Source: Ischnura elegans
Taxonomy: Eukaryota; Arthropoda; Insecta; Odonata; Coenagrionidae
Reading direction: 5' to 3'
NCBI RefSeq assembly: GCF_921293095.1
Contig: NC_060252.1
Span: forward strand, 5,580,001-5,644,000
Length of the DNA: 64,000 nucleotides
A model generated the notes under the pieces. The model was not told the origin of the DNA, did not search any database, and was given only the letters and a program-made list of their open reading frames with translations. Of the stretch, positions 1 through 64,000 are shown piece after piece. The translations under genes were made by a program, and so were the position numbers. Each line of letters begins with the position of its first letter. The first letter of the stretch is position 1.

Positions 1-199
1 GACAGCACTTGTGGTTGAGTCTTTTTCAATATGTCTTCTCTCCTTAATATTTTCTCACAATCAACTTCCCAGCCTCCGTTGATAACTCCAAAAAGGTTAA
101 GAAGGAACCACACCCTGGGAAAACACAGGATCCACACAACAACTGCATCATGCTCTCTTTTGGATATTATATATATATTTGTATATATATTATTTATTT

Positions 200-3160
200 T
201 TATTTATACAGTATGGGAACTAGGGTCAGGGGGAATGACCTTTGGTGCCATTTGCGGGTGGGAGGGGAAGCGAGAGACCAGTGCTGCCTCTCCCGAGAGA
301 CACGGCAGCGGCGGCAACACCCCTACTCGCCTCTCCACACTCGCTCCACACTCTCCGACAGCTACAATGGCGTCGTTCGACCCCACCACGCCCCTTTCAT
401 GACACTAGAGTGCAAACGCACGCCAAGTTGTGGCATGCGCTCAAATTCCCCCAAGAAACCTGCACAGCCATCAGAACACTAGCCATAGCAACGCGCAAGG
501 GCGCAAGGGAGAGAGATAGAGAGGGAGGAAGAATTGCCCGAGAGGCAGCACGCACGCACGCACAAATCACACACACATGCATACACTGCGAATCCTCGGC
601 TATCAGCCGGGATCGCACACTGCTAACTCAAGAGAAAAAAAAAACTACTAAAAGAGGGTGGAGCATCCGAGAAGAGCTCTGCACTTGAAAAAATAAGTAA
701 ACAAAAAAAAACCATTTCATGGTGGTGACTGAAAAATCTTCACAATTTGGCATCACAACTACTCCACAATAAATACTTAAAATTTACTTTTAATTGACAA
801 GCAATGAATTTGATTGAATGATGGCAACTGCTGCAATGCCACGCACATTCCTGCGCACGGTGATGTGACAACACCAGCCACCTAAACACTTTTATAAGCA
901 TTATCCCAAAGATAACAGCAAGAACATGTGAATGCCTAGCAAAACAAAAGAAAATGAGGTTCAACTTCGTAGAATAGTTTACATGACAATAGCCTTGATG
1001 GGCTAGGCTTGAGTAGGTCAGCTGGTGAACAGAACACATCTTGTCAACAAGAAGGACTTGGTCTCATACGAGTGGATACAAAGACAACACACACACTCAA
1101 ACACAACCCAGGAATTTTGCATTTTGCAATAAAAATGCTCTTCTTGCAGCCAACAGCAGCATTTTCCAACCACAACTATGAAAAGATGAAATTTAAAGTG
1201 CCCTTAGCATTCAGCCAATCTTTCAGGTGTTTATCCTTCTTTTAAGAAGATGCCACAGCTAAATAACACTCACCCTCCTATTCAACCCAAATCTAATCGC
1301 TCTCACACACAACCAAGCATGCAGACAAAGGAGGTCGATTAATTAAAGCTCTCCCTATTCCTCTCCCTTGAGGATGATGGAACCCTAATTTTAAGAACAG
1401 CAACTGACATATCACTGGCTGAATCTAACTCAACGTTGCCCGTAGAGGCTATGACAATATATCCTCCCTATTAAGACTAGCAATAAAAAAAAACTAAGCC
1501 AGCATCAGTTCCCTTCTAAGATCGCTAGCAAAGCAGCAAATGCAGCCATACGTCCACCCGCTATTCGCCCGTTTCCAGACAAATGAATACTGAACTAATC
1601 AAGGGGCCAAACTCCTCCGAGCAAAAACATTTCGGGAACTCAACAACAAGGTAACAACCATTGTACCGAGACCACTTGCACCACCACCAACTCCAGGGGG
1701 CTGACAATGGAGCAGCAGACAAAGCAACTAAATGCCAAAAACCTGCCTATATAGGAGCAAGAGTGCCTCTCCGTGCCCAAGGGGAACTGCTTGCTTAAGT
1801 ACAACACAAACTATGCGCAGTGAGGCCCGCCTACGACCACGATGGCAGAATTCAAGCTCAGATGCAACATCTAAACCACGCTAAGTCTAATGGTAACTAT
1901 GTGAAATGATTTCAACTTGGGGATCCCATCGTCAGAGACACTTCAAACCACGCACGAGCGCAAATCACCTCTCGCTCCTAATACTCAAAACAAGAGCTCT
2001 CCCAAGAGGAAGGGAGCTCTCACGTCCAGAGGAAGCAGTGCAGCCACCTGTGGAGGACTTTGGTACCAATCGAGAGCAGCGGAGAAAGTCCGATACTATT
2101 CATATGCAATCTCGTTTTGAGGGTTGGCTGCCGTGGCAACCTCAACAGCCTGACTACGTTGCACACACGTCATCGAATAAAAAAAAAAAACAATCACAGC
2201 TGGCACAGCGAGGGAAGGGGGGGGAGTGCGCAAGGGAGGGGAGGGGAGCATGAGGATGGGACAACGCACGCACTCCTCACTTGGCAACTGCTCCTCATTT
2301 GCGGGACTGCAACACAAACATTACATACAACAGCCACAAAATAGCTCCACAGCAACAAATTTTTCAAGTGCACACACACACACACTTATTGACACTTTTG
2401 AGACAATGCCCAGGTACATGCTCAGCATGGAAGGGCCCCTGCGTGAAGGGCCCTGCATCAAACACGATAGTAGATACATTAAATAACGGAGACAACACAG
2501 TGAAGGGGTCACAGACAATCACGCAGACACAACCTGGAGACAACCGGCTGACAACTTACACACTTCCACTCCACTCTAAGAACACCAACAACAGACTCAT
2601 CACACCTCGATGGTCACTTCATGCGATCACACCAGAGGATTCATATCTTCAGCATCTGCTGCCAGCAAAAATTAGAACAAAGCAAAGGAAACAAATGTCG
2701 AGCGCAAAGTGGGCAGAGGTAGTGGGGGGGGGGGGGATGTGGGAGGGGCAAGCGGTGGACGTCATCAAAGGAACATGTTTCTCTTGAGATCTGCTCACCT
2801 GATGATTGCACATCATTCGCACAAGGCCGTATCCAATACTTGGGAGGACCACTCGAGAGACTTGGAATACGCAATGCTGCGCAATGTATTATGGGACGCC
2901 ACGCAACACAATCCTCAAAAGATTCTGCACTTGACAAACGGCTCCGCATGATATGATGCCTCAAACGAGACTGGTGCAAACAATTGGTGCGCAATCTGGC
3001 ATCAAGCACGCAAGCAGGACGAGTGCTCTGGTGTGCACAGAAGGCAGGAGAGCACACTCTTGCATGTATCAGTGGGTGGGCAGCAAGGGGCAACAAAACA
3101 AGAAACATCCCAGTCGCCATTGTCGGATTCACAAAACAATTACTAAAGTAATCAGAGGGC
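200..3160. other. no gene seen; low-complexity DNA, possible extended Mob2 3' UTR
   Basis: Open frames here are short and overlap on both strands, and I recognise no domain. The stretch holds GA-rich (505-535), ACGC/CA (550-590), CA (2369-2387), purine-rich (2210-2255) and G-run (2729-2741) tracts. AT-rich runs at 165-210 contain the distal AATAAA on the minus strand. Confidence 0.5.
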
Positions 3161-3507
3161 AAGGGCAAAAAATATATTATTTTTATTCTTTATATATAAT
3201 TTTTAGTGTGTATAATATATTTATAAGAATCACAAAGGGTTGGGGATATTGGTTTCAGAAACCACGGAGACGATTAAGCAACCACCTGATCCCCACCCCA
3301 AAAAGACCTTGTTTGCTTGCGTGCCCACCACACACTGCGGCTGTGGCAACAAACAACGCACCCACGCGCTCCTGCGTGGAGGCTCTTAGAGGAACGGCAG
3401 GCAGCAGAGGGTGGGTGGAGGCGAAGAGAGGAGAGGGGGGCTTCGTCTGCCCTGCGTGCGCAGGCAAAGAAGACGACGACGCAGCTGCGTGGCCGAGGGA
3501 AAGGGGG
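3160..3507 (-). other. Mob2: Mob2 3' UTR, proximal poly(A) site, with possible long extension
   Basis: Downstream of the Mob2 stop the first AATAAA on the minus strand is at 3182-3187, inside an AT-rich patch, giving a UTR of about 340 nt. A second AATAAA cluster lies at about 193-207. The sequence between (200-3,160) has no transposon signature but much CA, GA and poly-A low complexity, as long UTRs often have. A distal 3.3-kb UTR is possible. Only transcript data would settle which end is used. Confidence 0.5.
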
Positions 3508-3881
3508 CTATTGCACGACGGGCTGCTGCTCTTCCTCGTGCTCCCTGCTGCCGCCAGGTGCCGCTGCCGCCCGTGGTGATGGAGGGGGAGGGGTTGACGA
3601 GGAGGACGAGGGAGGGGGAAGGGGGGAGGGGGGGTGGGAGGACGACGAGTGCAGCCGCAGCGCCACCACGAGGTCGCGAAGGATCTCAGTCTCCTTGGGG
3701 TCGACGAGTGAGAACCTCTCGTCAAAGAGAGAGAAGTGCGCAAAGACGCAGTTGAGGTGGGCGTGGAGATTTAGCAGCAGGATCTCCCGGAAGTGGCAGT
3801 GGTAAAGGTGCGCTGTGACATGGAACAGCAGCCGCAAGATCTTCTTCACAATGGACTCGAAGGAGCTGGGAAAGTCGTTGG
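3508..3881 (-). CDS. Mob2: Mob2 coding exon 5 (terminal, stop codon)
   Basis: The acceptor is CTTGTTGCAG|CCAACG, 16.4 kb downstream of exon 4, and the stop TAG is at 3508-3510. The exon encodes NDFPSSFESIVKKILRLLFH, the His zinc ligands in AHLYHCHF, and LVDPKETEILRDLV, which completes the MOB fold. After that comes a low-complexity tail of Ser, Pro and Ala ending in EHEEEQQPVVQ. The tail comes from purine-rich plus-strand sequence at 3,510-3,660, so its exact length may vary between alleles. Confidence 0.93.
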
Positions 3882-6800
3882 CTGCAACAAGGGATAGAGA
3901 GAACACCGTGCGCACATTATTGTGGTTTTAAACGTTCAAGCAAGGGTATCCTATAAACAGTGGAAAGTAAAGCTGGATTTGCTTCAAACAGATATTTGAA
4001 TGGAAAATAAAAGCTTAGACTCAGTAAGGATAACTAGTTAACCCTCCAGCCATGGTAATTAGATTGCAAGTCCTTCACTCTGTGCAGACAAATTTTCCCA
4101 GGAGGTTAGTGCCTTTTTTCTGTCGGGATGACAAGAGCAGACTCCAATAAAAGTCTCATTCGTAGAAGGATGAGTTTGGGCATACAGATCAGACAGGGCT
4201 GGGAGAGCGAGAAGGTCGAATCTTCAGGTACAATTTTCCCACAGTTACCGCACACTCATGCAAATACGTTTCCCACACCTTAAGGCTTAATTCACACCAC
4301 CGGCTCACCCTTGAAGATGTAACTGTGTCATGAATCCCAGGACATGTCTATTAAACACAAATAGTGAACTTTTCAAAGCGTAATCCTTTTATTTTCCATG
4401 GTAAGGTTATACGGAGTAAATCCTAAAGTTATTAGTAAATACAGTAGAACCGTGATAAGATGTTTATCAAGGGACCAAGGTTTAAACACTTTTCAGGCAG
4501 GAAAACTTCCTATGAGGGAACGCAGACTTAATTTTATGTGTCCACAGTTTTTCCCATTTTAACTCAAAAGGGACCATAATCTAACCCATTAACAACAGCA
4601 ACTACCTACCAATATATATTACAGAAGCGCAATAACCATTAGATTAAGGCATATGATGTAGTAAGTGGGTCGCAATTTCACAAGACCTCAATAAGAAATT
4701 GTGACAAATTTTCACCTATAAAACAATAGAAAAAAAATCAATGACACCCACTTTCAAAGATACTAGACACAATGACATTCAAAATACATGCAACAATCTC
4801 CCTTAACTTCTTAAGTAGGTAGATTGTAAGAAATACATCATTCGGGGATCAACAGTAAATACTTCTTACAAGGAGACATCGCCAGAGTGATGTTCGGGAT
4901 CTGGATGCGGATGTTATTTTCTAAAACTATATAGGTAAGATAGAAAAAGTGTCACGGCTTTCTTCCACATAGGCCTGGGTTCGAGAGATATTCCCATGTA
5001 AAGATTTCGCGCAGCATGACAGCCCTTGAGTAAGCCCTTCCTCTCATCTATAGCCGTGGCAGTGCGGTTTAGGGTGTTAGTCCCCTAACCTGTAGTTGGT
5101 ACCCCGGGTTCGAGTCCCACTATCGTCAATATTTTTTCTCTCTTCTAATTTTTGAAATCACTGTTACATTTTATCCCCATTCGTTTTACTTAGTTACTTC
5201 GCGAATATTTTAATTTAATATCAATTAATGGATTTTAAACGAAACTCCGAATTGTGCCTTACGACGCGAATTAGAGGACATTTATAATTACGTTCACGTG
5301 AATTTTCAGGGAATTTGATCATCCTCACCCTAGCCATTGCTCCCATAGCCTCTTCGTATATTCGTAATCTCAAGTCTTTCTTCTCTACAAATAAACACAA
5401 TTGCCTATCCTCACATTCAGTTACTGACCCTAGCCAGTTTCCCCTCCTACCCATCCAGTACAATTCCAGCAGCCTACTCAAGCCGCTTTCGAGGTCTTCT
5501 TTGTTTACCTTTCGCACCCGTTTTCACACAATTGGACCTCGGCGCCTTATTCAGGGATTATCGAGGGTCAGCTGTGGACGGAGGGTTGTTGGGACGGAAG
5601 TCTTTGAAGGACGCTAGAAGGCAGGTCATAAGGGAGGCATGGTGAGTGGAAGGACATTCTGTTGTAAGGATTGAGATTTGTTGGGCAGACAGTGGGTGGG
5701 CTGCGAAGAAAACATAATGGAGGGAATGCCTAGTGGAAATGATATTTTGAATAAAAAACGTTGAAGCCAGAAAATACCAGTGCTTCAGAAATGGAAAAAA
5801 AGACATTGAAAGTGGAGACACACGCATTAAAAACCGGGGAACGATTCATGAATAGATGGACAATCGGTTAATTGATGCGAGGCAGAGGTGTGCATCGGTG
5901 CACATGATGAGCACATTACACGGAAATTCACGTGCAAGTAATTATATACGTCCTCTAATTCGCGTGGTAGGGCACAATGGGGTGTTTGCATGGATTTTTT
6001 TAGCGATATATGCGGAAACTTCACTTCATCCTAGATACGGAAATGCTATTTAAACTTAAATTTAGAGTAATTTTGGCCATTTCTGGCTGCATAAAAAATT
6101 ACCCGGTTTGAACGTCTGCGAAAACAAGAAAAATGAACATGGCCGCCTGTGACGTCACGTGCCCGTAACTTCGAGTACTTGCCGTACGGGTATGCTGTAG
6201 TTAATGGTTACGCGCTCTCTTGAACGAAAGTCAGAGATAAACTGTGCGCAATGTTGGCATATAAATGGTGTTTTGTACCAGTGTACAAATACAAGCTGCA
6301 GGAACCCTAGCAAAGTGTTGTTCGTGGTTCCGAAGGTAGAGAAACGGAGGAAGAAATGGTTTAGAGCTGCAAGAAGGGACTTCAATGTTCCTCTGAAATC
6401 AACCCTTTATTGCTGCGAGCACCATTTTAAGGTATTTTAATATTTATTACTGACGCTTTTTGAATAGATGCTAATGTATGTATGTATATGACACGTAAAT
6501 TATTCATGATGAAGAGCCTTTAACATCTGCTGAATGAATCCATTAATCGTACAAAATAGCCAACTTAATGAAATGGAAAATAGATGCTTCCAAAAAACTG
6601 CAATTCAAAGGATGTAAATTGTTGACAAAGAAAACCTTGGAAGAAGCATCTAGTAGATCAGAAGTAAACAGTTTGAGCTATGATTTTGGTATGTACAGTT
6701 AAAATTATATACCTAATGCTTTTGTTCATAGATGGAGGACCGACATGGAAAATGTCATGAGGTGCAACATGGTAGGAGGGCATAAGCTATTGAAAAAATG

Positions 6801-9800
6801 TGCTTTTCCCCACGTAATTGGCTGCCAGGAAGATCGGCAGAGAGCATTTGCGTCAACCACCCGAAAATTACCCATGAAGAGGACTCAGAAGAGATTAATA
6901 GAAGACGCACTGAGTGTAAGTTATACAAATGCAGCCCTCCCTAGGCTGGTTCTAATGATATTTGTAGCCTCAATGTGAATTGATGAATATTACAGTCTTA
7001 TTATGGGAACTCTTTATAGGTACCTACTTCAAGTGTAGACTGCATATTTTATATTTGCCCTTTAAATAAATTAATATTTTAATTAATGAATAAAATAAAT
7101 GATAATCACTAAATAGAAACAGTTACAGAGACATAAATGCGTTCTACAGGTATAGACTGACTAATATATGATATGCTGCCACATCATAGGCGGATCCAGT
7201 GGGGGGCACGTGCCCCCCAGACCCTTAAAAATGTGCTAGATTTTTAATACGGTCCCATTATCATTTCGTTCGTTTTGTATGACGAGGTATCCTTGTGCCC
7301 CCCCTGAACAAAATCCTGGATCCGCCCCTGTGCAACATTGAAGCCTAATAACAACAGAGCAGTTAATATTTCTGAAAAATATTTCATATTAAAATGTGGC
7401 ATCCATACTCTTGGCTTCTAACTATTGGCTTTACTTGGATTCTAACCCCATCATATCTTAAATAAAATGGGCAAAATAATAAGCTTGAAAGTGAAATAAA
7501 TTGTTGTTAATCATATATTTATTTCTATACTTATACCCAGTAGGAGTTTGAAGTTTTCATATAAGCTCAAGTGATTATTGAAAATTTGAAGTGAAGAGTT
7601 TGGTGCTGCTCAGGTACTCGAATTAAAAAAAAAAACAACTTGGTACTATGGAGATAAGGGTCTCGTTAAATTTATGTCAGTTACTTGCAAATTATTGCCT
7701 GAATTATACAACTCATAAAATATATGCTTTTATTTTAGGTTGATAAACATATCCCTCCCCATATAACCAGTCATGATTTGGATGAGGATTCAGTGGACAT
7801 AGAACTAGACTGCTCTGAAGCTCATGAGGGTGGAAATGCTGCATCCAACTATGAGCCATTGACTCTTACTAAGATATTTAGTGATGCTAGTGTCCAAACT
7901 TCTGTTTCTCACAGGAGTAAGGGTATTAATTGCAATATGACAAAAAAGGAAGTACTTAACATTACCACATCACCCATCAAGTTACAGAGGGATGTGTCGA
8001 CATCTCCACTGAAGAGAACACGGGGTGGGGCTGTGGATGAAGAGGAATTGGAGTCTGTCACAACAACTGAGGGTGTGGAAAATGGCAGTGGGAGTGAATA
8101 TGAGCCATGCTCATCTGAGAGTGATGAGTCTGCTCGTGAATTTCAGGACCCTGATGCAATTCTCTCTTGTGTAAATAGGAAATCCAAAATGTATATTGGC
8201 GTGACAGATGAGTGGTTTCTCCATGCAATGTCTTTGATAATGAAATACACTAAACTTGGCCAGAGAGACTTTGTATTTAGTAAAATTTTTAACAGAACTG
8301 TGCCAATCCTGGCACACACATTGAAGGAACTGATCTATTGGCCTGATAGGGTGACTATAAAAAGGCAGCTTCCCATACCTTTCATTGTACTATGGAGATG
8401 AAATCATAAGGTAACTTACCGAAGTGCCTTCGTTCCTCTAACTTCCGGAATGCTGAAGCAGTCATTTCCCTTCAAATACTCCGCCACCATAAATACATCT
8501 ACTTTTGGTAGATTATTTGTATTTCCTTTATCAAAATTTACCTCTAATGCCATGTTTTCGATAATTTTCCCAGTCGCAATGAGGCCTCATACGGGTAACT
8601 ACGGGCAAGTGATGTCACCAACCTTATCTTCTCCCGCTGATTTCCGTGGCATTTTAGCGATTTTATAATTCATTTAATAATATATTTCTCCATTTTACTG
8701 CATTAAAGCCTATGTTTTCTTGATCTACTTCCTTTCCTCTCTACGATGAAGAAATATTTAAGCGCAAAAAATTTTTATGCAAACACCCCATTCGGAGTTT
8801 CGTTTAAAATCCATAAATTGATATTAAATTAAAAAATTTGCGAAGCAACTAAATAAAACGAATGGGGATAAAATGTAACAGTGATTTCAAAAATTAGAAG
8901 AGAGAAAAAATATTGACGATAGTGGGACTCGAACCCGGGGTACCAACTACAGGTTAGGGGACTAACGCCCTAAACCGCACTGCCACGGCCGTAGATGAGA
9001 GGAAGGGCTCACTCAAGGGCTGTCATGCTGCGCGAAATCTTTACATGGGAATATCTCTCGAACCCGGGCCTATGTGGAAGAAAGCCGTGACACTTTTTCT
9101 ACCTTACCTATATAGTTTTAGAGAATAACATCCGCATCCAGATCCCGAACATCACTTTGGCCATGTCTCCTGGTTAGCGAGGAAAAATTATTAAACTGGA
9201 ACTTATCATTCAGGAAAAAATATCATAAAACTTGTAGGCTTTAATTTTGGAATTGAAAATCAAACTTCTGAAAGGGGAAGACTTCTTGCGTGGGAACTTT
9301 TAATGTTCAACAGAATAAGTGAATTACTGAAGGTCTGGGACTTAAACCTGGGGCCCTAATGTTCACTGACCCCCCACTAGGGGGCGTTTGAACTCTGGCT
9401 TGCAATGAGGAACTTGCATGGGTCGTAGATTGCTCTAAAAACTATTTTGAATAATTCAAATGGATACTTTAGCTCGCAAAAATACCTTCAGTTTCTCCAT
9501 TCAACATCAAAAGAAATAAAAAAATTGCATTTAAAATCGAGAAAAATTTCTCTGAGCCGACCACTGCGCGAAGACACCCGAGCGTTGCCGAGGCCAGGCG
9601 TGACATCATAGGTGCCTAAACAACCGTAGGGAGTTGGGAAATACGCTGAGCGCATGGTGTAAAATTTGTTTTGAGGGAGTTTTTAGCCGCTCATCGTCAC
9701 TTTATTTTGTTCTGTCATTCTTGTGCAAGATTTCCTATTGCTATTGTGCCTAGATTATTACTTGGGATATTAATAATGCGGCATCAGGATGATGTAGTAC

Positions 9801-12800
9801 AAGCGTTTCACTTCGTATGTTTTCGTTATCAGAAAAATGGATGATAACGTTGCCACTCGTTCGAATAGTACACCTGAAATTCATCTACATCTACATAATA
9901 CCCCGCAAGCCGCCTAAAAGGCGTGTGGCATGGGGTGTTAGGACACCAGCCTATTTTTAGGACACCAAAAATTTATGCCACGACCCTCATGGAATTTGTT
10001 AAGACAAATTATTGCTATACGTCGGCGGCAAATCGAGATGTAAAAGAAACTTGTAATACTGGAGGATAGCGATCGTAAGCTGTGCTGTTGACATTAGAGT
10101 AAGCTGTGCTGTTGAATTTGGCAACGCCGAATTAGCGGAGAAGGTAGTCCTATCCGTCCTACTGTACGAATTCACAGCAAAACAGTCTGTGCACAATCCA
10201 CATGTGAGATCGCGAATCAGTTCCGCTGCCATCACACACACAAGCTACAACCTATTTCAATAATATAGGTAAATCCATAAACAATATAATAGCATATACC
10301 ATAAAAATATAGTGGGATATAGGCAAATACTCTTATCAAAAACTGGATGTCACTGTCACATTCTTATATTCATCACGTACAACTTACAATAACAGAACTC
10401 GTTATGATGAAAACAACTATTTATTCACTGATTTAAACCCTTAAATTAGCCCACACAAGTGACACAGGTGAATTTTCTCACTACTATTCGTTGAAATAAT
10501 GGAATAACAAACTTCACACACAGTTTTTATTTCAATAGCGTCATCGAGAAATGTCATATCTACGGTGAACAACGGAGATTAGAACGCCACTGACAATTTT
10601 TACACTACTGTTAGACATTTATCGATAGCGTAATAGCACTTTTTATAATTCAATCACGATGGAACACGGATAACTCTTGGCCGATATTTTTCAACCTTGT
10701 CAAACTTTGTGCATTACAACCACTGGCACTGTGATTATTAGCAGTAGCTTAACGGGAGATGTCACGTTGAAAGTAACACTATTTTGGCACAAAATGTTCC
10801 TAGATGTCTCCAATCAGCGAGCAAAAGCTGCATTGACTGGAATTCACCCCATAATACAAGCACAGACAGTCCTAAACCACGAATTCTCCGGTACCTACGA
10901 ATAAACGGATGAAGTTATTGTTGTGTTATATAAAAGCTAAGCGAACATTAGTAAACATCAAAATCGTTCTAATTACCGTATAAGCGCGTGTAAGAGGCGC
11001 ACCTTTTTCCCCAGATATTGCAGCCGAAAATGGGGGTGCGCCTCTTACACAAACTTCTTATCTTCTCCCCCCCTCCCCTTCACCGGTTGCAAGTTCAAGG
11101 GGAACTGAGTTGCCTTGGTTTTCAGCGTGAGTCAGTCATCTGAAACCCTGGGTCAAAATCAAGCAGCAGGCAGGGGAGTTTCTCCCTTAGTGACATATTT
11201 TTAAAATGCTCCTGTTTGAATTTCTTGCAAGCATCGCGCCGTCACGTCGCTACCCCAGAGGTGAACATTGAAAAGATCTCGCGGGGTGATTCGCTCCGGA
11301 GCGCGCGCTAAATTTATTGCCACGAGTGGGCATCCCACGGCATTTATACTGCATATAGTAATATTGGTGTCAAAACCTGCGGTTGAAAAAATTTGAACGA
11401 GTGTGCTCTTTGTTGGACTTAATGGTGGATAGAAGAAATCGGAAATGCTTATAAGTGAAGAGCGCTGAAGGAGAGGTCGAGGGGAAGAGGGCTCCCTCCC
11501 CTCCGTATTTAAAGCTACGAGCGAAGGAGCAAGGGAAGAACACGTCCGATCTTGCATGTGACGTCGTTGCCTTTAAAGCGAAGGGGCGAAGGCGCAGCAA
11601 TGTGATATACGCAGTTTGCGTTGCCTGAGTTTCCAGTCCGTCTCGTCTTGTTTGAATGCGCTTATGCTAAGCTTGTTTCTTCCGAAATTGTGCTGTTTGG
11701 ACTATGTTGAATATTAGTAGCCTTATTTTAGCTATAAATCTTCGTGTCAATCAATTAGAGCTCAAAAAACTTAAATGCTCTAAGATATACGTCGCGTTAG
11801 GTCTAATTCTTTTTAGAACCTCGTGCGTGTCATACAATTGCTGAAAGGTATCGACATATCTTCGAGCTCAGAAGGTGACTCACGTAGCATTTGACCTCCA
11901 GAAACTCAGGGAATTGAACCTGGTAGACCGAAAAAGGTCAGTTGGTGGAATGGGGTAGGGATGAAACACGTTTCCATTGTTCCCCTGTAACTTGATATTT
12001 TCCTGTGGAGTCTCGGAAAGGAAAAAAACGGCAGAGGCATTAGCTGATGGAGAGCTGAGTGTAGTTCTGTTAGGCCCCTTGCACACACACCGTTTTTGGA
12101 CGGCCGGTAAAATATTGGCCGATATTTTACCGGCGAAGCGATGCTTGCACACACGCCGGATTTTTACCGGTCAAACGATACGTTGCTAAGTTTTTGAGCC
12201 GGCGTCGGCGATCCACAGTGACAATAGCCGGCAGCTAACCGGCATTTTGCCGGTGCCGGCGTGTGGTCGGTACGTGTGCAAGCTCCAATGCTCTCCCATT
12301 GTTCACTATTGGAATGTGGACGGCCGATATTTTACCGGCCGTCCAAAATCGGTGCGTGTGCAAGGGACCTTAAATCTACGACGCGGTTATTATCCTACGG
12401 CGCTGAGGTTGCCCCGATTGTTGTTCAATCTCTTGGGAAAGCTCATGCCATTTGCCTGTCATGTTTTGCCTTAAAATTTTCCACAGCTGCAATTCTATTG
12501 CAATACTCCGGCGAGAGCTTTTAAACAAAATTGTTCGTGAGTAGGACAAGCAACGTAGAGCGATGGCGTATGCAAAGAGAGGATCGGAACTCTTTCTACT
12601 CCCTCTTATGCCGCCGCAGTTATCAAAATTTCCTGTTTCAAATAGTACTGAAAGAGGACATTTCGATAACTGTCGAAATTCCAGGCACACGTCTGCAACA
12701 CCGCACGATAGGATTAAAAAAATGTCGCAAAATTTTTTTTCTTCATAGCTTCGATCCTCAAAATAGGGGTGCGCCTCTTACACGTGTGCGCCTCTTACAC

Positions 12801-15800
12801 AAGCTTATACGGTACATACTTAAATGAATGATATGCCGTCGATAACATCAACTTACAATTAACGTATCCCCCTTCCAATGGCCGTGGCTCAGACTCCTAC
12901 AACGATGTTATTTAGGTATTATAAAATTTTTGGTTTAACTGCTCCAGTTTAATATTTTCTGCCCTTACTCAGATATTAATATTATAAATAATGCAAAATA
13001 TGAGGGCTTCCAAGCCTCTATCGTCGGATATTTATCTTTAAATATAAAATAATCAACACGTCTAACAAACGAAGCTCTCACAACTGCTGGCAACTATTAC
13101 AAACAATCACAACAATAGCTTCGCGTGATGTTTAGGCACCTTTGACGTCATCGAGGCTTCGTCAGCAGTGGCTTGGGGGGTGAGGGAGTTTTTCCCGCGC
13201 TTTAAAATTCGTTATATTTATCATTAAATATCTCGCGAAGGAAAACTCAGATATACATGCGGTTTTCTTTGTTGTATACAGAAAATAATTTTCTGTCCGC
13301 CTGTGAAATAAAAAAAATTCATGCAAGTTCCCCATTGGGAACTGGAGGATTGCAGGTTTATAGGAGTCATACAAAGCAAATGGGCAAAAATAACTAAAAA
13401 GGATGCAGTGTACTAAATTCATTCCTTAAATCATATGAATGGAGTGAATCTTTATCCTTACTAAATATTGCTTTTTAATGATATGAGAATAATCACAGTT
13501 AAGGTAAGTTCAATTTCATTCTATACTCCCATTTTCAACAAGTTCATTACTTCTAGACAAAAAGAAAATATCTATGCTGTCTTTCCCCAGCATATATCCC
13601 ATACAATTTGCAAATAATAATAGTAACAGGTGGATGGTAATTACAAAAATGAAGTTACATCACTTCTTAGAGAAATTACCACTAAAAAACTTATAAATAT
13701 GACAATTTTTTTCTCATTATTGAGCAATTTTTGCCTCTTCAATCTCATTATGACATCAGGCAGATTTTCGTAGCTCTTCCTGAGAAGCAGTAGAAAGATG
13801 GGGCAATGTGACAGACACAACACTGGATAAAGTGAATTATCACGGAAAATAATATTAGTGATAAGAATCTTGGAAAATATAAATTGTCGTTTTAACTATA
13901 AGATCAAGAACTAATTAGACCACCCACATAAATCACCTTTCATTTAAGAGCAAGCAATACACAACAAAGGAGTTTTTCAGTGCAAGCATTGTGCAAAATT
14001 TCCCGCGCAATTTTTATGCCAAGAGTAATGATTACCTTAAAAAACTCTTTGCCATCAAGGGTTAGCCATGAACTTGGACTAAAATTGTAAACCTTAAGAG
14101 CTAAACTATATTTCTCCTAACATAGTCCTCCCCCTCTTTCATATAAGGCTTAATTTTAAGGGACAATTTCTTTAGTTCCATTCCTTATTTAACAAATCTC
14201 AAAGCTAATTAAATTAAAAAGAAGAACTTTGTGCTTTCACATTAATATTTATTCACGACCATGGTTTCAACGTTAGACGTCATCATCATGTGAACTCTAC
14301 AGAGGTCCATCACTTCCTTTTATACCAGGCTAGGAGGGGTAGGGAGGAAGGTAATTAGGTTGAACGGATTGGTCAACAGGGAAGAGGTCATATGGTTTGA
14401 AAGAAGTTAGGGGGAGGAGGCTCCCTTAGGGAGGGCATGGCAGGTGGAGGGAGGATGGTTCAGGTGAGAGAGAGGCAGAAGAAGAAAGGAGTGGGGTGTA
14501 TAGACTAAAATGTGAATGCAACGCGGTTGGGCAAACGGGGTGACAATTTCAAGAACGGGTGAAAGAACACCAAGCCTGCCTGAGAAATAAAAAGACTACT
14601 TCACAATTTGCTACACATTTGTTAGATAACAATCATCAAAGTGATTTTGTTTTTGAAGTGCTTCATAATGAACCTAAAGGACCTAGATTAGACGCTTTGG
14701 AACAGATGGAAATTTTGCAGCATGTACGTTCCAATGACAACATTGTAAACGAATTTTTGTATGACTCCCACACCCCTCTTTTAAGCCTCCCACTCCTAAG
14801 TTCCTGGGCTAATGACATGACGAACTCTTCAGCCTCTCTCTCACCTGAACCACCCCCCCTCCACCTGCCATGCCCTCCCCAAGGGAGCCTCCTCCCCCTA
14901 ACTTCTTTCATACCATATGACCAAGGTCGCGGTCCGTTTCACGCTTCAAGCGATTTGAAGCGTTACCGCTCTAAAGGCCGGTCCGTTTCATTCCTTCGCT
15001 TTGAAGCGCTTCAAGCGAGGCCGTGAAACGGACCGGCATTTCAGAACGCCGGGCATTTCGACTTTGGTTGCTAGGGAGTTGTTGAATGAAAGAGTTTGTT
15101 TATAAACATTTGTTATCAATCAGACATCTCGATCTTATCTTCAATCGCACGGAAATGGAATGTTTCTTTTCAATTGCTAACAAATATTTTTGATGGCGAA
15201 TCGGATACGAGTGATGACGCAAGTACAAGTGAGAGTGAGGAGGAATCAAGAGACGTCAATGAGGTGGATTTATTAGTAATTTATGCCATTAAAATGATGG
15301 AGGCGAGGGGAAATCTGGCATTGAAGCCACGGATTCTCTCTTACGTGGAAAATGTGGTAGGGAATTACAGTGTACTATCGTTCTTAAGTCCTTTCAAATA
15401 TTGTCATTTATAAGCCTGATCTTATTTAGAATGATAATAAATCAATTGTGTGGCGGGCAATGAAGCTACCGTCCATGACGTGCAGGTGTTAAAGAATTCA
15501 CGGCTCTCTCTTTTTGAGCCATCAATAGGAATTCTTTCCCAATGAGACCCACATCATTGCAGACTCCGCTTATGGAATCAATGAACATTTGATGGTACCA
15601 TTCAGAGATAACGGGTCTTGATGCGAAACGAAAATATGAACTACACTACGGGATGACTTTGCGTCATAAACTCTTCAATACTAAGTTTTCAAAGGCTCGA
15701 AAAGTAATTGATAATAAAAAATAAGAGACAAATTGAAATTGTTTGATATGGAGAAGATAACAGAATTCATCTTGGCTTGTTGTGCGCTCCATAATACGTG

Positions 15801-18800
15801 AAGAAAGAGGAGGCGAAGCACCCGATGTAGCTCCAATTGACGTGGAAAGAGTACTGATTAACTTTAATGAAAACATAATTAGGGGGTGAATAAAAGTCAG
15901 AGAATCACGATTATGAATTACCTCAGGATTGATTACATTTATTTAAATGTAAGAAATTAAATACCTATATTATAATTATTATACAATAACAAATTGCAAG
16001 AACGTATCATATTAAATAATGCATTGAAACTCTTCTTACTTATTTCACATCAATCATATTAAAAATATTATGAACACCCAATTAAAAAATGTCACTGATT
16101 TTTCGCTATTAGTTTCTTCATCAATTATCTATCGATGTTCTTTGCAATTCCATTTTCTCCTCGAGCCTTTGCCGCTTCTCTTCATCTAATTCTTTTCCCT
16201 CTCCTCCTTCGCCTTTTTTCTTTATTCCCTCTCTATTTCGCAATCCCGCTTGTTATTTTTCTTTTGCTGGTTGATATTTTTAATGAACTCTTCGATTATT
16301 ACATCGACTCGCCTCTTCTTTGGCACTGCTTGGGAAAAATGAATGGATAGGGAATACCACAGGAAATAATGTTACTTTAAGGACGTCTAAGCTAATTAAT
16401 TCAATAAAATAAAGTATCGTCACAGTAAACACACTATTAAAAGGAAACATCATCAATCACTATAACGCTAAAGTCATTAACATCTCTTGAAATAATTCAT
16501 CGTTTCTATTTACTTACTTTCTGCAGATTTTGACGGCCCTTCCACGGCCGTGGCCCTTCACGGCATGGCGGCATCCTTTAACCGATCGGGCATCCACATT
16601 TAATAATATTTTTCTCTCCATTACTTTCAATTATTAACCAAAACCTCTCTCAACTACGAGGGTAATGTCTTCTATTCCACAGCTTTATTTATTTATCTCA
16701 CCAGTGCATAGTAACCGTGATAATATCATAGGAAATTGGCGCAATTTCTCGAATGATTGCAAACGATATATCGCATTCGCTCCAAACACTTCACGTAAAT
16801 GCTGGGGCGTTTGGAGCTATCAAAATTGATAATTTATGCTCGCTCCCGGGCCCCACCTTCTGTGCTTCAGAGCCCTCCAAAGCGTGAAACGGACCGGCCT
16901 GAGGCGCTTGAAGCGTGAAACGGACCGCGACCCAAGTTTCCCCCCTCCCTCTTCTCTGTTGACCAATCCATTCAACCTAGTTACCTTCCTCCCTCCCCCT
17001 CCTAGCCTGGTATAAAAGGATGGGATGGACCTCTGTAGAGTTCACCTGATGATGACGTCTAACGTTGAAACCATGGTCGTGAATAAATATTAATGTGAAA
17101 GCATAAAGTTCTTCTTTTTAATTTAATTATGAATCGCTTTCACCAAGTTATGCCTCAAACAATCAAGTCTCAAAGCTTTAGATGCTCAACCCAAGGTTTA
17201 AAGGTTTTGTCTTTTCTTCCCCAAAGCTACTTACCAAAGCCAAGAAAGACATCATCACTTTTATGAAAGAGTCATTTCAAGTAGATACTAGTTAGGAAAT
17301 TCCAATTAAAGAAACTAACACAGTGGGTTGCCCCTCACATAGTTTATGCAGCATGATTCTTCCTCAGACCAAAATATCAACAATTGACAATTCACATGAT
17401 GATTTAGAGGATTATCTAAATGAATCCTTGTTGCCCATTAATTGTGATCCTCTTCAGTGCTGGAAAAGTTGCAACAAATATGAGCGTTTGTAACAAGTAG
17501 CCAAATTTTTTCTAGCTGAACCATCTGGGTCTGTGGAACCAGAGAGGTGTTCTGCTCAGTTAATTTAGTGTCCTCTAAGACAAGGGGAGCACTGAACCCA
17601 AACAACTTCCAGGTTGGGTGAGAGTGCTCCTAACTCAAAGAGAGGAGATTGTGCCACCGAAAATTTATACACGTGTCTCTCTCTTTCATTCCCCTTTAGT
17701 GTGTGTTACCCAACCTGGGTTATATTTGCGGTATTTACCTCATCATGGAATATCAAGAAGTATAAATACATACAGTAAAACCTCTTTACATCGTAATGGA
17801 GGGGACCAAAATTTGGGCAATTTGAAGTATGGAGGTTCACTATAAAGAGGTTTTAGTGGTAGGCACCATTTTTTCATATCCTTGGGAAATGAAAGGTTCT
17901 ACTGTATTTTAAGCCATTATATTAATATATTTAAATATATAGGTATGCATAAGTGAACATATATTTACAATTTAATGGTTACACAAAGGTAAAAGTAAAT
18001 TGTTCAAGAGGCCTTTTTAGAAAATAAATTAGTTAATGGGTTCGCTTAAAATTTTTTTCAAACTCTTTCGAAATAATGTTTTCAATTCCACGAGCACTTT
18101 TTAATGCCATTTTCACTGTAAATAAATCACTGGCTGTTTTTGTTAATTCCTTTTGACCTAAGAAATAATTCCCTGGTCTAAGGGTTGTAATTTACTAAAA
18201 GTGTTCGGAGGAAAGAACAATAGTTTTATATTTCTAAACATAATTTCTTCATCCTCACATTTAACTGCCTGAGTTTTTTTATTTGTGCTGCCTAGCCAGT
18301 TTCTTCTGTTTTTCCTCGGTTGTTTAAAATAGATGTGAGGGTGAATGATGGTATTCCAAAGGTCACTGCCTTCTGCCTGTCCTCGTTGATGGCTAGGAAA
18401 ATTGCTAATTATGTGGTAATGTCAAGCAGCTTCTTTTATTTTTCTCGAATTCATCATCAGCCTATGATTAATTAAGTAATTTTCATATTTATGGCAAATA
18501 ATTGAAAATACTCCTTATTATATCTTTTAGAATTGATTTATCATTCTTATAACATGTGACTTGTTAAAGATTATAAAAAAATAAATAAACACGTGACTAC
18601 CGAAAAAAATAGACAAAAAATTGAGCATAATTTTGAAAATTTTGTTGAATTCCCTCTCTCCAAAATACAATGCACGTAGCGTTCCGAAGAAAAACTCTGT
18701 CGAGGGCACACAGAAACGCTAGGTCTGCGAAAGGACGTGATTTCCCGGTGAGAATGCTGGGCGAACTACTTCAGAATGCGGCGGCGACGGTAAAAAATGT

Positions 18801-21800
18801 CATTGCCCTACCGCATATCAGCTAATTAGCTGCCTCCTTCACCTAAAACTGCCGCGCATGGATTGATGTTCGTTCAGTATTGCTAGAAATTGACGTCCCG
18901 GGCTCCCGATGGAATAGTCAGATTTCGCGGCATAAATACGCAGGCAAGACATATGACTGTCGCTAAGCGCAATAAATTTTAAACTACGATCGTTCACGAA
19001 AGCATCGAAAAAATTACCAAGGCGGTAGTAAGAAAGTGCTACACCGGGAAATATGGGAATAAAATAGTTGCGAAACTGTATTTGATTTATTTCAAGTCGC
19101 GGAAAATTCTCGAAATATTTTAATTTTAGAAGCGGAAGTAGCAATGCGGTCGAGTAATTCAGTCTCCATGGATGGAAGTGAAGTTAGTTGAAATATTTCC
19201 GTCAGCTAGTGATTATAGGCTGCGCTGGTCGCCTCTTTTATTAACTGAACATAGTATGTAGGCACTTACAAGAAAATAAAGCCATCAGTAAAAGAAAGCG
19301 AGTGTTATCGCGCGATTTTGACCGTGATTCGAGAGAAAACGATGTGTCCTGTCTTCATTTACCGTCACTAAATATTATTAGGATAGTTGGATGCCCTAAC
19401 TAATGGTTAACGTGAAAATTATTTAAGGTGTATCAGAAAAAAATAAGCGTTAAACATTTATCGCTGAAAATATCATTCCATGTAGGTAATCGCGGCTGCA
19501 TTAATGGTCTCTAGTTGTCTCGGTACGATTTGCGGAGGTAGTTAGGCCGCCTCGGGGCTGTCTTGTTGGTACGATGTATGGAGGTTTTACAAGATAAAGA
19601 GGTTCACTATATAGAGGTTGTTCTATAAATTTACATGTAAATCTGACGGGACCAGAGGGTTGGTACGAAGTATGGAGGTTTACGATGTAAAGAGGTTCAC
19701 TACATAGAGGTTTTACTGTATATGTATATATATAAATTCAAAGGTAAGGAAAGAAAGGGATAGGAACATGGAATAGAAAAAGGACGAGGACAACGGTGCT
19801 GTGGTAGGTGGAAAAAAGCCAGAAATCAGATATATACTCTGGTATATAGGATTGAAATATCGGATCAGATCAAGTTATGGATACAAAAATCGGGTATCAG
19901 TTATCGGAGAGAAAAGACTATCGGCTCACCCCCCAGTTTTAACATGATAATGAATATATTACATGATAGATAACGATTTCTGAAAGACAAATTCAAAACA
20001 TCAATTCCAACTTTGATTGAACTCCCACTCCAACTTCCCCATCATTCCCCAGCAAATATTTACATCTATGACAAAATAATTTATACATATTCAGCTTGCC
20101 TAAATGGTAACCCATGTAACTTACTTTGGAACATTAGCCCCTTTTCTCCAGGAGATTTTGGGCAAAAATGGGCGAATACGTTCGGAGAAATATAGCGTAA
20201 ACATAGACTGAGAGAAACTTCAAATGGTTTAAAAAAATTAACAGGGCCATCAGAACATACAATCAACACTTACCATACTTGGTGGGGAAGATCGACTCGT
20301 CACTTATAGTTTTTTGAGTGAAAGTCATCACATAGTCTATGTACTGCGGAGCAGCCACCTTTGTCTTCTTGCCTTTCTCATCAAACCACAAATATGTCCT
20401 GAAAATAGAAGAGAAAACAACATCACCACCAGGTAGGGGGGAACAAATTTGAAATCTGAAGTTGAATATGTGAATGCCATTTCAGTAAGATGGTAAAAAA
20501 AACAAGGAGTGTGTCACAAATACAGACATAACAGCAATTTGCTATCACTTTTGTCCCACAAACAAGTGAATTAAATCAGACAGGGTCTTACCTAAGGCCA
20601 GGTCCAGTCATGTCTGGACATCCAGACATGGTACAGAATTCCGAGATGGTGCCGTACACTAAGTTGATATGGTCAAAAAACGCAATCGCTGAAATAAGAA
20701 AAACAATATCAGTCCAGTAACAGAAGATGCTAACCTAACCACACATATAATGATTCATCATTTGTGAAGCGATTCTAACGGCCTCAAATAATTATCAAAA
20801 GAGAAATAATGACATTTCTACACAGGAAAACTTGTTGTTAGTACCATCTCAGGGATGAATTAAGCCCCTTGAAATTAGTCTTTACAGAGTTTGATCACTC
20901 AATCATGTAGAGATGGTTAAAATAGCACTAAATTTTCATAGGATGAATAAGGAGTATTAACCATGGATTGGGCATGTTTATTTAATCACAATAAGCTGTC
21001 AAACATGCATTTCTACACCAAAATGTATATTTCTTTTAAAATTAATGCTTGTTTAGGTTTTAAGGGAATTATTTCCATCCAAAAGATCCCCATGACATTC
21101 ATACAGGGATAATAATGGAAAAAATATTAAATTTAACCCCAATTTGGCAACAAAGTTATTGCAAGAGGGTGTATATTTTAGAGAGAGCACAGACGTTTCC
21201 TTGAGCCAAGCACTTTGAAATGAACAAAGGGCCAAATCAGGCTTATCCTGAAGCTCAACTTCATTGTTATTCTCTTGGAGCAGTTTTTTGTTTACTTATT
21301 GTGAAAGTATCACAGTTCTTCGAGTCAAAGCTAAATACAATCAAGGTGAATCTGTTCCTTCGGGGAAACTCCAACTATCATTTTATCTTCTTTGTTGTTG
21401 CAAAATGATTTATATTAAATTTATATCTACTTGAGGGTTTGCATTTTCCTGATATTCCATTTAATACCCATTTACATACTATCAAAGAATTTCTCCTCCT
21501 TTCAAAGAATTGCTCCTTTCCAAATTTAACCACACAATTTGGAGTATTAAGACCAAATTAAAGCTTAAAATTATTTATACTAAAATATAAGCCAGCTGGT
21601 TAAAACTTTCACGGTCCATGGAATTAAGATCCTTATTTTTTTGGGGTCACAAATTAAATGACACGGGTAAACTCAAATAATAAGGTTCTTAATATGTATA
21701 AGCCAGCTTTCAAGTGAAAAAATTACCAAACCAATTTTTTCAATAGTTGAATAAGAATTTGGAAGGATGCTCCCCATTCAGTAGACAATGAAGTTTTGCA

Positions 21801-24800
21801 CTCGCATGCACTATGGGAGCAGTGTGCAGTGTATCAGACAGTGCTACCCCATGCACTAGATGTGTTTCTCATCACGGAAGCGTATTGAGACCTTCCTACA
21901 GAATACCATTTTATAGCAATGGCCAAGTTCACTGGCACTGCTCTCTACTGAGAAGGACTTTACCAAAATACAAGGGTTGAACGGCAGGATGATTGATAAG
22001 GAGCCCACTGAAGCCTCCGAGGTCAGGAATATAAGAGTTTAAGGGATTGTAAGAAAGGATCCTCATGGAATCATAAGGGCAACGCAGCGTACCACTCCCA
22101 AAACCAAATACACAGTTCGTAGAGAACTGGGGCAGGGATTCTAAGCGCAAGCTTACAGAAGGGGAAGGACAGGAAGGAGAAGGGAAGGAGGCGCTGCCGC
22201 GATGGGAGCCCGACGACCCCTCCTGGGACGGGATAGAGAAGGAAGGGAAGGGACGAGGAATCCCGCACCTTCACAAAGGCGGGCGGGTCCTACTATTAGC
22301 AAAACCAAGCACACGCAATTAATGTTCTAACGATCTTGGAGGACCATTCTATGAGAAAGAAGGATCCAAGGATCATATCGTTATAAAGGGGGGGGGGGGG
22401 GGGTGGAGCAGCAGATTGCAGATTTTTGGCTACACCCGTCACTGCTAAAGACCGCTGTGTGATTCAAGAGAAGTGTCAACGCACTGTGCGAGGCAAGCCA
22501 CTCGTTGTAGTCGAGACCGGCAGGGAGGTCGACGAGGAGGCTGAGGTCAACGTCTGGCAACTTCCTCTCCTGCAGCACCGCCTCTTCCAGGTATAACTTG
22601 GGCTCTTCGGGGCCGGGAGTGGAGCACACCTCTTTCTCTTTCCGTCTGGCTTTCCTGCAAGCACAAAGCATACACTTGACCACGGGGAAAAAACCCACGA
22701 CGACGCCACTGCTCAAGAGTGGCCACCACTCAAATGGCACCATGCATTTTGTTATTTCCTTGTTTGCTTTCATACAATGAATATTTTCATGATCACAAAA
22801 ATGAGGAACAATTGTTATTCTGGAAATTTCCTAGTATTACCCTCCTTTCATTCATACAACACCAAAAGCCCAAAAATGCATTTATATAAGCAGAGTTATG
22901 TAATACCCAAGTCACTTTTTACCTATAATTGTTACTTATCAAAATCTGTAATTATGTACTACCAGTAACCTACTTATTGCTTTATGAAGGTAGTCGTAAC
23001 TTATCCGCACATATTCTACCAGTGTATGTAGTTCAAAAAGCCAAAGCAAGTGAGTCCACACGGCAGTAAATTTACTTAGGTCAACAATGAGCACTGCTGT
23101 CGCAGCCCCATCAGAGAAAATGAACAGGAAATATAATTATAGGAGCCATTCAAGTATTTCACATATAATGCTCATTCATGCTAGATGATTCATACCATTT
23201 TCAACTACACCCTGCCACAATGTAAGACTACGCAAGATTTTTGGCAAACTCTACCCCTCATGTCAAATGTAAGATGGCTGGTATATTTCCCTACTCTTCA
23301 TTGAATGCTACAGATGAGTAAAATGCATTATTTGCAATAGATGGTAAATAATTTTGAATTGCTCAAGAAAACACATCCAATTGTGGTGCATCCCATACAG
23401 CACAGGAAGAAATTTACTCATATATACCGAGTCGAAATTTGGTGTAAGGAATAAGTCGAGAATTCGCCCATTTTTACACGTGTACTTGCTGTGTAAATTT
23501 GGTCTAACTCCCTTGACCCTTTATATGCAAAAAATATGAAGCTAAATGTGGTAATGCTTATGCTGTGGTCAGCAGTCATCTGAACATAGTGAAAGTTTCA
23601 AGATAGATCATTCAATTAAGTCGTCCAACTTAATGCCAGCAAAATTTTCCCAACGAAATCTGGATGATATCATTTGATGAATCATCTTGCAACATATATT
23701 TTATAGGTGTATATTTTATTAGGACTATATAAATGCTCCTGTCGAGGTATGAACGAGTTAATCATCAATTGCAACTAAAATGATGCTGCCTATCAATTTA
23801 AAAGTCTCAGTAATTTCAAATCATTTCCATCATAGCCTCGCACCACACGAATTGAACGCTGGGAAAACAATCACGTAAGATACAACTTGTGTGACTCGAA
23901 CTGGAGACATCAACGACATCAACAATTTGGTCATTCTCTTTATCCTGGTGTGCTTGTGCTCAGTGAAACGACTTGCGGTTTTACCAAGGTTATGTGGTTT
24001 TTTTTAACTATTCAGCAGTACTTTTAAGATCCATCCATCATCTCATATTCGCTATCATCCTCTCCATTAGGTCATTCACATTATTTTTCACGTCATCACT
24101 TTTTTTTGTCACATAACCACTCGTGTTTTGTACTATAAGTATTTCCTGATGAATTATTTTATACTGAGGAACCTTTTCCTGAGACAATAAATGAAATTTT
24201 TTGAACGAATATGTTGCCTATGTCTTATTACCTGTTTAGTATAAGTGAAGTGCCACCGTTTGCGTGGCCACTGCCATTTTCCGGTCATCAACTACACTAT
24301 TTCCAGAAGCCCTTACCCTGGTGGAGAAAGGAATAACTACAACGGTCCCATTATTGGGTTCCTTGTGCATACGTGTATTATCCGGTTTTTAGCGTGCATA
24401 AGACCATTTATACACCAGATTTATTCTGTTTTTACTCGGGTAATAACGGTTTTTACACGAGATAAAGCACGTGTAATACACAGCCAATATGCCAGTTTGC
24501 GACAGTTTGTGCTGTATGGGATAAATTTCAAGTGACAAAGTAAAAATTTTGTCAAAATGTAATTATGCAATAATTTTTTTTTTATGTCACTGGTACTCGT
24601 CCTTTCCCTAGGGCTACAACCTTATTGCGGTGGATAGGCTTGCATGTTTCTGTGACCCCTGGAGCTGTGCTTGTGGGGTTAATTCTCAATTATTCCTGGC
24701 AGGGCCACCTATGCCAGATTGGTCAAAGGGTAGGAGCCAGACGAAAGGTGGTCCACGTGATGGTGTCATGTAAAAAACACTGTTGGAATGGGAGTGGGAA

Positions 24801-27800
24801 ACCCTACCAACTATCTCTTCCCTGAAAACATGGAGTTTGATCAAATGAGCCTCGGATGGAATCGTGGGATCCAGCTCTTAAGGGCGGGTGCCGTAGGTGG
24901 CAGCGAGGTCAGCAAGGTCCTCGGGGTCCTAATCATGCAAAATGCTGTATGGAGAGGGAGGATAGATATCTTGAGTCTATCCAAAGTGAGGAGGAAGGAC
25001 AGCGGGGACTACTGGAGTAACGGGTACTGGGTTATATATATAGTGGGGGGGAGGAAAGTCAACGAGGGGTGGCTTTGGGCCCGTATTCTTAGTCGACCCT
25101 GCATATCCATCCCTGCATATCCATCCCTGCATAACAAGAGGCCCCTACATATGTTTCTCAGTCGACCCTACATGCGTGGTGGGGGGGTGATTCCGTCGTC
25201 AAGTTCTCTGAAATGACGTAGATGATGGCACATCGCCAGTTTTCCTCTCTGGTTGCGTAATGAGACCTAACTACGAGACCAAGAAAAGACGTCCAATAAA
25301 TTTCGGGTGCATTGTTAGGGCAACAGCTCAAGGTAAATAAACAATCGGTGTCGTCTGCCAGGTGGTGTCAGTACATTAATTATTGCTACAAATAACTTTA
25401 TATCGAGCCAAAAGTAGAATCAATTGTCTTTAAATTACTTCAAAAGCAGTATGTACAAGATAAAGATAAGTATAGGGCAAATATGATCATTAATGTGAGA
25501 ACTTACATTGCATCATCAAGGTTCGTCATTCACTTTTTCCTTCCGTAGTTAAGTTTATTATGTGGCAAATAGCGGCATGAAAATATGTTTTTTATGGTTG
25601 TATGTAAACGATATTGGTTTCTCAAAAGCGTACCAAGTGCCAAACATGAAAAATATTAATATATATCCGCAAAAACAAGGTGATGTATACCACTATATTA
25701 TACCATAGAGTAAGTATATTCTTATATACTTACTCTATGATTGTAATTATTACACTTAAGCCAATTTTATTATTTAATTCACTTGGTGGGTATAATGTGG
25801 TAGTATTATTACCTTTCTCCTGTGTTTCTGTACGTTTTATAATGGTTCGTGTGGATTCGTCTCCCTTAATATCCATTTTAACATAGATTATTTAAACGAA
25901 GTGATCAGCAGACGAAATTTGGCTGCCATGTTTTTGTAGGGTGTAGGGCTGGTTCGGGTACCCTACATCAAGTAGGGCCCGTTTGGTTCCAAAAATGGCC
26001 ATATGTAGGGCTTGATGTGGCGTATGTAGGACGCGATCACTTTATGTATGGGCTGATGACGTATCCAGGGTCGGTTGGCCCTACAGGGTCGACGGGCCTT
26101 AGTATTAAGCGAGAAGATGGGTAAGAGTATGGTAGTTATAAATCAGGTAAGCAATAGAATTCTTGTGGTAGAAATTAAGGCACGACCAACCAACATTGTG
26201 ATGGTTCAAGTTTACATGCCCACTAGCAATCATATGGAGGAAGAAATAGATGAGGTGTATGAACAGCTCAAGAAAATAATTAGAGAAACTCCAGGTAAGA
26301 AAAATCTGGTAGTGATGGGAGACTGGAATGCTTCAGTAGGGGAAGGGAGAGATGGAAATGAAGTAGGAGAATTTTGATTAATAATTGGGAACAACAGGGG
26401 AGAGAAAGTAGCTGAATTTTGCAGGAGAAACAAGTTATTCATAACAAACACTTGGTTTAATCATCACAAAGGGCGAAGGTACACATGGAAAAGTCCAAAG
26501 GATATTGGGAGATATCAGATAGACTACATCATGGAAAGACAGAGGTTTAGGAATAGTGTGAAAAACTCGCGTAGCTTCCCTTCAGCAGATTCAGACCACA
26601 ACTTAGTACTTATGAAATGAAACGAAAGATTCAAAAGACTGGGGACCGATTGTGTAACTTTATGATCGAGCGTAATGATCTGGTTCCCATGGCGTTTATA
26701 TCAGCTGTTCAATAACAATTGAAGGAGCGATTGCGTAACCTTATGTTCAAATGTTTTCTGGCTCTTGATCGAAAGCATCTCGTCATCAGCACATCCCTTG
26801 ACGTTACGACCATCGCCAATCATTCGCAGGTGTGGTTTGGGATTGAATGTAAATGTTAACTCTATTTCATGGTGTCGTAAGATGTCCCTTTTTGGAATAA
26901 TGGGAATTTTGCGGAAATCGAGAGAGCACTTTGCGGTATGAAGGCTAGGAAAGCAGTGGGTGTGGACAATATCCCGTGTGAGCTCCGCAATACATTTTTG
27001 TGGCTGTACAAGCACTTTCTTGCCAAATTGCAATATTTGGGTACCTTGTGGAATTTTTTATTAAAAATTATATCAACAATTTTAATGAATCTTGAATCTT
27101 CATGGAATTTTATTGGAAGCAGCGAACGCACTATAGAACTTAGCTTTAGTTATGTGGACAAAAAAAAAGTTTTCTTTATTTCCCACTTGCTTTGATTAAC
27201 CTAGGCAACTTTTTTGTAAATTCCAGAAATATACTAACGCAACGGAGTAATAAACGAAAATTAACAAAGCACGTACATAGTACTCAAATACGCTAAAATA
27301 AGGCACCACTTATGACGTCAAACACGGACGGAAAAAATCGGCCTTGTCCGCTAAAACCTAGAAGTTACATCATTTTTCAATGAAAATTTTAACAATTTGT
27401 ACGTATTCTCTCGGCGTTTGAGTAAAGAAAGTAGGGTATAAAAGTATAGCAAGAGGAAGCATGAATGAATGAAGCAAGGGTTCACTCCGAATACGAAGCC
27501 GCGGCGCGCCGGGTCGGAAGACGGTCGGCCGCCGCGGTTGACGGCAAGGTACCCACTACGTAAGCTGAAACACAAAGGCATTAGAGCGACTTATCGACTT
27601 TAAGAACGATATTATTACATGAATTTCATGACAGCGCGTCTCTTGTCGGCAGTTTTCTGAATGTACTGGCCTAAACAGCTCTGTAACCGAAACTACTCGA
27701 CTCGAAATTCGTAATGCTGGTCGAAACACTCGCGTCGAATACCAACTACTCGACTCGACTTGAATTTTCGAGTACTCGCACATCCCTAGGCACAATTAAT

Positions 27801-29483
27801 ACAAATAAAAACACATAAAATTATAATGAAAACAAGAAAAAGTGTTTTATTCAAAAGAAATTGCAACATGATACAAGGCATACCACTACCTGTAGTTCAA
27901 CTGGGTAGGTCGACAAGGAAAAATAAGATAAAATTTTATGGAAATGTGATGTATAAGGTATAAAAAGCCTTTTGGCGATCCAAAATTACAAGCCCCCTCC
28001 ACCCCTGGCTTCCTGCCTCCTTGTTATGTATGGATAATAGGTCATGTAACGCTATTTCCCTTTGCAGAGCATTGACAACATGGTGTTACATCAACTGACT
28101 CGCAAAAATTTCACAAAAAGCGATTCACCCACGCCCCACTTTCCACACAACGTCCTCCCGCTAACTTCCCTGTCCAATCCACAACTCTAATCCCGAACCA
28201 TTCCTCAAACGCCTCCACTCTTTCCGCAGAGCACATATTACGCCATAATACCACGAAACTCCTACACGATTATCTCCTTCCAATAGAAAACGCTTCCCTT
28301 GACAATGGCAATCTCTCCGTGATATCCTTCCAACTATTGACGTTATCCTCCTATGCGAAGAAAAAATAGTTCCACCTGCTCCAGTATGGGTCTGATTATA
28401 TGCATATTATTTTCAACGTTAATGACACTTCTGTGTGCTCTTATACGAATACTTTGAGTGAACGAACAATGACTTTTGGTTAACACGAACAGAAATGAGA
28501 TGGCGAAAGATAGCACTTCGATGTAAAAATCGGCTAACACCCTTGCCAGAGCAGTGAAGTCTCAAAGAGATTCTAGACACACAACTACGAGAAGTCCATT
28601 ATTGACGACATTACGATTTTAACAGGCTCAATACTTAGCACTAAAAAAAGTATCACTCGATACGTTGATATCCATGGAATAATTTAAAAATAATCTTTCC
28701 TTAACAATATATTTTTTTTTCGAAATATAACGCTCAAATTAATTACCGTGAGGAATGACTTTCACCTCACAGGATTTTACTGCCATGGCAATGTCTGCGG
28801 ATTACGACTATCAGATAAGCTTGGTCCACATCAGTCAAAGTAAGCAAAACGCATCCAATGGGGAACAGCCGACACAAGTGAGAGGAAAATATTCGATGCC
28901 GTGAAATAAATTGGTTTAACTGGGTGAGAGCCTTTAAGTAGATTAGTTGCAGACATTTCAGGCGCTTCTAACGGCGAGGGGGCACAGAATAGTTTACCAT
29001 GCAGTTCATTTGCAGTTGGTTTTTTTTACACAAGCGTGACGTTTGGTTTCCCGCAATCGTTAAGGCAACAGATCGAGAGGGCATTACGTTTGCTTTCCAT
29101 CCAAATAAACCACATATCAATTAGCGAGAATCGAACCGGAATAATATCACAATGGTCGTATTGTTACGTAGGGGGGGTGGAGTAGTGTGAGGGCAGGTGG
29201 AGGGGGTGAGGCGGGCGGCGCGCGCATCCATACAACAATATCAACAATAAGAGCGGGGTTGTTGGTTGTTCATGTGTTTACGACGGTCATCTGGCGAATG
29301 CGTGTGTGCCAACGACAAGCAGCATAGGGATGTGGATATTATCCTACTTTCCACGCAGACAGACGGCTTCCTACAGCCGACGACTGTGGCGGCTCACCTG
29401 CAGAAACAAGTGACTGTCTCGTCGACGTCGAGGACCAGGCTGTCCATGGCGGTGGCATACTTGAGCGCCTTGCGACCGAACAT
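3508..29483 (-). CDS. Mob2: Mob2: MOB kinase activator 2 (whole gene, 5 coding exons)
   Basis: MOB proteins bind and activate NDR/LATS (AGC-type) kinases; Mob2 partners NDR/Tricornered in cell-shape and neuronal control (family knowledge). I joined five minus-strand exons: 29398-29483, 22485-22654, 20592-20688, 20274-20398 and 3508-3881. All junctions are GT-AG and codon phase is kept across every join, giving 852 nt (283 residues plus stop). The MOB fold is recognisable: a leader rich in Lys/Arg (KARRKEKE), the helix ending in NEWLASH, the zinc Cys pair in FCTMSGC, WFDEKGKK, FPTKY, FPSSFES, the zinc His pair in AHLYHCHF, and FDERFSLVDPKET. After the domain comes a Ser/Pro-rich tail of about 45 residues. 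The start ATG has an in-frame TGA 27 nt upstream. Alternative first exons are common in Mob2 genes and could exist here unseen. Both long introns are loaded with transposons. Confidence 0.93.
3882..4870 (-). other. Mob2 intron 4, proximal part: nothing specific seen
   Basis: AT-rich intronic sequence. I find no exon, no inverted repeat pair and no recognisable transposon end before the TIR that begins at about 4,871. Confidence 0.5.
4871..5253 (+). repeat. left terminal inverted repeat (outer part) of the THAP transposon
   Basis: About 383 bp that recurs in reverse complement at about 8797-9171 with only scattered substitutions. Matching landmarks include the GGGATCTGGATGCGGATGTT block, the tRNA-like segment and ATCAATTAATGGATTTTAAA. 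The arm is interrupted at about 5253 by a nested element and resumes at about 5977. Confidence 0.8.
5052..5130 (+). repeat. tRNA-like (pol III promoter-bearing) segment in left TIR
   Basis: An A-box-like TGGCAGTGCGG (5057-5067) is followed by a perfect B box GGTTCGAGTCC (5107-5117) about 50 bp later. The spacing suits a tRNA-Ser/Leu-derived SINE head rather than a true tRNA, because no good acceptor stem is visible. An inverted copy is in the right TIR. Confidence 0.55.
5254..5976. mobile_element. about 720-bp TIR element nested in the left TIR
   Basis: Its left end, TGTGCCTTACGACGCG with the following AATTAGAGGAC, recurs inverted at about 5935-5976. It sits exactly where the outer TIR is interrupted: flanks CCGAAT and AATGGGG restore the continuous CCGAATGGGG seen in the intact right TIR. 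There is no coding capacity. It is a non-autonomous element inserted later than its host. Confidence 0.6.
6204..6440 (+). pseudogene. THAP zinc-finger remnant of the transposase, first part
   Basis: The frame contains CTNTSCRNPSKVLF, then KRRKKWFRAARRDF and finally CCEHHF. This is the C-x2-4-C...W...C-x2-H layout of the THAP DNA-binding domain, with its central Trp and final HF. The reading ends at a plausible donor, AAG|GTATTT. THAP domains in transposases recognise transposon ends. The pieces downstream are frameshifted, so this is scored as a broken gene. Confidence 0.7.
6733..6918 (+). pseudogene. transposase remnant, second exon (post-THAP segment)
   Basis: The acceptor TTCATAG|ATGG leads into a frame reading ENVMRCNMVGGHKLLKK and then FPHVIGCQEDRQRAF. 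This resembles the MGG-x-LKK and PHxF-x-CQxDR segments that follow THAP domains in insect transposon-derived proteins. Joining in phase to the first exon needs loss of one base near 6741, so a frameshift is likely. A donor-like GTAAGT is at about 6917. Confidence 0.5.
7186..7331. mobile_element. about 146-bp MITE with GGCGGATCCAG ends
   Basis: The left end GGCGGATCCAGTGGGGGGCA and the right end, whose complement reads CAGGGGCGGATCCAGGAT, form TIRs around an AT-rich core. It lies in an intron of the decayed THAP transposase. Short CAGGGGCGGATCCAG ends are typical of hAT-type MITEs. The target duplication is not clear. Confidence 0.6.
7740..8401 (+). pseudogene. transposase remnant, third exon (acidic linker plus HTH before DDE_4)
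   Basis: The acceptor TTTATTTTAG|GTTGAT opens about 220 codons ending at TGA (8399-8401). The start is acidic and Ser-rich. The end contains WFLHAMSLIMKYTKLGQRDF, ILAHTLKELIYWPD and LPIPF, the pattern of the helix-turn-helix region that precedes a DDE_Tnp_4 domain (LIxWP...LPxxF). The catalytic Asp/Glu-containing region is absent, replaced by the right TIR about 350 bp later, so the protein could not transpose anything. Confidence 0.6.
8750..9171 (-). repeat. right terminal inverted repeat of the THAP transposon
   Basis: Reverse complement of the left arm. It also contains the innermost TIR segment, seen as AATGGGGTGTTTGCAT on the complementary strand at about 8780-8797, which on the left side lies beyond the nested insertion at 5977-5992. 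This shows that the left arm was split after the transposon was formed. Confidence 0.8.
8920..8996 (-). repeat. tRNA-like segment in right TIR (inverted copy)
   Basis: Reverse-complement copy of the 5052-5130 segment, with the B box reading GGTTCGAGTCC on the minus strand. The presence of both copies means the pol III-like module belonged to the TIR before the last transposition or was homogenised between the arms. Confidence 0.55.
9889..9950 (+). repeat. CATCTACATCTACAT...CCGCAAGCCGCC repeat fragment
   Basis: The string CATCTACATCTACATAATA followed by CCCCGCAAGCCGCC and GGCGTGTGGC resembles a short interspersed repeat I know from many arthropod genomes (usual form ...CTCCGCAAGCCACC...GGTGTGTGGC). 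Only about 60 bp is recognisable. It supports an arthropod origin. Confidence 0.4.
10975..12813. mobile_element. 1.84-kb TA-flanked DNA transposon, non-coding
   Basis: Ends ACCGTATAAGCGCGTGTAAG and, inverted, CTTACACAAGCTTATACGGT are flanked by TA on both sides, as in Tc1/mariner-type insertions. The block GTGCGCCTCTTACAC is repeated subterminally, at about 11,034, 12,769 and 12,785, with its complement at about 10,988. No transposase is recognisable, so this is a decayed or non-autonomous copy inside the 9.4-13.3 kb element. Confidence 0.6.
12073..12369. mobile_element. 297-bp PIF/Harbinger-type MITE with TTA target duplication
   Basis: TTA at 12070-12072 and 12370-12372 flanks inverted ends GGCCCCTTGCACAC and (complement) GGTCCCTTGCACACGCACCG. 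Inside are further inverted ACCGG/CCGGT blocks that would fold into a long hairpin. TTA duplication with GG-CC ends fits a PIF/Harbinger MITE. Confidence 0.7.
13339..14224 (-). other. Mob2 intron 4: no feature seen
   Basis: AT-rich intronic DNA. Only short open frames are present, with no family resemblance, and I found no inverted ends. Confidence 0.5.
14225..14495 (-). repeat. inverted terminal arm of the Penelope-like element
   Basis: About 270 bp that is the reverse complement of 14,780-14,934 joined to 16,936-17,115, for instance GGGAGGCTCCTCCCCC-type and GTTGACCAATCC-type blocks. The match continues across the Harbinger insertion point, which shows the arm predates that insertion. Confidence 0.7.
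14252..14294 (-). ncRNA. hammerhead ribozyme motif, core-mutated (C3 to A)
   Basis: On the minus strand: stem I TTCAC (14290-14294), core ATGATGA (14283-14289) in place of CTGATGA, stem II with ACGT/ACGT, GAAA (14265-14268), a 3-bp stem III with AT loop, GTC (14257-14259), and stem I partner GTGAA (14252-14256). It is identical to the copy at 17,041 except for loss of the conserved first core C, which hammerheads need for cleavage. Confidence 0.6.
14508..14787 (+). pseudogene. GIY-YIG endonuclease remnant of a Penelope-like element
   Basis: A frame reads AVGQTG, then a stop in place of the next residue, then QFQERVKEH, followed by SQFATHLLDNNHQSDF and LDALEQMEIL. This is the GIY-YIG pattern of Penelope-like elements (YxGxTxR-F-x-R-x-EH ... 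HLL-x-xxH ... LE-x-EI). The first Tyr is replaced by Ala and there is an in-frame TGA at about 14,541, so the enzyme is dead. The frame runs into the terminal repeat. Confidence 0.7.
15096..15880 (+). pseudogene. Harbinger DDE transposase remnant (ORF1), frameshifted
   Basis: The first part reads KPRILSYVENVVGNYS, like the N-terminal segment of Harbinger nucleases. Later frames give VHDVQVLKNSRLS (HD of the first catalytic block), ADSAYGINEHLMVPFRDNG (the second Asp block), and LACCALHN near the end. Stops and frame changes separate these pieces, and about half of the expected length is missing. No active product is possible. Confidence 0.75.
16130..16345 (-). pseudogene. Harbinger second ORF remnant (Myb/SANT-like partner, C-terminal coil)
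   Basis: The minus strand, in more than one frame, gives PKKRRVDVIIEEF followed by a Lys/Glu-rich coil (RKKAKEEREKN, then RLEEKMELQ). This is like the C-terminal part of the DNA-binding partner protein that Harbinger elements encode in the opposite direction to the transposase. Only the tail remains. Confidence 0.5.
17041..17083 (+). ncRNA. minimal type-I hammerhead ribozyme motif in Penelope-like terminus
   Basis: In order: TTCAC (17041-17045, stem I), CTGATGA core (17046-17052), TGACGTCTAACGTT (stem II, ACGT/ACGT plus a G-U pair), GAAA (17067-17070), CCAT-GG (stem III of three pairs with the flanking A-U, 2-nt loop), GTC (17076-17078, predicted cleavage after C), then GTGAA (17079-17083), which pairs with TTCAC. 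All core positions match the consensus. Penelope-like elements are known to carry such short-stem-III hammerheads, which usually work as dimers. Confidence 0.75.
17116..17770 (-). other. Mob2 intron 4: no feature seen
   Basis: Unremarkable intronic sequence between the Penelope-like and pogo-like insertions. No exon or repeat end was found. Confidence 0.5.
17771..19720. mobile_element. 1.95-kb Tc1/pogo-like element with TACAGTAAAACCTCT ends
   Basis: TACAGTAAAACCTCTTTACA at 17771 mirrors AGAGGTTTTACTGTA ending at 19720, with TA at both termini. Subterminal sequences (GGAGGTTCACTATAAAGAGG on the left, several AGGTTCACTA-type repeats at 19,560-19,705) repeat the motif. AAACCTCT-type ends are typical of pogo-like transposons. 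No transposase is readable. Confidence 0.7.
19738..19830 (-). repeat. SINE body fragment
   Basis: About 90 bp (GGTAAGGAAAGAAAGGGATA ... GGACAACGGTGCTGTGGTAG) is nearly identical to 33,637-33,735. It ends in CCAGAAATCAGA, which also occurs in complement beside the tRNA-like head at 39,020. Together the three copies define a tRNA-derived SINE whose body is on the minus strand here. Confidence 0.55.
20274..20398 (-). CDS. Mob2: Mob2 coding exon 4
   Basis: The acceptor is TTTTCAG|GACATA and the donor TATG|GTAAGT. The exon encodes TYLWFDEKGKKTKVAAPQYI and continues to SIFPTKY. This matches the MOB2 segment that runs from the W-x-DE-GKK motif to the loop before the zinc-binding helix. Confidence 0.93.
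20592..20688 (-). CDS. Mob2: Mob2 coding exon 3
   Basis: The acceptor is TTTCAG|CGATTG and the donor CTTAG|GTAAGA. The exon encodes IAFFDHINLVYGTISEFC and MSGCPDM. The Cys-x4-Cys pair corresponds to the first two zinc ligands of MOB proteins, and YGTISEFCT is a family signature. The split codon at its 3' end joins exon 4 to give GLR-TYLWF. Confidence 0.93.
20689..22484 (-). other. Mob2 intron 2: no feature seen
   Basis: AT-rich intron. The stretch 22,140-22,270 is more GC-rich and purine-rich and contains short open frames, but I see no domain. A run of about 17 G (22,386-22,402) lies near the exon 2 donor. Confidence 0.5.
22485..22654 (-). CDS. Mob2: Mob2 coding exon 2
   Basis: The acceptor is TTGCAG|GAAAGCC and the donor CGCACA|GTGCGT. 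The exon encodes KARRKEKE through LPAGLDYNEWLASH, the N-terminal part of the MOB fold; human MOB2 has a closely similar stretch ending in NEWLAS. It is in phase with exon 1 (1 nt) and exon 3 (A plus CG gives Thr). A G homopolymer lies about 85 bp downstream in the intron. Confidence 0.93.
22655..23390 (-). other. Mob2 intron 1, proximal part: no feature seen
   Basis: AT-rich intronic DNA without a recognisable exon, repeat pair or transposon end. Confidence 0.5.
23391..24528. mobile_element. about 1.1-kb TIR element with CCCATACAGCAC ends
   Basis: ATCCCATACAGCACAGGAAG near 23,388 is mirrored by CTGTATGGGATAAATTTC near 24,525. Subterminal motifs with CGTGTA/TTTTTACACG occur on both sides. There is no coding content. 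The class is unknown. Confidence 0.4.
24620..25074 (+). pseudogene. LINE endonuclease ORF remnant, 5' part (RTE / CFDP2-like)
   Basis: Frames in this stretch give pieces such as LSLSKVRRKDSGDYWSNGYW followed by VIYIVGGRK, matching the exonuclease-endonuclease domain start of RTE-type LINEs (S-EVRW-x-x-SGDYWSxGYxVIYSGG). It stops abruptly at a TIR element and resumes at 26,098 in the continuing sequence (GVA-LVLSEK). Confidence 0.65.
25075..26097. mobile_element. 1.0-kb TIR element inserted in the LINE endonuclease
   Basis: It starts GGGCCCGTATTCTTAGTCGA and ends (complement) GGCCCGTCGACCCTGTAGGG. Removing it restores an open LINE frame, with TT(T/A) at both junctions. A second copy lies inverted at 34,470-35,100 and helps define the ends (GGGTCCGTATTATTAGTCGG). 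The type of target duplication suggests PIF/Harbinger, with no transposase. Confidence 0.6.
25704..25739. repeat. 36-bp near-perfect palindrome
   Basis: Two perfect 15-bp arms, CATAGAGTAAGTATA and its complement, surround TTCTTA. It is inside the 25.1-26.1 kb element and is not preserved in the 34.5-kb copy. Confidence 0.7.
26098..26640 (+). pseudogene. LINE endonuclease ORF remnant, 3' part (RTE / CFDP2-like)
   Basis: The frame reads KSMVVINQVSNRILVVEIKA, then QVYMPTSNHMEEEIDEVYEQ, VVMGDWNASVGEGRDGNEVG, a stop (TGA at about 26,376), then RRYTWKSP, YQIDYIM and FPSADSDHNLV. These are the GDWNA, YTW, IDYI and SDHN blocks of the AP-endonuclease-like domain in RTE-type LINEs. The in-frame stop and the following disruption show it is dead. 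Confidence 0.8.
26916..26995 (+). pseudogene. LINE reverse-transcriptase start fragment
   Basis: The frame EIERALCGMKARKAVGVDNI with PCEL matches the start of LINE reverse transcriptase domains (IxxMKxxKAxGxDxIPxEL). About 270 bp of unrelated sequence separates it from the endonuclease part, so it is probably the same LINE after deletion or rearrangement. Confidence 0.6.
27465..27790 (-). mobile_element. repeat with GATGTGCGAGTACTCG end, copy 1
   Basis: Read on the minus strand from 27,790 it begins GGATGTGCGAGTACTCGAAA and contains several ACTCGACTCGA repeats. It is about 330 bp long and matches 30,985-31,310 in the opposite orientation. Such ends are widespread in insect hAT-type elements. 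No coding sequence. Confidence 0.5.
27796..29397 (-). other. Mob2 intron 1, distal part: no feature seen
   Basis: Mostly AT-rich intron next to the first exon. No convincing exon or transposon end. The last 250 bp become GC-richer towards the promoter region. Confidence 0.5.
29398..29483 (-). CDS. Mob2: Mob2 coding exon 1 (start codon)
   Basis: The exon begins with ATG at 29481-29483, encodes MFGRKALKYATAMDSL and ends at the donor CTGCAG|GTGAGC with two bases of a split Arg codon. Those two bases join the single G that opens exon 2 to give CFC-R-KARRK, so the phase match is exact although the exons are 6.7 kb apart. An in-frame TGA 27 nt upstream fixes the start. The exon lies at the inner edge of a GC-rich stretch, as expected for a first exon. 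Confidence 0.85.
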
Positions 29484-30130
29484 CTTCCTCCTCCCGAGCT
29501 GTATATTTCACGAAAACGAGATCAAAGGCAGATGGAAACACACAAACAGGCTATTAAGTTAGTTGCGGTCGGCGCCGCGGGGCGCTGGGGCACACACGAC
29601 CCTTCCTCGCCGTCGGTCGCACCATCCAAGGGACGAAGCGCGTGTCATGAACACTGGCGTGACACACGAATTCACGTGAGCACACCGCACTGGCACTAGC
29701 GAAGAGAAGGAGGAGAATAAAGGAGGTGATGCAAGACGCACAACAAAAAGGACGAAACTACGACGGCCAGAGAAGAAGGCGACGACGTGGACGGAAGCGA
29801 AGAAGCCGGAGAGAGCCCACTCCCCTCCAGAGGGAGGGCGATGCGGAGGGAGCGTGGGTGGGAGGTGCCCCTCTCCTCCACTCCAACGATCACCACGCGA
29901 AGGGATGGGGGCGCATGCGCACTCAGCGCCCCCGCAAGCGACGACTCATGCGCCACCATCACCGCGAACGCACATCCAAACAAACAAACACGGAGAAAGG
30001 TGGGGGGGGGGGGGAGCGGCGGCTTGGCTTTGATTGCTCTACACAGCCGCCTCACGTGCCACGACCACCTGCAGCGCCCCCGCATAGCACTCGGCAAAAA
30101 AATAGGAAAGTCAATTGCTCACCACACACT
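29484..30130 (-). promoter_or_regulatory. Mob2: Mob2 5' leader and GC-rich promoter-like region
   Basis: Immediately upstream of the Mob2 start the local composition shifts from AT-rich to GC-rich, with many CpGs, for about 600 bp. This contrasts with the flanking introns. No convincing TATA box is visible. The short open frames on both strands here have no recognisable domain and are biased by composition. I infer the 5' UTR and transcription start lie here, because coding exon 1 ends at its inner edge. Confidence 0.5.
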
Positions 30131-30800
30131 CCACAAGGTCCGATATTGAAAATGAGAAACTATGAATGAAGCTAATACTGTTCTAGGCATCTACGGCACC
30201 ATTAACCAATAATAACAGCGTCGTCGGCTCATCTTTTGCCCTCCCCTCCCACCCCCTCCCCTTGCTTCTCAAAAGCACTCGTTTACCGCTCAACCCCAGA
30301 GATTTTCATGTACCATTACACATGAAAATAGGATAAAAGTCACAGTAGGTTCACGATGTTTATTTGAAAGTCAAGTGAAATTTCATCATAGTTCGGCAAA
30401 TATAGGAATATTTGGCGATTATATATATTAAAAAAGGAGAGAAAATATTTTTCGAGTTTTCTTGATACGTTTTTGGCGAGAAATACCACTCTCTTACCAC
30501 CAAACACCTAGCTATTGCTAAATCACAATATATCTGGTAATGCTGCGCAGTGCGCTGAAATAAAATAAGCAAGCCAAAAATTAAAATTTCGCTTTAAAAA
30601 ATTCAAGACAGAAATTAGAAATTCACAATTTAGACGATTCAAGTTGTACAAAAATGAATTTAATTTATTTTCAACGAGATTAATGAAATTTAAAAATTCA
30701 ATCAAAGTTGAACATTAGATTATGCAGAGCTACATGTTAACTTAATATAAATCATAAAACTTATTTCATTAAATTGTGATTTATTTTAAATAAGACCTTT
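30131..30800. other. upstream of Mob2: no gene seen
   Basis: AT-rich DNA just outside the GC-rich promoter-like region. Short open frames only. Confidence 0.5.
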
Positions 30801-30807
30801 TTACTAG

Positions 30808-30905
30808 TGATGGGTCGGTTCGATTCTCGACCAAGAACCGGAATCGAAAACGAGTACTTGCCAAAGTGAAAAATCGATTCCGATTCCAGTAGTACTTCAA
30901 ACCAC
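30808..30905 (+). mobile_element. hAT-like end fragment (GATGGGTCGGTTC)
   Basis: AGTGATGGGTCGGTTCGATT followed by CCAAGAACCGGAATCG resembles one end of a hAT-type MITE. The opposite end is not found, so this is a fragment or a recent deletion. Confidence 0.35.
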
Positions 30906-30984
30906 AAATTTATATACGACCGCGTTTCCAACAGTCATTCGAATTTTCGCGCCACGTAATCATAATAACAAAACACATATCTTG

Positions 30985-31310
30985 GAATGTGCGAGTACTC
31001 GAAAATTCGAGTCGAGTCGTTGGTACTCGACTCGAGCGTTTCGAGTAGCATTACGAATGTCGAGTCGAGTAGTTAAGGTTACAGAGCTTTCGTGGCTAGT
31101 AGGTCCAGCAATCTGCCGACAGGAAGCGCTATCATGAAACTCATGTAATAATACAGTTTTTAAAGCCGATAAGTCATTCTAATGCCTTGGCCTGGTAGTT
31201 TCAGCGGTTGCAGCTTGCTGTATACGCTATAGTTGTCGACGTGGGCGCCGAACGCCTTTAGATCATCCGCGGGGGCCGATCGTCTTCCGACCCGGCGCAC
31301 ACTGCTCCGA
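30985..31310 (+). mobile_element. repeat with GATGTGCGAGTACTCG end, copy 2
   Basis: Homologous along about 330 bp to 27,465-27,790 in inverted orientation. Shared blocks include ATGTAATAATA, GCCGATAAGTC and CTTCCGACCCGGCGC. The two copies flank the Mob2 first exon and promoter region. Confidence 0.5.
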
Positions 31311-33636
31311 AATCGGAAAAAGCTGGAATAAAGTCCAAAATGACCTTAAAGGGTATAGAGACTTGAAACTTAGCGTAATTACTCATAAATTATTACCAGA
31401 TATAGATTTATATGCCATTTGACATAAATACGACCCTTTAGTGGCCCAAACATAACCAACTTTTCAAAAGCACGCACGATCTCGTTTTTCCTCGAAAACC
31501 TTTGAATTTATCCATGTGATGTTGCGTTGGTATGATTTTTATGGAATAAAAAACGCAATATTCCTTTGACCTAGTGCTTTGCCTATACTTTCAATGAATT
31601 TTGAAGGTTTTGGCTCTAATCTGTCTGCTTTTACAGCGCAAAGTGGTCGACCCGTTTTTCACGTGAAATTTGACATAAAGTAGACATTATCTTTCGTTTA
31701 CGTTTCGTTAGCCTCCAAAGACATATGAATCTTGAAAATGGACATCAAGTTGATGCAATATATAAAGCTGATCTGAGAAAAGCCTTTGACAGCTTTGAAA
31801 AAGAGCAAACATAAAATGCACGGAGAGAACCCAACATAAATGCCTAAGGCACGTCCACTTCAAATCTAATGGATTCACTATGGATGTAAATTATATGCAA
31901 ATACTGCGTGAGCTCATTTTAGGCAAATTACCCCATAGAAGAATTGAAGCTGACCTTCATACCAACTGATCTTTTACATTTTAAATTATGACGCCATCTC
32001 GTCAGAGCTTCTTGGGTTGCTAATCTTAGAGTTACATCACACAATACTAAGACTAACCGGGTGTATTCTAACAAATATCACAGAACTTGTTGAGGCCATG
32101 GTGCTCTCATGGAGAGAATTATAAGAAATTATAACTTTTTAGGAAATACTCTGGATGCTCTTAACTGCTCTGTAACTCAAATCAGGGATTAAAAGATTTT
32201 TTTTCAACAAGTTATGTGATCTGTGTCTATCAGGATTTGGTGTTTCATTGAGATATATGTAAGATGCACTAACATATTTTGTACCATGGTATTTGGTAGT
32301 GTTTATTCTTGTGTTCAATGTGCATATTCTGTGATATTTTGAATTTATATCAGATTGTGATATTTGTATATGAAGACATTTATTCAGCTTTCATCTTTTA
32401 ATTTAATGAATCCAAATTTATAATGAATAATAATCGTTTCAAATTCCAAGTGATGTTGGAGGCCCAAAAATAATTTACAAGAACATATAAAGAAAAATTC
32501 ACAGAGGTTCAACAGATACACCACCATCAACAACTTTTTCCATGGAATGGAATTAGAAGCCCCTTTTCCTCATCAGTCAGACTTAGAGTTCCTTTTCATA
32601 TCAGTGACCAGAGGATCATAGAAGGAAGTCGTGAATTACTCTTCTGGAGAAATAATAAAGGACAGAAGAAACATCGTGTGAGAAGGATTTGGATTCATGA
32701 TAGCATATTGAATGAAATACCATTTTTTGTAAAGGTGTAAAATACTGAAAGCTTTGCTTGAAATAATTCATCTTTATTAAGAGGCATATGTGTAGAAATT
32801 CATTTTTCATGACCACCCAGCGATATTAAAATTATTATCATTTATTTATTCCATCTCACCAGCTTCTATTTGAATTAATCTCATCAATTGTATTTTTGGA
32901 GCAATTTTCCTGCCTGAAATATTTTTGCGTGCCCCTAGCATGCACGTGAGCCTCATTTTGCATTTTTATGGTAGTTCTCATCGCTACCCACTGAAGTCTT
33001 GTCACCTAATTCACCATGGATAAGTATCGTGGAATGCTTAGAATACACCTACTATCAATATTCACCATCATGTACCAATAAATAAGGGTATAGAGAATTT
33101 TAGCCAGCTCTTTCCGATTTTAGCCCACTGTGCACTTCAATAAAGCCAATGGTGAGGCACACAAATGAAATCAGAGTCCAAAGTAAAAGGAAAACATGGA
33201 ACCCACTACATACATACAATTATGAAGCAATAAAATACCAAATATGAGAAAGTTTACGAAATAGGAGGGCACATACATAGTTTTATTCGCCTTGACAAAA
33301 AGAGAACAGAGAAAAGAAAATGCAAGAGAAAACATGTCACCTACATGGAATAAATTACGTGCATAGATGTTCACGCATATCAATTTGCCATCTTAACAAT
33401 GGTGAGGTCTATCATCTATCAAGTGATGCCATTCTCAACCAGGGCATTTGGTCGATCAAAGCGTAAAAATTCATGCATAATTTCCAGTTTTCCAGATAAA
33501 TTTTATAAAATTCCAGGTTAATCTTAGGTGATTGCTATGATGGATAAACCACCCAAAATTACTTCAATGCTTTTAAATAATGTACTACTTCATTCATTCA
33601 CGTACCACCTTAAGCACAAACATTCAAATAAATTCA
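31310..33636. other. intergenic DNA; apart from one LINE scrap, no feature seen
   Basis: AT-rich, short open frames only. The 31,320-31,720 part looks repetitive in style but has no partner in this window. Confidence 0.4.
31741..31806 (+). pseudogene. LINE reverse-transcriptase fragment (KADLRKAFDSF)
   Basis: About 22 codons read HQVDAIYKADLRKAFDSFEK, the conserved 'DxxKAFDxV' block of LINE reverse transcriptases. The frame is lost immediately after. Isolated fragment. Confidence 0.45.
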
Positions 33637-33742
33637 GAGGTAAGGAAAGAAAGGGATAGGAACATATAATAGAAAAAGGACGAGGACAACGGTGCTGTGG
33701 TAGATGGAAAAAGCCAGAAATCAGAGGGTAAAAATGCGACTT
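33637..33742 (-). repeat. SINE body copy
   Basis: Near-identical to 19,738-19,830 and extending to CCAGAAATCAGAGGGTAAAA, which in complement also follows the tRNA-like head at 39,016-39,034. This ties the body to a pol III promoter-type head. Confidence 0.6.
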
Positions 33743-34469
33743 GATATTTATGTATTCACAAGGACAATGAATAGGTTAATCAACACGAATTGTATGTAAA
33801 ATTTAAATTCATTCAATGCAAGCCCAGAAGTTTCTTAGACCTCCCATGCACACGTTGACGTCACCTGGCATTCTATTCTTTGTGTTGTTGAATCTTACCA
33901 GAGTCAAGAGTGCTAAGAACCTTTCAATTCCATTGTCTTGTCTGACATTCCACGTCTCAATGTGGCTGTAAAAATTCTCTCACGCTGCTGCACTTAAAAT
34001 TTCGACAAACATATTTTAGGCCAGAAAATGGATGTTGAATTGGGAAAATTTTCTGTGGAATGACTTTGAAAAGAAAGATTTTGAAATTCCAGCTTAGAGC
34101 AAAATTTCACAAATAATTCAGGCATAATTGACATAAGGAACTAAAAATTCACCCACAATTACAGATTTGTTCCGGTTGCTGGACACCCTGATCATCACTA
34201 AATGGTTAGCATGTATGTATGTAAGTATCCCACTGAAAAGAATTGTAATTATGTGAATGAGACTTAAACAATAAGCAGATGCCTCATTGGCTAAGCACAC
34301 TTTTTGCCACTACAGGCCCCCTATTATGCTTGTTATTATTACTACATAAAGCCTCCATTTGCCAGCTCCACATAAACATATCCATGGACATATTCTGTTG
34401 ACATTTAGGGGAAGAGCCCCTGTTCATGGTTTTTCCCCTTTTCTCACCCATTACACTGACAACTCGGGT

Positions 34470-35100
34470 CCGTATTATTAGTCGGCCCCCTGTAGGGCCA
34501 ACCGATCCTGGATACATCATCAGCCCCTACATAAACCGACACATATGCCACATCAAGCCCTACATATGGCCATTTTTGGAACTAAACAGGCCCTACTTGA
34601 CGCAGGGTACCCGAACCAGCCATACACCCAACCAAAACATTGTGGCCAAATATCGTCGGCTGACCACTTCCATTAAAGAATGTACATTATAATGCATATT
34701 TAGGGAGATGATCTCACATGAACCCAATCAAAATGTACAGAAACACAGCATACTACCACATTATACCCATCAAGTAAAATAAATAATAAAATTGGCTGCA
34801 GAATAATAAGTACAATACATGTAGTGGTACATATAACCTTATTTCTGCTAATATATACATATTAATATTTTTCACGTTTGGCACTTGGCACGCTTTTGAG
34901 AAACCAATACTTCATTTATGTATAACCATATAAAAATATTTTCATGCGGCTACTTGCCATATAATACTCTTACCTATGGAAGGTAAAAGCGAATGACGAA
35001 CCTTGATGATGCAATGTAAGTTTCCAAGTCAATGATCATATTTGCCCCATACTTATCACTATCTTGAATAGACCACTTTTGAAGTAATTTAAAGAAGCTA
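34470..35100. mobile_element. inverted second copy of the 25.1-26.1 kb TIR element, truncated
   Basis: It begins GGGTCCGTATTATTAGTCGG and matches 25,430-26,097 in reverse complement for about 630 bp. Homology stops at about 35,100, so the far end is lost. Confidence 0.6.
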
Positions 35101-35295
35101 AGCTATATATCGCTAAAAGAATTTCAAACTAAAAGCCAATAGGCTATTCTTCAATAGAACAAATTCTTACAATCATCGACTTTCTCATTTAATTTTGAGA
35201 GAATTTCAAAAATTTGGGACATATATGTTTCTTGGACTACAGAAATACTAGGTTGTACCAAATAAAACTCACCAAAATAGACTCTAACATCAATT

Positions 35296-35512
35296 AACAT
35301 TCATGTTGAAACAAAACACAGTACTGTTCCACAAACTTTTATTTTAACAGTCTACTAGTTTCGACGTTTACACTGCAATTATAAAGACTAACTGAGCTCA
35401 GTTAGTCTTGATAATGACGGTGCAATCGTCGAAACTAGTAGACTGTTAAAATAAAAGTTTGAGGAACAGTACTGTGTTTTGTTTCAACATGAATATTTCA
35501 TCGTTCCAGAAA
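35296..35512. repeat. 217-bp palindrome built from two Penelope-like hammerhead termini
   Basis: ATTCATGTTGAAACAAAACA at the left returns in complement at the right. The centre is AACTGAGCTCAGTT (about 35,391-35,404). Each arm contains GTCGAAACTAGTAGACTGTT. This is a head-to-head arrangement of a short retroelement end; see the hammerhead entry for the right arm. Confidence 0.75.
35404..35444 (+). ncRNA. degenerate hammerhead motif in the right arm of the palindrome
   Basis: AGTC (35404-35407), TTGATAA in place of CTGATGA, T, stem II GACG/CGTC with a 7-nt loop, GAAA (35431-35434), CTAG with 2-nt loop, GTA (35438-35440, an allowed cleavage triplet), then GACT (35441-35444) pairing with AGTC. 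The architecture is the same as at 17,041, including the extra T before stem II, but two core bases are changed. The left arm is more degenerate. Confidence 0.5.
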
Positions 35513-35617
35513 GTAACGCCCAAATCAGTTGATTTTACCAATAAACATATTTCACTATTCCAAATTATTCCTTGTCTCCAAATAATGCAATTTCAACTCA
35601 CTAGGAAATACGCTCTA

Positions 35618-36280
35618 CAATAGGGTGATTTCCTATTATTTTTTTATTGCCTAAATAGAAAGATAATTACTCCTGGAGTACATATTTCATGCTTCTAGAC
35701 TTTTAAACGATGATATCTATTTTTCACGATTAAATGAAAAGTGAAAATTTTCAAGCACGCGAAAACACGACGGCTAAGTATGAATGCTGGGTAAACCCCA
35801 TTTGACGTCGTTATGGTTCCCGCTGCCGCAAGTGAGGTGACCTTGGGGCGAGGCTTTGAGCGCTGATACGACGCAGGATGCTAGCAGCTAGCAGAGTACC
35901 CTGCTAGCAGGTAGCGCTTGGCTTAATTAGGATTATTAATACCTTATCAAACGAAGAAAACTTTCCGACCTTAGCCAGTTTTAATAGGTGATTATTAAGA
36001 CATGTTTCCCTGAGCTCTGTGCCTCATGCATGCATTGGTAATCTCAGACGATGTAAAACTCCTATCTACACGTATAAAAACTAGGTCCCTGTGACGTCAC
36101 GTGCAGAGGCATCGCATGGGTGCCAATCTGGCCTTTTTCAAATGAGGTTAAAATTAACAATTAACATTCGTCTAAACCGGTATTTCTAAAACCAAATACT
36201 TTGTATATTATGAATACACTAATGGTGGGTAATGAATCGCAATCATTTCGTTTTCTTTGATGAAGGAAACTACCCTATTG
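35618..36280 (+). mobile_element. about 663-bp TIR element, copy 1 (CAATAGGGT ends)
   Basis: It starts CAATAGGGTGATTTCCTATT and ends GGAAACTACCCTATTGG. Both ends are inverted copies of the same terminus, so this is a complete non-autonomous element. It is about 90 percent similar by eye to 38,049-38,722 in the opposite orientation. Confidence 0.65.
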
Positions 36281-36851
36281 GCCCTCTGTAATGGATTAAC
36301 ATTGAAAAGCTTTAGTCTGCTAGATTCATCCTGAAAATGCCAGATCCAGGTGAAAGTATCCAAAACTTCACTTCAGATAGATTTAAAAAAAGGTTCAACG
36401 CCAATTAATTTTCAGAGCAATTGAGCAGAACGAAAGGGCGAGAGAGGACACTGAGAATGTTACCAGTGGATCGGATATGAATTTGGTTTTCAATTCCTAC
36501 CACACCTCCACTCTTCTCCACACACACATCATGGTATCCTCCAGCCTTTTCTCATCCTCCTTCATCAGGGTCCATGCTACCACAAGGTCGAGTACCTTGA
36601 TATTTATTTTTTCATATCAGCTAACACAGGTTACAGAAACCTACAAGAAATTAATCTTTCGACAAATGCTCTCATGTGGAGTCTCATACTCCTTGAGATG
36701 AAATCCAACATGAACATTTTAACATGAAATCTTCTGACCACGGCATACAAAGATATGACTGTGACTTCACTGTAAGAAAAGGGTCCTATCACAGAATCCT
36801 GTCAAAGAATTATTGGACTGCAGACTTTTACGATCATTTTGAGTAGTTTTA

Positions 36852-37086
36852 AGGCCTATTTACATGATACATTAACACATACGAGTTAATGTCTGTTAGC
36901 ATGAATGATTCTTGTGGACCAGAATGGAACATGTATGAATGCATGAACCAAATTAGAACAGGTTCTATTCTCTGTGCATGCATTCGCAAAAGCTGGGTGG
37001 TTACACGGTGCATTTTGGCATTTATTCCTGCGTTCATACATTTAGACATTAACCCGTACGTGTTAATGTACCGTGTAAACAGGCCT
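36852..37086. mobile_element. 235-bp PIF/Harbinger-type MITE, TSD TTA
   Basis: TTA at 36849-36851 and 37087-37089 flanks AGGCCTATTTACATGATACA and (complement) AGGCCTGTTTACACGGTACA. The inner ACATTAAC/GTTAATGT repeats extend the hairpin. It lies between the two CAATAGGGT elements. Confidence 0.75.
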
Positions 37087-38048
37087 TTAGAGACTAGATA
37101 TGTGTTACAATTCAGCCCTAAACAACTGGAATACTACTGATGCATTCAATATGACCGTTAATAGTTGTGGTTGAGGTATGTGTGAATTAATGTACGCAGT
37201 TGGCTACTGGCCCTATTTCAGCAACTTGCAGAAGAAACTGCTCATTTCTATAAATGATTCAAGAACTAATAATATGAAAGATTGAGAGTATTTCTATGAT
37301 TCCTCAAAAGGCATTATCTGCCTATAAAAGTAGAAACATAAAAACCTGAGCATTTGGAATCACAAAATACCCATTTAAATGCAATACAGAGGCTGTAGTT
37401 TGAATGTTCTCAACCATCATAGGAAAGTAACCAATAAAAAAATAAATCTTGAAAATCACTGCAACCCAACCAGCAAAACCTTATCCTCATCACAATATTT
37501 TATTAAGTCTCTTACCTAGTCAGTGAAGAAATATAATTAGAAATCTATCCATCCTTCCCTCTACATATGCACACTTCATCCACAATTCTGAATACTTTAA
37601 TGCTTTAAAATTATGTCCAAGATTACCATTCATGCTACCTTATTACGTGCAAACTATGAGAATTATAGCAAGAAATGCTTCGCTAACTCTATCCACTGAC
37701 ACAGTGGTACATATTAGTTGGAATTAACATAGCAAAAACAATTGAAATAGAGTTGTCCATAGAAGCTGCCATAATGGTAGTATCAACAACCTTATAGATT
37801 TATGCCACACTCCCACCTATCATTACCAGCCTCTTTTTAATTAATATTTTTATCCCAACCTATCATATAAGATTATCATTATGTTCATTAACTTTAAACT
37901 TAGTTTTGTCATCTTAAATCATCAAATTTTTTACATATCTCTGTGTAATATATAAGTTAGGATTTTTTACTGAAGAAGTAAAAAATTCATAAGCCCTCGG
38001 TGAGTTAGCACTTATGGGGCTGTGTGAATGAATGAAGTAGTGTATCGG

Positions 38049-38722
38049 CCAAATAGGGTAGTTCCCTCCATCAAAGAAAACGAAAGGCATTGATTGCGAT
38101 TCGTTACCCACCATTAGTGTATTCATAATATAAGTACAAATTATTTGGTTTTAGAAATCCCAGTTTAGACAAATGGCAATGGTCATTTTTACTTGCATTT
38201 CAAAAAGGCCAGATTGGCGCCCATGCGATGCCACTCCATGACGTCACAGGGACCCAGTTTCTTTACGAGTAGATAGGAGTTTTACATCGTCTGAGATTAC
38301 CAATGCATGCACGAGGCACAGAGCTCAGGGACACATCTCTTAATAATCACCTATTAAAACTGGCAAAGGTCGGAAAGTTTTCTTCGTTTGATAAGGTATT
38401 AATAATCCTTATTCAAGTCAAGCGCTACCAGCTAGCAGGGTACTCTGCTACCTGCAAGTAGCCTGCGTCGTATCAGCGCTCAAAGCCTCGCCCCAAGGTC
38501 ACCTCACATGCCGACAGCTGGAACCAGAAATACGTCACACTGAGTTTTCCCAGCATTCATACTTAGCCGTCGCATTTTTGCATGTTTGAAAATGTTCACT
38601 TTTCATTTAATCGTGAAAAATAGATATCGTCATTTAAAAATCTAAAAGCGTGAAATAGGTACTCCAGGAGTAATAATCTTTCATTTTAGGCAATAAAAAA
38701 ATAATAGGAAACCACCCTATTG
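38049..38722 (-). mobile_element. about 674-bp TIR element, copy 2, inverted (CAATAGGGT ends)
   Basis: It starts CCAAATAGGGTAGTTCCCTC and ends TAGGAAACCACCCTATTGG. It mirrors 35,618-36,280. The two copies are 1.77 kb apart and point in opposite directions. No coding content. Confidence 0.65.
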
Positions 38723-38879
38723 GCTTGTTTCACTTGGGCTCAGCGTACCCGAAATGCACGTTTCTGTCTCTTTCCAACAATCGTGTGAGTGTCTATCTTT
38801 CCTTTCATTATTGTGTCCATGTCAACTTCTTCTGTTGGTGAGCTGCCATCTATAGCTTGCTCTTGTGGGCAAAAGCAAA

Positions 38880-39060
38880 GGGAGTTTTATGTGTATAAAC
38901 CCCCGCCGAAATCATGGTTAATCCTTGATCATGATGAAGTTTCCTTGTAGCGCAACTGGTAGAGTACCCGGCCGGCAACCAGGAGGTTCTTCTGGGTTTG
39001 AGTCCCATTCAGGCCGCATTTTTACCCTCTGATTTCTGGATTTTATATATACATCCATAT
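38880..39060 (+). repeat. tRNA-derived SINE, unit 1
   Basis: A leader ATAAACCCCCGCCGAAA (about 38,894) is followed by A box TAGCGCAACTGG (38948-38959) and B box GGTTTGAGTCC (38995-39005), then the body start CATTTTTACCCTCTGATTTC. The A box matches the pol III consensus very well. The acceptor-stem ends do not pair, so it is a SINE and not a tRNA gene. Confidence 0.6.
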
Positions 39061-39097
39061 CTTAGCAAACACATTGGGCTACATCTGGGGGGAATTA

Positions 39098-39420
39098 GAA
39101 GCATAAACCCCCCGCCGAAAACACTGGAGATAAGAGTAGCCTGGATAGGTCGGTGGCATGAACATCTGCCCAGAAAGCAGGTCAGTGGTTCGATTCCCGG
39201 TCAAGGTGAAATTTTTCCATGTCTTTTCGGCCTTTATTCCATCTCCACGCCACCAAAGTGTCATCCTCATGTGTTTATGTTCCTGTCTGTTTGTTTCAAC
39301 TTGTATCTGTATTTATGTTTATATTCGTGTAACATTGGAAGGACACCACAGGTGATCTCTGTAAATAAATGCCAAGAGAGGCCACAAAAAACGAAGACAC
39401 AAGTTCCCCTTAGATCTCTC
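39098..39420 (+). repeat. tRNA-derived SINE, unit 2
   Basis: A second leader ATAAACCCCCCGCCGAAA (about 39,102) precedes A box TAGCCTGGATAGG (39137-39149) and B box GGTTCGATTCC (39187-39197). The body differs from unit 1. The two units form a head-to-tail pair. Confidence 0.55.
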
Positions 39421-39936
39421 CAATCTTTTACCTCCCAGGGGCTCTCCTTGCTTCTTGATCGGTCCTAGATACCCCTACTTGTCCCTTGGTCATCCTCTAA
39501 GTTATTTTCCATCAATCTTATTGTGATAGAATTGCACAAATAAAGAGACCCACATTATTCTGCTTTTAAATTTCTACTTCTCAAGTTATACATGACGAAA
39601 AATTGGTACCCTCAACACTGCCACAGATAAGTTGATGACCTCATGACGTCATGTTGCCCCTTCTCTGTTACTCCTCGACCTAGCATGGGCCTTGTGTTGG
39701 TCATTGTAGTTTACCCTCTTGGGGGCTTTTCCTTCCCTCATGAAAGATTCTCCCTTAATGAGTGAATAAACCAGATCTTCAAATGTCTCACCAACTCATT
39801 AGGTGGGTCAAAACTTTCCCATTTACTTACTGTAAACTTATTATCGAATGGCTGAGTGATGGCGATTACTATTTTTACGTCTTCATTTATATTTCCTTTC
39901 TTGAATTCTTTTGATGAATTCAAGAAAGAGGATTCT

Positions 39937-40025
39937 AGAGGAGGAGCTGCTGTGGAATTACTGCCAACATGATATCTCAAATTCTAATCAGCTATTTGAA
40001 AGGAATATTCCACGGCACTTCCGGA
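39937..40025 (+). repeat. 88-bp direct repeat, copy 1
   Basis: GAGGAGGAGCTGCTGTGGAA ... GATATCTCAAATTCTAATCA recurs at 40,389-40,475 in the same orientation with about 9 substitutions. Both copies are open in the same frame (EEELL...DISNSNQLFER), but no family is recognised. Confidence 0.6.
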
Positions 40026-40388
40026 CTTCTCGTGAACAAGCTCCAGCAAATAGATGCAACACTCAAATTGCATATTATAAGCGAAGGATACCCGTGCACT
40101 TAAAAAAATATATGCCAGCATTTATGTCGTCTCTAACTCCTTCATTGTATTTGCTGAACCACCCAAGTATCCAAAAGTCACACATGGAACCACGAAAGCC
40201 AGTAGAAAAATTTCCAGGGGTGTACATTCAGTGCCACCCCAGGAGCATTAGGTCACCACGTGCAGTGATGATGCTTTTGTTTTTAGAGTAAACAATTAGT
40301 ACTTTTAATGAAAAGGACTTGTTTTAGTTGACCTTACTGGTAATCTGCTTAATACACTTCAGAGAAATAAATTATGTTCATTTAGGAC

Positions 40389-40475
40389 TCCTAGAGGAGG
40401 AGCTGCTGCGGAATTGCTGCCAACAAGATATCTCAAATTCTAATCAGTTATTTGAAAGGACTTTTCCAAGGCACT
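40389..40475 (+). repeat. 88-bp direct repeat, copy 2
   Basis: Second copy of the 39,937 repeat, about 450 bp downstream. The intervening sequence is not repeated. Confidence 0.6.
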
Positions 40476-40499
40476 CATGTGATACATGCTCAACACTGT

Positions 40500-42790
40500 C
40501 CCTAATCAAATGAAAAAAAGTATTAGGTGCAATCATTTCCCACAAGTTTTCACAAGCCATTTCCCAGCCACCCTTACACCCCCCTCCCCATGCCCATGTT
40601 TGGAATATCTGCACTTATGAAGGGACCTACACCCAAAATGGCTCACGGCTTTATCTTGTCTAAATTCTACGCCAATTGGCATTCACCCTCTCTTCCTCTC
40701 CACCAACCTCTTCTCCCCACTCACCTCTTCAACCCTTACTCATACTTCCCTTAGGCTCTGCATAATCAGGCAACTTTTATGCCATCTAAGTCATACTACC
40801 TAATGACGACATGCATTTTCTGATGGTCAGTACCATGATAGTTATGTTTGACTTAAGAACTCATTAATAACACAGAGATAGTAGGAATATTACTTATTTG
40901 GCAAATAATTACGTAATTATCAGTTACTATTTAAAAGACTTTTCTTCGCAATGACAACCAGATTATTAGTTTTGACGTCTAGTTTCAACGGGTTCTTCTG
41001 GAGAGGAATTGGCTAATGTTTTTTTTTCCATGAAACGTAATTTAGTTTTGCAATCCGGAAAACTAAACTAAGAAAGAGTTAAGAATAGACGGTGACATAC
41101 AAATCAATTCGCGAAATTTTATTCTCATGTATGAAGTACTACAGATTGTTCAAACGTCGCTATAAGCGAAACGGGTGGACTACACTCATGCCTACACTTC
41201 TGAAATAACTATTTGGGGAGGAAGGGTCAATCATTGGGGATTTCATACATGCACTGTACCAAACGGACATAATTAAATGACACATGGTGGTGGGTGGCAT
41301 TCCCTCGGAAGGACTTATTTCGTTTCTTTTTCCCGCCCAGCCCAAAGATACATTCCAATTGACGATTTGGAATACTTCCGAAGTAATCAATTGACAATGA
41401 GATCAATATTAATTAATAAACATAAAGGCATTACTGTAGACCACAATTTCCTCTAACGTTGCGTTGCGAGAAAAATTTATGGAATAAGGAATGATAAAAT
41501 GCGTAGAACTTTAACGTTACTCGATTAAGAAATGACAAATATTTCATCGAGGAGAGATGATACACTCAATTGTAAAGTAACTAACGACAGATCTGACGAA
41601 TAAACGTAATACATGATCTGCAAACACTGCGAGGCTTTCTCCACATAGCGGGCAACTATAAAGGTTAATTAAATAGTAGATCAAGCCGTCTAATGTTTCT
41701 CTAATGGTGACCTCGGTCAATAAACAAAGAAATGCGATGTCACTTGGCCATTCCTTCAAGCGCGCACAATATTAGTGTGAATGGCTATACTTTTTAAACA
41801 GCATATTATTCATATCCCACTGAAAGGTTACTTCAAAGTTTTAACAAAAAACGAGAGTAATGCAGAATTTCACGTATTGATTCCTGTAATGTACTGAACA
41901 TTACGAAATAAATACACTGCACTGCATCGGAGTTCAGTATTTACAACGTCTCACCAAAATGAACTCACGAATACAATAGCACGGAGTTAGTCCCATGAAC
42001 GTTAGACTATGTCGACGTACTTCAAAATAGTCATTTTCACAACAACAGATGAAAAATAGATAGCACTAAACCTGCAGCATACCGCATAACATGAATTAGA
42101 TTATGAATTTCAATAAAAATTCGCGAACAATGCAACTAAGATTCACCTATTGAAGAGGTATTTGTCTTCGTATCGCATTAATTATAATAAAATAATCTAA
42201 ATTCAGAAGGAAATTGTAGGGTATTGTAAACTTGGACAATGAACAAGGATTTCAAAAATTGATTGAAAGGGATAGCTTATATTCCGCAATGTTCCTCTTC
42301 TATTGACTCCTTCCGAGCCTCGATAGCTGCATCAATGCGACAAATCTTACCATCGAACAAACGATAGACTCACCCCATAAACCAGTCCACGGTGTCGCGG
42401 AGATATTCAGGTAACCTATCCAGCTTGGCTGATTTCTATGACACTTCACAACAAAATTACGATTAAAAGTAATGCTCCTCTCCTCATTTAGCACTCAACA
42501 AACCCAACATGGCTTCCTCAGCTGAATACTGCTTCAAGCCCTTCCCATGATGCAATGTTTGCAGACAAAAGCTTGACGCGAATCAGCTGATTGCTAGCCT
42601 AGCAAATCGCAACTCGCCTCCAGTAGAGCGGTGCGTGTGCTAGCATTGCGTTAAATTACGCCACAAATTCAAGCTTTACTGAAATGCCAATCTGCTTCAA
42701 ATCGTTCACAATTAATTTCTCTCGCATGAACGTTTATTACGTACTGGTGAAGGGATTGAATGTACGCTAGAGAAATGACGACGCTCATGG
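40500..42790. other. intergenic DNA downstream of eIF4G2: no gene seen
   Basis: Only short open frames on either strand with no recognisable domain. I see no transposon ends here. Confidence 0.5.
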
Positions 42791-43731
42791 TTTAGTTTAC
42801 AGATTACATTTTTATTTCCAATTGATAGATAGGGACATGATCACACTACATACAAGGTTCAACAGGGCACCTGGCTTGCTTGATAAGATCATAGCTCCTC
42901 ACTAGAAGCTACTATATGAATATAAACATAATATAAAATTGAAATTTACCACTCCCAATAAACAAATTCATTAGACAGCATTCTAGTCACAAGCTTATTT
43001 AAATTGTATCACACAACTACATCTGCAATAAATATTAACCCAGTTACAAATTACTGGTCAAATAACCTTTTACAATTGCTGATACAGTAAATAAATGAGA
43101 TGGCACTTGACGCCAGCAACAAATGCCATACAAATCTAGAAAATTCCATGCATCCTTACGGATAATGGATAATCTCGTACAAAAACAGAAAACAGTAAAG
43201 TAAGTTGTCACAGATAAGATGCGCAACTAGTGGAAGAGACTTCGTCTGCTTACACAAGTTTCCATAGTGAGTGGGCCATGCACAGATCTACACCAGTGTC
43301 ACACACACATAAACACCACTCGTATGAGTGTAAATGGCAAATAAAAAAGTTTTTCCATTTTTTCACCACATTTTCGTCGATTTTCCTATTTTTTTCAGCA
43401 TTTTCATAAAAAGGTGCACAGTACATCAACTGTGATAACATTACCAAAATTACACTATAAAATTGCTTAAAAATTGTAACCACTTTCTTAGCAGTGCCAA
43501 CTCTTGAATAAAATCACACATTACACAAGACACTGGAGTACACAATGTTGGTGTTCGCCTTGACTCCTCCATACTTGGCATATGTCGGAAGTGTTTGGCA
43601 ATTTCAACTATCACCAATACTTCAGAAAGCTATTCATCAAAAGGATCCTGAAGAACGCAGATCAGCTGCCTCTTCACTCACACATCCAAATTTTAATTAA
43701 TACTGCTCCCACGCCACAAACAACCAAGGAA
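42790..43731 (-). other. eIF4G2: eIF4G2 3' UTR with poly(A) signal
   Basis: The first AATAAA on the minus strand after the stop codon is at 42811-42816, with a second at 42733-42738. This predicts a 3' UTR of about 940 nt. It is AT-rich with no further ORF. Confidence 0.6.
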
Positions 43732-43803
43732 TTAACTATCGCCCTCATCCTCCTCCTCGGACTCAGCTTCAGCCTCGTAGAGCCAAGTCAACCAAGTGTG
43801 CAC
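43732..43803 (-). CDS. eIF4G2: eIF4G2 exon n: terminal exon with acidic tail
   Basis: The acceptor is CTTTCAG|GTGCAC. It encodes VHTWLTWLYEAEAESEEEDE followed by GDS and the stop TAA (43732-43734). The Trp and acidic residues form the aromatic-acidic box that ends W2 domains. Confidence 0.95.
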   Translation of the reverse strand: MHTWLTWLYEAEAESEEEDEGDS

Positions 43804-46800
43804 CTGAAAGATGACACAGCAATTAGCACTAGAGTCAATGGAGAAAGGAACGCTAGCAATCTCTCCGGCATCACACAAGGACTTACTTGGAATAGAGCCT
43901 TCCCCTTGCCTGGGTAGTCATCTGAGATGTCCTCCTTCCATTTCATGAAGGCATCTTCTTCAACTATTTCCAGGTCATATAGGTAGACAAACCAACGCAG
44001 AAGCATTCCTACAAAAAAGTAAGAAAATTCATGTCAAAATGATTGAAGTGCAACAAAAGAAAGAAAAAACCTATGCAGCTGCCTCATAACACTACCTTTG
44101 GGAAATTGCTTGGAATAGCAATACACTTGGAGGGCATACACTGCCACAACCTGCAGATTTATTTCGTTTTGCAGGAAAGCCTGAAGAACAGGGTTGAACT
44201 TCTCCAAAAGATATTTCTCCTTCTCCTGGAGAGCCTTGTCAGGTAAGCACCCAGGTTCAGCCCCTTCAGGGAGAGTAGTCTCCTGTAAAATGACACGAGT
44301 CACATAGCAGAAATAAAGAAAGCTAAATGCATGAACATGGATTGTTTGACAGACCGAAGCAGTTCGTATCAATAAAAAGTATTAAAGCATGGGAAACTAG
44401 AAGGGAGGCAAAATTATGCAAGGAAAAGGAGCATCTATCTCCAAATCCAGCCTGGTATTTGTGAAGTACCAATTAAATTCTTGAACATAACGGAAACTAT
44501 AAACACTCATCTACAAGAATCAACTACTGAAAATTCAGAGACTTCAAACAAGGGAATTTTTAAAAACTATTCATGCTTCTAGTAATTCAAACCTAAAAGT
44601 AATCAAAAAGTTGCACTACATTTCAAAAATTTCTTCGTAAAGTCGGGTATCTTTCGCATGCTATTCTAAAGATAAAAAACATAAACAGAATTCTGATGAT
44701 ATTTCGTGAAATGGCATTGCTGAAGGTGTACATTTCGTACATGAATTAAATGGCACTCAAACAGAAAGAAGCAAGTTTATTTATTAATATTTTTCAAAGC
44801 TGTTTCATGGTGTCTAAATAACTTTTTTGAAAAATCTCTCCAATGAAGGTTGAACTACAGCTTTCTCTTGATAAAGGAGCCTATAGCAGGCAGTGTATTT
44901 CTAAAATTAAAATCACCTAGATTAAAATTAATCAAACTCCCGCAATCGTAAACGTTGGTGTTGTCCACAAATACTGCCATAGGAAACAGTTGAATGTTGG
45001 GATGAGCAATAAACATTGCAGAAATTTTAAAAAATTACAGACAGATGTTCGAAAGCCCGAATTTCTCCTACGAAAGTCAAATACATTAAAGGTGTCAATT
45101 TGGAACGAACAAAAGTGTGAATTGTACGAAAGTCGAGTGTACTCGAGTCGAGGACTGCCTGTAGTGGATAGGATCTGGAAGGAAGGAATACTGAGAAAGT
45201 GATTGGGAGAGGATGCATGAACCAGGGATTGATTTGTCCGATGAATGACTGATTAATAATCAGCTCTTAAATGCAATTAATTAATTTAAATATATAACCG
45301 CGACCCAGCCCAGTTTCATTCTTAGGGAACTTTATGAATCCTTGACAACCACTTGCATCTTTCTCACCTGAGTAATGTACTTCACAAGAACAGTCACTAG
45401 TGCATTAATGAATCCAGGAGCCTGGTGATGTGAGGGATCCAGATTCTCCTTGATCCACTTGTAGAATGCATTTGGATTCGGATTAGCCTGCAATATAAAT
45501 CTAAAATTAATATACAAGGAAAAGGTCAAATCAATATCCTTCCTCTGGATTTAAGAGTTAATTATTTTGAGTAAAATTATTCTAACAGTTGGCAGAAGAA
45601 TTATGTAAAAACTGTGCTTGAATTAATAGCAAATGGTTGCTTACTACAGGCAACACTAAACTTTTTCTGGCACCTCACAGAAGACGTGAACAATTTACCT
45701 TTGAAGTTGCTCACAGAAGATAACTACAAAAGAAATATTAAGGAAAATCCATCGAACAAGGAACAATTGCTGTTGGGTAGCCAGCATACTGCACTGCCAG
45801 AGGATGGCCATAAATTGTGATGGAAGGGGGTATCTAATTGCCCAATCAGTTTTGTCGGCATTTACACAAATCGTCTACCACAGCTAACTATTAATCCTGT
45901 GACCGAGCATGAATCATGAGGATCCAAAAACGTAGGCTTATTCTCAAATTTGTTTATAAGAATGCTGATGAGTGGCATTACTCATCACTGTGGTATGATT
46001 ATAGAATAATGGAAGCATAACAGCTGATGCAATGAGGAGACACCATCAATGAAAATTGTTTAATTTCAGCAATGAGGCTACCAAAATCTTGAGGTCAATC
46101 ACTTAAGACTTCTATTGTGGAATATTTCAATCTTGCCATGTTCACAGTGTTGTAATTCACATTAATTTCCAGAGGAAATAATTTCCCAGATATCAAACCA
46201 CAAACCTCTTGAATGAGCCACTCCATAGACTACTATGCTTACCAGGTCAAAGTAATCACCCACATAGACAAAGGTCTGCGGTTTGTTCACAGGAATTTTT
46301 TTCCATAGCAATTAATGTTTATCACTTCACTGATGTAGTAATTGCGGACTATTTATGCTTCCAAAGAAAAGGAGGCAAGGGCAAAAAATTTCTACCGGCA
46401 GTACATAACTCGAATCTTAATTTGGTTTACCAGAAATACTTCTCCAGCTGTATCATATGATTTCCATGCCTTCAAATAAGAAGCTGACTGGGAATGGTGA
46501 GAAAAAGCCTCTTGGATATACCTGTTATGTAAGGATCTCGATTTTCCCTTGCTAAATTTTATGACCAGCAACTGGTATTTCACCCACGAGTAAATGCTTA
46601 TAATATTGAAGTCCCTATATGCCTTACAGAAAAGGTCTCCAATCGGGCAGGAGTGCACCTCCTCTGGAGTACGGAAACACAGGTAGAGGTTACTGGCTCT
46701 TCTCCACAGGCCCCTGGCAGTTCGCCTACCCACCTCATAGTTCCCCATTTCTGGAGGTCAACTGCTGCTCGAGTCACCTATTAGCCCATAAAGTGTCTAA

Positions 46801-49800
46801 CAATGACTTGCGACAATTGGTATTATACTTCTATTTGATTGAAATATTAGTAATATGCACGCAATTCAGAAAAGAATGAGACCAAAAATTACTTATTTCT
46901 GACTTTATTCAAGAATTATAAGAAAAGGAAATTGATTAAAAAATACAATGAAGACTTAGCTTTCTAGTGAAACTCGATATCCTCGCAGCCGAGCTTCTCG
47001 GCAGTTCATGCAGCATTTTTTCCAATAACAGGATATCAGGTTACAATTTAAAAGTTATAATATTAGTCTCTGCTACAGAACTTAGAAATGAGTGGGCGAG
47101 TTGCCTTCTCTTTAGGACAAAAGTTTCATGGTGCAGTCATATGCTCATGTTTCATGTTATCACGTCATATCCCTCTGCCATTGGCTCTGCATACGCAGTG
47201 CACAATTAGGGGTCGACGGGGCCCCGAAATTTTCGGGTCGGGTCATCGTCCTGACCCGAACTTCGGGTCGGGCCATTTCAAATCTCGGGTCAAAATCGGG
47301 TCGGGTCGAAAATCGCGAGAATTTTATCCATCGCGAAAAATATTTCACTTTTCTTTTTTATAACTTCTATTGTCCCCAGCAACATTTTTAATTGATTATG
47401 GCCATCATTTGTGACAGCGCTCTCAAAATATAACATATTTCATACATTTTATGGCATAAAAAGTCGTAAAATACAAGCCAGCGAATATTTCCTTTGTAAA
47501 CGGCGATCTTAAGAAAACCTAAGTAACGTAAAAGTTAGACATTATTTTATATTAGAATGCAATAATCAGAACTAGCTGACATTAGAAGGCTAGCATCAAT
47601 TAAGGGCGCTAAAGGCAGAAAGTAGTTTCTAATATCTACGCAGTAGCGAGGAGTGGCGACAGGCAGTCGTGACGACTGCCGGCCCAATTACATTTCAGTC
47701 TGACTCCGTCACTGAACTATGAAATAGTAGGGACTATAAAGAAATATTCACGGGTGATTGGTATTGACTTCCATATTTTCAGCTGAACATTATATATGCG
47801 TTATTGGGCTGAAATATTATTTCTTTCCGATCGATAATAACTTGACAAATGGGATACGGCATATATTCCATTTCTTATCCATTTTAGCACCTGCGGTAAC
47901 GAATAAAACTTCTCGGCTAGGCACCAGGTTAGGCTGAAAAGTTTTTAAAGCCTAACCTCATTAAGGTTTGTGAAGGTAAATGATGATATTTATATCATTC
48001 TTTTAGTTTATGGAGACATAGATGAAGGAGACTCCCGACCTGTTCTTAAAAGGCCGTTGCAGATGCCAATGCTGTTGTCAATGCGACTAAGACTTTATCT
48101 CAGCAGCTGATATCTTAGAAATGTTTAACATAGATTTAAAAGGATTGTTTTTGGCTTGAGTGGAATCAATATTAACAGCTTTATTTTTAAGTTCATTAAA
48201 ATTATATATGTGAGGATAAGTTTATAAAAATAGCCATGCTTTCCATTTTTGCCTATTTTAAGCGGCTATCTGCGAAGTCTAGAATACGGAACGAGTATTT
48301 TCCTTCCATCTACCGGTTCATATAACAACTCTTGATGTTACCCCTGCCCAAATGCGTTCCACTTCCCTTGTTTATAAAACTCCAGAAGGGTTCGGTGTAT
48401 TTAATTTTCCATACGGAAAGCATAAAAAACGAAACCAAATTACTGTCCACACGTCGACTTACTGGAAGATTATTTAACCCATTACTTCAATCAGCCAATC
48501 ATGATCACTGCTAAAATTACTTAAATAAACCCACGTTTATCAATCTTCCAGTTTTTAATTGTCTCGGCCGGTTTTAACGTCATAGTCCAGTCGTTTTAAC
48601 AGGTCTGGAAAGAAACCTGATGTGCTGCAGTTGTAATTGAAAGGATTTCTTCGAATTAATGGAGAGAACGCTCTGTGGGGTTCTTGGTGCAATTGGAGTG
48701 CCCTGGGTGAACAAACTGGAAGAGAAAGGAGAGAGCAAGGAATATTTGCAAGGTTACGGTGCGGGGAAGAGAGCGGAAATGGGTGGAGTAGTGTGTGTGG
48801 CAGTTAAGATTGGCCTTTACAGAGATTTATGGCCATAAAACCAATCAGAACCATGCGGTGTACATTGGGGTACAGACTTTTTTTTAGCAAATAGGAACCA
48901 TATTCCTGAATATCCGACTTTCTTTGCCCTTTCTTCCAGTTTACTCTCCCAACGAATCCCAAGTGCACCCTGAACCCTTCTAGAACGTTCTCCTTCCCAT
49001 GTCCCCGCACCCTCAAGAGAATTGTATAGTTAAGACCTTGCTTTACAATTTTTATTGCCAGACGTCCTTAGAATGACGTGAGTGTGGCATTATCCAACTT
49101 AGTATTGTATTTATTTGTGTTATTTTTGTAGTAGTCTGTTTCAGATATGCATTTGCATTTCTGTTTTGAGTGAATACACTTAAACTAATCTACCTTTAGG
49201 TATAGATTGTTTATTTTTATTTCCTTTTATTGGCCTTCATAAACATATTTTTTGACATTTCTGCTTCAAGAAAAAAATTATGATAAAATTATTGGATACG
49301 ACCTGACCCGAGACCCGTCCCGACCCGAGGGTCAAAAAAATACCAGACCCGAACCTTAAAATTTTGACCCGTCCACCCCTATGCACAATAGCATCAATTC
49401 TGAACTTCACCTCATACAAGTGGTTCCATACTTTCCAGGGTGGGTTGACTTCCAACAAGCCAGTTTTTCTGTGTGGTTATAATAAAGTCAGGTTTCATTA
49501 TATTTGTTTCATTTCTATTCATCTTCGGACCATGGCCCTTATGAAGAAACAAGTGAGAACTTTAAAAGATGGACTGAAAATAATTGAAGATGAAGAAAAG
49601 AATCCGGGAAAGAAGCACGTGAATATTGGAGAACGCCTCTGGTTTTCCGCTAGCACATGACAGTTGGGGTAGGGGTTGAGGGAGCTACCTGGTGAAAACA
49701 AGAAGTCTGATGAAGCCGAGGATCAGATGTGGGTGCCACTGTCGATTAACACAACATTTTTCACGCTTTATACTATTGCCTCAATTATATTAAAAATATA

Positions 49801-52800
49801 TTTATTAGAAATGAACATTTCATATAGACTATTTTCGGCCTTAGTGATCCATCGCACAACCAATCACTGCACCAGCGAAAGCAGTTGTTTTAGGCATAAC
49901 ATGCACATTGCTCTATTAAATACGTGAACTTGAAAATTCGTTTGATGGATCAGAATTCTTACATCAGACATCCATAATAGCACTGCAAATGCGAATATGG
50001 AGTGCAAACATTTTTTAGCTACGTGACTTATTCCTTAAGGATATTTGAAAAAATGTTAGTCAAATCAACAATGTCCCCTAGGTATTTCCATTAAGTACTG
50101 AAACTCTTGTGATCAGCTAAAATCTTGTTAGAATGATTTCGTGAATATCATAATTACACACTAAAATCATGTGTTTCCTAGGATATAGGCAACCCAGTCA
50201 AACATTCCTGCATTGATCGTTTCCTTGCATTCACCATTTTTTCGTCCATCCCCTTGAAAAACGATAGGTCGAGGTTCCACTGTAATTCTCTAAATGGATA
50301 TACTACCGCTAACAAACCAATCCAGCTCAAAAACATGTTAACAGTAGGTTTCATGGACATTATTAGCTCTACCCCCGGAAGGATGGTAATTTGCCATAGC
50401 GAGGGTTTATTCAGGCACTGTGTGGTACCGTTTCCACTGTACTTAGTCACTCTTTCCCCCTGCATACACCCTATAACACAAAGATTCCTCCTGCCACATT
50501 GAGAGGCTGAAAAGGCAAATAATTGTGGGAAGTCAACCCTTACAACCTCCATAGAAACAAAATATCTATCTTTGAAAGACAAGTGTGTATTCGAAAAAAG
50601 AATAATTTTAAGTCCAAAAGCTACCAAAAAATTCACTGCACAAGAAGAATGTATTAAATTCTACACAGCCATACTCTCTAATAGCTCTGAACCAAGTATA
50701 TGAGTTAATGGGATGCCTAACAAACCTTCCCTCTCACTAACTTCATAGCAGTGTTGAAGAAACTCTGGCAACAGAAACAAGTACATGGAATCACAATATC
50801 TTAGATACTTAAACCAAATGCCCATCTCCTTTCCCAGTCACAGCATAAGATTCAGTCCACAGGTATCTTCAGGATCTTCAAAGGTGACAAAATTAAGTAA
50901 ATACTACCTCAATGCACGGCTCAAAAATGTAATTACTAAGTTAACAATTTTCTCCAAAAAACGTACATTACATCGTGCAACATTATGTGTTTAGACCAGT
51001 CAGGTCATTTTCCTATAAAAGCAAAATAATGGGGATTTAGCCACTCAGACACAATCATGCCATCATTGGTGTAGCACACCATCTGGTGGAAACCGCGAAT
51101 GATCACTGAGGTATCATCACAGTGGCCTATGTGATCTTCATCTTGGGGTCTCTATACAGGATACTTTTTTGAAGAAACATCACAATTGACAATAACATTA
51201 ATGGTGAACTTCTAAAATTGATAAGTAATTACTGAGATTGAATTACATAGTTATTTTAACCATTGATGGTTTTTTCCAATCCCGAAAAACTCACCTTTAA
51301 TTGTTTCCAAAGTTCAGCCTGGATTCTTAGAAGTGGGAAGAGGAAAGTAAGTCCCTTATCTTCTAAAATATCCGCCAGCTTTTCTTTAGTCTTATCAATT
51401 TCTGGCAGCATGTTCAAGAGATTGACCTAAATAAATAATTACACATCAGGCCATAAATAATTATACATATAAAATACGGTAACCGAACTAAGAATTCAAT
51501 ATTTCAGACGACCATTACCTTACTGTCATTGAACAACTTCGTAAGTTCAGCTTTTCCTTGTGTCTTATTCAACTGCTGTAGCACCAGGAGAAAAAGGGGG
51601 TAATGTGCTCCATTCTCACACAATTCGGCCACTTCAGCAAGGGACATGATCTCTCCAATGATGGCATTTGCTGCAAACCCTTAAAATAAAAATACGTAAG
51701 TGATATAACGTAAATACATTGTAGTAATTGAGTGTTTCAACTTCCCACATTATATAATTCATACAAGATAAGTCAAGACAAAATAAATAATCTATTAATA
51801 TTTAAAATATATATTCCACAATTAATATTTTTTGAAGAACATAATTTAATAATTTCTTAAATAAACTAAGATTTTTTTGATTGATTTGATGATCCATCTA
51901 AGCTGCCAAAAAATTTTTCATTTTTTTATTTCATTTACTGAGTTCATACTACCCAATGCTGCTCATTATGTAACAGAATGCGGAAAGGCCACTCAGACAC
52001 AATCAATGCCGTCATTGGTGGAAGCCATCTGGTGGAAACCGCGAATGATCACAGAGGTATCATCACTGTGGCCAATAACATTTACACAATTACCCTTGCA
52101 AGGTTCAAACATATACCGTATTTATCTGAATATCGTCCCCCCTTTTCTTTACAAAAATGCCCATGGTAAAAGTAAAGGGGGAGGGCAATTAATCAAGGGG
52201 GAGGGTTAAATTTTCAAAAGCATTTTTTCATATTTTTCCCAAAACTGAAGCCTCAAAATTAGACTATATTCAGAGAAATATGGTACCAGTTGTAACTACA
52301 TCAAGGATTACAAAAATTCTTATGTAAATCAAGAGGAGAACCTACCTGCAACATAGGAGAAGATGCGTGGAATGGCACGCTCCTTGTCAGCCATTTGGCC
52401 CAACAACTCCTTGAATGCTCCAATGAACTGAGTAGTTGTATAGAGGCCTTCTTTCTTGAGCTTAGAAAGGAGGCTGCTAACTGATTCACGATCAGTATCT
52501 GCAAAGACCCACAAATTAATGCGTACCAATATGTATACATTATACCTCCATTAGTTAGTTTTGATTATCAGATATCAAAAGTTCCACAGTGTACAGCTTT
52601 ATTTAACACTCTGGAAGCTTTCATTACAGGTAGAAATGTTAGTGTTGTATAGCCCATTTTCTTTCAAAGTAACAGAATGAGAAAAAGCCACTCAGACACA
52701 ATCACAGCCATCATTGGTGTAGGACACCATCTGGTGGAAACCGCGAATGATCATAGAAGTATCATCACAGAGGCCAATTTGATCTTACACCTGGGGCTTG

Positions 52801-55800
52801 ACAACTATCTTTAAGACTTTTTTAAATGCATATTTAAATAACAGCCAACAACGATGCAAGTTTATAAAAACTTCGAAGTTCCAAATAATTACAGGGTCAC
52901 ACACTACTACATAAAATGGGCAGTGAGTGTTACCCTGAATGAAAAAAACCTTGATAGCGTCAAAAACTTACCACTCTTCTCCAAAGTCTTGTTCATCATG
53001 GAGGTCAACACAGCAGACATGAACCGGTCAGGTACTTTCTGCTCTTTGAAGGAATTCACAGCTTCATCCATATTAGAGTTATTGAGGAAATCGTCTAACA
53101 TGGAGTCAATCTTCTTCAACACTTCATCCTTACTTGGCCCCTATAAACAAAATAAAATGTTAGAATCTAATTTGAAATTATGAAATGGCAGATTAGCATA
53201 ACATGATTCAGACATCAACAAGCCATCATTAGGAAACTTCCGGTGGAAACCGCGAATGCTGAAAATATTTCTCATCATAATTTTATAAAGCAGAGAGATA
53301 AAAATCATGAGTGGAATAATACCTTATCCTTTTTCCCTCCCTTATTCTTGTCCAAAGAGCCTTGCTTTATGAGAATGGGCTGCTCCTTGGCATGAAGAAT
53401 TGGAGGAGGTGGCTTGGGTGCCAGCAAACTAGGCTGCGTTGGAGGCAGCAAAGGCTCTAAGGCTGGCTGTCTGCCTGCTGGGAAACATAAGAGAGAAATT
53501 AAAAGAAAGTTTTTAACTGGACACTTGCTGTGACAATACTTAAATAAGACCAATTGGTTCTAATTAAAGAAATGCCAAAGTTAACACAAACACACGAGAT
53601 GGAATCCTTATCAACCCATATAGATTACATGTATCGGTGACTGCATGAAAAATAAAAAAAATTAACAATAATACAAAAAAAATATAATTTTCAACCTTTA
53701 TGAGGCTTCTACGTTAGCACAAATTGCATTGGAAACAATTCAGATGCCACTCAGACAATCATAGCCATCATTGGTGTAGGACACCATCTGGTGGAAACCG
53801 CGAATGATCACATTAATTATCATCATTGTGGCCAATTTCACATTCTGAGGGTTGCCTATGCGAAATCCATTCCATCATGAAAAATCATGATTAAGGCTCC
53901 AAGAAATTTAAATTTTTAAATTATGCATGAGAAAATGGTAACTGTCAATAATCAAGCATTTCTTCAAATCTACAAGACTGATGGAATAATGAATAATAAT
54001 CAAATGAATGAAAAAAATATAAATAAGATACCCAGAATTCGCTATGAAATATATTCTGCATGAGGACCCTTAAATCCTACAGAAATCACAAGAAAAATAG
54101 AAAACATCAGAACTCACCACCTAATGAAAGAGAAGTCTTGGGTAGAGAATTGGGAGTCTTCGGCTTGAAATTGGCAGCTGGTCTGAGGGAAACTTCTTCA
54201 AGGTTAGCGTGACTTCCCTGCTGAGCAGCCAACATCATTTTATTCTTGAATCTGGGAGGCAAATCATTTTTGCCACTCACTGAAAGACAACAATCGATGC
54301 AATCACACAGCGACAAACCAAGACAAATAACATGCAACAATAGTAAATGTAATGTTTTCATGTCATACCATGAAATTACCTCATGCAAAAAGAACTGCAT
54401 AGCAAAAACGTGTATGTATAATACAAGTTTTTGCTGTTTAAGCAAATGATTTGACAGATATGAAATTGCTAGACTGACAAAGGGATCCTTCAACAGGTTC
54501 ACTGGCCTGAACACCTGCAGTACCTCCCCACTCATTGAGAATTGCTAGAGGTCCGTGAATTTCGCGAGACGCGATATCGCGAAATAACGCGAAATAACAC
54601 AAAATAACGAAAAATCGGTTATTTAACACGAAATTTCGCGTTATTTGCGATTTTAGGTGGATTAGCGAAATAATCATATGTAATGAGTCGTAATCTATTA
54701 AAACATAAGCCTTCATTGTTTAACGCTGCCGACGTTCATTTGCTCTATCTCATTACGATTCCCAGGTCAATAGGCTCGTTTAGTCTCGCGCATCCGCGTA
54801 ATATAGCGCACTGTGGTGCTTTATCCGCCAGAATTTGCCGTTAAATTTATCACTGCCTCTTTCTTACCTGAAGAATTAGATATTATGAATTAAAAATGCG
54901 CGGAAAGAAATTTAGCGCGGCCGCGGAGGAGCGGAAATACAAGCTCACACGCCCGATACGCATCAATGCCGAGCAGTAATTCCGGCGACTCACCGCGGCG
55001 CATTAGACTGCATTATTGGATAACTTGTTGCAGGAATACCTTGAGTATGGGTCTAATGTAACTCGAAGTATACAAATATAAGGTAGTGGGGATTTTGCCG
55101 TTTGCTGATTGTATTAGCTGAGACTACATACTTGAACCATTCGTATACCTTGAACCAATATAAATTGAACCACTTCTTTCATGTTGTTTTATCAGAAATT
55201 TTGTGCTATCGAAATTTTGTTAAATGTCAAGTAAAATGCTTAATAAAAGTATAGGTATTAATGAAACAAGTACCATAAAATAATAAAACGCCTATACACC
55301 GGGAAAAATGTAACATTATAATAACACCGCCAAGATTTTCTATAACACCGAAATCACATGGTTTTAAAACGAATTTTAGCAAAAAATAAAACCACTTTCA
55401 CGGACCTCTAAGAATTGCTGATAAAATATTCCCAGCTATTCCTCTTAAGTTCACCGAATATCCTGTGTGCACAAACAACTGTTTGAATTTTTTTCTAAGA
55501 CTAAAGCTTCCTCATTAGCTGAAAGAGAAGTGTTCAATCATATTTTGGTTATGAAAACCACACTTGAATTCTGCATCTCCTTTTCAAAGGCTAGTTATAA
55601 CACTATTGTGTTCATAGATACAAGGAAATAATTTGTTACTCGCTCATAATAAATATGTTAAATAATACCCATGTTGAATGCATTGTGCCAGGCAAATACT
55701 GAGAAACAGTTGATTGTGGCATTGTTCAATTATAAGCATTATAAAAATGCCCAAGGATTACCACCCACTATCCAAGAGCCAGAACTTTTAGCACAAAAAT

Positions 55801-58800
55801 TAGGCAAACTGTGTTTCAAAGGAAAACATTGAAGTGGGAATTACAAGTCAATGATCCTGTACGAGGAACATGAAAAAATTAAGAAATAAGATTTTAAAAT
55901 TTTGGCTTTAATATATGGCTAATTTGACTAAGTATTAAAATCACCAAATCTCTCTGAAAAAGAAACACTTCATCCCACTAAAAATATCCATGAGAAAGTG
56001 GGTAGTATGAGATACTACATTTGTGTCCAAGTGACTAAGCCAACCGGAACAGTGTACTGTAAATTACCGACAAGAAGAATTCAGATGCCACTCAGACAAT
56101 CACAGCCATCATTGATGTAGGACATCATCTGGTGGAAACCGCGAATGATCACATTAATTATCATCATTGTGGCAAATAACACATTAAGAGGATTGCCCAT
56201 GCAATGGACAAGCAAATAAAATGGAACTTTGTTATTACGCTCCATTTACGTTTTACACGTAAACGTATGTACGTTTTAAATAGTGATGCTTTCCTGGGTA
56301 GCATGCGCATTAACTTGTCATGATGCAACCTGCAAGTCGTTTCCTCATACTTCTTAACTTTTGATTTCATAAGTTGTGTTAGTATTACCAGCCATAAACC
56401 TCCTTACTTTCATCCCACACTTCTCTTTCTACAACCATGATGCATCTAAAGGCATTTCTCAATATGAGGGGTACATGCGTCAATTGCTTGACCAATGCAG
56501 TGGGAGCAGACGATGCTTAAGATCTAATGAACTCAAAAATGCTTGATTAACTAATGTTTAATAATACGTTAGTAAAATTCCTCACATCATGTAATTGCTT
56601 TGGAAAATATGCAGAAAATGTAAGTAAAAGTTTTAAAAAACAACAACTCTGTTGGGTACCGCGTGAAACTCCCTCTTGGTGTTTAAGTTTACATTCCACT
56701 TACTATGTCCACTATAAGTAAGAAGACATATCAAGAAGCATAACAAAACTTAATTGTTGAACCCTCACTCTGGATACCTTTTAATTTTTACATCAAAATT
56801 CCTCGGCGGGTGAAAGCTCGTCACACCATATCTTGGGATCGTATATTTCCCATGTTATTAAAAGAAAGACAAAAGACAAACAGAATTCAGATATTTCGCG
56901 CAATAGCATTCCTTAAGGCATACATTAATAAAATAGCATTAAATGGAAAAACACAATTAGAAAGAAGAACTTACTAGCTTTATTGAAAGCTGTTTGATGA
57001 TGTCTAGACAACTGTTTTGAAAATCTCTCCAATGAAGGCTTAACTACAGCTTCCTTCTTTTGTTGAAGGAGCCTATAGCAGGCACTGTATCTCTCAAATA
57101 AATCACCTATATTAAAGTCAACATACAACAATTCCCTTGATTGTATACATTCGTATTGTTCGCATATACTGCCATTTGAAACAGTTGAATGTTGGGATGC
57201 GCAGAAAACACCGCGGAAATGTCAAAAAATTACAGACAATCGCCCCACAGTCCAAATTTGGCGTACGAAAGTCAAGTAAAAGGTGTCAATTTGGAACGCA
57301 AAAGTGTACGCAAGTCGAGGACCGCCTGTATGTGTATTAGGGATACAAATGCAGTCACATTAAATGTATATACTCACTGTTGTTAAAACCTTGCTGCTGG
57401 TTCTGGTTTTGCTTATTATGGTTAGAGAATCCCTGTCGACCAGATCCATAATTAGGAGGGCCACCAAACTGCTGGCCACGACGATATGATGATTGGAAGC
57501 CATTTCCATACCTTGAAAGAAACAACACCATATTTCACCCTTATGCATTCCAATACAACAACCTAACTTTGCAGTGGAGGAGGAAATCAGACATTTCATT
57601 GCCATCACTGAGAAACTCTCCGGTGGAAACCGCGAATGAAATATAGCAAATCATCATGTTGAATGGCAGAAGATACAGCTTAATACCAGATGAGTAAAAA
57701 TGAACAAGTAATGATGATGGATGAAGAAGCTCAAATGCATAATTGAAAAACATTATTCATTAATGAACATTCTCTTTGCAGTTTTGACCTCCGTAACAAT
57801 GGCATGTTTCCTCAAAAGCTTGGACACTCATTTATTTGAAATAAACATTGTTTTAGTCTTACACCAGCCCATCATTATCCTCTATTACTCAACATGAATA
57901 CAGAATTTCATGATAAAAAAGCACACTTTTTTTCAAGCGTATCCCCTGTTCCACGAAAAAGAGACCAGCACTTAACTACAATCACAACAAATGTAGAAAT
58001 AGCATTGATACCTAAAGTGATGTAATGACATTTTCTTTTAGTACTCATTAAATTATCACTTTAAGGCAAAAGTACATTTAAAGCAAATATTTTTCCAATT
58101 TATGTAGTATATTCCCAGCAAAATAGGTTTTTCATGTAAATATCATGGGTGGTCAATAACCTGAAGCCATTAGCATATAAATGCATTTCTGTTATAATGA
58201 GGAGCAATATGAACCTAGAAGCAAAGCTACAGAAAGCTCCAAATGACAATTGATGGGGGGAAAACTAAATTACCTAGGAAAATATGAAATACCAGCAGTT
58301 TCAGGTCAGGTTCCAGCAAAGATAATACGGTCTGACAAAGTACATCCTATCGACCATAGCAGGTTGTTTGCAACTAACGAGACAATTTATGTAACAATGT
58401 CCTAGGTTTACAGGAATTACATGGATTTAATTATATGTTGACCCTTCCCTCAGTTAGCCCTCAAAAAGTCCTTGAATTACAAGGGTTACTCAATTTTTCC
58501 CACCACACCATACTCTTCTCCTATAGCAGCAGGATATATTAAAGGAAGAACTTGGCTGCACATGATACTCCAGAAAATGTTGCTTTAACAACGACATGTG
58601 TCGTGCAAACATAATTGCATAGTTAATACTGCAATACCTTATCTGACTAACATGTAGATAGCTTACAAAATGAATCAACTAGAAAGAAAAGTTGACTTTG
58701 GTACAATATGATCAATTTTCACTGAACATGGAATAATTGTCACTAATAACCAGGATATAAGCATGAGTAAAGAGAGGCACTTAGGACCAGACAATTCGAG

Positions 58801-59514
58801 GAGGGAGTGCAGATCACCAATTGTCATACCCATAGAAATCCTGAGAGGAGACCATTCCAGAACCAGGTCCCAAGTTGATAACACCAGGATTAACTGGGCC
58901 GCCATCCCAAACTTCACGGCGAGTACTCATGGGATAGCAGAACAGATCTACATGGTTGCCACCACCGCCCAGGTGGCCCACGCCCCCCATACCATCACGT
59001 CCTCCCATCCCCCCACCTCCCATTCGTTGGCCTTGGGATCCCATGCTGGACATGTAGCCACCTCGATCTCGGTGATCATCACGGATCTGCAAACAAAGGG
59101 GAAAGCACGCATTAAAGCAAACAACACCACCACACAATGCATAGAAACTACCACACACTTCAAACATGCATTCACCTCATTGATGAGCATTGGTCCCTCA
59201 ATGTTGGTAGCCTTGCGGGGAATCCAGCCATTCATGCGCAGCTCAATGGTGTCACGCAGCATAAAACGAATGCGAGTAGGCAGACTTGGATTCTGAGCAA
59301 GTTTGCTCAGACGAGCAAAATACTGGCTCACCAAGCTCTTGCCCCTTTCTGACTCCAGAATCTTGCCACAGGTCTTCATAATCTGACAGAGGCATTCAAG
59401 ATCTTCGGCCATGTCCTTCACCTCACCTTTCTTTTTCTTGTCCAGCAATGCCATACAGCACTCGTGCAAGATACTCTCCCGTAGGATTTCCAGCTTTCCA
59501 AGTTCTCCAATAAA
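43732..59514 (-). CDS. eIF4G2: eIF4G2 / NAT1 / DAP5, eIF4G-like translation factor (14 exons seen, 5' end outside)
   Basis: This cytosolic scaffold resembles the C-terminal two thirds of eIF4G, binds eIF4A and eIF3 but not eIF4E, and drives cap-independent or alternative initiation (family knowledge). I joined 14 minus-strand exons, all GT-AG and all phase-consistent, giving 2,295 nt (764 codons plus stop). Domains in order: the last third of MIF4G (exon 59176-59514), a Gly/Asn/Gln-rich linker (five exons), MA3 (53140 to 51519), and W2/eIF5C-like (51426 to 43732), ending in an acidic tail. The closest comparison I have is human EIF4G2; stretches such as ALYALQV, GKGKALFQV and WLTWL match it. 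The earlier exons (N-terminus and most of MIF4G) must lie beyond 64,000. Introns host at least seven snoRNA-like units. Confidence 0.95.
43887..44008 (-). CDS. eIF4G2: eIF4G2 exon m: W2 domain
   Basis: The acceptor is TTTGTAG|GAATGC and the donor TTCCAA|GTAAGT. It encodes GMLLRWFVYLYDLEIVEEDA and PGKGKALFQ, near-identical to the human W2 segment, which binds eIF2-beta and eIF3-type partners. Confidence 0.95.
44096..44282 (-). CDS. eIF4G2: eIF4G2 exon l: W2 domain, middle
   Basis: The acceptor is TTTTACAG|GAGACT and the donor CCCAAAG|GTAGTG. It encodes EKEKYLLEKFNPVLQAFLQN and VVAVYALQVYCYSKQFPK; human has KFLHDHVDLQVSALYALQVH. Confidence 0.95.
44646..45163 (-). repeat. duplicate of the exon d region (block 2), in intron k-l
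   Basis: About 520 bp in the same orientation as 56,838-57,330, with around 75 to 80 percent identity by eye. It includes the exon d copy, flanking intron and a TCGAGGACTGCCTGTA end. The end of similarity at CCTGTA coincides in both copies with a Tigger/pogo-like terminus. Confidence 0.75.
44785..44916 (-). pseudogene. decayed copy of eIF4G2 exon d
   Basis: The minus strand matches exon d almost throughout, for example CCTGCTATAGGCTCCTT and CTTCATTGGAGAGATTTT. A changed start (GATTTTAATTTTAG), small indels and an in-frame TAG after about 20 codons destroy the reading frame. The donor region is also altered. It lies between exons k and l, where it could only act as a poison exon if spliced in. 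Confidence 0.75.
45368..45487 (-). CDS. eIF4G2: eIF4G2 exon k: start of W2 domain
   Basis: The acceptor is TATTGCAG|GCTAAT and the donor ACTCAG|GTGAGA. It encodes NAFYKWIKENLDPSHHQAPG and FINALVTVLVKYITQ. The preceding intron is 5.8 kb and contains a 2.2-kb hAT element. Confidence 0.95.
45488..47198 (-). other. eIF4G2 intron j-k, 3' part: no firm feature
   Basis: AT-rich intron. A 118-codon open frame at 46,392-46,748 (minus) has no recognisable domain and is probably repeat-derived. Confidence 0.4.
47207..49381. mobile_element. 2.2-kb hAT transposon with 8-bp TSD TGCACAAT
   Basis: TGCACAAT at 47199-47206 and 49382-49389 flanks inverted ends TAGGGGTCGACGGG and (complement) TAGGGGTGGACGGG. 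Both subterminal regions are packed with GGGTCGGG/CCCGACCC repeats, as hAT subterminal binding sites often are. No transposase frame is readable, so it is non-autonomous. It lies in eIF4G2 intron j-k. Confidence 0.88.
49390..51039 (-). other. eIF4G2 intron j-k, 5' part: no feature seen
   Basis: AT-rich intron between the hAT element and snoRNA copy 1. The open frame at 50,178-50,636 on the minus strand has no recognisable domain. Confidence 0.45.
51040..51126 (-). ncRNA. box C/D snoRNA, eIF4G2 intron j-k (copy 1)
   Basis: On the minus strand: terminal stem GCCAC (51122-51126) with GTGGC (51040-51044), C box GTGATGA (51114-51120), guide CATTCGCGGTTTCCACC (51085-51101), D' box CAGA (51082-51085), a C'-like TGATGGC, and D box CTGA (51045-51048). 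All canonical elements are present. It sits within about 170 bp of the upstream exon j. Confidence 0.85.
51295..51426 (-). CDS. eIF4G2: eIF4G2 exon j: MA3-W2 connector
   Basis: The acceptor is TTATTTAG|GTCAAT and the donor TTAAAG|GTGAGT. It encodes VNLLNMLPEIDKTKEKLADI and GLTFLFPLLRIQAELWKQLK, matching VNMQKMLPEIDQNKDRMLEI in human. Confidence 0.95.
51519..51679 (-). CDS. eIF4G2: eIF4G2 exon i: end of MA3 domain
   Basis: The acceptor is TTTTAAG|GGTTTG and the donor AGTAAG|GTAATG. It encodes FAANAIIGEIMSLAEVAEL, HYPLFLLVLQQL and LTKLFNDSK; human has HFPLFLLCLQQL and LTELFQQSK. Confidence 0.95.
51987..52073 (-). ncRNA. box C/D snoRNA, eIF4G2 intron h-i (copy 2)
   Basis: A 6-bp terminal stem GGCCAC/GTGGCC, C box GTGATGA (52060-52066), guide 52031-52047, D' CAGA (52028-52031), C' TGACGGC and D box CTGA (51993-51996). 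The spacing is the same as copy 1. Confidence 0.88.
52346..52498 (-). CDS. eIF4G2: eIF4G2 exon h: MA3 domain, middle
   Basis: The acceptor is CTTTGCAG|ATACTG and the donor GTTGCAG|GTAGGT. It encodes DTDRESVSSLLSKLKKEG, TTQFIGAFKELLGQM and IPRIFSYVA, corresponding to the second MA3 helical repeat. Confidence 0.95.
52687..52774 (-). ncRNA. box C/D snoRNA, eIF4G2 intron g-h (copy 3)
   Basis: Stem GCCTC/GTGGC with one mismatch, C box GTGATGA (52762-52768), guide 52733-52749, D' CAGA (52730-52733), C' TGATGGC and D box CTGA (52692-52695). It lies 189 bp upstream of the exon h acceptor. Confidence 0.85.
52972..53140 (-). CDS. eIF4G2: eIF4G2 exon g: start of MA3 domain
   Basis: The acceptor is TTTATAG|GGGCCA and the donor GAGTG|GTAAGT. 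It encodes PSKDEVLKKIDSMLDDFLNN and MDEAVNSFKEQKVPDRFM, corresponding to SKEELLKLTE...NEAVNGVREM in human MA3. Confidence 0.95.
53197..53288 (-). ncRNA. box C/D snoRNA-like unit, eIF4G2 intron f-g (copy 4, divergent)
   Basis: C box ATGATGA (53272-53278), invariant guide block at 53242-53258, CGGA at the D' position, C' TGATGGC and D box CTGA (53208-53211). The terminal stem is weak (ATAA/TTAT at best). The intron is only 182 nt, so the unit fills half of it, about 56 nt from the 3' splice site. Confidence 0.72.
53323..53477 (-). CDS. eIF4G2: eIF4G2 exon f: Pro-rich linker, tandem NAGNAG acceptor
   Basis: The acceptor reads CCCAGCAG|GCAG, with two CAGs 3 nt apart, so the start may be 53477 or 53474 with gain or loss of one Ala. 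The donor is GATAAG|GTATTA. It encodes QPALEPLLPPTQPSLLAPKP and ends in the Lys-rich NKGGKKDK. Confidence 0.9.
53746..53832 (-). ncRNA. box C/D snoRNA, eIF4G2 intron e-f (copy 5)
   Basis: Stem GCCAC/GTGGC, C box ATGATGA (53820-53826), guide 53790-53806, D' CAGA (53787-53790), C' TGATGGC and D box CTGA (53751-53754). Very close to copy 6, which suggests a recent duplication. Confidence 0.88.
54118..54279 (-). CDS. eIF4G2: eIF4G2 exon e: PPRF / SLRPA segment
   Basis: The acceptor is CTTTCAG|TGAGTG and the donor TTAGGTG|GTGAGT. It encodes SGKNDLPPRFKNKMM and EEVSLRPAANFKPK. Human eIF4G2 has the counterpart PPRF...EISLRPAQSF in the same place, which anchors the linker alignment. Confidence 0.92.
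54546..55410. mobile_element. 865-bp hAT element with 8-bp TSD AGAATTGC
   Basis: AGAATTGC at 54538-54545 and 55411-55418 flanks perfect 14-bp inverted ends TAGAGGTCCGTGAA. GCGAAATAACGCGAAATAAC-type subterminal repeats follow the left end. No ORF. It lies in eIF4G2 intron d-e. Confidence 0.9.
55419..56086 (-). other. eIF4G2 intron d-e: no feature seen
   Basis: AT-rich intron between the hAT element and snoRNA copy 6. No exon or repeat was found. Confidence 0.5.
56087..56173 (-). ncRNA. box C/D snoRNA, eIF4G2 intron d-e (copy 6)
   Basis: Stem GCCAC/GTGGC, C box ATGATGA (56161-56167), guide 56131-56147, D' CAGA (56128-56131), C' TGATGGC and D box CTGA (56092-56095). The same intron also carries an 865-bp hAT element between this unit and exon e. 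Confidence 0.88.
56838..57330 (-). repeat. duplicate of the exon d region (block 1, source copy)
   Basis: It contains the open exon d with its flanks and ends in TCGAGGACCGCCTGTA, the complement of TACAGGCGGTCCTCGA. That is the style of Tigger/pogo transposon ends. No matching inverted end was found on the other side. Confidence 0.7.
56975..57106 (-). CDS. eIF4G2: eIF4G2 exon d: 44-codon phase-symmetric exon, possible cassette
   Basis: The acceptor ATATAG|GTGATT is weak; the donor GCTA|GTAAGT is strong. It encodes DLFERYSACYRLLQQKKEAV and RFSKQLSRHHQTAFNKA. It is 132 nt with phase 1 at both sides, so skipping would join c to e in frame (NN-M-SGKNDLPPRF). I do not recognise this segment in human eIF4G2. 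A decayed duplicate lies at about 44,785-44,916. Confidence 0.65.
57378..57511 (-). CDS. eIF4G2: eIF4G2 exon c: Asn/Gln-rich linker
   Basis: The acceptor is TTTCAAG|GTATGG and the donor AACAACA|GTGAGT. It encodes YGNGFQSSYRRGQQFGGPPN and later NQNQQQGFNN. This is prion-like low-complexity sequence, in phase with exons b and d. Confidence 0.88.
57580..57665 (-). ncRNA. box C/D snoRNA-like unit, eIF4G2 intron b-c (copy 7, divergent)
   Basis: C box ATGATGA (57651-57657), invariant guide block 57622-57638, CGGA at D', C' TGATGGC and D box CTGA (57587-57590). The terminal stem is not convincing. It is about 70 nt upstream of the exon c acceptor, the preferred distance for splicing-coupled snoRNA processing. 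Confidence 0.7.
58830..59086 (-). CDS. eIF4G2: eIF4G2 exon b: Gly/Met-rich linker
   Basis: The acceptor is TTTGCAG|ATCCGT and the donor TATGG|GTATGA. It encodes IRDDHRDRGGYMSSM followed by a Gly/Met-rich stretch and VDLFCYPMSTRREVWDGGPV. It is the low-complexity linker after MIF4G. Two bases left at its 3' end pair with one from exon c to make Gly. Confidence 0.88.
59176..59514 (-). CDS. eIF4G2: eIF4G2 exon a: end of MIF4G domain
   Basis: The acceptor is TTTTCAG|TTTATT and the donor AATGAG|GTGAAT. The exon opens FIGELGKLEILRESILHECC and includes DMAEDLECLCQIMKTCG, SQYFARL, LPTRIRFMLRDTIELR and GWIPRKA. These align with the final helices of the eIF4G2 MIF4G domain, the eIF4A-binding module. 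Confidence 0.95.
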
Positions 59515-62500
59515 CTGAAAATTAATTGAGTAGCGTCAAAGATTTGGTAAAACAAGAATACAAGTGATACCATATCAAACTTACTATTAAAAAACATAAA
59601 ATTATAATACGTGAGAAAAACAATGTATCACCAAAGATTGAATTGAATTGTTACAATTATGAAAATATACACATGCTCGATAATACAATGCTCTAATTGT
59701 CATCCCCGTTTCATCTGTAGTAACAGTTCCTGACACCCTATGTCTCTCATATCTTCTACATTGTGTGGGTCGACTGTTTTCATTATAACACTGCAAACAA
59801 ACACCACCATTATTTTAAACTAAATGATTGGTCCCATGGCATGGCAAATGAGTCAAAACCAAATCACCTTGATTAGACTAATTGATCTCACTCTTCCCTG
59901 AAAATGACACGAACTACTATAGCCTACTCAAAGTTGTAAACTGATGAAGATAGGCGAGCCACAGATTTCTCCCCCATTAAAGGTAGTAGCACTTTTCCAC
60001 ACTAATTTAATTCGTATGACACGTTTCAGCTCACAGAGCCATCATCTGGTGTATGACACTGTAGTATATCAGAACGTGAGATTTATACCTTAGCGGAAGG
60101 AATGGGGTGGATTAGACAAGTTTGAGGAAGGGGTGGGAAACAAGCGTACAGTGGGGAGATGGTGAGAAAACACACAACTTCAAAGATACAGGAAAACACA
60201 AGGGTGGAAAGTCGTCTCTGGTCTTAATTGTCAAAGAACAACACTGGGGAAAGAACCACAGAAACAGGAAGGCTAAGGGGGTGGAGAAGAATAGGAAGGG
60301 CAGGGTAAAAGAGATGTCATTAAAAATGCAGAGGTGGGAGTTAGTATGGTGAAGAAAGGAAGAGGTGGGGAAGAGAAGTCCTTGATAGAGTAGCTGAGAA
60401 TGGAGTGAGAATTAGCAGAACTATAGGATTTCTCCCCTTAAAAAACAATTAAGAGTTAACCCCTGTCCCACAGTATATTTTTTAGATTAATCTTGTAATT
60501 AGTCACTGTGAAGATTGGAGATTGATGCACACATGCACCCTGCGGTTACTCGGACAGGGATTAAAAAGCATAGAATAATGCTATGGCCTATCATAATTTC
60601 GACCACATCTAACAAAATATTAAGGAACGTTTAGTACCCCGTCCGAAATAGTGTGATTATGGTAAACAAGTCCTTGGAATAACTCCAAACAAATCCCTGT
60701 ATATGTAACCATTGGATTATTTATAATGAGATTAACAGCACAGAAAGAGTGACTAATATGGAGCATATGAAATCACAAGTTAGGGTCTATTTAAATTAAT
60801 AAGTTTTAAGTAAAAACGTTCTTTTCATCAATGACTGTGAAATTTGCCAGTTAAATGTCATACGTTGCTATTAAGCCAGAAAATGTTTATGCATGGAGTA
60901 CACTACAGCATGTGTGTCCACAATTTGAATCGTAAGCACAGGTTAGTAAATCATATGCTTCAGGTCACTTATAAGAATTTTTCCACACAACATATCAAAA
61001 ATGTAATAATTCTTGTACAAAGCTAAGAGTTATATATGATCAAGCTTACTGTCTACTTCCTTAAAAGCTACACCAATTGAGGAGTATGTCATTGAAGGGG
61101 AAAGACAAATTTTGCCCCCACAAATTGCTCCACCCAGTGACATATTACTTTGTCATTTAACTGTCCCAAATTATACACAAAAATCATCATCGAGGGCTCC
61201 AATTTAATAAATAGCCAGGAAATTAATTACCAAGTAAGTGTCCCATGATAATTTTCTCTTTAAAGCACTGACAAATTCTAAAAGCTGTTTTAGTATAATG
61301 CGATGGCATCAGTCTCCCATCAGTCTTAAACATTTCTGTAGCCTATTTTTATATCAAATCCACTCAATTTTCCAGTCTCTAACAGATATGATGTGGGTAA
61401 ATCAGATTCCAACAAATCACATTCATGGTATTTCACTTGTTACATTCCCTTTAAATTACATGAAACAATATGGTCATTTGCCCAATTCCAGGAGCTACAA
61501 TGTCCAGGCTCCTTTTCAAAAAGCTATTGATAAAATACTTATTTCTTAGTATTGCTGACTTGATGAATGGGGATTGAATTTTTTAGTGAATAAATGAAGA
61601 AATGACTATGCCTTGCGCAAAATTAAATTTTTAGTACAATTTTGAGCATTAAATGACAATCCTACATAACAATGAGAACATTACATAAGATGCTTATCTA
61701 TTGATCCTTTCCTTCCTGAATGAAGACTGCTTCGATGCATGATTCACCATTTCTCCCCCTCTGATTGCAAAGACAATGCAGAAGAAGCTTCTTACCCAAA
61801 GTACTTAGAATCCAAAATTCCCTATCCACAGAACACCCATTAAAACAGCAATATCTTCCTTAAGCTTTTAAGCGTTAAGGAAACTATTTTTGCTGAATAA
61901 CTGGTTTTTGCTTTCACCTTTCTTAACTGTTTACTTCTGCTAACAACATTTCTCCCTCTAGTATTTACTGACTATAGGTGCACAATAACTTCCGTGACAC
62001 TTTATTGCCAAGTCTGACTCCACAACATGCACTGCCAACATGATGCACACATGACTCAAATTGCCCAGATGCATGCAATAAACAAACATAAGACTGACAT
62101 GACTATCGGACGACTTCTTGAATAAGGTCTTTATTACTCCTGGTAAAAATGATTGTAGGATTGCAATAAAGTACTGTCCACCAAAGATCTGTGCAACAAA
62201 ATTGAAGAGACAGCAATGCATTGCATATGGTGTCACTGCCAAAAGGTCTCCCATCACAGATATTGGAAATGGAAGATGGAGCAGTAGAAATGGGGGGATG
62301 TCTATTTTGTATGCTGTGCCCTGTGAAAAGACACCCATTTTCCTTCGACAAGAATTTTCCTTCATCAGTAGCTCCTACAGAATCAATGGGTATCCACATA
62401 ATGATGAAAGCTGCTGAAGGTGACACGTGCTGATGGAGTTAACGACAAAGATGGCAGACAGTTCATCAAATCATATTATACACAGCATATAGGTATGGAC

Positions 62501-63894
62501 GCCAAGTGATTATGCATTAAAAATGTTTTACTTAGTTCATTTTTTCACTAATTATTTTTCATAGTCATCATTCGGGGATATATTAATATACACAAGTGCA
62601 GTTTTTTCACTCGGCCATTCTTCAATACTAACAAAGGATTGAATAAGCCTTCGTAAATTTAGAAACAATTACTTTCCTATTTATCATAACTGACATTTTC
62701 ACCCTCAAAATTGTGTTGTAACCTAACAAATTCCCTGATAAAACATTGCAGAACCTTAAATTTTACTGCCACAGCACCTGAAACCTGGCAAAATCCCAAA
62801 TCCAGAATCACGAAAGACCCAACTGTACCAGATTCAGGGTGTTCAACCGTAGAATCATTGAGCCCAATTTTGCTCTTACTGAGTGCTACTGAGCTAAGTT
62901 GAAGATTTTCTTTTCTTCCTGTCCAGCATTCATTCAGGAGAAGGATTCATTATTGTATTGGAAAAACTTAGTAAGCTGTCAAAAATCTACTCTGTAAGCA
63001 TCCTTATCACCGATAAACAATACTTTGGGCACATCCTATAATGATCAAGGGAAGTGTGGACCTTGGGCTATCCACACAGCAGAGAGCATCATTTTTCCAA
63101 GCTGAATTAAGTTTTAACCAAAATATAGTTGGGATTATTGAAGTTCTAGAGAGAATTGACATGTAAATAAGTAAAAAGTCAAGAGAAATAAAAGTCACAC
63201 AAGACTAATGCATCACTTAGCTAAAATGATAGGCTAAAATGTGAAAATAACCGGGTGAATCTTACATATCCAATCTGAATGCATTCACAAATTTAGACTT
63301 TCATACAAATGAATACCCCCACTAACCTCCTACTTATTAACAATATTAAAACCATATGGTACATAAGTCACAAATAGCTTTTAATTTTCAGGTATCTAAA
63401 TGATATTAAAAAGATAAATATGAATGAAGAAAATTTATAATGCATACTTAAGTAAGTTTAGTACTGAGACAACTCTCCAAAAATTTAACTCCCTGGCTAT
63501 ATTTTCTGAATGTCATCATAAAATGTGAGCTTAGGAACCCCTTACATTTCCACGAGGATTAAGGATGCAATCACGGTGATGCAAAATGCATATTATTCTG
63601 TTTCTCTTCGTGTTAAACTCTGGAAGTTTCCTAATCCCTATGAATCAAAGCTCAAAATCCCAGCAAAAGCAGGAGAAATCAGCACATAAATAATAAAAAT
63701 CAACTACATGACAAAGGTTGACAAGAAAAACCTAATCACACTTAGAAAAGTTGCTTAATACACCACCTATTCATGCCCAAATACCATCACCATCAAAATT
63801 TCCAAGTTAGGAAAAAAACAAACTTAGTAATATTTCCTGGCTCCAAATGAATTCTCGAGACAAAATTATCAACCAGTTACAACTGCTTGTAACT
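59515..63894 (-). other. large upstream eIF4G2 intron; only one retroelement end seen
   Basis: I searched the minus strand for the rest of MIF4G and found no matching exon, so this is one long intron (over 4.4 kb). Besides the hammerhead-like end near 60 kb and the decayed snoRNA copy at its far end, nothing is recognisable. Confidence 0.5.
60008..60058 (-). ncRNA. hammerhead-like Penelope terminus, degenerate
   Basis: The minus strand reads CAGATGA in place of CTGATGA, T, GGCTC-TGT-GAGCT (stem II), GAAA, C-GT-G (stem III with A-U), GTC, then ATACG. The stem II, GAAA and short stem III layout equals the 17,041 motif. Stem I does not pair and one core base is changed, so it is a remnant. Confidence 0.45.
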
Positions 63895-63977
63895 GGCTAC
63901 TCAGATGTGCCATAGCTATCACAAAGGAAAATCTGTAGGAAACCATGAATGATTGTGTGAATTACTGACATAACGCC
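63895..63977 (-). ncRNA. decayed copy of the eIF4G2 intronic C/D unit (copy 8)
   Basis: D box CTGA (63901-63904) and CAGA at D' (63932-63935) are kept. The guide equivalent (63935-63951) reads CATTCATGGTTTCCTAC on the minus strand, with several changes. The C box is lost (ATGTCAG at the expected place). It lies in the long intron upstream of exon a and is probably a pseudogene. Confidence 0.45.
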
Positions 63978-64000
63978 AAATTACACTGGCAAAAGCTTTG

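Follow-up and report, generated by a model that had tools for sequence, protein, structure and literature searches.

Seven box C/D units, 80–86 nt in length, are found in the introns of eIF4G2 of Ischnura elegans, one per intron and in the same sense as the host, within the window (the whole stretch of 64 kb that was analysed). The units are very probably paralogous U14 (SNORD14) box C/D snoRNAs of a short type with domain A only, released from the eIF4G2 introns, chaperoning pre-18S rRNA and not guiding methylation of the C462 type.

The host gene lies on the minus strand (43887..59514). Twelve exons, a to l, with a frame open across all 12: 59514-59176, 59086-58830, 57511-57378 and 54279-54118 (a–d); 53474-53323, 53140-52972, 52498-52346 and 51679-51519 (e–h); 51426-51295, 45487-45368, 44282-44096 and 44008-43887 (i–l). 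The model is partial, and the gene continues past both of its ends. The protein matches PDB 3l6a (E=7.4e-70), contains the Pfam domains MIF4G, MA3 and W2, and has its closest homologue in the dragonfly Ladona fulva (90% identity); by its sequence the gene is eIF4G2. Copies are present in introns b-c, c-d, d-e, e-f, f-g, g-h and i-j of the 11 in the model; the remaining four, three of 87–92 nt and one of 1,085 nt, are without a copy. The sequence-only reading had placed one box C/D unit in each of seven eIF4G2 introns, on the coding strand, and is borne out by the boxes of all seven units and by the PDB and Pfam matches, but its intron lettering (b-c, d-e, e-f, f-g, g-h, h-i, j-k) differs from that of the 12-exon model.

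All copies are on the minus strand; bit scores refer to RF00016, the Rfam family of U14. Copies c1 (57583..57662, 80 nt, intron b-c, 26.0 bits, 17-nt block at 57622..57638) and c4 (53204..53283, 80 nt, intron e-f, 34 bits, block at 53242-53258) have CGGA as box D' and no terminal stem. A terminal stem of the GCCAC/GTGGC type is present in c2 (56088..56172, 85 nt, intron c-d, 40.9 bits, block at 56131-56147), c3 (53747..53831, 85 nt, intron d-e, 40.4 bits, block at 53790-53806), c5 (52688..52773, 86 nt, intron f-g, 37.4 bits, block at 52733-52749), c6 (51989..52071, 83 nt, intron g-h, 35.2 bits, block at 52031-52047) and c7 (51041..51125, 85 nt, intron i-j, 35.7 bits, block at 51085-51101). Five clear stems of 5–6 bp had been described beforehand; five of the seven units are indeed stemmed, but the stem of c5 contains one mismatch. 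The measured lengths replace an earlier estimate of about 87 nt. Copies c1 and c4 lie 71 and 63 nt from the 3' splice site, and each of the seven units thus has either a stem (five) or a favourable intron position (two); a short distance of this kind is said, in a passage of PMC10234308, to make the stem dispensable. The C box [AG]TGATGA, the C' box TGAYGGC and the D box CTGA are each found in all seven units, as described earlier. Box D' is degenerate in every unit, CAGA in five and CGGA in two, and is not CTGA. Whole units are 66–96% identical to one another, yet the 17-nt block is invariant. A small hairpin is predicted between D' and C' in all seven units, with differing bases, and is weak in c4 and c6. 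Of its pair cells, 86.6% are paired vs 79.2% in shuffles, and its covariation score is reached by 3 of 500 shuffles; two further measures are weak, with 40 of 500 shuffles equalling the units in two-sided pair changes and 185 of 500 in pair types. Extended external stems were dropped for the units: equally stable shuffles numbered 5 of 200 for c3 and likewise for c6, and 22 to 153 of 200 for the other five copies.

The invariant 17-mer, GGTGGAAACCGCGAATG, had been noticed as an antisense block in the sequence-only reading, and this stands. It has seven exact occurrences in the window, with no further site there at up to three mismatches; the chance expectation is 0.11. Base pairing with 18S rRNA involves 13 of the 17 nt: in every unit the identical 13-nt stretch is complementary, without mismatch, to a single site in the genome's own 18S. 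Shuffling gave a complement of at least 13 nt anywhere in 18S 3 times in 2100; outside the copies, 261 overlapping windows of the host gene reach at most 11 nt. A covariance search, proposed earlier as a check, returned RF00016 as the top Rfam family for all seven units (26.0–40.9 bits, E 5.6e-6 to 0.067), each below the gathering cut-off of 64 bits; the model is 111 nt long vs 80–86 nt for the units. The weakest is c1, with E 0.067 locally and 3.79 genome-wide. All seven show the hallmark of domain A, a stretch of about 13 nt able to pair with the 5' part of 18S. By sequence, the block is domain A of U14; the guide had been taken for an unfamiliar one, and a new guide family was dropped in favour of this assignment.

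In vertebrate and yeast U14, domain B is a methylation guide standing before box D, and it directs 18S methylation at human C462. Domain A serves pre-rRNA processing as a chaperone contact and domain B serves methylation, according to a passage of PMC6315972, where fly U14 is also reported without domain B; domain B is therefore not required of an insect U14. A search of the window for domain B followed by a D box, with up to three mismatches allowed, gave no match, and domain B is found in none of the seven C'-D spacers, in which the longest 18S complement is 8 nt, counted with box C'. An unmodified two-domain U14 was dropped on these grounds. A different contig, C1, holds six C/D-like units in tandem, in which domain B precedes the D box and a stretch of 13 nt complements 18S in each. 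The C paired by this domain B is at about position 421 of 18S and corresponds to human C462. These units are head-to-tail, and in all six TTTTCAG ends 63–65 nt downstream of the D box. Both target sites are kept in the four 18S copies legible across them. A seventh match to the domain B pattern, on contig C12 (L038), lacks a box C within 45 nt upstream and was counted as chance.

A decayed eighth U14 copy (63891..63982, minus strand) is located in the intron upstream of exon a, the exon that bounds this intron on its far side being read by eye. It scores 24.9 bits (E 0.0016) with the seven-copy model. The C box is lost, the 17-nt block has four changes, the D box is kept, and the longest 18S complement is 8 nt. 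The pattern TGATGA-N(6,34)-CATTCGCGGTTT is present at nine places in the genome, namely the seven known copies, one place on C4 and one on C10; the reversed pattern gave none. The C4 and C10 places were treated as chance and not as extra copies, because chance alone should give about 1.5 matches across the genome (equal bases, own arithmetic). Speaking against chance, the C4 place (L044) reaches 24.3 bits (E 0.0009) under the seven-copy model and shows a D box with a 4-bp stem only about 53 nt apart; the C10 place (L052) reaches 15.8 bits. A genome-wide RF00016 search gave 11 matches at E ≤10 among the 120 of 32,365 candidates that were scored: six window copies, one array copy and four others at E 1.07 to 8.27. 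Copy c7 is not among the matches listed. Matches at E of about 1–10 carry little weight, since 9 of 14 control genomes also give matches at E ≤10. The four others were rejected as U14 copies, the best reaching 18.0 bits with the seven-copy model. Also taken as chance with that model were 50119-50165 (15.0 bits, E 0.62) and three matches at other genome loci (11.9–14.6 bits, E 0.61 to 2.9).

If the units are expressed and processed as we infer, each eIF4G2 intron would be spliced and debranched, and C/D core proteins would then protect the unit. In the early pre-ribosome, pairing of the 13-nt domain A with the 18S 5' domain would then chaperone the folding on which the early cleavages leading to 18S rRNA depend. 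Methylation of the C462 type would not be guided by the eIF4G2 units and is assigned, provisionally, to the six domain B units on C1. An earlier suggestion, that rRNA-modification dose is coupled to transcription of a translation factor, is unsupported, because domain A is a pre-rRNA chaperone element and none of the seven units has domain B. Judged by its antisense part, the dosed element is a processing chaperone.

It is very unlikely that the units are true methylation guides, in which domain A would act via D' to place a 2'-O-methyl on the adenosine of 18S that pairs 5 nt upstream of D', the counterpart of human A83. Position D'+5 does fall on the first A of GAAACC, and a passage of a CLASH/FLASH study (PMC12645875) lists human U14 hybrids potentially guiding 18S-83. 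The helix, however, begins just one pair before the target nucleotide, two of the three guide bases adjoining D' are unpaired with 18S, and D' is degenerate throughout; the same source, in part of its text, counts U14 among snoRNAs with essential pairing but without methylation. Unlikely, too, is a set of U14 duplicates or pseudogenes in neighbouring introns, mostly inert, with one or two expressed. The decayed eighth copy and the stemless c1 and c4 would suit such a set, but every one of the seven units, though they differ by up to a third, retains its boxes and its 17-nt block intact, and c1 and c4 have the splice-site geometry noted above.

A mobile element with a U14-like tail, inserted repeatedly, is hardly conceivable. 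Copies are spread across introns of one gene, as repeated insertion might leave them, but all have one sense and stand one per intron in that gene. The exact 17-mer occurs seven times in the whole 1.72-Gb assembly, each time in an eIF4G2 intron copy. Flanking intron sequence has a mean identity of 51% vs 49% in 498 control pairs, in keeping with the divergence described before; the blocks are not those of a dispersed transposon, which had been named as the finding that would speak against the units.

For the domain-A-only U14 units and the C1 array together, we incline slightly to the view that U14 is fully split in this insect lineage: seven eIF4G2-intron copies of domain A as the chaperone half, six tandem copies of domain B elsewhere as the methylation half, both sets amplified independently, and chaperone dose tied to eIF4G2 transcription. 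The split is possibly ancestral to winged insects, since fly U14 is also without domain B. With the two antisense parts on different RNAs, each could be removed alone. Live and decayed copies together form a set for studying how snoRNA copies are retained.

Band 30E gives the U14 genes of the fly their name, and NAT1 (fly eIF4G2) is taken to lie near that band. A literature search by title found no paper on U14 in eIF4G2/NAT1. Tandem snoRNA arrays in snoRNA host genes are a known general class, which the C1 units resemble as head-to-tail C/D-like repeats. Fly U14 is of the domain-A-only type, like the Ischnura eIF4G2 units, and for its domain B target nucleotide a different C/D snoRNA is the predicted guide (a passage of PMC6315972, citing Yuan et al. 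2003). Human EIF4G2 also hosts a snoRNA, SNORD97, in intron 13; it is another RNA than U14 and, according to part of PMC6601510, helps methylate the wobble C of elongator tRNA-Met. Vertebrate U14 in hsc70 (HSPA8) has the same domain A as the Ischnura units, and it too is found singly in each of several introns of a protein gene; three intronic copies are given for vertebrate hsc70 in a passage of PMC7277114, and introns 5, 6 and 8 for chicken HSPA8 in one of PMC2653536. The Ischnura set differs in its host, its seven copies, its missing domain B and its length, below that of the Rfam model. eIF4G2 is thus another protein gene, beside hsc70, with U14 in several introns. With fly U14 reported to lack domain B and vertebrate U14 in three hsc70 introns, the kind of system is already known; added here are the eIF4G2 host, the seven copies and the mapped split of domains A and B.

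The host gene of the seven box C/D units c1-c7 is identified from its sequence as eIF4G2. Exons a-l (59514-43887, minus strand) carry a single open frame across 12 exons, and the introns are GT...AG. MIF4G, MA3 and W2 domains are found in pieces of the protein. Its C-terminal part matches human eIF4G2 (PDB 3l6a, E=7.4e-70), and its closest homologue, best among 120 listed of 174 homologues, is that of the dragonfly Ladona fulva (90% identity). The units, 80-86 nt in length, are encoded on the minus strand in the same sense as eIF4G2 and share an invariant 17-nt block. The block occurs 7 times in the window (chance expectation 0.11, allowing up to 3 mismatches). Searched exactly in the assembly of 1.72 Gb and 110 contigs, it occurs at 7 sites, every one within the window.

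No match for the units is obtained in an Rfam scan at gathering scores. In a permissive search SNORD14 (U14, RF00016) is the top match for 7/7 units (26.0-40.9 bits, E 5.6e-6 to 0.067), and the block is the RF00016 model element CAUUCGCAGUUuCCaCC with a single A to G change. The partner site in the 18S of the same genome is GAAACCGCGAATG in 13/13 loci examined, these loci having been retrieved by a pattern containing that sequence. Human 18S and U14 carry the other standard base pair at the A-to-G position, so that RNA and partner base appear to have changed jointly. A perfect 13-nt 18S complement is present in all seven units, always at a single site, 18S nucleotides about 81-93. Complements of at least 13 nt anywhere in 18S are found in 3/2100 shuffled units, and in 261 overlapping windows taken from the host gene outside the copies no complement is longer than 11 nt.

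Domain B, the methylation guide of U14, is absent from the units. The RF00016 model carries CCUUCCUUGGAUG upstream of box D; this part is deleted or mostly deleted in the RF00016 alignments of 4 units, and the C'-D spacer sequences of the remaining 3 show the same loss. The spacers of the seven units (9-11 nt, variable) contain no comparable 18S complement (maximum 8 nt, including box C'). Domain B with box D has no match in the window at up to 3 mismatches. Under a strict Rfam threshold or a two-domain definition the units would not be filed as U14; they are classed here as a domain-A-only form of it.

The pattern CTTCCTTGGATG-N(0,2)-CTGA has 7 sites genome-wide, 6 of them on contig C1 (131.492-131.494 Mb). 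These are six tandem C/D-like domain-B units (L039:5954-7588, assembly G000, minus strand, period about 329 nt): five form a head-to-tail array with a period of 329 nt (93% matches), and the sixth, more diverged, lies 317 nt beyond. All six have a C box (TTGATGA or GTGATGA), a C' box (ATGATGA- or AATGATC-like), the 13-nt complement of 18S ACATCCAAGGAAG plus D box CTGA, and a TTTTCAG that ends 63-65 nt past the D box. By computation, the G 5 nt upstream of D pairs with the 18S C that is the counterpart of human C462/yeast C414, positions tabulated in PMC3511168. Terminal stems are inconsistent; a single array copy weakly matches RF00016 (24.7 bits). By eye, the array adjoins apparent mariner transposase fragments. 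The seventh pattern site (contig C12) was rejected, no box C being seen in the 45 nt upstream. A very short C/D-like element of about 53 nt on contig C4 (L044:1489-1556; CATTCGCGGTTT, D box, 4-bp stem) is probably a chance match.

Both exact 13-nt targets are present in 4 of the 13 18S loci (L014, L015, L019, L020); thus, as read from these sequences, intact 18S retains the domain B target and its guide resides on a separate RNA. Of the other loci, 3 run into N and 6 are partial or dispersed, interrupted before the domain B place or changed at it. Several dispersed copies among L008-L013 are broken or altered in the first few hundred bases; L008 runs on, by eye, into an apparent retroelement endonuclease frame.

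Domain A, or U14 pairing, is required for 18S processing and domain B is a methylation guide, according to PMC6315972 and PMC7277114. Because of these roles a split is predicted: most likely the seven eIF4G2-intron copies would supply the 18S-folding chaperone and the C1 array the methylation. Less probably, domain A would in addition direct methylation at the counterpart of human A83; U14 hybrids of this kind are listed as potentially able to guide in PMC12645875. Chaperoning is the preferred reading for the eIF4G2 copies.

A D'-C' hairpin is predicted in 7/7 units, its bases varying between copies (GGTGT/ACACC, GATGT/ACATC, GAGA/TCTC; the remaining forms are shorter and weak). Its pair cells are paired in 86.6% versus 79.2% shuffled (0/500 shuffles) and 28-49% with partners slid, and its covariation score is 0.216 versus 0.125 (3/500 shuffles). 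Double-sided pair changes (40/500 shuffles) and pair types (185/500) show no excess over shuffles. For seven related sequences these statistics are supporting, not conclusive, for the modelled hairpin.

Exactly one copy is present in 7/11 introns between exons a and l. Of the 4 copy-free introns one is of 1,085 nt and three are of 87-92 nt, with insufficient room for a unit plus splice signals. Pairwise identity among the seven units is 66-96%. The 80-nt flanks on each side have a mean identity of 51% versus 49% in 498 control pairs; on either side, 4/21 pairs lie above the 95% level of the controls, so that in a few copy pairs the flanks may retain some likeness left by recent duplication. 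Searching with a model derived from the seven units gives an eighth match in the window (63891-63982, minus strand, 24.9 bits, E 0.0016). It lies in the intron that precedes exon a; by eye, the exon before that intron ends near 65.17 kb. This copy has lost the C box and kept the D box, with 4 changes in the block and a longest 18S complement of 8 nt, and is judged decayed. Similar frames of apparent pogo/Tigger-type transposon fragments are seen by eye in introns c-d (56925-57221) and j-k (about 44800-45000); frames at 26060-26620 resemble, by eye, a non-LTR retroelement endonuclease part.

The stemless copies c1 and c4 lie 71 and 63 nt from the 3' splice site, nearer than any of the five stem-bearing copies (189-5553 nt); the chance of the stemless pair being the two nearest is 1 in 21. 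Their placement speaks for both being functional. According to PMC10234308, some C/D snoRNAs depend on a position 40-50 nt from the branch point, greater distance is often made up for by a terminal stem, and expressed human C/D snoRNAs lie mostly at greater distance. TTCTAAC in intron e-f, read by eye as a branch point, lies about 44 nt from c4; for c1 no clear one is seen by eye.

U14 within eIF4G2 was not found in the open-licence papers searched. U14 is also hosted in several introns of one gene by hsc70. Human EIF4G2 is likewise a snoRNA host, for SNORD97 (PMC6601510). Fly U14 is reported to lack domain B, as the eIF4G2 copies do, and a different fly C/D snoRNA is predicted to serve the domain B nucleotide (PMC6315972, citing Yuan et al. 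2003). The eIF4G2 set is of a kind already known; its copy number is unusual, and both halves are clearly mapped.
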